DNA of 33,095 nt from an uncultured Clostridia bacterium (lineage in GTDB: Bacteria; Bacillota; Clostridia; Christensenellales; Borkfalkiaceae): contig CANRPN010000011.1 in the NCBI GenBank assembly GCA_947632505.1, positions 1-33,095 on the forward strand, given 5' to 3'. The stretch's first letter is position 1; each line of letters begins with the position of its first letter. The notes under the pieces were generated by a model. It made no database searches. It was not told where the DNA came from and saw nothing but the letters and a program-made list of their open reading frames with translations. Shown here piece by piece: positions 1 through 33,095 of the stretch. Position numbers and translations under genes: made by a program.

Positions 1-899
1 TCATAATAGCGGTCGATGCCGCGGAAATGATCGATGCGCACGAGATCGTATGTAGAGAGCGCATTTTTCAGCCGCTCTGTCCACCATTTGAATTTTTCCC
101 GTTCGTGCGCATCCCAATCATAGACGGGATTCCCCCACAACTGCCCCGTCGCCGAAAAATAATCGGGCGGGACGCCGGCGACCTTTGCGGGCCTCAGTTC
201 TTCGTCCAGCTTAAAGAGCCCGGGGTGCGCCCAAACATCTGCGCTGTCATAGGCGACATAGAGCGGAAGATCCCCGATGAGTTTCAGCCCCAACGAACGG
301 CATTCCGCGTGCAGCTCCTCCCATTGCATCCAAAAGAGGTATTGCACGAACTGCCAAAAGAGATACTCTTCGTGATTTTCGGTGCGGAGAGTTTCCAGCG
401 CCTCGGAACTGTGCCGCTTCAACGGTTCCGCCCAATCGCAAAAACTGCCGCCGTATACCGTCTTTGCGGTCATAAACAGCGCATAGTCCTCGAAGTTGCC
501 CTCTTCGACAAAGTAGCGGAAGTTGTCGTCATCGAAATGGAAACGGGAAAAAGCAAGCCGCAGCGTTTGATAACGCTCTTCATAGAGGGCGCCGTAATCC
601 ACGCGCGCTATATTCTTATAACGGGCGCGCAGGTCTTTGAGTTCCTTCTGCCGCAGCAATCCCATTTTCCCAAGTCCGTCGAGATCGATGAAATAGGGAT
701 TGCCCGAAAGGCAGGAAACGGATTGATAGGGAGAATCCCCATAGCCCGTCTGTACAAGGGGCAGCAGCTGCCAATGAGTGACGCCACTTGAAGAGAGTTT
801 GAGCGCAAACCGCGAAGCGTCCCGCAGATTGCCGATCCCGTATTTCCCGGGCAGGGAAGAGATATGGCACAATATGCCGGTTTTCTTTGTCGATTTCAT
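1..899 (-). CDS. malQ: 4-alpha-glucanotransferase (amylomaltase), 3' end cut by window edge
   Basis: GH77 disproportionating enzyme that transfers alpha-1,4-glucan chains between maltodextrins in the cytoplasm. Translating the minus strand from the ATG at 899-897 gives about 299 residues, open to the window edge. Visible family blocks are GILCHISSLPGKYGIGNL at the N-terminus, GDSPYQS (residues about 53-59), LIGDLPLYVAYDSADVW, GVPPDYFSATGQLWGNP and finally VRIDHFRGIDRYY, which holds the nucleophile Asp of GH77. The C-terminal part, including the acid/base Glu, lies outside the window. It starts 7 bases after the dapL stop with an AAAGG site formed at the dapL end, so it is the last visible gene of the purA operon. 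The start and reading frame are secure. Confidence 0.93.
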   Translation of the reverse strand, partial: MKSTKKTGILCHISSLPGKYGIGNLRDASRFALKLSSSGVTHWQLLPLVQTGYGDSPYQSVSCLSGNPYFIDLDGLGKMGLLRQKELKDLRARYKNIARVDYGALYEERYQTLRLAFSRFHFDDDNFRYFVEEGNFEDYALFMTAKTVYGGSFCDWAEPLKRHSSEALETLRTENHEEYLFWQFVQYLFWMQWEELHAECRSLGLKLIGDLPLYVAYDSADVWAHPGLFKLDEELRPAKVAGVPPDYFSATGQLWGNPVYDWDAHEREKFKWWTERLKNALSTYDLVRIDHFRGIDRYY

Positions 900-906
900 G
901 TTGCCT

Positions 907-2100
907 TTATTTTTGAAGCAACGCCCGTATACGGGAGCATGCCTCTTTTGTATCTTCTTTGGTGCCGAAGGCGGTGAGACGGAAGAACCCCTCTCCGTTT
1001 TTGCCGAAACCGCTGCCCGGTGTGCCCACGACGTTCGCATTTTCGAGCAGGTAGTCGAAAAATTCCCAGCTGTCCATGCCGTTCGGACATTTCATCCAGA
1101 TGTAAGGAGAATTTTTTCCGCCCGTATAGAAAATGCCGAGCTCGTCGAGACAGTCTGCGATGATCTTTGCATTCTCGCGGTAATAGCCGAGATTTTCGGA
1201 AATTTGCTTCTCGCCTTCCGCCGTAAAGACTGCCGCCGCGCCCATCTGCGTGATGTAGCTCACGCCGTTGAACTTTGTGGACTGCCGCCGCGCCCAGAGC
1301 GTATTGAGGGAAGTCCCCTCCCGCACGAGTTCCTTCGGAACGATCGTATAGCCGCAGCGCACGCCCGTAAAGCCCGCCGTCTTGGAATAGGAGCAGAACT
1401 CAATGGCGCACTCCTTCGCCCCCTCGATCTGATAGACGGAGCGGGCAAGCGCGGGATCTGTGATAAAGTATTCATAGGCTGCGTCATAGAGAAGAACGGC
1501 GTCCTTCTCGCAGGCATAACGCACCCATTCTTTGAGTTGTTCTTTTGAGTAAGCCGCGCCGGTGGGATTGTTGGGCGAACAGAGATAGACGATGTCCGCG
1601 TCCACCGAAAAATCGGGCATGGGTAAAAAGCCGTTTGCAAGATTCGCGTCCGCGTAGAGAATTTTGCGCCCCGCCATGACATTGGTGTCCACATACACGG
1701 GATAGACGGGATCGGGTACGAGCACGGTATTGTCGATCGCGAACAGATCGAGAATGTTCCCGAGGTCGGACTTCGCGCCGTCCGAGATGAACACCTCGGC
1801 GCTGTCGAGAGAAACGCCTTTACGGGAATAGCTGTCCTTGATCGAGTCGATCAGGACATTGTAGCCGTAACAATATTGGTCGGGGCCGTACCCTTTGAAA
1901 GTCTCTTTGCGGCTCATGTCATCCACGGCTCTGTGCATCGCATCGATGACGACGGGCGCCAAGGGACGGGTGACGTCCCCGATGGAGAGACGGATGACCT
2001 TTTTCTCGGGATGCGCGGTTTTGTATGCCGTGGTCTTTCTCCCCACCGTGGCAAAGAGATAGCTGTCTTTTAAGTTGAGAAAATTGGAATTGATCTTCAT
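907..2100 (-). CDS. dapL: LL-diaminopimelate aminotransferase
   Basis: PLP enzyme that converts tetrahydrodipicolinate directly to LL-2,6-diaminopimelate, bypassing the succinylase/acetylase routes. The 397 residues match the usual length. Fold-type I landmarks are [14 protein letters not shown], the substrate-binding [24 protein letters not shown], the Schiff-base lysine in [15 protein letters not shown] (about residue 240) and the C-terminal [18 protein letters not shown]. Its product is the substrate of dapF, two genes upstream in the same operon, so the window carries the last two steps to meso-DAP. The ATG overlaps the pyrG stop (ATGA, 2097-2100), implying translational coupling. Confident assignment. 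Confidence 0.96.
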
Positions 2101-3695
2101 GATTTTTGATGGTTTAATGCGTGGCGGATAAATTCACGGAAGAGCGGATGGGCGCTGTTGGGACGGGATTTGAACTCGGGATGAAATTGTACGGCGACAA
2201 AGAAGTCGTTGGCCGGATATTCGATCGCCTCCACAAGTTTTCCGTCAGGAGAGGTCCCTGCGATCTTCATGCCGTTTTGTTCAAAAGCCTCGCGGTAGCT
2301 GTTGTTAAATTCAAAGCGATGGCGGTGGCGCTCGGAAATCAGGTCGGTGCCGTAGGCTTCTTTCATCTGCCCGCCGAGTACTTTACAGGGGTATGCCCCA
2401 AGCCGCATCGTGCCCCCCATCTTCACGCCGTATTGATCGGGCATGAGGTCGATGACGGAATGTTTTCCTTCGGGGACAAATTCGGAGGAGTTGGCGTCCG
2501 AGATCCCCAGGACGTCCCGCGCGAACTCGATCGCCGCAATGTGCATTCCGAGGCAGAGCCCAAGATAGGGAACGTTGTGTTCACGGGCATATTTGCAGGC
2601 GAGGATCTTCCCCTCTATCCCGCGGTTGCCGAATCCCCCGGGGACAAGGATCCCGTCCGCGTCGCCGAGCAGCTCCTCTACGTTATCGGAATGGATCGTT
2701 TCGCTGTTCACCCACTTGATATCCACTTTGGCTCCCGTTTCGAAGCCGCCGTGCGAGAGCGCTTCAACAACGGAGAGATAGGCGTCGTGCAAGGTAACGT
2801 ATTTGCCGCAGAGGGCGATCTTCACCGTCTTTTTGCGGGCGCGGATGCGTTTTAACATCTCTTCCCACTCTTTCAGGTCGATCTCACGCGGTTCCAAATG
2901 GAGAATGCGGCAGACAGTCGTCGAAAGATCGCTCTTTTCAAGCATCATGGGCGCCTCATAGAGGACGGGAACGGTGAGATTTTCAATGCAGCAATCGGGT
3001 GTGACGTTGCAGAACATTGCGATCTTTTCAATGATGCTCTCGGGCATGTGTTTGTCGACGCGCGCCACAATGATGTCGGGGAAAATGCCCATTCCCTGCA
3101 ATTCCTTTACGGAGTGCTGCGTGGGCTTGCTCTTAAATTCGCAGGAGCCCGAAATATAGGGAACCAAAGTGACGTGAATGAAGCAGCAGTTCTCTCTGCC
3201 GACTTCCCGCGCCACCTGCCGGATGGCTTCGAGGAAAGGCTGGCTTTCGATGTCGCCCGTGGTGCCGCCGATCTCGGTGATCACGATGTCGGCATTGGAG
3301 AGCCTCCCGACCTGATAAATAAAGCTCTTGATCTCGTTGGTGATGTGGGGAATGACCTGTACGGTCTGCCCGAGGTATTCTCCCGCGCGCTCCTTGTTGA
3401 GCACGTTCCAATAAACTTTGCCCGTCGTGAGGTTGGAGAATTTGTTGAGGTCCTCGTCGATGAACCGTTCATAGTGGCCGAGGTCGAGGTCGGTCTCCGC
3501 GCCGTCCTCGGTGACATACACTTCCCCGTGTTGAATGGGATTCATCGTGCCGGGGTCGATGTTGATGTAGGGATCGAGTTTCTGTGCCGCCACCTTATAG
3601 CCGCGCATTTTGAGAAGCCGCCCCAGCGACGCCGCCGTGATCCCCTTTCCGAGCCCGGAGACCACGCCTCCCGTAACAAAAATGTATTTCGTCAT
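2097..3695 (-). CDS. pyrG: CTP synthase
   Basis: Glutamine-hydrolysing CTP synthetase, making CTP from UTP, ATP and glutamine. The N-terminal synthetase domain opens with [18 protein letters not shown] (P-loop-like dethiobiotin-synthetase fold), followed by [21 protein letters not shown] and the [11 protein letters not shown] block. The C-terminal class I amidotransferase domain has the nucleophile Cys in YLGLCLGMH and the His/Glu pair in [12 protein letters not shown] chose the ATG at 3695 because AGAGG lies 5 bases upstream and the family starts with MTKYIF; the open frame continues 17 codons further with no site. It lies 28 bases after dapF and overlaps dapL by 4 bases. Confidence 0.97.
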
Positions 3696-3723
3696 AAAAG
3701 CCTCTGATGTTTTTATGGAATCG

Positions 3724-4566
3724 TTAAATTTCGACCGTGCCGACAAAGGCGAGTTCGGCGGGGCCCGTCATCAGGACGCGTTCGCCGTTATAACAAATTT
3801 TGAGATCACCGCCTTTGAGGTGCACGAGGATCTCCTTTTCCTTTTCCGCATATCCGTTCAGAACTGCGGCCACTGCGGCCGCACATGCGCCCGTTCCGCA
3901 CGCCCATGTTTCGCCGCTGCCGCGCTCCCAAACCCGCATTTTCAGTTGGTCCTTGCCGAGCACTTGTACAAATTCCGTATTCACCCGCTCGGGAAAGGCG
4001 GGATGATGCTCGAATTTCGGCCCGATTTTTTTCAGGTCCAAAAGATCGGGGTCGCCGCCGAAAACGACACAATGCGGATTTCCCATCGAAACGCAGGTGA
4101 CGCGGTATGCGGTCCCATCCACAAGGAGGGGGTGATCGACGACCGTTTCTCCCGCAAACAGAGCTGGAATTTTTTCGGGCTTTAAGATCGCTTTCCCCAT
4201 ATCCACGGTGAACGCCGTAGCCTTACCCTTTCTTTTTTCGACGACATTGAGTGTTTTTACGCCCGACTTTGTTTCTACGGTGAGGGTGTTTTTGCGAATG
4301 CCTTTGACGTCATAGAGGAGTTTGCCCACGCAGCGTACGCCGTTGCCGCACATCCGTCCCTCGCTGCCGTCCGCGTTGAACATGCGCATCCTTCCGTCCG
4401 CTTTTTGGCTCCTCTCGACAAGAATTATGCCGTCTCCGCCGATCGAGTAGTGGCGGTCGGAAAGCGTTTGCGCCAGCTTTTTTGGATTTCTGATCGGCTC
4501 GTCAAAGCAATCGAAATAGATGTAGTCATTGCCGATCCCGTGTAACTTATAGAATGTTCTTTGCAT
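3724..4566 (-). CDS. dapF: Diaminopimelate epimerase
   Basis: PLP-independent racemase that converts LL-DAP to meso-DAP for lysine and peptidoglycan. The 280 residues are the standard size. The two catalytic cysteines are present in their motifs: MCGNGVRC (about residues 72-79) and [11 protein letters not shown] (about residues 219-229). [15 protein letters not shown] at the N-terminus and [11 protein letters not shown] in the middle are also diagnostic. It follows purA with a 3-base gap and precedes pyrG by 28 bases. With dapL downstream this gives a complete tetrahydrodipicolinate-to-meso-DAP pair in one transcript. Confidence 0.97.
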
Positions 4567-4569
4567 GAT

Positions 4570-5844
4570 TTATTTGAGTTTAATGACGGCGTCCCGTTCC
4601 GCGCCGACGGCGACATAGGTAATGTTGCAGTTGCAGGCTTTTTCGATGAACGAAATGTAATCGAGCGCCGCTTGGGGCAATTCCTCTTTTTTACGGCACT
4701 TCGAAATGTCGCAGTGCCAGCCCTTCACCTTTTCGAATACGGGCTTGCAGTCGTCAAGCAAATCGGGATAAGGGAAGTCGTGCAGGAGCTTTCCGTTGCA
4801 TTCGTATGCCGTGCAGACTTCGATCTCCTCATAGATGGAGAGAATGTCGAGCTTGGTGAGTACGACTTCGTCCGCACCTTGGCAGCGGATCCCATAGCTC
4901 GAAGCGACCGCGTCAAAGGGGCCGACCCTTCTCGGTCTGCCCGTCGCCGCGCCGTATTCCCCTCCCGCCGCACGAAGCTGTTCGGCCTTCTCGCCGAAAT
5001 ATTCCGCCGTGAACGGGCCCTCGCCCACGCAAGTGGAATATGCCTTCATGATCCCGATGGACTTATCGAGTTTGAGATTCGGCACACCCGCTCCGATCGG
5101 CGCATAGGCAGCGATCGTGAGTGAACTCGAAGTGTAGGGTAAAATTCCGTAATCGATATCCCTGAGTGCGCCGAGCTGAGCTTCGAAAAGGATCTTTTTG
5201 CCCGCTTTGGCCGCCTCGTTGAGATACGACCCCGTATCGCAGATGTACTCTTTCAAAGGTTCGCCGTAAGTTTTGAGATACTCGATCGTCTCTTCCACCG
5301 AGATCGGCGCGGCCCCGTACCCCTTTTCCACGGTGAGGTTCTTCCACTCCACGATCTCCTTTACCCGTGCATACATGCGTTCGGGATCGAGCAGTTCCCC
5401 CATACGGAAGGCCTTTTTCATAGAGCGGTCGGCATACACGGGCGCTATGCCGCGGCGGGTCGAACCGAACTTTTTGCCCGCAAGACGGTCCTCTTCCAGG
5501 CAGTCGAGAAGCACATGATATGGCATGGTGATGACCGCGCGGTCGGAAATTTTCAGATTTTCGGGCGTGATTTTCACCCCTTTCTCGCGCAGGCGATTTG
5601 CCTCCTCGGTGAGGTGCTTGATGTCGATGACCATGCCGAGACCGAGCACATTAACGATATTTTCCCGCAGAATGCCCGAAGGAAGCAAGTTGAGGATAAA
5701 CTTTCCCCGTTCGTTGATGACGGTGTGCCCCGCATTGTTGCCCCCCTGATAGCGACAGACAATGTCATAATCCTCGGAGAGGAGATCAACCATTTTCCCC
5801 TTGCCTTCGTCCCCCCAGTTGATCCCGCAGATAGATGTGAGCAT
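4570..5844 (-). CDS. purA: Adenylosuccinate synthetase
   Basis: GTP-dependent ligation of IMP and aspartate, the first committed step to AMP. Family blocks: INWGDEGKGKMVD (P-loop and catalytic Asp, about residues 8-20), CRYQGGNNAGHTV (catalytic His), FGSTRRGIAPVYAD, TGRPRRVGPFD and LTKLDIL. The start is placed at 5844, where AAAGGAG sits a few bases upstream; the open frame extends 21 codons further into the promoter region without support. At 424 residues the length is normal. It is the first gene of the operon and has a clear promoter at 5906-5935. The IMP it consumes is the canonical PurH product; a divergent PurH homologue is encoded far away at 30134-31660. Confidence 0.97.
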   Translation of the reverse strand: MLTSICGINWGDEGKGKMVDLLSEDYDIVCRYQGGNNAGHTVINERGKFILNLLPSGILRENIVNVLGLGMVIDIKHLTEEANRLREKGVKITPENLKISDRAVITMPYHVLLDCLEEDRLAGKKFGSTRRGIAPVYADRSMKKAFRMGELLDPERMYARVKEIVEWKNLTVEKGYGAAPISVEETIEYLKTYGEPLKEYICDTGSYLNEAAKAGKKILFEAQLGALRDIDYGILPYTSSSLTIAAYAPIGAGVPNLKLDKSIGIMKAYSTCVGEGPFTAEYFGEKAEQLRAAGGEYGAATGRPRRVGPFDAVASSYGIRCQGADEVVLTKLDILSIYEEIEVCTAYECNGKLLHDFPYPDLLDDCKPVFEKVKGWHCDISKCRKKEELPQAALDYISFIEKACNCNITYVAVGAERDAVIKLK

Positions 5845-5905
5845 GATTTCTCCTTTGCGGCGCCTTTCGGAAAACCGAAAAATCGCCGAAAACAAAATAC
5901 ATTTC

Positions 5906-5935
5906 ATTATACAATACCTTGCGCGGGAAAGTCAA
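5906..5935 (-). promoter_or_regulatory. Sigma-A promoter of the purA operon
   Basis: On the minus strand, TTGACT (5930-5935) and a perfect TATAAT (5906-5911) are separated by 18 bases. This gives a leader of roughly 55 bases before the purA ATG. No purine riboswitch or PurR-box pair was recognised in the short leader. Confidence 0.8.
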
Positions 5936-6063
5936 GCATAAGCCCGAAATTTTCCCGATTTCTTGGCAAAAACTTTTGCGTTCCGACAAATGCAAAACTG
6001 TGCATATTTACAATGTTTTTGGAAAATTTTACTCAAAATTTGCATTTTTTTTGCAAAAAGGGA

Positions 6064-6092
6064 TTGACAATACCCCTGAATAAGTGTAAAAT
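6064..6092 (+). promoter_or_regulatory. Sigma-A promoter of the Nudix gene
   Basis: TTGACA (6064-6069) and TAAAAT (6087-6092) with 17-base spacing, followed by AGGGAGG at 6106-6112. It fires away from the divergent purA promoter; about 130 bases of AT-rich DNA separate the two promoters and hold nothing else I can identify. Confidence 0.82.
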
Positions 6093-6119
6093 AAAGAAAT
6101 CAATCAGGGAGGAATGAAC

Positions 6120-6614
6120 ATGTATTGCAGAGATTGCGGTGAAAAACTCACACTGCGCTTCATGGAAAACGAAGGCTTGGTTCCCTTCTGCCCGCGCTGT
6201 GAGAAATTTAAGTTCCCCTTCTTCCCCGTGGCGGTGTCGATGACGGTCGTAAACCGTTCTGAGACAAAAATTCTGTTGGCGAAGCATGTCGGAGACCAAG
6301 ACTATAAGCTGTTTGCGGGGTATATCAAGAAGGGTGAGAACGCGGAAAAGACCGTTCCGCGCGAACTGAAAGAGGAGACCCGCTTGAATGCGCTGAAATG
6401 GCGGTATTTCGGTTCGCGCTATCACGACGCCAAGGACATTTTGATGCTCAATTTCATTGTGACGGCGGATGAAAACGCGGAAATTTCCCTCAACGAGGAA
6501 ATTGAAGAAGTGCGTTGGTGCACCCCCGAGGAGGCAAAAGAACTCATCCGCAAAAATTCCACGGCGGAATACTTCCTCATGGGCGCGCTCTCCGAAATCG
6601 GAAAGAGAAGATAA
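6120..6614 (+). CDS. Zinc-ribbon Nudix hydrolase (NudC-like architecture)
   Basis: About 164 residues: an N-terminal zinc ribbon (C3, C6, C24, C27) joined to a Nudix domain. This is the zinc ribbon/Nudix order of NADH pyrophosphatase NudC, but shorter, lacking the NudC N-terminal domain. The Nudix box reads G-x5-E-x7-RELKEET followed by R-L, so the glycine usual in REUXEEXGU is replaced by Arg, while the metal-binding glutamates remain. I place the start at the second ATG (6120), because the AGGGAGG site ends only one base from the first ATG (6114) but seven from this one. The substrate is unknown; a nucleoside-diphosphate derivative is likely. It is monocistronic, ending in a hairpin. Confidence 0.85.
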   Translation: MYCRDCGEKLTLRFMENEGLVPFCPRCEKFKFPFFPVAVSMTVVNRSETKILLAKHVGDQDYKLFAGYIKKGENAEKTVPRELKEETRLNALKWRYFGSRYHDAKDILMLNFIVTADENAEISLNEEIEEVRWCTPEEAKELIRKNSTAEYFLMGALSEIGKRR

Positions 6615-6634
6615 AAAACAGCTTGCCTGCATAC

Positions 6635-6663
6635 AATGGCGAGGGTTTGCCTCGCCATTTTGC
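6635..6663 (+). terminator. Terminator after the Nudix gene
   Basis: A 10-base perfect stem (6635-6644 with 6650-6659) with a 5-base loop, followed by a short T run. It separates the Nudix gene from the antiporter gene. Confidence 0.65.
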
Positions 6664-6706
6664 TATAAAAGCTCCCCTTCGGTGAGGTTTCAGACCGAAA
6701 CAAACG

Positions 6707-8167
6707 ATGTTAAATCAATTTTACCAACAACTTGCGGCGACTTCGCCCGTATCCGTCGTGATCATTACGATTGCGATCATGCTGCTTGCGGGCTTTTTGG
6801 GGACGCGTATCACCAAACTTCTGAGGCTTCCCAATGTCACCGCGTATATCCTCGTCGGGATTTTGCTCGGACCGTATTGCCTCGGCCTCGTGCCTGCCAA
6901 TGTGTCCGAGGGGATGGACTTCATCTCCGACATCGCGCTCGCCTTTATCGCGTTCAGCGTAGGAGAATATTTTCGCTTTTCCACCCTCAAAAAGAACGGC
7001 GCAAAGGTGGTGACGATCACCCTCTTCGAGGCGCTTACGGCGTCCGTTTTGGTGTTTATCCTCACCTTTTTTATCCTGCGGCTCGGGCTCGCCTTTTCCA
7101 TCATTCTTGCCGCGCTCGCCTCGGCAACGGCCCCTGCTTCCACGCTCATGACCATCCGCCAGACCCACGCTCACGGCGACTTTGTGGATACCCTCTTTTC
7201 CGTGGTGGCGCTCGACGACGTGGTGGGACTGCTTGCATACAGCGTGGCGGTCTCCGTCGCGCTTGCGACCTTGGGAAACGGCTTTTCCGCAGCCGACGTG
7301 CTTCTTCCCATTGCGTGGAACATCATGATGATCGCCATCGGGATCGCTGGGGGATTCCTGCTTAAATTTCTCATGGCGAAACGCTCCACCGACAATCGCC
7401 TCATCGTATCCGTCGCCCTGCTTTTTGCGCTCTGCGGGATCGGCGCCGCCGTGGACGTCTCTCCCCTGCTCGGCTGTATGGCCATGGGCACGGTGTACAT
7501 CAACGTCTCGGACGACGACAAATTATTCAAACAGTTAAATTATTTCTCTCCGCCAATTCTCCTCCTCTTCTTTGTGAAATCGGGAGTTGAGTTCCGCCTT
7601 GACGCTCTCGTCAGTGTGGAGAGTTCTTTGGGCGGCGTCCCCCTTCTCGTCATCGGCATTCTCTACTTTTTGGTGCGCATCGGGGGAAAATATCTCGGCG
7701 CGTTCGCAGGCTGTGCGATCGTGAAAAAGCCGAAAAAGGTGAGAAACAATTTAGGCCTCGCCCTTACGCCGCAGGCCGGAGTTGCGATCGGGCTTGCAGC
7801 GTTGGGGGCGCGTGTGCTCGGAGGAGAAATGGGCGATATGCTGCAAACGATCATTCTGTCATCGAGCATCCTCTATGAGTTGATCGGCCCGGCGCTCGCC
7901 AAACTTTCGCTCTATCTGTCCGGTTCCTACGGTCAGGAAGCGGCCGAGGGGGAGGAAGCTGTTCCCACGGCCGCCCCTCCCGCCAAAGAAGCGGAGGTCG
8001 CCGTCTTAAAAGAACGTTTGCAGGCCATTCAGAAGGAGCTCTCCGTCAAAGAATATGCGCGTTCCCCCGAGGAAGAAGCGTTCTTGGAAGCCACGCAGGA
8101 CATTGAGGAGGCAAATTCCTCCCCCGGCGCGGAATATAACCGAAAAAAATTTATCAACAAGAGGTAA
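6707..8167 (+). CDS. CPA2-type cation:proton antiporter
   Basis: A 486-residue integral membrane protein with a dozen or so hydrophobic segments up to about residue 410. Hallmarks of the CPA2/KefB-NapA family: RLPNVTAYILVGILLGPYCLG in the second helix region, ALASATAPASTLM, and the paired aspartates of ALDDVVGLLAYS (about residues 165-176), which form the ion-translocation site. It presumably exchanges Na+ or K+ for protons. There is no TrkA-N/RCK domain; the last 75 residues are a charged, probably coiled-coil tail. No strong ribosome site is close to the ATG; a GGTGAGG 20 bases upstream sits between complementary TTCGGT (6678-6683) and ACCGAA (6694-6699), which could modulate access. The MgtC-like gene follows after 3 bases. 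Confidence 0.88.
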   Translation: MLNQFYQQLAATSPVSVVIITIAIMLLAGFLGTRITKLLRLPNVTAYILVGILLGPYCLGLVPANVSEGMDFISDIALAFIAFSVGEYFRFSTLKKNGAKVVTITLFEALTASVLVFILTFFILRLGLAFSIILAALASATAPASTLMTIRQTHAHGDFVDTLFSVVALDDVVGLLAYSVAVSVALATLGNGFSAADVLLPIAWNIMMIAIGIAGGFLLKFLMAKRSTDNRLIVSVALLFALCGIGAAVDVSPLLGCMAMGTVYINVSDDDKLFKQLNYFSPPILLLFFVKSGVEFRLDALVSVESSLGGVPLLVIGILYFLVRIGGKYLGAFAGCAIVKKPKKVRNNLGLALTPQAGVAIGLAALGARVLGGEMGDMLQTIILSSSILYELIGPALAKLSLYLSGSYGQEAAEGEEAVPTAAPPAKEAEVAVLKERLQAIQKELSVKEYARSPEEEAFLEATQDIEEANSSPGAEYNRKKFINKR

Positions 8168-8170
8168 CTT

Positions 8171-8887
8171 ATGCCCACCGATTTTATTGCTGACCTTTTG
8201 GGAAATTGGTCCGTGGAAGTAAACATCGCCTCCACCGCTCTCAAAACGGCGGTCGTCATTCTCATGGCGGTCATTCTCGGATGCGAGCGTTCCAAAAACC
8301 GTCACGCCGCAGGACTGCGCACGCTCATCGTGCTCTCGATCGGCTCCATGTTCGCGGGCGTCGGCGACATCTATTTTATCACCGTGCTGCACGTGAACTT
8401 CTCCTTCCTGTCCGCCGCTGTGTTTATCGGCATCTCGATCATTACGGCGAACACGATCATCTTCTCTTCGAAGAACCAGCTCATGGGCGTTACGACGTCG
8501 GTCGGGATGTGGGCGATGTCCATCATCTCGGCGATCCTCGGCTTCGGGCTGTACACCGCTGCCCTCCTCGGCTTTGCAGCCCTCATGATCGGCCTTCTCG
8601 CCTTCTCCAAGATGGAGACTTACATCAAGAACAGGTCCAATCATTTCGAAGTTCATCTCGAACTGAAATCGAAGAGCAGTTTGCAGGAATTTATCTCTGC
8701 GGCGCGGGAGTTCGGACTGAAAATCGACAATCTTGAAATCAATCCCGCCTATGCCAACTCTGGGTTGAGCGTGTATACCGTGAAATTTACCGTGATCGGG
8801 AAATCGCTCGAAAAGAAGAGCCACAATGACATCATTGAGGCGCTCTCCGTGCTCGATTGCGTCTATTTCGTGGAAAAAATCGGCTAA
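8171..8887 (+). CDS. MgtC/SapB family membrane protein
   Basis: 238 residues. The first roughly 150 are hydrophobic helices with the MgtC signature GCERSKNRHAAGLRTLIVLSIGSMF (about residues 37-62), where Arg and the AGLRT motif are characteristic. Residues 155-238 form a soluble domain resembling the ACT-like tail of the family. MgtC proteins are linked to Mg2+ limitation and F-ATPase or ion-balance control, but the molecular activity is not certain. A GAGG ribosome site lies at the end of the antiporter gene, 3 bases between stop and start, so the two are co-translated and probably act together in ion homeostasis. Confidence 0.88.
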   Translation: MPTDFIADLLGNWSVEVNIASTALKTAVVILMAVILGCERSKNRHAAGLRTLIVLSIGSMFAGVGDIYFITVLHVNFSFLSAAVFIGISIITANTIIFSSKNQLMGVTTSVGMWAMSIISAILGFGLYTAALLGFAALMIGLLAFSKMETYIKNRSNHFEVHLELKSKSSLQEFISAAREFGLKIDNLEINPAYANSGLSVYTVKFTVIGKSLEKKSHNDIIEALSVLDCVYFVEKIG

Positions 8888-8917
8888 AAAGCCGTTCGTC
8901 GGCGAATTGCGGGTTCA

Positions 8918-8962
8918 GGCCGCGGGCGCCGCGCTTTTCGCGCGGCGCCCGCGGCCCTTTTT
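8918..8962 (+). terminator. Strong intrinsic terminator of the antiporter-MgtC operon
   Basis: A 17-base-pair perfect GC-rich stem (8918-8934 with 8940-8956), TTTTC loop, then a T tract at 8958-8962. It is only 11 bases before the -35 of the next gene. Confidence 0.93.
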
Positions 8963-8972
8963 CGAAATTTTC

Positions 8973-9001
8973 TTGACTTTTTTGCGGGAAAATGCTATGA
9001 T
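8973..9001 (+). promoter_or_regulatory. Promoter predicted to give a leaderless lipoprotein mRNA
   Basis: TTGACT (8973-8978), 17-base spacer, TATGAT (8996-9001). The ATG begins at 9008, exactly where transcription would be expected to start. No Shine-Dalgarno sequence exists between the -10 and the ATG. Confidence 0.7.
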
Positions 9002-9007
9002 CGAATC

Positions 9008-10558
9008 ATGAAACCGATACAGGTTATTCCGTTCCTGCTGACGGGCACAATGGCACTTTCCCTCTGCGGCTGTGCGCCGAAATACGAGGGCAAGCAGAGC
9101 TATCCGAGCGGCTATCTCTATGAGAACAACAATTATCTCTGCCTGCCTGAAAAGTACGGGCTGTCTCTCGACCGTCTCTACACGGAAGAAGGCCGCAACT
9201 TCTACTATTGGTCGAAAGACCGTGCGGGAAAGGTGGACGGAGCCATCGACAATGTGAAAAAGGTCTTGCCCTACTGTCCTACCGACTGCACGGTGTACCT
9301 CTCCTCGGCGGCGGTGACCCATGTTTACGGCGAGGAGCTTTGGGTGGACCTCGGCGACGACCCCGCGCTCATTCTCGCCTGCCTCTTGGCAAGCAAGGAC
9401 GGCGAGGAGCTCCCCTTCGGCGTGTATGCGGGCGCAAGTTCCTATCTCCTCGGAGAAAAGCCACGCTACGAGGGAGATGCGCTCAAAAAGAAGCTCGAAG
9501 AGTTCCCCTACTGCCGCGAACTCCAATATCCCCTCTATGCTGCGTACGAAACGACCGCAAAGGAGCGCGATACCGCGTGGAGTTTGGGCTATGAAGTCGC
9601 TTCCAAGTGGCTTGCCGGGGATACAGTTGACGGCTTGCTCGCCTCTACTCTTGGCGATTGGACGGAAATTTTCGGACAATGCGGCGTAAAACTTCCCGAT
9701 TACCGCTTCCGTGTGGGCGATAACTACTATGCGACCCGCTTAGAGGCGGGCGAGCTGCGCTATCTCTTCCCGCGGGACTACGTTGACCGCTTTTATGACG
9801 AAGAGGAGTTCTCCCTCTCCTATCCCGTGCTGACGGAGTTTGCGCGCGGCGGCGCAAAGTACATGGAGTGGCTAAGAGGCATTTGGGGGGTGGAAAAGTT
9901 TCAAGAACCCATTGACCTCTATCTCGGCGGGATCAACAGCGGCTACGACTTTTTGCACGGCGACGGTTCCTCCTTTGCGGGCTATATGGACTATGACAAG
10001 CAGAGAAGACCCTACATCGTCTGCAATACGGTGTGTACGCTCGCGCATGAACTTGCGCACGCCGTGATCATCGCGGGCGGACAAAATTACGTTTGGACGC
10101 TCAATGAAGCGATGCCAGAGTACTTTGCCCACCTCTCGCCCGACATGCCGTGGGAGAACAAAATGTATTACAACGTGTTTGTGCGGGAAGAACCGTACCA
10201 CGATAAATGTAACCCGCAAGAAACGACAAAAGAACAGTTCGAGGGTTTCAAAAAGGCAAAGGAACTCTATCTGAAAGCGTTCGGCGCGCCGACGGAAGAG
10301 ACCTATTCCTACATCAAATACGTTTTGGCGCGCGTCTGCCGCGACGGCGCGACGTACGAGAAGCTAAACGACCGTTCCGACTTCTATTCCGAATACGATT
10401 TGATCAAGATCGCTTTCGTGGATTATCTCTACACCAACTACGGTTTGGAAGCCCTTTGCACGGTGGACCGCCTTTGGGACGCCGCCGAGGTTGACGGTAA
10501 GGATTTTTCAACGCTTGTGAGCGGTTTTATCGCCTGGCTGAACGCGATATTCGAATGA
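9008..10558 (+). CDS. Lipoprotein with HExxH (gluzincin-like) metallopeptidase motif
   Basis: 516 residues, not assigned to a named family. The N-terminus is a lipoprotein signal: Lys2, a hydrophobic core, and the lipobox LCGC with the lipidated Cys at residue 22. The mature protein would be anchored on the outer face of the membrane. Near residue 347 it has TLAHELAHAVI, a zinc HExxH motif, and 16 residues later a Glu within LNEAMPEYF, which resembles the WLNEGFAEYF third-ligand block of M1 and other gluzincin peptidases, although the spacing is shorter than in M1. The preceding 300 residues are rich in Tyr and acidic residues and match nothing I recognise. It is transcribed alone, between two strong terminators. 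Confidence 0.8.
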   Translation: MKPIQVIPFLLTGTMALSLCGCAPKYEGKQSYPSGYLYENNNYLCLPEKYGLSLDRLYTEEGRNFYYWSKDRAGKVDGAIDNVKKVLPYCPTDCTVYLSSAAVTHVYGEELWVDLGDDPALILACLLASKDGEELPFGVYAGASSYLLGEKPRYEGDALKKKLEEFPYCRELQYPLYAAYETTAKERDTAWSLGYEVASKWLAGDTVDGLLASTLGDWTEIFGQCGVKLPDYRFRVGDNYYATRLEAGELRYLFPRDYVDRFYDEEEFSLSYPVLTEFARGGAKYMEWLRGIWGVEKFQEPIDLYLGGINSGYDFLHGDGSSFAGYMDYDKQRRPYIVCNTVCTLAHELAHAVIIAGGQNYVWTLNEAMPEYFAHLSPDMPWENKMYYNVFVREEPYHDKCNPQETTKEQFEGFKKAKELYLKAFGAPTEETYSYIKYVLARVCRDGATYEKLNDRSDFYSEYDLIKIAFVDYLYTNYGLEALCTVDRLWDAAEVDGKDFSTLVSGFIAWLNAIFE

Positions 10559-10572
10559 TGAGAGCAGATGAA

Positions 10573-10615
10573 CGCCGCGCGCCCCGCAAACTTTGCGGGG
10601 CGCGCGGCGGTTTTT
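10573..10615 (+). terminator. Intrinsic terminator of the lipoprotein gene
   Basis: A long perfect stem (10573-10590 with 10592-10609, very GC-rich, AAA/TTT at the tip) followed by TTTTT. The T tract overlaps the stop codon of the convergent AraC-type gene, so the hairpin may also end that transcript. Confidence 0.92.
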
Positions 10616-11495
10616 ATACGATCGGCAGACAGATCTCAATATAGCGCTCCTCTTTTTTCGGCAAGTGCCAATGATAGATCACACGCTCGGGAGCCTCGGC
10701 AAATTCAAAGTCATAGCGGTCTGCGGCCTTCACGAGCGAAGCGCGGAGTGCGGAAAAATCTGCGATCGGATGAACGCTCTTTTGGGTCGTAAATACAGCC
10801 GCACGGCAGGGAGCGAGCTCGATGACCTCAAAGCCGCAGCCGCGCGTATCCATGCCCAAGGTCGCAGGATCGAAGATCGCCCGCCTCGACCATTCGTCGA
10901 GTTCGTATGCGATAAAAAAGTCGTAGCCCTCCTCCGTGATGTCCGAAACGACGGCGTACTCCTCCGCTCTTCCCCCGCCCGCGCCGAACAGCAGCCACTG
11001 TCTGCCGCGGGTGCTCTCGTAAAAAGCATGCTCTTGCCGAAGTCGGTCTTCCCCGAAGGGCACGCCGCGGAAACGTGTTTTGAATCTGACGAGTGTCTTT
11101 GCGGGCAGTTCCTTGATCTCGCAGCTCATGGTACTTTCTCCCTGCGCCGTCAGGTCGATGGCGGCGAAATTCTTGACGGGCGCGCCGCGCTTTGCCTCTA
11201 TGGGCTTCACGCCGTGGAATTTCATGAACGCGCGGGAAAAACTTTCGCCCGACGAGTAGCCGTATTTGAGTGCCACGTCGAGCGCATTTTCTCCCCGTTT
11301 TAGGTCGAGTGCGGCGCGGGAGAGCCTGCGGCGGCGAATGTATTCTCCGAGCGGCATTCCGCACAATATCCCGAACATGCGGCTGAAATGAAATTGGGAA
11401 AAGTGTGCCTCTTTCGCCGCTTGCGCGGGGCTGAGCGGTTCTTCGAGATGCGCTTCAATGTAACCGAGCGCGGCTTGAATGTCTTTTTTCTCCAT
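10614..11495 (-). CDS. AraC-family regulator with GyrI-like effector domain
   Basis: 293 residues in two domains. Residues 1-105 are a tandem helix-turn-helix of the AraC type: AAKEAHFSQFHFSRMFGILCGMPLGEYIRRRRLSRAA and VALKYGYSSGESFSRAFMKFHGVKP. Residues 125-293 resemble the GyrI/Rob-type ligand-binding domain, with the usual C-terminal ending of Tyr-rich strands and an EICLPIV tail. Such proteins (Rob, BmrR-like effector domains) sense cationic amphipathic compounds and activate efflux or stress genes. A GGAGGG site precedes the ATG by 6 bases. No target gene is adjacent in the same direction, so its regulon is unknown. Confidence 0.88.
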   Translation of the reverse strand: MEKKDIQAALGYIEAHLEEPLSPAQAAKEAHFSQFHFSRMFGILCGMPLGEYIRRRRLSRAALDLKRGENALDVALKYGYSSGESFSRAFMKFHGVKPIEAKRGAPVKNFAAIDLTAQGESTMSCEIKELPAKTLVRFKTRFRGVPFGEDRLRQEHAFYESTRGRQWLLFGAGGGRAEEYAVVSDITEEGYDFFIAYELDEWSRRAIFDPATLGMDTRGCGFEVIELAPCRAAVFTTQKSVHPIADFSALRASLVKAADRYDFEFAEAPERVIYHWHLPKKEERYIEICLPIV

Positions 11496-11566
11496 GGCTT
11501 CCCTCCTGCATCAGAATAGCACGTTTTGCGCGGAAAGTCTTGACTTTTTATGCTCTTTTACGGCAA

Positions 11567-11598
11567 GCCGCCCGAGCGCAACCATGCGCTCGGGCGGC
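11567..11598 (-). terminator. Hairpin after yebC, probable terminator
   Basis: A 14-base perfect stem (11567-11580 with 11585-11598) with a 4-base loop, 16 bases after the yebC stop. The T run is poor in either direction, so termination strength is uncertain. Confidence 0.6.
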
Positions 11599-11614
11599 GT
11601 AATTACCGTTTCGG

Positions 11615-12355
11615 TTATTCCTCTTCTTCCTCTTCGGGGAGTTCGACGTTGTGGTACACTTCCTGTACGTCGTCGTTCTCGTCGAGTTTTTCAAGCATCT
11701 TCTGGAAGAGTTCGAGCTTTTCACCCTCCAAAACGATCTTGTTCTGCGGGATCATGGAAAGCTCCGCCTGCAAGAAGTTGAGGCCTTTTTCTTCGAGATA
11801 TTTTCTGACTTCGGAAAAGGCTTCGGGAGCGGTGTAAATTTCAAACACGTCGTCCGTCGTGACCACGTCGTCCGCACCCGCGTCGATCGCGTATTCGGTG
11901 ACGGTATCCTCGTCGAGCGTCGGTGTGCGCTCAATCACGATAAGCCCTTTATTGTCGAACATATAGGAGACGCACCCCGTCATACCGAGGGAACCGCCGC
12001 ACTTCGACATGATCGCGCGAACGTCGCTCGCCGTACGGTTGATATTGTCGGTGAGGGTCGTGATAATGACCGCCGCGCCGCCTGCGCCGTACCCCTCGTA
12101 GGTTAGTTCCTTGTAGTCCTTGTCTCCCATTTCGCCCGCTGCCTTTTTAATGGAGCGTTCGATATTGTCATTGGGCATGTTGGCGGCTTTCGCCTTTGCG
12201 ATGACGTCCGCGAGCTTGCTGTTGGTGGACGGATTGGGATTGCCCTTTGCGGCGACCGCAAGTTCCCTGCCGATCTTGGTGAAGATCTTGCCTCTTGCGG
12301 CGTCTGCCTTGCCCTTTTTCGCCTGTATATTGTGCCATTTGCTATGACCTGACAT
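11615..12355 (-). CDS. yebC: YebC/TACO1 family protein
   Basis: 246 residues, opening with the signature MSGHSKWHNIQAKKGKADAARGKIFTK. Other family blocks are GGNPNPSTNSKLADVIAKAKAANMPNDNIERSIKKA and the GPGGVA-like YEGYGAGGAAVIIT. Family members are DNA-binding regulators or, more recently, ribosome-associated factors that ease translation of proline stretches. The acidic tail (EEEEEE) is unusual but not unknown. It starts 2 bases after the SpoU-type methylase stop, with GAGAGG 6 bases before the ATG. Sharing a transcript with infC, rpmI and rplT favours the translation role. Confidence 0.93.
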   Translation of the reverse strand: MSGHSKWHNIQAKKGKADAARGKIFTKIGRELAVAAKGNPNPSTNSKLADVIAKAKAANMPNDNIERSIKKAAGEMGDKDYKELTYEGYGAGGAAVIITTLTDNINRTASDVRAIMSKCGGSLGMTGCVSYMFDNKGLIVIERTPTLDEDTVTEYAIDAGADDVVTTDDVFEIYTAPEAFSEVRKYLEEKGLNFLQAELSMIPQNKIVLEGEKLELFQKMLEKLDENDDVQEVYHNVELPEEEEEE

Positions 12356-12357
12356 GA

Positions 12358-13092
12358 TTAACCTCTCTGATTTTTCAATTCATACATTAAAATTCCTGCG
12401 GAGACGGCCGCGTTCAAGCTCTCGGTGTGCTCTCCCATCGGAATGCGCACCGTATGGCTTGCCGCGCTGCGTACCTCGCCCGAAAGTCCGTTCCCTTCGT
12501 TGCCGATACATAGACAGAACAACGGAGGCGGAACAAAGGTAAAGATATTTTCGCCGCCCATATCCGCCGCGATGAGCGGAACGCCGCCGAGCGCTTGGAG
12601 CGCTTCCTCGCGGGTCCCGCGCATGAGCTTTGCAAAGAATACGCCCGACATACTTGCCCGAACGCTCTTGGGCGAGAACGGGTCGGCGCAGTCTGCGAGG
12701 TACACTTCCTCGTATCCTGCCGCGACCGCCGTTCTCACGATCGCCCCCACATTTGCGGGGTCGGAAACGCCATCGAGCAAAAGGCAGCTCTTTTTCGGCG
12801 CTTCGAGCGGAAAAGACGGAATTATTACCTCGGCGGCGATCCCCTGCGGGGTCTTTTCGTCGCAGACGGCGCGAAACGCGTCCTCGCCGAGGGTGACAAC
12901 GGGAAGGGAATAGGTCTCTCCCGCATAGTCCTCCCGCACCGCGAGGCGAACGATATTAAGGCCGCTCTCCACACATTCGCGCACCATTTTTTCACCCTCC
13001 GCGAGGAAGGTCCCCCTCTCGCGCCGACCCTTTTTTTCTTTGAGGGCGGCGAGTTCTTTTACCGTGGGATTGTTGCGCGAAATAATGACCAT
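12358..13092 (-). CDS. SpoU/TrmH-family RNA 2'-O-methyltransferase
   Basis: About 244 residues. An N-terminal L30e-like substrate-binding domain (KELAALKEKKGRRERGTFLAEGEKMVRE) is followed by the knotted SPOUT domain: LLLDGVSDPANVGAIVRTAVAAG (motif 1, with the catalytic Arg), CIGNEGNGLSGEV (motif 2) and RIPMGEHTESLNAAVSAGI (motif 3). It probably methylates a ribose in 23S rRNA or tRNA with S-adenosylmethionine. Start chosen at 13092, where the family begins (VIISRNNPTVKEL); the longer frame upstream translates the rplT terminator. Its ribosome site is weak. In many Firmicutes an rRNA methylase follows rplT, as here. Confidence 0.9.
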   Translation of the reverse strand: MVIISRNNPTVKELAALKEKKGRRERGTFLAEGEKMVRECVESGLNIVRLAVREDYAGETYSLPVVTLGEDAFRAVCDEKTPQGIAAEVIIPSFPLEAPKKSCLLLDGVSDPANVGAIVRTAVAAGYEEVYLADCADPFSPKSVRASMSGVFFAKLMRGTREEALQALGGVPLIAADMGGENIFTFVPPPLFCLCIGNEGNGLSGEVRSAASHTVRIPMGEHTESLNAAVSAGILMYELKNQRG

Positions 13093-13104
13093 GTTCTTTG
13101 GAAT

Positions 13105-13137
13105 GCGAAAAGAGCCTTTCGTTTCGAAAAGGCTCTT
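13105..13137 (-). terminator. Hairpin after rplT, possible partial terminator
   Basis: Stem 13128-13137 with 13110-13119 (AAGAGCCTTT and its complement), then TTTTCGC on the minus strand. It lies between rplT and the methylase gene, so it may attenuate rather than stop transcription, letting the ribosomal protein genes be expressed more than the two downstream genes. Confidence 0.65.
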
Positions 13138-13147
13138 CTGTCGTGTG

Positions 13148-13498
13148 TTAAAGCGCTGCCTTGGCCTTTTCGCAGAGCGCCGCAAAGCCCTCCGCGTCGG
13201 AAATGGCGAGATCGGAAAGCACTTTGCGGTTGAGATCGATCCCCGCGACCTTCAAGCCGTGCATGAGTTTGGAATAGGACAGCCCGTTCTCTCTTGCGCC
13301 GGCGTTGATACGCGCGATCCAAAGACTGCGCATGTCGCGCTTTCTGCGTTTTCTGCCCACATAGGCATAGCTGAGTGACTTCATCACCGCTTCACGGGCG
13401 ATGCGATAGTTCTTGCTCTTGTTACCGAAGTAACCTTTGGCGAGCTTAAAGATCTTTCTTCTCTTTTTAACGGCGTTTACGCCTCTCTTGATTCTCAT
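13148..13498 (-). CDS. rplT: Large ribosomal subunit protein bL20
   Basis: 116 residues, basic, with the typical N-terminal [31 protein letters not shown] and the [27 protein letters not shown] block. It binds 23S rRNA early in 50S assembly and, in Firmicutes, feeds back on the infC-rpmI-rplT leader. GGAGG stands 9 bases before the ATG. It follows rpmI by 15 bases. Confidence 0.98.
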
Positions 13499-13513
13499 AT
13501 CGTTGCGCCTCCG

Positions 13514-13714
13514 TTAATCCTTGTAGGGGATCATCTTCTTCACCGTGTCCGCCTGCGTCGGGGAGACGAGCACGACCTGACGAAGATTTCTCTTTCTCTT
13601 TCTGTTCTTGGTTTCCGCCTTATGGTTCTTGCCGCCGTGAGGTCTGTTGACCTTCCCCGAGCCGGTGAGCCAAAAGCGCTTTTTGGAACCGCTGTGCGAT
13701 TTCTGTTTCGGCAT
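13514..13714 (-). CDS. rpmI: Large ribosomal subunit protein bL35
   Basis: 66 residues starting PKQKSHSGSKKRFWLTGSGK, the standard bL35 N-terminus, and ending with a short TVKKMIPYKD tail. The start at 13714 has GGAGGA 8 bases upstream; the frame extends 5 codons further through that site. The middle gene of the conserved infC-rpmI-rplT set. Confidence 0.98.
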   Translation of the reverse strand: MPKQKSHSGSKKRFWLTGSGKVNRPHGGKNHKAETKNRKRKRNLRQVVLVSPTQADTVKKMIPYKD

Positions 13715-13784
13715 ACCTTTATCCTCCAAATTATGTTACTGAATTTATTTTCCCCGCCGTGGCGCAGAGCGCGGAAGCGAGATC

Positions 13785-14306
13785 TTACGCCTGTTTTTTG
13801 GGCGCGAGGATCATGATGATGTTGCGCCCTTCCATGTTCATGGGTTTTTCGACGACCGCGATCTCTTGCAGGCCGTTGCAGAAGTTGTTCATCACGTCCT
13901 TTGCAAGATTCGCGTGCGCCATTTGACGGCCGCGCAGACGAATTGAGACTTTTACTTTGTTCCCCGCGGTGAGGAACTTGGTCGCAGCCTTCGCCTTGAC
14001 CGCGAGGTCGCCCACGTCGATCGTCATGGAGAGCTGCACCTCTTTGAGTTCTACGATCTTCTGGTTGCGCCTGTTCTCCTTTTCTTTTTTCGCCTGTTCG
14101 AATTTGAACTTGCCGTAGTCCATGATCTTGCACACGGGCGGCACGGCGTTGGGCGAGATCTTAACGAGGTCGAGCCCCTCTTCCTCGGCGATGTGAAGCG
14201 CTTCGCGCGGGCTCATCACGCCGAGCATCTCTCCGCTCTGCGAGATCACTCTGATCTCGCGGTCACGGATATCCCCATTCATCTGCGTTTGATTTTTAGC
14301 TGCCAT
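13785..14306 (-). CDS. infC: Translation initiation factor IF-3
   Basis: 173 residues, complete: the N-terminal domain (REIRVISQSGEMLGVMSPREALHIAEEEGLDLVKISPNAVPPVCKIMDYGKFKFEQ), a lysine-rich linker helix, and the C-terminal domain with KVKVSIRLRGRQMAH. It discriminates initiator tRNA and blocks premature subunit joining. Unlike E. coli infC, the start here is ATG rather than ATT; GAGAGG is 4 bases away. Control therefore more likely works through the 155-base leader than through start-codon discrimination. Confidence 0.97.
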   Translation of the reverse strand: MAAKNQTQMNGDIRDREIRVISQSGEMLGVMSPREALHIAEEEGLDLVKISPNAVPPVCKIMDYGKFKFEQAKKEKENRRNQKIVELKEVQLSMTIDVGDLAVKAKAATKFLTAGNKVKVSIRLRGRQMAHANLAKDVMNNFCNGLQEIAVVEKPMNMEGRNIIMILAPKKQA

Positions 14307-14463
14307 ATTCCTCTCAAAAAGAACGAAATTTAAGGGTCGCGCAAAAAGCGTGACCCCGAAAGTTTCCGAAAGATTCCGCGCGAAAACCGCGCTTCAATTC
14401 CGTTTGCTATCGACCCGTAGAGCGTTTGCTTTGCGGAGAGAAGGTTCGCTTCTGCTTTGACCG
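14307..14463 (-). promoter_or_regulatory. Structured leader of the infC-rpmI-rplT operon
   Basis: About 157 untranslated bases lie between the predicted transcript start and infC. The minus-strand RNA can form several hairpins, the last being GGGTC...GACCC (14334-14338 with 14352-14356, inner CGC/GCG pairs, five-base loop), some 27 bases before the ribosome site and followed by T-rich sequence. Position and gene content fit an L20-type autoregulatory leader of Firmicutes, but I did not match the conserved L20-binding bases, so this is an inference from context. Confidence 0.5.
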
Positions 14464-14469
14464 TTGTCT

Positions 14470-14498
14470 ATGATACCACCTTTTGCAGGACTTGTCAA
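14470..14498 (-). promoter_or_regulatory. Sigma-A promoter of the infC operon
   Basis: Minus strand TTGACA (14493-14498), 17-base spacer, TATCAT (14470-14475). The -35 sits 8 bases from the stop codon of the permease relic. Confidence 0.82.
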
Positions 14499-14505
14499 CT
14501 GTTTT

Positions 14506-14658
14506 TCACCCCTTTTTGATCGCTTCTGCGGGTTTATAGCGGGAAATTTTCCGAAGCGGCAGCGCAGTACCCGCAAAGATCAAGCCGAAAGAGCCGAGAA
14601 TGAGGGCGGGGAAAGTGAGCGGCGTATAGCCGAACAGCACGAGACCGTATTGAAAATA
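14506..14658 (-). pseudogene. Relic of an FtsX/MacB-type ABC transporter permease (C-terminal 50 residues)
   Basis: Reading the minus strand from 14658 to the TGA at 14508-14506 gives about 50 residues: an N-terminal YFQYGLVLFGYTPLTFPALI, a hydrophobic helix, then ALPLRKISRYKPAEAIKKG and stop. This ending (transmembrane helix, LP-x-RKIS-R-x-KPAEAI) is the standard C-terminus of FtsX-like permeases of MacB/LolC type. No start codon with a ribosome site and none of the extracellular domain or first three helices are present; upstream lies only the thrS hairpin. I read it as the leftover of a gene otherwise deleted. It cannot make a functional transporter. Confidence 0.72.
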
Positions 14659-14670
14659 TTTGCGATATAT

Positions 14671-14701
14671 GAAACGCTCCCTCTTTGCGAAGGAGCGTTT
14701 C
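14671..14701 (-). terminator. Hairpin after thrS, probable terminator
   Basis: A 10-base perfect stem (14671-14680 with 14692-14701), 13 bases after the thrS stop; the T run at its end (GTTTC) is short. Confidence 0.7.
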
Positions 14702-14713
14702 CTGTCGTTACGG

Positions 14714-16669
14714 TCAGAAGATGACCTTTTCGTCGTTTTCTTTCTTGCACAGCGCCATGAAGTCCTCTTTCTTCATGCAGCCGATGTCGCCCTGGGCGCG
14801 CTTTCTCACGGAGACTGTCCCCTCCTCCACTTCCTTGTCGCCGACGACAAGTTTGTAGGGAACTTTTTCGTTCTCGGCATCGAGGATCTTTCTGCCGATT
14901 TTTTCATTGCGGTAGTCGGCTTCGGCGCGCAAACCGAGCGCGCTCAGCTCTTCGACGAGTTGTTTTGCATAGTCCGCCGCTCTGTCCGTAATGGGCAGCA
15001 CCTTCACCTGCACGGGTGCGAACCACAACGGGAAGGCGCCTGCGTACTTTTCGATCAAGAAAGCAAGCGTCCGCTCGTAGCAGCCGATGGAGGAACGGTG
15101 GATGACATAGGCCGTCTGCTTGCTGCCGTCGGCGTCCACATATTCCATGCCGAAGGAGTGCCCCGCCGCAAAGTCGATCTGAATGGTGATGAGGGTGTCC
15201 TCCTTGCCGAATACGTTTTTGATCTGGACATCGAGCTTGGGCCCATAGAACGCCGCTTCGTCGAGCGCTTCCACATAGTCCAGCCCGAGGTCGTCCAAGA
15301 TCGTTTTCATCATCGCCTCGGTCTTGTCCCACGCCTCGTCGTCGTCGATATACTTGTCCGAGCCCTTTTTGCGCCGCGAAAAGCGGAAGGATACGTCGCC
15401 GCGCATGCCAAGACAGTCGAGAATATAATAGGAAAGGTCAAGGCAGCGTTTGAACTCCCCTTCTACCTGCTCTTTCGTGCAGATGATGTGCCCGTCGGAG
15501 AGCGTGAACTGCCGTACGCGGATGAGCCCGTGCATTTCGCCCGAGGCCTCTTTACGGAACTCCGTCGCCGTCTCCGAATAGCGGCAGGGAAGGTCGCGAT
15601 AGGACTTTAAGCCATTCTTATAAATTTGATATTGGAAAGGACAGGTCATCGGGCGAAGCGCCATGATCTCGTCCCCCTCTTTTACGGGATTGCCGTTTTC
15701 GTCGATATCGCCCAAAACGAACATCTTATCGCGGTAGTGCGACCAATGCCCCGAAATTTTGTAAAGATCGCTCTTTGCCATGTTGGGGGTCTTGGTGATC
15801 ATAAAACCACGCTTTGCTTCCTCATCTTCCACGAAACGGCTGAGGATCTGCAAGATCTTCGCACCCTTCGGCATGAGAATGGGAAGCCCTTGCCCCACCA
15901 CGTCGCTCGTCATGAAAATGCCGAGATCGCGCCCGAGCTTGTTGTGGTCGCGCTTTTTGGCTTCTTCGAGCTGCTGCAAATAGGCTTCCACCTCCTCCTT
16001 CTTCGCAAAGGCGGTACCATAGATGCGGGTGAGCATCTTCTTCTTCTCGTCGCCGCGCCAATATGCGCCCGTGATGGAAAGGAGCTTGAACGCTTTGATC
16101 TTGCCCGTCGAGGGAAGGTGCGGGCCCTTGCAAAGATCGGTAAATTCACCCTGTTTATAGAAGGAGATCGTCTCCCCTTCGGGAAGATCCTGAATGAGCT
16201 CTACCTTATAATTTTCATGATATTTGCTCATGAGGGCAATGGCCTCGCTGCGGGGCAAGGTGAAACGCTCGATGGGCAAATTGCTTTTGATGATGCTCTT
16301 CATCTCCGCTTCGATCTTGGAAAAATCGTCCATGGTGATGGGCGTCTTGAAGTCGATGTCGTAGTAGAAACCGTTGTCGATCACGGGACCGATGGCGAGT
16401 TTGGAGGTGGGATAGATCGTCTTAATGGCCTGTGCAAGCACATGCGCGCAAGTATGGCGATAAACCCTGAGGCCCTCCTGCTCTTTCAAAGTAACGATCT
16501 CCAAGGAATCTCCCTCATGCAGAGGGGTGGAAAGATCAACAAGTTCTCCGTTTACCTTTGCGGCAACAGCGGCCCGTGCGAGCCCTTCCGAAATGGCCTT
16601 AGCGGCTTCCATGCAATCTGCACCGGCGGAAACTTCGAGCAGATCGCCGTTTTTAAGTGAAATTTTCAT
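14714..16669 (-). CDS. thrS: Threonyl-tRNA synthetase
   Basis: 651 residues: an N-terminal TGS domain (residues 1-62), the editing domain with HTCAHVLAQA (zinc-type HxxxH, about residue 72), then the class II catalytic core with GAYWRGDEKKKMLTRIYG, MTCPFQYQIYKNGLKSYRDLPCRYSE (motif 2 and zinc Cys) and the R-x-F-T-x-D-D block, ending in an anticodon-binding domain (FPLWFAPVQVKVLPIT). It charges tRNA-Thr and hydrolyses mischarged Ser-tRNA. AAGGAG is placed 9 bases before the ATG. Expression is evidently controlled by the T-box leader upstream. Confidence 0.98.
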   Translation of the reverse strand: MKISLKNGDLLEVSAGADCMEAAKAISEGLARAAVAAKVNGELVDLSTPLHEGDSLEIVTLKEQEGLRVYRHTCAHVLAQAIKTIYPTSKLAIGPVIDNGFYYDIDFKTPITMDDFSKIEAEMKSIIKSNLPIERFTLPRSEAIALMSKYHENYKVELIQDLPEGETISFYKQGEFTDLCKGPHLPSTGKIKAFKLLSITGAYWRGDEKKKMLTRIYGTAFAKKEEVEAYLQQLEEAKKRDHNKLGRDLGIFMTSDVVGQGLPILMPKGAKILQILSRFVEDEEAKRGFMITKTPNMAKSDLYKISGHWSHYRDKMFVLGDIDENGNPVKEGDEIMALRPMTCPFQYQIYKNGLKSYRDLPCRYSETATEFRKEASGEMHGLIRVRQFTLSDGHIICTKEQVEGEFKRCLDLSYYILDCLGMRGDVSFRFSRRKKGSDKYIDDDEAWDKTEAMMKTILDDLGLDYVEALDEAAFYGPKLDVQIKNVFGKEDTLITIQIDFAAGHSFGMEYVDADGSKQTAYVIHRSSIGCYERTLAFLIEKYAGAFPLWFAPVQVKVLPITDRAADYAKQLVEELSALGLRAEADYRNEKIGRKILDAENEKVPYKLVVGDKEVEEGTVSVRKRAQGDIGCMKKEDFMALCKKENDEKVIF

Positions 16670-16691
16670 ATTTTTACGCTCCTTTTTACGC

Positions 16692-16716
16692 TATTATGTC
16701 TGACATAGTACTGTGC
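16692..16716. repeat. Palindromic element, copy 1
   Basis: Contains the perfect inverted repeat TATGTC-T-GACATA (16695-16707), extended by three more pairs. It matches 22185-22209 at 20 of 25 bases and lies between the T-box terminator and the thrS ribosome site. Confidence 0.5.
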
Positions 16717-16731
16717 ACACGCACAAAAAAC

Positions 16732-16778
16732 AAAAAACGCCCTTAAATACCCGATGATATATCGGACTTTAAGGACGC
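16732..16778 (-). terminator. Regulated terminator inside the thrS T-box
   Basis: Stem of CGTCCTTAAA with TTTAAGGGCG, inner TCCGAT/ATCGG pairs, followed on the minus strand by TTTTTTG and further T-rich bases. Confidence 0.88.
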
Positions 16779-16961
16779 AAATATGCGCGGTTCCACCTTA
16801 ATTGCCAAGGGAGTTTCCCAAGGCCCCTCTCTTTTGAAATTGTGATTTTACCCTGCGGTCGATGAAAGCGGTTTCGCCTTCCCCTCGCACACTGCGGATC
16901 TTTCAGCCACGGATCCGTTCTCTGAAAGCGGCGAGAAGCGCTACTTGTCTTTCGATTATTG

Positions 16962-16990
16962 ATTATAGCTTTTCTTTTTGGATTTGTCAA
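16962..16990 (-). promoter_or_regulatory. Consensus sigma-A promoter of thrS
   Basis: Perfect TTGACA (16985-16990), 17-base spacer and perfect TATAAT (16962-16967) on the minus strand. The -35 overlaps the 3' end of the ytxC-like gene, so thrS has its own promoter. Confidence 0.93.
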
Positions 16991-17679
16991 GAAAATACCG
17001 TGCGTTCTGCATAATATTTTTGCAGAAAATCTTCGATGGACGATTCCACCTCTCCGAGGCAGTACACGAATCCCGCGTCGGAGAGCATGATCTCGGTCTC
17101 CGGGTCCTCTTTGCCTGTGAGCCGGCTGCGTCGGAGCGGCATAAAGTTTTCCCCAAACACAGCGTTCCCCTTCACATAGATCTTCCGCTTGCTTTCCCCC
17201 ACCATGAAATCGCAAAAGTGTTTCAGGTCGGAGGAGGAAAAGCCCTGCGGGATATAGTTGAGTATCTTGCTCCATTTGTCGCGCAAGGCTGCAAGACGAA
17301 AACGGTAAAATCCGTCAATGCAATATTCCTCGGTCCCTTCGAGTTTACGGCGGATAAACGCACAGTCCCCGTCGAAGTCTGCCGCGATGAGAGCAGCAGC
17401 AAGAAGGCGCCGTTCCCGTTCGGGGAGACAAACATGCAGATTTTTTCCGAGGAAGGTGTATTTATAGCCGATGTCAACGATCTCCGCTATTTTTTCGCAT
17501 AAAAAGCGTCTGAGCTCTTTTTCCGCACGTTCCGCGGTAATTTTCAGAACGGCGCGTTCGCCGCTGAGGGCGAGCTCTCCCCTTCCTCCGATACGCTTCA
17601 CCGGGCCGGCCACCGCGTTATATAAATAGGTAATATAAGAGCTGTGTTCCAGCTCCTCCGAGACGGTAATTTCAGTCAC
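16987..17679 (-). CDS. ytxC: YtxC-like putative sporulation protein
   Basis: 230 residues. The central part (LRRFLCEKIAEIV... CIDGFYRFRLAALRDKWSKILNYIP, about residues 55-145) matches the YtxC pattern of helices followed by an I-D-G-F-x-x-F-R-L block. B. subtilis ytxC also lies directly upstream of thrS, which supports the call. Function is unknown; the family is restricted to spore-forming lineages. The start shown is GTG at 17679, with a weak site; the true start may be elsewhere nearby. Immediately upstream is CATACAAT (17686-17693, minus strand), the form of a sigma-E -10 box, but the -35 match is poor. Confidence 0.68.
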   Translation of the reverse strand: MTEITVSEELEHSSYITYLYNAVAGPVKRIGGRGELALSGERAVLKITAERAEKELRRFLCEKIAEIVDIGYKYTFLGKNLHVCLPERERRLLAAALIAADFDGDCAFIRRKLEGTEEYCIDGFYRFRLAALRDKWSKILNYIPQGFSSSDLKHFCDFMVGESKRKIYVKGNAVFGENFMPLRRSRLTGKEDPETEIMLSDAGFVYCLGEVESSIEDFLQKYYAERTVFS

Positions 17680-17693
17680 AACCTTATTGTATG

Positions 17694-17960
17694 CCGAAAA
17701 CGACGATTTATTTACCCCGTTTTCGCTTTGTTATGTTTTTTGCCGCGCGGCGCCGTGTTTGTCCCCTCTTTTGGGTAAATTTATGAAATCAGGGCATACT
17801 GTTACTGTCCGAGCCACCGTTTTCCCTTTTTTGGGCTGTCAATCAACCGGACTTCGGTGGCGGAATCTGACAATGGACGGGAGCGGAAGTGGTTTTCCAC
17901 TTTCGCTTTCCTCTATTTTGGGGACCGCTCCATGATTTTCCACCAAATAAAGTGTATTTG
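17694..17960. other. Unassigned intergenic stretch with several inverted repeats
   Basis: No convincing gene on either strand. Visible structures: ATTTACCC (17710-17717) and its complement GGGTAAAT (17773-17780) around a GCCGCGCGGC palindrome; GCCACCG (17813-17819) with CGGTGGC (17855-17861); GCGGAAGTGG with CCACTTTCGC around TTTT (17883-17906); and GGAGCGG (17881-17887) with CCGCTCC, which would compete with the preceding hairpin. It precedes the leuS promoter, so it is not the leuS leader. It could be a small RNA, a dispersed repeat or decayed sequence. Confidence 0.4.
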
Positions 17961-17961
17961 C

Positions 17962-17990
17962 TTGACTTTTTCCCGCTGTAAGAGTAAAAT
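17962..17990 (+). promoter_or_regulatory. Sigma-A promoter of leuS
   Basis: TTGACT (17962-17967), 17-base spacer, TAAAAT (17985-17990). The leader is only about 30 bases, with AGAGG before the ATG, so leuS has no T-box of its own, in contrast to thrS. Confidence 0.8.
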
Positions 17991-18026
17991 CATAAAAAGC
18001 AATCTAAATTTCAGAGGTCGATATTT

Positions 18027-20453
18027 ATGAATATGAAAGATGTTGAACGCAAGTGGCAATCCAGATGGGAAAAGACGAGGTTCAACAATTTCGATGAAAA
18101 AAGCAATAAACCGAAGAAGTACGTCTTGGAAATGTTTTCCTATCCCTCCGGTGCGAAGTTGCATATCGGGCATTGGTACAATTACGGGCCTACCGACTCT
18201 TACGCCCGCTTTAAGCGTATGCAGGGCTACAATGTGTTTCAGCCCATGGGCTTCGACGCGTTTGGCCTTCCCGCCGAAAATTATGCCATTAAGACGGGCG
18301 TTCATCCCAAGGACTCTACCGAGCGCAACATCGCTACGATGGAAGGCCAGCTGCGTGCAATGGGCGCGATGTTCGACTGGTCGGCAGAGGTCAGGACTTG
18401 TGAGGAGGACTATTACAAGTGGACGCAGTGGATGTTCCTCCAACTCTATAAGAACGGGCTTGCTTACCGCAAAGAGGCGCCCGTGAATTGGTGTCCCTCA
18501 TGTTCCACCGTCCTTGCGAACGAACAGGTGGTAAACGGCGCCTGCGAGCGCTGCGGGACTACCGTCGTGCGAAAAAATCTCACGCAGTGGTTCTTTAAGA
18601 TCACAGAATATGCGGAGGAACTTCTCACCGGGCTTGAAGGGCTGGATTGGCCTGAAAAGACGAAACTCATGCAGAAGAATTGGATCGGGAAATCCACGGG
18701 GTGCGAGATCGAGTTCGATTGCGACACGGGCGACAAGATCCGCGTTTTCACCACGCGGTGCGATACGGTCTTTGGAGTTTCTTACGTCGTCTTAGCGCCC
18801 GAACATCCCCTTGCCCGCAAACTCACCACGCCCGAACAACTTCCCGCCGTGGAAGAGTACATCGCCGCGACTTCCAAAGTCAATGAGATCGATCGTCTTT
18901 CGACGGCACGCGAAAAGACGGGTGTGTTCACGGGTTCGTACTGTACCAATCCCGTCAACGGCAAGAAAGTTCCCGTGTATCTTGCCGACTACGTCCTCTA
19001 CTCCTACGGCACGGGTGCGGTGATGGCGGTCCCCGCGCACGATGAGCGCGACTTCGCTTTTGCGACAAAGTATGGACTTCCGATCGTGAAAGTCATTGAA
19101 AATACCGAGGGTGAAACTGTTTTGCCGTTTACCGAGGACGGGATCATGGTAGGGTCGCTCGAATTTGACGGTCTTTTCGGAGAAGAAGCTCGTGACGCCG
19201 TTGCCAACCATATCGCTAAGCTCGGCAAGGGCGGGAAAAAGGTCAACTATCGTTTGCGCGATTGGCTTGTCTCCCGCCAGCGCTATTGGGGCGCTCCCAT
19301 TCCCGTGATTTACTGCCCCATATGCGGCACGGTTCCCGTTCCCGAGAAGGAACTGCCCGTACGGCTCCCCTATGATGTGGAATTTCGTCCGGACGGAAAA
19401 TCTCCGCTTGCAAAGCACGAAAAGTTTATGCATACCGTTTGTCCGCAGTGCGGCGGCGAGGCGACCCGCGATGCGGACACCCTCGATACGTTTGTTTGTT
19501 CCAGCTGGTACTATCTGCGTTATGCGGACCCGAAAAACGACCGAGTGCCCTTTGACCGTGACAAAGTGGATAGGCTTTTGCCTGTGGACACCTATGTGGG
19601 CGGCGCGGAACACGCCTGCATGCATCTTTTGTATGCACGTTTCTTCACCAAGGCGCTGCGCGACATGGGCTATCTCGATTTTGATGAGCCCTTCCTCCGC
19701 CTTGTCCACCAAGGAGTAATTTTGGGACCGGACGGCAACCGCATGTCCAAGTCGCACGGGAATATCGTTTCCCCCGACGAGTACGTGGAGGAATACGGCG
19801 CGGACGCATTCCGCCTTTACTTGATGTTTGGTTTCTCCTATACGGAGGGCGGGCCGTGGAACGATGACGGGATCAAAGCCATCTCCCGTTTCATGGATCG
19901 CGTGGAAAAGATTATTCTCAAAGTCAGCGACTATCCCTCCGGCGGTGGAATGCTCGGCCCGGAAGAAAAGAAGCTGAATTATGCCCGTCATTATGCCATC
20001 AACCGCGTTACGAGGGATATGGAGTCCTTCTCTTTCAACACTGCCGTTGCGCGGCTCATGGAGCTGGTGAATGCGATCTATAAATATGACGGGCTGGAAA
20101 AGAAAAACTATACCCTGCTCAAAAATACCGCAAAAGACCTTCTTCTGCTCATGGCGCCCTGCGCTCCCCATTTTTGCGAGGAACTTTGGGAACAGACGGA
20201 CGGAAAGGGCTCGGTGTTCGAGCAACCCTATCCCAAGGAGGACCCCAATGCCCTCGTGCTCGACGAGACGGAATATGCGGTGCAGGTCAACAGCAAGATC
20301 GTTTGCAAGACGATGATCGAAAACGGTCTCGGCAATGAGGAGATCCAGACGCTTGTGCTTGCGCTTCCCGAAGTCCGGGAAAAAACGGCCGGCAAGGAAC
20401 TCAAAAAATGTGTTGTCGTTCCCGGGCGGCTCGTCAATCTCATTTTCGGATAA
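18027..20453 (+). CDS. leuS: Leucyl-tRNA synthetase
   Basis: 808 residues, bacterial LeuRS. The class I HIGH motif is HIGH in [14 protein letters not shown] (about residues 47-50), followed by [15 protein letters not shown]; the zinc-binding CPSC/CERCG pair is at about residues 156-175; the CP1 editing domain has the usual [11 protein letters not shown] and [16 protein letters not shown]; the KMSKS loop appears as RMSKSHGNI (about residue 573); the C-terminal anticodon domain ends at [10 protein letters not shown]. It charges tRNA-Leu. It is monocistronic, between its own promoter and a 17-base-pair hairpin. Confidence 0.98.
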
Positions 20454-20467
20454 TCGCTTTGTTCTAT

Positions 20468-20504
20468 GAGGCCGCCCTGCGCAAATATTGCGCAGGGCGG
20501 CCTC
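20468..20504. terminator. Bidirectional hairpin between leuS and hxlR-type gene
   Basis: A 17-base perfect stem (20468-20484 with 20488-20504) around ATA, just after the leuS stop and just after the convergent regulator stop. T runs are short on both sides. Confidence 0.75.
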
Positions 20505-20508
20505 CGTC

Positions 20509-20829
20509 TTAAAGATTCTTTTTATATTCGGTTCCCCAGTCCTCCATTGCTTCCCAAATCGGACGAAGCGAAAGCCCGAGTTCGGTGAGAGAATATTCGA
20601 CGCGCGGAGGAACTTCGGCGTAGGCCGTGCGATTGACGAGACCATCTTCTTCCATGGCGCGGAGATTGTCGGAGAGCACCTTCTTACTGATCGGGATCTT
20701 TTTCAACAACTCGGAAAACCGCTGAGGCGCGCCCAGCAGATCGCGGATGATGAGCATTTTCCACTTATTTCCGATAAGCCGCACCGTCGTGGCAACGGGA
20801 CAGTCGGGAAGTTCGTCTTTCGTCAGCAT
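20509..20829 (-). CDS. HxlR-family winged-helix regulator
   Basis: 106 residues: the family block CPVATTVRLIGNKWKMLIIRDLL (residues 10-32), the recognition helix region RFSELLKKIPISKKVLSDNLRAMEEDGLV, and the wing VEYSLTELG. Cys10 occupies the conserved N-terminal position that senses quinones, diamide or hypochlorite in YodB, CatR and HypR; sensing here is inferred. The start at 20829 has GGAGGA 7 bases before it; the much longer frame reading to 21918 runs antisense through the sirtuin gene and is not real. A TTGCTG-17-TATACT promoter lies upstream. It is divergent from the cupin-sirtuin genes and likely regulates them. Confidence 0.92.
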   Translation of the reverse strand: MLTKDELPDCPVATTVRLIGNKWKMLIIRDLLGAPQRFSELLKKIPISKKVLSDNLRAMEEDGLVNRTAYAEVPPRVEYSLTELGLSLRPIWEAMEDWGTEYKKNL

Positions 20830-20916
20830 GATTTTTCCTCCGACAAAAGTATAACATAACTTTTGGGAGGCAGCAAGTAAAATCGGAAAAATTTGCGGGT
20901 AAACATTTTGTAACCA

Positions 20917-20947
20917 TTGAGATTTTTTTTCGCTTGCGGCGTATAAT
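20917..20947 (+). promoter_or_regulatory. Likely promoter of the cupin-sirtuin operon
   Basis: TTGAGA (20917-20922) and a perfect TATAAT (20942-20947), spacing 19 bases. The long spacer suggests a need for activation or a twist by a bound regulator, as expected for HxlR or MerR-like control. Confidence 0.6.
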
Positions 20948-20976
20948 TGCGGTATAAAATCTTTGGAGGCAATAAA

Positions 20977-21327
20977 ATGAAAAATTTCGACAAAACAACC
21001 GTGACGGGCGGCGCCCGCACCGAACTTCATGATGCGCTTCATCTCACCGGCGCGGAAATCAGCGTCAATGCCCTTCCCGCAGGCGCGAGCGTACCCTTTG
21101 TCCATGCGCACAAACAGAACGAAGAAATTTACGCTGTTTTGGAAGGCAAAGGCAAAGCGGTGATCGACGGCGAGACAGTGCCGCTTGCCGCGGGCGATTG
21201 GGTGCGTATTTCTCCTGCCGCAAAGAGACAGTTTTTTGCAGATGCGGACGAAGGGATCAAGTATCTCTGCATTCAGGTAAAAGCAAATTCGCTTGAAAGC
21301 TATACCGCATCCGACGCACTTCTTTAA
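20977..21327 (+). CDS. Single-domain cupin protein
   Basis: 116 residues forming one cupin_2 barrel. Motif 1 is VPFVHAHKQNEEIYAVLEGKGKAVIDGE: the His-His-Glu set of metal ligands is present. Motif 2 is GDWVRISPAAKRQFFADADEG, in which the usual His is replaced (Arg/Gln at that place), so metal binding may be incomplete. Function unknown; such cupins act as small dioxygenases, isomerases or ligand sensors. Start at 20977 has TTTGGAGG 7 bases before it. The sirtuin gene follows after 3 bases. Confidence 0.88.
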   Translation: MKNFDKTTVTGGARTELHDALHLTGAEISVNALPAGASVPFVHAHKQNEEIYAVLEGKGKAVIDGETVPLAAGDWVRISPAAKRQFFADADEGIKYLCIQVKANSLESYTASDALL

Positions 21328-21330
21328 CAA

Positions 21331-22155
21331 ATGGCGTCCGAAGAAGAACGTGCAAGAATGATCGCCGCGCTCGAACACGCGGATGCTGTCGTGATCGGCG
21401 CAGGCGCGGGACTTTCTGCGGCAGCCGGATTCGAATATTCGGGAAAACGATTTCATGATAATTTTGCCGACTTCGAAGCAAAATACGGCTTTCATGATAT
21501 GTATACGGGCGGTTTTTATCCATATTCCACGCAGGAGGAATATTGGGCGTATTGGTCGCGGTACATTCTCATCAACCGATACCAGGCTCCGCCCAAGCCC
21601 GTTTATGAAAGTTTGTATGAACTTGTCAAAGACAAAAACTATTTTGTGATCACAACGAACGTCGATCACTGTTTTCAGCGGGCGGGATTTCAGAAAGAAC
21701 GGCTCTTTTACACGCAGGGCGACTATGGGCTCTTGCAGTGTTCGGTCCCCTGCCACAATCAGACCTATGATAACGAGGCTCTTGTTCGCCGCATGGTGGA
21801 CAAGCAAAGGGATATGAAGATCCCCACCTCGCTTGTTCCTCGCTGCCCCGTCTGCGGAAAATTTATGACGATGAATTTGCGAAGCGATGATCGCTTCGTC
21901 GAGGACAAAGGTTGGCACACCGCCTACAAACGCTATCGAAGTTTTCTTAGCTCATACGGCAAAAAACACATTGTGTATTTCGAGATCGGGGTCGGGAGCA
22001 ACACGCCTGCCATTATCAAATATCCCTTTTGGCGGTTCACACAACAAAATCCGAATGCGACCTATCTCTGTGTGAATCCGGAAGCGATCTGCCCTGAGGA
22101 AATCAAAGAACGCGCGATATTGCTTAAAACGGATATTGCGGAGTTGTTATCATAA
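21331..22155 (+). CDS. SirTM-class sirtuin (probable protein ADP-ribosyltransferase)
   Basis: 274 residues. The Rossmann NAD motif is VIGAGAGLSAAAGFEYSG (residues 21-38); the conserved Asn-Asp pair is in ITTNVDHCF (Asn110); the zinc site is built from QCSVPC and RCPVCG. At the place of the catalytic His of deacetylating sirtuins there is Gln (FYTQGDYG, Gln129). That His-to-Gln change, with DMYTGGFYPY and EEYWAYWSRYILINRY, is the hallmark of class M sirtuins, which ADP-ribosylate a lipoylated GcvH-like protein in staphylococci and streptococci. The usual partners (macrodomain, GcvH-L, LplA2) are not adjacent. There is no clear ribosome site, so it probably depends on translation of the cupin gene. 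Confidence 0.88.
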   Translation: MASEEERARMIAALEHADAVVIGAGAGLSAAAGFEYSGKRFHDNFADFEAKYGFHDMYTGGFYPYSTQEEYWAYWSRYILINRYQAPPKPVYESLYELVKDKNYFVITTNVDHCFQRAGFQKERLFYTQGDYGLLQCSVPCHNQTYDNEALVRRMVDKQRDMKIPTSLVPRCPVCGKFMTMNLRSDDRFVEDKGWHTAYKRYRSFLSSYGKKHIVYFEIGVGSNTPAIIKYPFWRFTQQNPNATYLCVNPEAICPEEIKERAILLKTDIAELLS

Positions 22156-22185
22156 AAAGCCCCAAAAATCGGGGCTTTTTATGAT
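22149..22185. terminator. Bidirectional terminator between the sirtuin and ATP-grasp genes
   Basis: A 15-base perfect stem (22149-22163 with 22171-22185) with GCCCC/GGGGC core and A5/T5 flanks, so it has a T tract in both directions. The arm includes the sirtuin stop codon. Confidence 0.9.
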
Positions 22186-22209
22186 AGTATGCGTGACATA
22201 ATACTATGC
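22185..22209. repeat. Palindromic element, copy 2
   Basis: A 25-base sequence around TGACATAATACTATGC, 20/25 identical to 16692-16716 on the same strand. ATAGTAT (22184-22190) and ATACTAT (22201-22207) form an inverted repeat. It lies in the 23-base gap between the terminator and the stop codon of the ATP-grasp gene. Confidence 0.5.
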
Positions 22210-23054
22210 TAAATGCCGTTTTTGTAAACTTCTCTGCAAATATGACGGGCATAAGCGGCGGCAACATTGATCTTTGTCACCCTTTCGAGCGTTCCGAAGA
22301 AGGCGTTGGAATTGACCTCGCATACGAGATAACCTTTCGTTCCGTACAGGAGATCAATGCCGCAATAATCTAACCCGAGCCGCTCTGCAACTGCTTCGCA
22401 GAGATTTGCCGCGCCCTCATCAACAAGCATGGCCTCCCCTTTTCCGCCGAGTTCGGCATTGGAGCGAAAGTCGGTTTGGGACGTCCTCTTCATGGCGGCG
22501 ATCGCTTTTCCGCCTACCACAATGACGCGTAGGTCTCGGCCCGCGCTCTCTTTGATAAATTCTTGATAAAGGTACGGTTTGTTCAATAGCTGCGAGGAAA
22601 GTGCAAAGAGCTCCTCTCTGTTGTTTACCAAATAGACTTGTTTTCCAAGTGAGCCGAAGCATTCCTTTACGACAAGCGGATATCCGAGCGATTCGGCTGC
22701 GTCCAAGAGCTCACCGCTCGGCGCCTTGCCCTCCGTGTAGCAGAGGAGCGAAGATACGGTCTTTGGCTGCGGAAAGCCCGAGAGAGCAAGATAAGTGAGC
22801 ATTTTGTCGTCGCAAATTTCAATGGACTTTGCACGGTTGAAAAGCCTGAATTTTCGTTCGAGAAGGTACGCCATATATTTGTCTTTGTCGAGATACACGC
22901 AAAAATCCCCCGCTCTTTCCAAAAGTTTGGGGGAATTTTTGACAATGTCCGTTCTCACACCGAGCGCCGTCAGCTCTTCTTTAAGACGCCGCGGCTGGTT
23001 GAGCTCGTGTTCGGACGAAGTATAGGCATTGACAACGATAAATCCTTGTTTCAT
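22209..23054 (-). CDS. RimK-like ATP-grasp ligase
   Basis: 281 residues. The ATP-grasp core is visible as LGYPLVVKECFGSLGKQVYLV (nucleotide-binding loop, about residues 125-145), YLYQEFIKESAGRDLRVIVVGGKAIAAMKR (about residues 180-210) and VCEVNSNAFFGTLERVTKINVA (metal-binding Glu/Asn near residue 250). This pattern is that of the RimK family, which forms amide bonds between a carboxylate and an amine, often adding glutamate. The substrate is not known. It is the last gene of the ECF-S/coaX/hom operon, 33 bases after hom, which may hint at an amino-acid or cofactor substrate, though position alone is weak evidence. Confidence 0.85.
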   Translation of the reverse strand: MKQGFIVVNAYTSSEHELNQPRRLKEELTALGVRTDIVKNSPKLLERAGDFCVYLDKDKYMAYLLERKFRLFNRAKSIEICDDKMLTYLALSGFPQPKTVSSLLCYTEGKAPSGELLDAAESLGYPLVVKECFGSLGKQVYLVNNREELFALSSQLLNKPYLYQEFIKESAGRDLRVIVVGGKAIAAMKRTSQTDFRSNAELGGKGEAMLVDEGAANLCEAVAERLGLDYCGIDLLYGTKGYLVCEVNSNAFFGTLERVTKINVAAAYARHICREVYKNGI

Positions 23055-23087
23055 AAAGAAAGCGGAGCTGCATGCCCCGCTTGATTT

Positions 23088-24362
23088 TTACGATACGACG
23101 CGAAGCACCGCTTCGACTTTGGCGATGTCGGACGCATTCAGTTTTGCGACTGCATTTTTGATTGCGGCCTCGTGCGTTTCATGAGTGACGAGGACGAGTG
23201 TTGCCCCCTCCGCATCGGGTGTTTGCAAAAGTTCGAGAATGGAAATGTTGTTTTTTCCGAAGATCGCGGCGATCTTAGAGAGCACGCCAGTTCTGTCATT
23301 GACGGAGAGCCGCATATAGTAAGAACTTGCGAAGTCGGAGACAAATTTGATCTCTTTTTCGGGATTGGCGTTGTTCTTGAATGTAGAATAGCGGGGTTCC
23401 GTGCGCGAGGCGGCATACAGGATATCGCTTACAACGGCGCTGCCCGTGGGAAGGTCACCCGCGCCCTTGCCGTAGAGCATGAGATCGCCCAGGGAATCCC
23501 CTGTCAAAAATACAGCGTTATAGCTGCCGGAAACGGAAGCAAGGGGATGATCTTTCTTGACAAACGCGGGGTGGACACGCACTTCGATGCCCTCTTCCGA
23601 TTGTTTGGAAATTGCAAGGAGTTTCAAACGATAGCCGAGCGCTTTGCCGTGGGAGATGTCTTCGGGGGTGATGCCGGTAATGCCCTCCCGCAGAACTTTT
23701 GTATAAGGGATCTTGGTATGGAAGGCAAGCGATGAGAGAACGGACAATTTATAGGCCGCGTCAAAGCCTTCCACATCGGCGTCGGGGTCGGCTTCTGCAT
23801 AGCCGAGTTTCTGCGCCTCTTGAAGCGCTTCGGCATAGGAGGTCCCCTCCTCCGTCATTTTTGTGAGGATGAAATTGGTCGTTCCGTTGATGATCCCCAT
23901 CATGGAGACGATCTTGTTGGACTGCACGCCGTCCAGCAGAGTGCGGATAATGGGGACGCCGCCCACGCAGCTCGCTTCGAAGTAAAGCCCCGCCGAGTGC
24001 CGCTTAGCCGTCCGTTCCAGCTCATGATAGTATTTTGCGATGAGCTCTTTATTGCTCGTGACGACCGTCTTTCCGCCATAAAGTACATCGAGCACATAAT
24101 CACGGGCGACGCTCACACCGCCGATACACTCCACCACGATGTTGACATCGGGATTGCAGGCAACTTCGGCAATGTTATGCGCAACAAGTTCCTCGGGAAC
24201 GCCGAGTTCTTTGAGCCGCTCCTCGTTTTGTTCGAGCACGCATTCGACGTTGATGTCGAGCGACTGTGTCGTTTGATAAAATTCTCTGTGCTCCGTGAGG
24301 ATGCGGTAAGTGCCGCCCCCCACAACTCCAAGCCCGAGAATGGCAACGCCTACTTTTTTCAT
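23088..24362 (-). CDS. hom: Homoserine dehydrogenase
   Basis: 424 residues: NAD(P)-binding VGVAILGLGVVGGG at the N-terminus, the catalytic-domain signature around YFEASCVGGVPIIRTLLDG and GIINGTTNFILTKM, LGYAEADPDADVEGFDAAYK with the active-site Asp and Lys, and a C-terminal ACT domain (YYMRLSVNDRTGVLSKIAAIFGKNNISI) for threonine feedback. It reduces aspartate semialdehyde to homoserine, the branch point towards threonine and methionine. It overlaps coaX by 4 bases (ATGA), so its translation is coupled to coaX. Confidence 0.97.
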   Translation of the reverse strand: MKKVGVAILGLGVVGGGTYRILTEHREFYQTTQSLDINVECVLEQNEERLKELGVPEELVAHNIAEVACNPDVNIVVECIGGVSVARDYVLDVLYGGKTVVTSNKELIAKYYHELERTAKRHSAGLYFEASCVGGVPIIRTLLDGVQSNKIVSMMGIINGTTNFILTKMTEEGTSYAEALQEAQKLGYAEADPDADVEGFDAAYKLSVLSSLAFHTKIPYTKVLREGITGITPEDISHGKALGYRLKLLAISKQSEEGIEVRVHPAFVKKDHPLASVSGSYNAVFLTGDSLGDLMLYGKGAGDLPTGSAVVSDILYAASRTEPRYSTFKNNANPEKEIKFVSDFASSYYMRLSVNDRTGVLSKIAAIFGKNNISILELLQTPDAEGATLVLVTHETHEAAIKNAVAKLNASDIAKVEAVLRVVS

Positions 24363-25147
24363 TTGGTTTCCCCCCCAAAATTCAAATCATAGAGATATTT
24401 TAAGCCATAGAGAGTGAGCGTTTTGTCGATGATATCAATGCACTTCGTCTCTTGTGCCATCGTCTCGGCAAAGCCGCCCGTGGCAACGGTGAGCATATCG
24501 TTTGTGCCTAGCTCCCTCTTGATTTTTTTGACGATAAATTCTACCAATCCCGCGAAGCCGAACACGATCCCCGCCTGCATATTGGTAACGGTGTTGGTGG
24601 CGATCACGCTCTTGGGCGCTTCGATCTCCACGCGCGGCAATTTTGCGGTACCGTTGACAAGGCTGTCGAGCGAACCTTTGATCCCGGGCGCGATCACGCC
24701 GCCGATGAACTCCCCCGCTTCATTCAAAATGTTAAATGTTGTTGCAGTCCCGAAGTCCACAATGGTGATCGGTTTGCCTTCGCCGTACTTTTTGAGCGCA
24801 GCGACGTTGTTGACAATGCGGTCCGCTCCCACCTCGCGCGCATTGTCGGCCCGCATTTTGAGTCCTGTTTTGATCCCGGGGCCGATTTGCAAAGGCTTGG
24901 TATGAAGATACAGATCGAGCATATGCACAAGGGTATAATCCAAAGAAGGCACCACAGAAGAGATGATCGCCCCCGCGATCTCCCCAGCGGCGATCCCGTT
25001 GAACCCGAGCATAGCAAGGAGCTGCGTTCCGTATTCGTCTGACGTCCGTTTAAGGTCGGTCGCAACGCGGAAAGAGAGTTTTAAGTCGTCGCCGTCGAAC
25101 ACGGCATATTTGATGTTGGAATTTCCGACGTCAATGCAGAGGATCAT
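24359..25147 (-). CDS. coaX: Type III pantothenate kinase
   Basis: 262 residues. ASKHA-fold motifs: ILCIDVGNSNIKYAVFDGDDL (phosphate 1), NAREVGADRIVNNVAALKKYG with the catalytic Asp, ITIVDFGTATTFNILNEAGEFIGGVIAPGIK (phosphate 2 and ribose) and VATGGFAETM. It phosphorylates pantothenate, the first step of CoA synthesis, needs a monovalent cation and is not inhibited by CoA. It overlaps both neighbours by 4 bases (ECF-S stop/coaX start and coaX stop/hom start). Confidence 0.96.
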   Translation of the reverse strand: MILCIDVGNSNIKYAVFDGDDLKLSFRVATDLKRTSDEYGTQLLAMLGFNGIAAGEIAGAIISSVVPSLDYTLVHMLDLYLHTKPLQIGPGIKTGLKMRADNAREVGADRIVNNVAALKKYGEGKPITIVDFGTATTFNILNEAGEFIGGVIAPGIKGSLDSLVNGTAKLPRVEIEAPKSVIATNTVTNMQAGIVFGFAGLVEFIVKKIKRELGTNDMLTVATGGFAETMAQETKCIDIIDKTLTLYGLKYLYDLNFGGETK

Positions 25148-25833
25148 GCGTTATTCTCCGTAACGGGCTGCGGCTTGTCCTGCCCTTCTGGAAGTTTTGA
25201 TTTGGATTTTTTTCCGATCTGCCTTTCCACGACGAGCACCACGCGGTGCAAGGCGGGAGCCAATACGATATTTATGGCAAATTCGATAAAAAAGTTATAG
25301 GTTACGATCCCGACAAGAATGAATACAAAGATGTTCATTCCCTCCATGCCGAGCGGCGTTTGAAAGACTGCGATCGTATCCGTAATGCACAGGCAGCCCA
25401 AAACAAACAACCCTGTGTTTACAACGGGTGCAGAGAGCGCAGCCGTAAAAACTGCGGCAAGCGTGCTCTTCGGCGCGATCAGACGGTACAAAAGCGCGGG
25501 AACGATCCCGGCCGCGACCCCTTTCACGATGCAGATAAGCACGGTCATCACGGGAACGTCGGCGAGGAGCGTTGCGGTGAATGCGTCCGTTCCCGAAACG
25601 CCGAACATCAGCACGATGAAGCCGAAGATAAGTCCGAGGAGCCCTCCCGCCTGCCAGCCGAGCAAGATCCCGCCGAGTACAATGGGCACAAGCGAGAAAC
25701 TGAGCGATGTGGTACCGAATGTAAACAGGCCGAAGCCCGCAAGACATTGGAACAGCACGATGAGCGCCACGAGTACCGAGAAGTAGGCGATGTTCTTTGC
25801 GGAGAACATCTGCCGAACGCCGTTTTTTACCAT
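25144..25833 (-). CDS. ECF transporter substrate-binding (S) component, possibly pantothenate
   Basis: 229 residues with about six hydrophobic segments: NIAYFSVLVALIVLFQCLAGF, SLVPIVLGGILLGWQAGGLLGLIFGFIVLMFG, then three more and a Lys-rich tail. The pattern (small Gly/Ala-rich helices, GWQAGGLLGLIFG) is that of S components, which need the shared EcfAA'T module encoded elsewhere. Overlap with coaX makes pantothenate the most economical substrate, a guess from context. Start placed at 25833, with GGAGGG 8 bases upstream; the frame extends 9 codons without a site. A TTGCCA-17-TATAAT promoter stands about 115 bases upstream. Confidence 0.82.
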   Translation of the reverse strand: MVKNGVRQMFSAKNIAYFSVLVALIVLFQCLAGFGLFTFGTTSLSFSLVPIVLGGILLGWQAGGLLGLIFGFIVLMFGVSGTDAFTATLLADVPVMTVLICIVKGVAAGIVPALLYRLIAPKSTLAAVFTAALSAPVVNTGLFVLGCLCITDTIAVFQTPLGMEGMNIFVFILVGIVTYNFFIEFAINIVLAPALHRVVLVVERQIGKKSKSKLPEGQDKPQPVTENNA

Positions 25834-25952
25834 ATTCAATTCCCTCCATCGGATTTCCATGCCGGAATATCCGTGAAAATAAAGATATTTCGTCCCAAAA
25901 ACGAATGAAACCGTTGCCGTATCTCTTCGTGCAAAGGGAACGATCTTGTATT

Positions 25953-25981
25953 ATTATATCAAATAATCATGCCGTTGGCAA
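25953..25981 (-). promoter_or_regulatory. Sigma-A promoter of the ECF-S/coaX/hom operon
   Basis: Minus strand TTGCCA (25976-25981), 17 bases, TATAAT (25953-25958). The resulting leader is about 115 bases, with no riboswitch I could recognise. Confidence 0.72.
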
Positions 25982-26094
25982 CTAAATGAACAACCTTTCG
26001 GGTAACATTTTTTGCCACCTGCACATAGCATAATGTAGAAGCGGTTGCGGAGAAAAAATTACATACTTCCCGCCGCATTCAAGGAGGAAAAACT

Positions 26095-26292
26095 ATGAAT
26101 AGCTGTTTGCAAGGCAATAGCTGCCTTTGGATTCTCATCATCCTGCTCATTTTGGGAACGTGCGGGAACGTTTTCAATTCGAGCGTGTTCACCGGTTGCG
26201 GTCTGCCGATCCTCGTTGCTCTTCTTTATTGCATGTGGAGAAACGGCACCTTGCGTACCATTTTCGGCGGCTGCGGGTGCAATAACAACTGA
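26095..26292 (+). CDS. Small Cys-rich membrane protein, family not recognised
   Basis: 65 residues with seven cysteines (4, 10, 23, 35, 46, 60, 62), two hydrophobic stretches (about 11-27 and 36-48) and a GGCGCNNN tail. It is preceded by AAGGAGG 8 bases from the ATG and followed by a strong terminator, so it is a real gene. Small Gly/Cys/Asn-rich hydrophobic proteins of this look are common in Clostridia, some being spore-associated; I cannot assign a function. Upstream, CATAATGTA (26030-26038) resembles the CATANNNTA -10 of late sporulation sigma factors, but no matching -35 is evident. Confidence 0.75.
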   Translation: MNSCLQGNSCLWILIILLILGTCGNVFNSSVFTGCGLPILVALLYCMWRNGTLRTIFGGCGCNNN

Positions 26293-26326
26293 CAATTCTG
26301 CGTTTTGAATCCGATTCCGCAAGCGA

Positions 26327-26352
26327 AAAGCCCTCCCGTGCGGGAGGGCTTT
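26327..26352. terminator. Bidirectional terminator
   Basis: AAAGCCCTCCCG (26327-26338) pairs with CGGGAGGGCTTT (26341-26352); T run on the plus side, A run giving T on the minus side. It serves the Cys-rich gene and the convergent Nudix gene. Confidence 0.88.
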
Positions 26353-26355
26353 AAC

Positions 26356-26877
26356 TTAGCTTTTCAGATAGAGCAGAAGTGCGGCAATCGTTTTGGCGTC
26401 ACGGATGACGCCGCTTTTCACGAGCGAAAGAGCCTCCTTTGCCGGAAGTTCGACCACGTCAAGAAATTCGTCTGCATCGAGGTGGCGGTTTCCCCTGCGG
26501 ACATTTTTTGCCGCATAAAGATATATTTTTTCATTGGAATATCCGGGGGTCGGATAGAGCACCGTCAGCGGAGACAAGTCGGCGATGAAGCCCGTTTCCT
26601 CTTCGAGCTCCCTTTGGGCCGCGAGCATGGGGTCCTCTCCCCGTTCGAGCTTTCCTGCGGGAATTTCGAGCAACTCTTCGCCGTATGCATAGCGGAATTG
26701 CCTTACGAAAACGACGTTTTCCCCCTCGACACACAGTACGGCAGCACCGCCCGGATGCTCGACGATCTCCCGCTTACAGAGTCTGCCGTCGGGAAGCTCG
26801 GCGTCGTCGCAGCGGAGATTGACGATTTTTCCCTGATAAATGTAATTTTTGCGGACAGTCTTTTCCTTCAAATCCAT
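26356..26877 (-). CDS. Nudix hydrolase, ADP-ribose pyrophosphatase type
   Basis: 173 residues. The Nudix box is complete: GKLERGEDPMLAAQREL then EEETGF (about residues 76-98), with G-x5-E-x7-REL-x-EE-x-G-F. The region before it, GGAAVLCVEGENVVFVRQFRYAYGEELLEIPAG, and the YPTPGYSNEKIYLYAA after it are typical of the NudF/ADP-ribose pyrophosphatase subgroup. It would split ADP-ribose to AMP and ribose 5-phosphate. It is the second gene of a two-gene unit; 3 bases separate it from the gene of unknown function upstream. Confidence 0.92.
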   Translation of the reverse strand: MDLKEKTVRKNYIYQGKIVNLRCDDAELPDGRLCKREIVEHPGGAAVLCVEGENVVFVRQFRYAYGEELLEIPAGKLERGEDPMLAAQRELEEETGFIADLSPLTVLYPTPGYSNEKIYLYAAKNVRRGNRHLDADEFLDVVELPAKEALSLVKSGVIRDAKTIAALLLYLKS

Positions 26878-26880
26878 TGC

Positions 26881-27597
26881 TTACAGATCTCCGGCGAGAC
26901 GGAAAATTTCATTGCTGTTCTCATCGGAACAATCCGCTACCTGCAAGAAGTAGAGATAGCCGCACAGAAGCGCTTTGAGCTCGTCGTAGTCCCCTCTTCC
27001 CACCGCCGCGTACAGCTCGTTGAGGATCATATCGGCCGCAATGGCGTCCTCTTTTCCCAAGGGCATAGAGGCAATGCGCGTGCGTTCGAGCGAAATTTTT
27101 TCGGCGAGCTGTTCCAAACGGTTCTCCTCTTGCTTGCGGCGGAGAGCGGGTGCGACCCTTCCCAAATCGGGATAGCAATCTCTTACAATGTCGCGGAAGG
27201 GACGGATGACGCGGTCGACAAAGATCGCATAGCTTGCCGTATAGCTGCCGTCCTCATAGAAATACCGCAACAGAAAATCATTGAATTTCATGGTGCCGTT
27301 GTCAAATTCCACAAGCAGGCAAAATACAAAGGCAAGAATGTCGCTCCGTTCGCTTGGCAGGTAGGCCTCGCCGCGTGTATAGCGCCCCCCTTCGCCGGGC
27401 TGTTTGAGATAGGCTTGTTTTGCCGCGGGATAGTCGAAGCCCTGCGTGACGGCGGCAAAAAGTCCGCGCAGTTCGTCGCAGGTGGCAATCGCGCGGAGGA
27501 GCTCCCCGATCTTGGTGTCCGCAAGAATGAACTTCCCTGTGATGAGTTCGTCGCAGGCGGCAAAAAATCGTTGCATTTTTTCGGTGTTATCTTCCAT
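26881..27597 (-). CDS. Protein of unknown function, co-transcribed with NudF-like gene
   Basis: 238 residues, soluble, mostly helical and acidic, with no domain I recognise. Features: a central Tyr/Phe-rich part (FNDFLLRYFYEDGSYTASYAIFVDRVIRPF, about residues 104-135), a charged stretch rich in Arg/Glu (LRRKQEENRLEQLAEKISLERTR) that could be a short coiled coil, and an alpha-helical C-terminus. There is no signal peptide or membrane helix. It has AAGGA about 10 bases before the ATG and a promoter-like TATAAT (27650-27655) upstream. The stop/start spacing with the Nudix gene suggests a joint role. Confidence 0.75.
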   Translation of the reverse strand: MEDNTEKMQRFFAACDELITGKFILADTKIGELLRAIATCDELRGLFAAVTQGFDYPAAKQAYLKQPGEGGRYTRGEAYLPSERSDILAFVFCLLVEFDNGTMKFNDFLLRYFYEDGSYTASYAIFVDRVIRPFRDIVRDCYPDLGRVAPALRRKQEENRLEQLAEKISLERTRIASMPLGKEDAIAADMILNELYAAVGRGDYDELKALLCGYLYFLQVADCSDENSNEIFRLAGDL

Positions 27598-27697
27598 AGC
27601 GGTTCCGTCCTTTTCGGCATATTATATAACTTTATATTTCTCTTTTGCTATTATAGCACAAATCTGAAAATAATTAAAGAATTTTTCCGAAAATATC

Positions 27698-27726
27698 TTG
27701 ATTTTGTTGCGGATTTTCGTTATAAT
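27698..27726 (+). promoter_or_regulatory. Sigma-A promoter of the HPr-like gene
   Basis: TTGATT (27698-27703), 17-base spacer, TATAAT (27721-27726), about 30 bases before the start codon. Confidence 0.78.
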
Positions 27727-27761
27727 ATAGAAAATTTATGATGAATGGAGGAAAACCTATC

Positions 27762-27989
27762 ATGAAGTCTTTGAAAATTTCTCTTGAAATGGCACAGAAA
27801 GTAAAGGAGTTCGTTACGATCACCCAGGGCTGCGAGTGCGAGATCCTTCTCAAAAGCGGCAAGTATGTTGTCGACGCCAAGTCCATCCTCGGCATTTTCA
27901 GCCTTGATTTGAGCAAGCCCCTTACCGTGGAAATTTACAGCGACGACTGCGCGGAGCTTCTTGCACAGCTTCAAAAATTCGCCGCGTAA
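27762..27989 (+). CDS. HPr-like protein without the active-site histidine
   Basis: 75 residues. The C-terminal two thirds match HPr: an ILLKSGKYVVDAKSILGIFSLDL block equals the NGK-x-V-x-KSIMGVMSL region with Ser41 at the place of regulatory Ser46, followed by a strand and the final helix. The N-terminal GxHARPA segment with phosphorylatable His15 is missing; the protein reads ISLEMAQKVKEFV there. It therefore cannot accept phosphate from enzyme I in the normal way. Start at 27762 has GGAGG 10 bases before it. Similar short HPr-domain proteins occur in Clostridia; a regulatory role through the Ser46-type site is possible. Confidence 0.78.
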   Translation: MKSLKISLEMAQKVKEFVTITQGCECEILLKSGKYVVDAKSILGIFSLDLSKPLTVEIYSDDCAELLAQLQKFAA

Positions 27990-28017
27990 CCAAAAGCGCC
28001 GGAATGAGAAACAAGCA

Positions 28018-28042
28018 GCCGCTTAAAAACTTTTTAAGCGGC
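28018..28042 (+). terminator. Hairpin after the HPr-like gene
   Basis: GCCGCTTAAAAA pairs with TTTTTAAGCGGC around a single C (so 3-4 inner pairs open); AATTTGTG follows. Moderately convincing terminator. Confidence 0.55.
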
Positions 28043-28085
28043 AATTTGTGTTAATAAAGCCGAAAGAGCAAAGGAATAAGCCCGC

Positions 28086-28610
28086 ATGTTGGTTAAGGGA
28101 GAAACATCTGTCAACAAGTTAATACTTCTTTTCGTGTTCGACAAGATGGAGTGCCCTCTTTCCGAGCGTACCTTGATCGATATGTGCACCTCCTCCAACG
28201 ATTGGATCAATTATATGGATTGCATGGTGCTTCTCCACAAGTTGCTTTCGGACGGCTTTATTTGCGAGATCCCCAGCAGCGACGACCCCCTCTATATGCT
28301 TACGACCGAGGGCCGTGAAACGCTTGCCAATTTTTACATCAATATCCCGAGAAGTCTCCGCGAAGAGATTTCGAGGTTCGTTAAAAACAACAGCGCGAAG
28401 TTCCGCACCCGTCAGGACTGTAAGTCCGACTATTACTTGAATGCGGACGGAACATATACCGTCTTTTTGAAGATCCTTGCACCCATGCAACCGATGTTAG
28501 AGCTCAAATTTGTCGTCCCCGACAAAAAGACCGCGAGCTATATCTACAAAAAATGGGAGGACAAGGCTTCGGAAGTCTATTCCGTACTCTACGAAACGCT
28601 TGTTGATTGA
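28086..28610 (+). CDS. DUF4364 family protein
   Basis: 174 residues. VNKLILLFVFDKMECPLSERTLIDMCTSSNDWINYMDCMVLLHKLLSDGFICEI (about residues 9-62) resembles the winged-helix-like start of DUF4364 proteins, followed by YMLTTEGRETLANF and a C-terminal alpha/beta part. These are found almost only in Clostridia; DNA binding is suggested by the fold but not shown. AAAGGA lies about 10 bases before the ATG. The TSCPD gene starts 11 bases after its stop. Confidence 0.82.
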   Translation: MLVKGETSVNKLILLFVFDKMECPLSERTLIDMCTSSNDWINYMDCMVLLHKLLSDGFICEIPSSDDPLYMLTTEGRETLANFYINIPRSLREEISRFVKNNSAKFRTRQDCKSDYYLNADGTYTVFLKILAPMQPMLELKFVVPDKKTASYIYKKWEDKASEVYSVLYETLVD

Positions 28611-28621
28611 GAGGTAAAATC

Positions 28622-28876
28622 ATGATTACTTATTCTCCGAAAGGGACATGTTCCAAACAGATCGTCTTTGACATGGACGAGGAGCACCGCATTCACAATC
28701 TCAAATTTATCGGTGGATGCAGCGGTAATTTACAGGGCATCAGCCGCCTTGTCGAGGGCAAAAAGGCGGAGGAGATCATACCGCTTCTGAAAGGTATCCG
28801 TTGCCGCCAGAACACCTCCTGTCCCGATCAGCTTGCTAAGGCGCTCGAAGAACAGATCACGCCCAAAGAAGCGTAA
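28622..28876 (+). CDS. TSCPD-domain protein (TIGR03905-like)
   Basis: 84 residues. It starts ITYSPKGTCSKQIVFD, has GGCSGNLQGISRLVEGK in the middle and NTSCPDQLAKAL near the end, so it carries the TSCPD motif. The same domain caps the C-terminus of class II ribonucleotide reductases; stand-alone forms have no proven role. Conserved cysteines suggest metal or redox chemistry. Start at 28622 is supported by GAGAGG about 8 bases upstream; the frame reaches 5 codons further and overlaps the DUF4364 stop. Confidence 0.88.
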   Translation: MITYSPKGTCSKQIVFDMDEEHRIHNLKFIGGCSGNLQGISRLVEGKKAEEIIPLLKGIRCRQNTSCPDQLAKALEEQITPKEA

Positions 28877-28889
28877 AGAGCTAGACTGC

Positions 28890-28925
28890 AAAAAAAGACC
28901 TGTCCGCTTTGGACAGGCCTTTTTT
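28890..28925. terminator. Terminator after the TSCPD gene
   Basis: A-run then GACCTGTCC (28897-28905) paired with GGACAGGCC (28911-28919), one mismatch, and a T6 tract. The symmetrical A/T runs let it also stop the convergent serine dehydratase transcript. Confidence 0.88.
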
Positions 28926-28928
28926 GTG

Positions 28929-30131
28929 TCAACTTACTTTGTAGTTTTTTGCAAGCCCCCCCTCGCTTGTCTCTCGGTAGCGGGCGTTGAGGTCTTTTCC
29001 CGTTTCGTACATTGTATGTACGATGAGATCAAAGGAAATTTTTCTCGTGCCGTGCAGGACTTTCGCAAGTTCGGCGCTCGTGAGTGCACGAAGAGCGGCA
29101 ACTGCATTTCGTTCGATACAGGGGATCTGCACATAGCCGCAGACAGGGTCGCAAGTGAGACCCAGCTGGTGTTCGAGCGCAATCTCGGCGGCATATTCGA
29201 TCTCATCCGCCGGCGCATTGAAAAGACGGCACACGGCTGCTGCGGCCATGCTCGTTGCCGTGCCGACCTCCGCCTGGCAGCCGGCCTCCGCGCCGCTGAC
29301 GGAGGCGTTTTGTTTGACAGTGATCCCCACTAACCCCGCCACCGCCAAAGCTGCGATGATCCGATTATCCGAATACCCATGCATTCTGCTCAAATAGAAG
29401 AGCACTGCGGGAAGTACGCCGCATGCGCCGCAGGTGGGTGCGGTGACAATGGTTCCGCCGCTGGCGTTCTCCTCGCTTGTGGCGAACGCAAAGGCGCATA
29501 AGTGCCGCTTTTCCATCTGTGCGGGCGTCTCTTCGCGGTCCACCGTCTCAAAGAGCGTCTTGGCCTTGCGGACGACCTTCAATTTCCCCGGAAGGATCCC
29601 CTCCGCGGTAAGCCCTCTTTTGATCGCCGCCTGCATCGTGTGCCAGACTTCGAGCAAAAAATCTTTGATGTGCCCGTCCTCGAAATCATAGACAACTTGA
29701 TCGAGGGTACAGTTGTGCTCGCGGCAGTATGAGAGGATCTCTTCGAAATTTTGAAAAGGATAGACGTCTCCCCCCTCCGCCGCGGGTTCGCCGGATACCT
29801 GGATCGTGCCCCCGCCGACCGAAAGATAGGTCAGTTTTCCGATGCACTTTTCACCCACATACCCTTCGATCGCAAGCGTATTGGGGTGCGGAATGTTTTC
29901 CTCCTCATAATTGAAAACGATTTCGCAAGGTTTCGGCGCAAGGGTGGAAAGAATGATCTCGTCCGTCAGATGCCCTTTCCCGGTGTAGGCGAGCGACCCG
30001 TACAAGGTCACGCGGAAACGTTCCGCCTCGGGATAGCGGGAGAAAAAGTCTTTTGCGGCGCGCTCGGGCCCCATGGTGTGTGAGCTCGAAGGACCTTTTC
30101 CGATTTTATATAATTCTCTTAAAGATTCCAT
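28929..30131 (-). CDS. sdaA: L-serine ammonia-lyase, single-chain [4Fe-4S] type
   Basis: 400 residues: an N-terminal beta domain beginning SLRELYKIGKGPSSSHTMGP, with the SSSHTMGP motif, and a C-terminal alpha domain with cluster-ligand cysteines in APTCGACG, SGAEAGCQAEVG and LTCDPVCGYVQIPCIERN. It deaminates L-serine to pyruvate and ammonia; the Fe-S cluster makes it oxygen-labile, fitting an anaerobe. Gram-positive enzymes are often split in two subunits, but here both domains are fused. It starts 2 bases after the PurH-like stop codon, so it is co-translated. Confidence 0.94.
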   Translation of the reverse strand: MESLRELYKIGKGPSSSHTMGPERAAKDFFSRYPEAERFRVTLYGSLAYTGKGHLTDEIILSTLAPKPCEIVFNYEEENIPHPNTLAIEGYVGEKCIGKLTYLSVGGGTIQVSGEPAAEGGDVYPFQNFEEILSYCREHNCTLDQVVYDFEDGHIKDFLLEVWHTMQAAIKRGLTAEGILPGKLKVVRKAKTLFETVDREETPAQMEKRHLCAFAFATSEENASGGTIVTAPTCGACGVLPAVLFYLSRMHGYSDNRIIAALAVAGLVGITVKQNASVSGAEAGCQAEVGTATSMAAAAVCRLFNAPADEIEYAAEIALEHQLGLTCDPVCGYVQIPCIERNAVAALRALTSAELAKVLHGTRKISFDLIVHTMYETGKDLNARYRETSEGGLAKNYKVS

Positions 30132-30133
30132 AC

Positions 30134-31660
30134 TCAGTTTTTGAAGTGCCGTTCTCCCGTGCAGAGGACGGCGATTTTATATTTGTCGCAGAGGGAGATA
30201 AATTCCTCCGAACAGTTGCCTGTCTGGATCACGGCCGTGATCCCCGCATTATGGCACATTTCAACACATTCAAGGTCGGGCAGGTCCGCATCGGAGGCGA
30301 GCACGCAGCCCTTAGCCTTTTCCTCCGAAAGCTCGATCGCAAAACGGAGCGCAAGCGTTCGGTTGATCTGCCCCGTGCCGATCCCGACCGTTTCCCCCTC
30401 CCGCCCGAGGACGACTGCGCTCGATCGGGCGTGCTTGGCGACCTTATAACAGAAATTGAGTGCGCGCACTTCCTGCTCCTTTGGCTTGCGTTTCGTGACG
30501 CAGTAGGAGGATGTTCCGGCGAGGGTATCATAGGACTGCACAAGCAATCCGCCGTAAATCTTTTGCAGATCGAAGGTGGAAAATTGCACCTTGCTGCGAA
30601 TGCCCGGCATTTCAAGCAAGATGAGCGTTTCCTTGAAGCGCAGCTCGGTCATTGCCTCGGGCGTGAAGCCCACCGCGAGGATCACTTCGGCGCCAGTCTC
30701 CTTCAATGCGACCGCAAGACGGGTCTCAACTACCCCATTGACGGCAATAATGCCGTTTTTCCCGTGCATGGGATCGGCGTTCTTTGCGCGCAGGAAGGCA
30801 TCGTATATGCTCTCCCCGATCCCCGCGCCGCAGGGAGCGCGATGTTTACAGATGACAGCGGCAGGCTGATCAAATTCCTTGACAAGTTCGAGCGCTGCAT
30901 TGGCGTCATAGATGTTATTGTAGGTCATGACGGGCCCGGCAAGTTGTCTTGCCCGTGCAAGAGACCCTTCTTTGAGAAGCGGCTCGCGGTAGACGGCGGC
31001 CTTTTGGTGCGGATTCTCGCCGTAGCGCATTTCCTGCGCTTTTTCATACGTGACGGTGAAGTTCTGCGGAAAAGGAATTTTCAGTTGGTGGGAAAGATAT
31101 TGCGCCACAAGGGCATCGTAGGAGGCCGTGCAGGAGAAGGCCTTATACATAAAATATTTTCGCTCCTCTTCGGTGAAAACTCCCGCCGCAAGATCGCACA
31201 GGATCCGCTCATAGTCCGAAGGGTCGCATACGGCGATCGTACTTTGAAAGTTTTTGGCCGCCGCGTTGAGCAGCGCCACGCCTCCCGCGTCGATATGCGC
31301 CGCCGCTTCCTCGAAGGGCACGCCCGCCTCCATGTCGTCCTTGAACGGATAGAGGTTGACAATGACGAGTTCAATGGGATAAACGTCATCGGAATCAAGC
31401 TGGGCAAGCTGCTCCGGAGTAAAACGGTTTGCTATGATGCCCGTGTAGATCGCGGGATGGACTGCTCTCACATTGCCGCCGAGCGGCTCCGGATAGCCCG
31501 TGAGATCGTGCGCCGAGATCACCTTGATCCCCGCCTCGCACAACACTTTGCACGTCCCTTCGGTAGCGATGAGTTCATAGCCGTACTCTGTGAGGTAGCG
31601 GCAGAAGTCGGCAAGCCCCTCCTTGTTGTAGACGCTGATATACGCCCTCTTGTTCTTCAT
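30134..31660 (-). CDS. purH: Divergent PurH-family protein
   Basis: 508 residues, full length for PurH (IMP cyclohydrolase plus AICAR formyltransferase), but key motifs differ. Cyclohydrolase part: STGGT reads ATEGT; GRVKTLHP reads GNVRAVHP; IDIGGP reads IDAGGV; NLYPF and the AAAKN lysine remain. Formyltransferase part: RYGENPHQ remains; KHxNPCG reads KHRAPCG (near residue 272); KSNAIV reads RSSAVV; GAGQMSR reads GTGQINR; SDAFFPF reads SDADLPD; IQPGGSIRD reads IQTGNCSEE. Whether it still makes IMP is uncertain. Start at 31660 has AAGGGGGG upstream; the frame extends 12 more codons. It precedes the serine dehydratase by 2 bases. Confidence 0.8.
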   Translation of the reverse strand: MKNKRAYISVYNKEGLADFCRYLTEYGYELIATEGTCKVLCEAGIKVISAHDLTGYPEPLGGNVRAVHPAIYTGIIANRFTPEQLAQLDSDDVYPIELVIVNLYPFKDDMEAGVPFEEAAAHIDAGGVALLNAAAKNFQSTIAVCDPSDYERILCDLAAGVFTEEERKYFMYKAFSCTASYDALVAQYLSHQLKIPFPQNFTVTYEKAQEMRYGENPHQKAAVYREPLLKEGSLARARQLAGPVMTYNNIYDANAALELVKEFDQPAAVICKHRAPCGAGIGESIYDAFLRAKNADPMHGKNGIIAVNGVVETRLAVALKETGAEVILAVGFTPEAMTELRFKETLILLEMPGIRSKVQFSTFDLQKIYGGLLVQSYDTLAGTSSYCVTKRKPKEQEVRALNFCYKVAKHARSSAVVLGREGETVGIGTGQINRTLALRFAIELSEEKAKGCVLASDADLPDLECVEMCHNAGITAVIQTGNCSEEFISLCDKYKIAVLCTGERHFKN

Positions 31661-31673
31661 GTATCTTCCCCCC

Positions 31674-31701
31674 TTGTATCTTTCCCCAAAACGCACATAC
31701 T
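31674..31701 (+). promoter_or_regulatory. Weak promoter upstream of the DUF1294-like gene
   Basis: TTGTAT (31674-31679), 16-base spacer, CATACT (31696-31701), with the ATG 9 bases further. There is no ribosome site, so the transcript would have almost no leader. Confidence 0.4.
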
Positions 31702-31710
31702 GATTGCGCT

Positions 31711-32001
31711 ATGGTTCTGCTCTATATCTTGCTCACAGTGTATATTCTTGCCGTAAACTTTTATGCCTTCCGTCTCGTGAAAACGCAGCGGGAGGATGTC
31801 GAAGCGGGCGGAGAACCGGCAGGCGACGGAAAACTCTTGTTGGCGGCGCTCCTGGGCGGCGCAGCGGCAATTTATGTCTCCATGTTTGCCATGCGGTACC
31901 GATTGAGCAATCTTCTGCTCATGATCGCAATGCCCGTTCTTGCGGTACTGAATATCTATGGCTTTTATCTCGGTTTTCGGTCGGTGTGGATGTTTTTATG
32001 A
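31711..32001 (+). CDS. Small DUF1294-like membrane protein
   Basis: 96 residues with three hydrophobic stretches (about 2-20, 41-60 and 68-90). The arrangement (short N-terminal helix, charged link, LLLAALLGGAAAIYVSMFAMRYR, last helix) resembles DUF1294 proteins, whose core reads LL-x-ALLGG-x-x-G...RHK, though the RHKT end is changed to RYRLS. No function is known. No Shine-Dalgarno site precedes the ATG. Its last 6 bases overlap the stop region of the convergent HAD gene. Reading frame and membrane nature are clear; family call is tentative. Confidence 0.6.
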   Translation: MVLLYILLTVYILAVNFYAFRLVKTQREDVEAGGEPAGDGKLLLAALLGGAAAIYVSMFAMRYRLSNLLLMIAMPVLAVLNIYGFYLGFRSVWMFL

Positions 32002-32820
32002 GTCGAAACCGTGTTCCATGAGCCATTTGCAGACGCCATCCTCTTCACAGTAACCGACGACGCCCGTCGCTTTCTCTTTGAGCCACTGATCGGCGTTCAT
32101 CACGGCATATTTTTGTTCGCAGACGTCGAACATATCCGAATCGTTGGCGGTATCACCGAAGCAGATCACCCGGTCACAGCCGAGAAACTGTCTTAGGAAG
32201 GCAACGCCGTTTGCCTTTGTCGCAGCGCGCGGCGAAATTTCCATCCAAAAGTCGTTTTGATACATTTCTTGATGGAAGATACAGATGAAACGGGGATCAT
32301 ATTTGAGAACATTCCAGGCCTGTTCAAGATGCTCCCGTGCGCCGATACAGTGGAAATAGAATACATAATCGGCGAGAAGTTCCGCTTCGGAGTGAACGGG
32401 CGCAAGGCGGCTTTCCCCTCGGCGACGGAATAAATAGCGGCGCATTCCCTCTGTTTCGCGTTCCACGATCCATTTCACTTTCTCTTTCCCCTCTTGTGCG
32501 GAATAAGCAAAGGGATGAATATCGAAGGAATTGAGCACATCGAGGATATAGCGTTTTTCCTCTTCCGAAAGAAGGATGGCACGCAGCGTTTTGTCGGTTG
32601 TGTAGTCATAGAGAAGCCCGCCGTTGTACAAAACGACGGGAATATTCAAGTTCAAACCTGAGGTGGCATTTTTGGCGCTCTCGGCCGAGCGGGCGGTGGC
32701 AAAGGTAAAGAGAAGTCCTTCACCGATGAGCCTGTTAAGATGTTCGCAGCTGTAAGCTGAGACACGCTGCTCCTTGGTGAGCAGAGTTCCGTCGAGGTCG
32801 GTCACGAATAATGTTTTCAT
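31996..32820 (-). CDS. HAD-superfamily phosphatase, Cof/IIB type
   Basis: 274 residues. Motif I is FVTDLDGTLL (residues 5-14) with the nucleophile Asp; motif II lies in FATARSAES; the IIB cap occupies about residues 85-195; the lysine of motif III is in RAATKANGVAFL; motif IV is CFGDTANDSDMF. It probably dephosphorylates a sugar or nucleotide phosphate; the substrate cannot be told. It has its own promoter and an AAAGGA site before the ATG. Confidence 0.93.
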   Translation of the reverse strand: MKTLFVTDLDGTLLTKEQRVSAYSCEHLNRLIGEGLLFTFATARSAESAKNATSGLNLNIPVVLYNGGLLYDYTTDKTLRAILLSEEEKRYILDVLNSFDIHPFAYSAQEGKEKVKWIVERETEGMRRYLFRRRGESRLAPVHSEAELLADYVFYFHCIGAREHLEQAWNVLKYDPRFICIFHQEMYQNDFWMEISPRAATKANGVAFLRQFLGCDRVICFGDTANDSDMFDVCEQKYAVMNADQWLKEKATGVVGYCEEDGVCKWLMEHGFDS

Positions 32821-32864
32821 AGATTCCTTTTGGCAAAGCTGCTTGGAATTTTCCGAACGATACT

Positions 32865-32893
32865 ATTCTAACATATGAATGGCGAAATGTCAA
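32865..32893 (-). promoter_or_regulatory. Sigma-A promoter of the HAD gene
   Basis: Minus strand perfect TTGACA (32888-32893), 17-base spacer, TAGAAT (32865-32870). Confidence 0.82.
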
Positions 32894-32979
32894 TCGGCGT
32901 AAGGAATGTTGGGAAAGAGAAATCGAAAATTTGTTAAAATATATTTTCGGAAAAAATTCGGAAAAGGGCGCGAAAATAA

Positions 32980-33008
32980 TTGACAAGAAAGGAAAACTTT
33001 GATAGAAT
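32980..33008 (+). promoter_or_regulatory. Promoter of the tRNA-Gly transcript
   Basis: Perfect TTGACA (32980-32985), 17-base spacer, TAGAAT (33003-33008), about 18 bases before the tRNA 5' end. The -10 is identical to that of the divergent HAD gene. Confidence 0.88.
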
Positions 33009-33026
33009 GAACAAGCGTTGATTGAT

Positions 33027-33095
<69 letters not shown>

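Follow-up and report, generated by a model that had tools for sequence, protein, structure and literature searches.

In the abstract of PMC6797443, PurH is presented as a two-headed enzyme in near-uniform use outside archaea. By family name, its two reactions also belong to PurV-type (NF005492/PRK07106) and PurO (PF07826) proteins, both of which are present in the genome studied here. In literature searches, none of the titles and abstracts listed concerned a displaced PurH in these bacteria. The window, i.e., the whole stretch of 33,095 nucleotides that was analyzed, carries at 30134-31660 of the reverse strand a gene for a PurH-like protein of 508 amino acids plus stop, for which the working name PurHL is used. 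The longest ORF spans 30134-31696 (-) and begins at GTG, but the true start is likely the ATG at 31660, given the GGGGGG just upstream, a good ribosome-binding site. Profile search placed PF02142 on residues 16-128 and PF01808 on residues 134-443, which is the domain order of the PurH superfamily, and the protein comprises an IMP-cyclohydrolase half (residues 1-195) and an AICAR-formyltransferase half (residues 196-508). Homology to PurH/ATIC is full-length, for example to the PurH of M. tuberculosis (3zzm; phmmer E-value 6.7e-95). PurHL passed NF002049 (507 bits, cut-off 402) and missed TIGR00355 (454 bits, cut-off 528), and the PurV-type profile NF005492 gave it 85 bits. Since one equivalog cut-off is passed, NCBI's own model would name it PurH. 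The structure prediction came out poor, with a mean pLDDT of 61, and was left unused; the pockets were thus read from sequence together with presumed or cited contacts.

The preliminary description of this DNA had reported an intact PurH homologue with the altered motifs GNVRAVHP, ATEGT, KHRAPCG, RSSAVV, SDADLPD and IQTGNCSEE on an intact scaffold (RYGENPHQ, NLYPF, AAAKN and the KH pair). The ORF and the domain matches confirm the homologue, the likely start bears out its coordinates, and every one of these motifs is present in the window protein. The pattern is shared across many assemblies (69 sequences, reduced to 40 distinct copies), hence it reflects neither chance nor an error of a single assembly. 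We interpret PurHL as a displaced PurH that has been turned to a new use, as a nucleotide-binding protein or enzyme that works without folate, a reading drawn from sequence that we hold at a probability of roughly 0.55.

PurHL was detected in one genus only, apparently Candidatus Gallimonas, where 42 of 103 genomes have it; this count is the 45 genomes with a match minus G179, G640 and G036, which are weak cross-hits to PurV, and it includes one partial match (G008, residues 254-509) and two matches split by a deletion (G020 and G185). Among 253 genomes of the family that are at least 85% complete, no full-length match in the range of PurHL was listed outside the genus. The other genera carry canonical PurH, a PurV-type match or nothing, with 21 matchless genomes and some places unlisted, and the partial matches in five genomes of genus g28 (G091, G121, G122, G130 and G157) were counted as split canonical PurH by assumption. 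Within the order (395 genomes), nothing outside the genus came closer than 51% identity, and a Melainabacteria contig among the scan matches carries a canonical PurH that is only 31% identical. This one family is divided between genera with PurH and genera with a PurV-type match. In a genus with mostly PurH, G230 and G242 gave a PurV-type score alone, and several genomes of the PurHL genus (g1) are devoid of all de novo purine genes tested, apparently through more than one loss.

The preliminary description had also raised the possibility of a second, canonical purH in the genome. None was detected in the 103 genomes of the genus, many of which are incomplete. In the genome of the window, which is 88% complete at 1.79 Mb in 130 contigs, purN was recognized by eye and a PurO-family protein by PF07826 (199 bits). 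A stand-alone AICAR formyltransferase of the PRK07106 type, here PurV, is split over two contigs and followed by purD. In G004 the operon order is purE-C-F-M-N-O-V-D, with PurO, PurV (662.7 bits, NF005492), PurC and PurD (504.4 bits) recognized by search and the others by eye. The PurO-family protein falls below the NCBIfam PurO cut-off of 150, with 63.5 bits in G004 and 56.1 bits in the genome of the window, but far above that of Pfam. The operons examined carry PurO-family and PurV-type proteins in place of PurH, and PurHL sits away from the purine operon. A purine operon with a PurO-family cyclohydrolase and a stand-alone AICAR formyltransferase in a bacterium was recorded at L007:7242-8072 and L194:6193-8127. 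A second MGS-domain match, at C10, proved not to be a second PurH, as it lies in a frame of 1346 amino acids that is CarB-like by size.

Concerning the cyclohydrolase half, Lys66, Tyr104, Asp125 and Lys137 are named as important residues in PMC3261824. Residues were counted, in human numbering, in the 40 distinct PurHL copies and in 40 canonical PurH proteins from the family and the order. Tyr104 and Asp125 are invariant in PurHL, while position 137 is Lys in 24 copies, Arg in 15 and Met in one. Canonical Arg64, Lys66 and Thr67 are all missing from 40/40 copies: Lys66 is replaced by Arg and Thr67 by Ala in 38 each, compared with Lys and Thr in 40/40 canonical proteins, and Arg64 is replaced by Lys in 34. 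In the window, GRVKTLHP has become GNVRAVHP (31454-31477 (-), residues 62-69), with Arg64 changed to Asn, Lys66 to Arg and Thr67 to Ala by alignment; the replacement of Arg64 claimed initially is real, but the Asn is atypical, since only the window and L055 have it. Similarly, where STGGT reads ATEGT (31553-31567 (-), residues 32-36), the change of Gly35 to Glu, shared by 36/40 copies, is indeed new, but the first letter is not odd, as chicken ATIC reads ASGGT. The residues that we take to hold the phosphate are largely kept; in window numbering, Ser9 is found in 40/40 copies, Thr36 in 39/40 and Lys13, Thr33 and Gly35 in 38/40, and all departures at the latter four come from L048 and L162. Of the letters newly fixed in 38 copies and not seen in canonical PurH, 14 lie in the cyclohydrolase half and three in the other, a contrast that is an indication only, given that the comparison sets are unequal in breadth.

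Since the exchange of Lys66 for Arg is conservative, Tyr104 and Asp125 are invariant and position 137 is Lys or Arg in 39/40 copies, cyclohydrolase activity may survive, and its retention is the main rival to repurposing. The N-terminal half would then still close FAICAR to IMP in reserve for PurO, with the C-terminal half being structural only. Such a spare enzyme would agree with the N-terminal half being the most conserved part within the clade (79% identity) and with the low score of the PurO-family protein. Among genus genomes of at least 85% completeness, PurHL is also commoner with a PurV match (28/29) than without (28/44; Fisher p 0.0013, with kinship uncorrected and the weak partial match of G206 counted as PurV), an association that would be in keeping with a function in purine synthesis. 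Yet PurV occurs without PurHL in 10 of 36 other genomes of the genus and PurO is present in all 10, which argues that PurHL is dispensable for completing the pathway, and the loss of Arg64, Lys66 and Thr67 throughout also speaks against the rival.

Two exceptional cases likewise speak against it. G030 (99% complete) gave no match for PurC, PurD, PurO, PurV or HisG and still has an intact PurHL, with one private change at otherwise invariant columns and the Met at position 137. In G020 and G185 (L048:7455-8885 and L162:2721-4157) the IMPCH loop itself is deleted, in all likelihood by one event as the two are sisters, whereas the frame stays open and the nucleotide set of the C-terminal half is conserved. 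This would make the C-terminal half the seat of the retained function, although the strong constraint on the N-terminal half in other copies indicates that it matters too. On balance, we regard retained cyclohydrolase activity as a serious contender, but a considerably less probable one than repurposing. A link to AICAR derived from histidine synthesis was also considered and set aside, since HisG was not found in the genome of the window, in G005-G007 or in G030, all of which carry PurHL.

As regards its genomic site, PurHL is followed by the gene of SdaA, a single-chain L-serine ammonia-lyase (28929-30131 (-)), whose ATG lies 2 nt after the PurHL stop. On the other side, divergent from PurHL, lies smp (31711-32001 (+)), which encodes a hydrophobic protein of 96 amino acids without Pfam family and serves as a marker of the site, and a Cof-type HAD hydrolase (31996-32820 (-)) forms the opposite flank. 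In the 33 PurHL loci mapped, from 32 of the 42 genomes that carry the gene, smp adjoins PurHL in 32, Cof lies beyond in 32 and SdaA adjoins in 23; the exceptions are L051, which begins at a contig edge, and L159, without an smp match. A search of 20 genomes without PurHL, seven of which had no clear Cof orthologue, yielded 13 loci, with Cof and smp in 13/13, PurHL in 0/13 and SdaA next in 12/13. A functional link between PurHL and SdaA is thus suggestive only, given that SdaA holds the site without PurHL as well; the serine dehydratase alpha domain (SDH_alpha) was found in 38/42 PurHL genomes and 49/61 others, and gave no match in G020 or G185. At Rfam gathering scores, the search for RNA control such as riboswitches returned tRNAs alone, in the window and in eight related loci. 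G200 has two PurHL loci (L156 and L157, with 89% and 73% identity to that of the window), each with its own surrounding block, and is thus probably a mixed bin of two species. Elsewhere in the window, 27738-27989 encodes an HPr-like protein (PF00381) whose N-terminal stretch seems to be without what we take to be the usual phosphorylated histidine motif.

The 20 copies of PurHL included in a careful 46-row tree come out as a single clade (support 100/100), and in a quick tree of 82 rows all 40 PurHL rows lie on one side of a branch (support 100). The clade falls with other PurH from its own family (82/99), its sister being the canonical PurH of G225 from another genus (84/95, moderate), so that acquisition from a distant lineage was rejected, on moderate support. 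Its stem measures 0.9 changes per column, compared with 0.12 for the sister tip. PurHL thus falls outside the canonical enzymes, on a long-stemmed clade of its own, and the suggestion of a neofunctionalised paralogue agrees with this clade, the second route and purifying selection. Nevertheless, since canonical PurH is undetected in the 103 genomes, PurHL seems better described as the old PurH of the lineage, retained after displacement, than as a duplicate.

Across 47 of the 53 loci, a tree of neighboring proteins implies eight changes in the presence of PurHL, at least six of them forced by supported branches, which shows that the gene is often missing and non-essential. We read the pattern as ancient presence with repeated loss, although the counts alone fit gain too. 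This patchiness (42/103), the IMPCH site deleted in two copies and a variable C-terminal quarter (mean identity 57% within the clade) could suggest a slowly dying relic, without selected function and lost lineage by lineage. Selection makes this improbable. For the whole gene, the 12 closest disjoint pairs gave an omega of 0.027-0.086, the pair with the deleted loop 0.144 and seven more distant pairs 0.09-0.25, estimates that are uncertain where dS exceeds 1, as it does in many of them. No internal stop codons occur in the matches across the genus (that of G008 being partial), and Lys266, His267, Arg451, Arg588 and others are retained in 40/40 copies across deep divergence. Between genomes within the clade, the divergence of PurHL is similar to that of SdaA (ratio 0.91), Cof (0.86) and Nudix (0.90); it is lower than that of smp (0.65) and hyp238 (0.56) and higher than that of DUF4364 (2.27), CoaX (1.39) and HomDH (1.25). 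Neither the interrupted frames nor the neutral evolution of a pseudogene were therefore observed, and the original judgment that this is not decay holds. Rapid change that later gives way to constraint is expected of repurposing but not of decay.

In the formyltransferase half, AICAR is contacted by Arg208, Tyr209, Lys267, His268, an Asn, an Arg, a Phe, Arg589 and Asp340 according to PMC3261824, whose "human" numbers seem to us to follow the chicken enzyme, with a few misprints; these contacts were provisionally mapped onto PurHL by alignment. Tyr208, Lys266, His267, the Glu aligned with human position 339, Arg451, Arg588 and Phe590 are kept in 40/40 copies, and it was hence an overstatement that nearly every substrate-contact motif differs, even though the motifs listed at the time are changed. 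The Lys266-His267 pair, which presumably has the catalytic role in AICAR formyltransferase, corresponds to Lys272-His273 of PurHL (30842-30847 (-)). By contrast, Asn431, present in 40/40 canonical proteins, is Ser in 40/40 copies (Ser414, within Ser413-Ser414 at 30419-30424 (-)), so that one AICAR contact is lost if it is the Asn of PMC3261824. With Arg207 replaced by Leu in 15/40 copies in addition, the nucleotide side is not kept in full.

The folate side fares worse. In docking studies (PMC10186366, PMC10461232), Phe315 stacks with antifolates, and Asp546 is named as a contact in one of them. Position 315 is Arg or Lys in 32/40 copies and Phe, Tyr or Trp in none, with a Phe one place earlier in 13/40, for which reason the alignment register is not fully safe here; position 546 is Glu in 29/40 and Asp in 2/40. 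Positions 541 and 544, which we assume to be folate contacts, are aromatic in 0/40 copies, while 541 is Phe or Tyr in 40/40 canonical proteins. They correspond to residues 459 and 462 of SDADLPD (30275-30295 (-), residues 456-462), the altered SDAFFPF, and Phe is retained at position 542 (residue 460) in 6/40. The C-terminal His of 40/40 related canonical PurH is absent from all copies. Taken over the 40 copies, these counts suggest that most of the nucleotide side stays while the folate side goes.

The notion of a variant bifunctional enzyme, i.e., a full PurH with tolerated changes that acts as an isozyme for other conditions, draws on the full length and domain order, the NF002049 score and the invariant Lys-His pair, and the aromatic residues one place before 315 or at 542 mean that some copies could retain part of the folate side. 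It is weakened by the second route, the separate clade and the missed TIGR00355 cut-off, and the uniform loss of Asn431, of the aromatics at 541 and 544 and of the terminal His, together with the basic residues at 315, renders it less probable still than a relic. That PurHL is instead a folate-free enzyme of purine-nucleotide breakdown, whose rebuilt N-terminal half opens an IMP-like ring and whose Lys-His half removes formate hydrolytically, with the serine dehydratase disposing of the one-carbon/serine end, so that a displaced synthesis enzyme would run purine synthesis backwards, strikes us as the least probable of all.

We thus return to repurposing as the preferred explanation. As selection still preserves an altered and displaced gene, PurHL has probably been given another job. 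Computation shows the homology, the second route, the single origin, the pattern in the substitutions and the purifying selection; displacement, the end of folate use, nucleotide binding and a new role are inferred. In the ancestor of the genus, the PurO-like and PurV-type enzymes of the purine operon would have taken over the final two steps towards IMP, and the old PurH would have landed between smp and sdaA, evolved fast and then come under renewed constraint. The C-terminal half would mostly retain its AICAR-type ribonucleotide pocket along with the Lys-His pair, and with Asn431 and the folate-side aromatics lost it would most likely be incapable of formyl transfer from 10-formyl-tetrahydrofolate. 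The N-terminal half may keep its presumed phosphate grip and Tyr104/Asp125 around a rebuilt putative base-recognition loop (K66R, T67A, R64K, G35E). PurHL is accordingly predicted to bind a phosphoribosyl (purine-type) nucleotide, most surely in the C-terminal half and without folate, and it could then either run a folate-independent reaction or serve as a nucleotide-binding regulator.

PurHL looks like a natural case in which an ancient two-headed enzyme was replaced in a gut bacterium and then kept for something else, with the stages before and after preserved within one family, in genera with canonical PurH, in genera with PurV-type proteins and in this genus with both kinds of gene. Naming it PurH could yield wrong assignments of genes to reactions, and by comparison with it, PurH residues that serve the folate could be told apart from those that serve the nucleotide. 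Among known systems, PurH/ATIC shares with PurHL both domains in order, the Lys-His pair, Tyr104, Asp125 and Arg451/Arg588; unlike it, PurHL has Ser for Asn431, lacks the folate-side aromatics, has Lys66, Thr67, Arg64 and Gly35 replaced and, in contrast to the usual PurH, lies outside the pur operon in a genome with PurO and PurV. The nearest relative found is the canonical PurH of genus g33 (L174, G225), with 51% identity over PurHL residues 3-508. The L174 protein has stretches such as VEFCQYLVEYGYE and AVGFTPEAM in common with PurHL, but unlike PurHL it keeps GRVKTLHP, STGGT, KHANPCG, SNAIV, SDAFFPF and a terminal RHFKH, and purD is next to it. PurV differs from PurHL in being a stand-alone formyltransferase with SDAFFPF intact. 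Finally, ForH (PDB 6nko), which we take to be the PurH-domain homologue of the formycin pathway, is a relative of the cyclohydrolase domain with another task and matches the N-terminal half of PurHL with 79 bits. The names of the PurHL neighbors do not suggest a formycin pathway, and ForH is a single domain of 216 amino acids, whereas PurHL is full-length.
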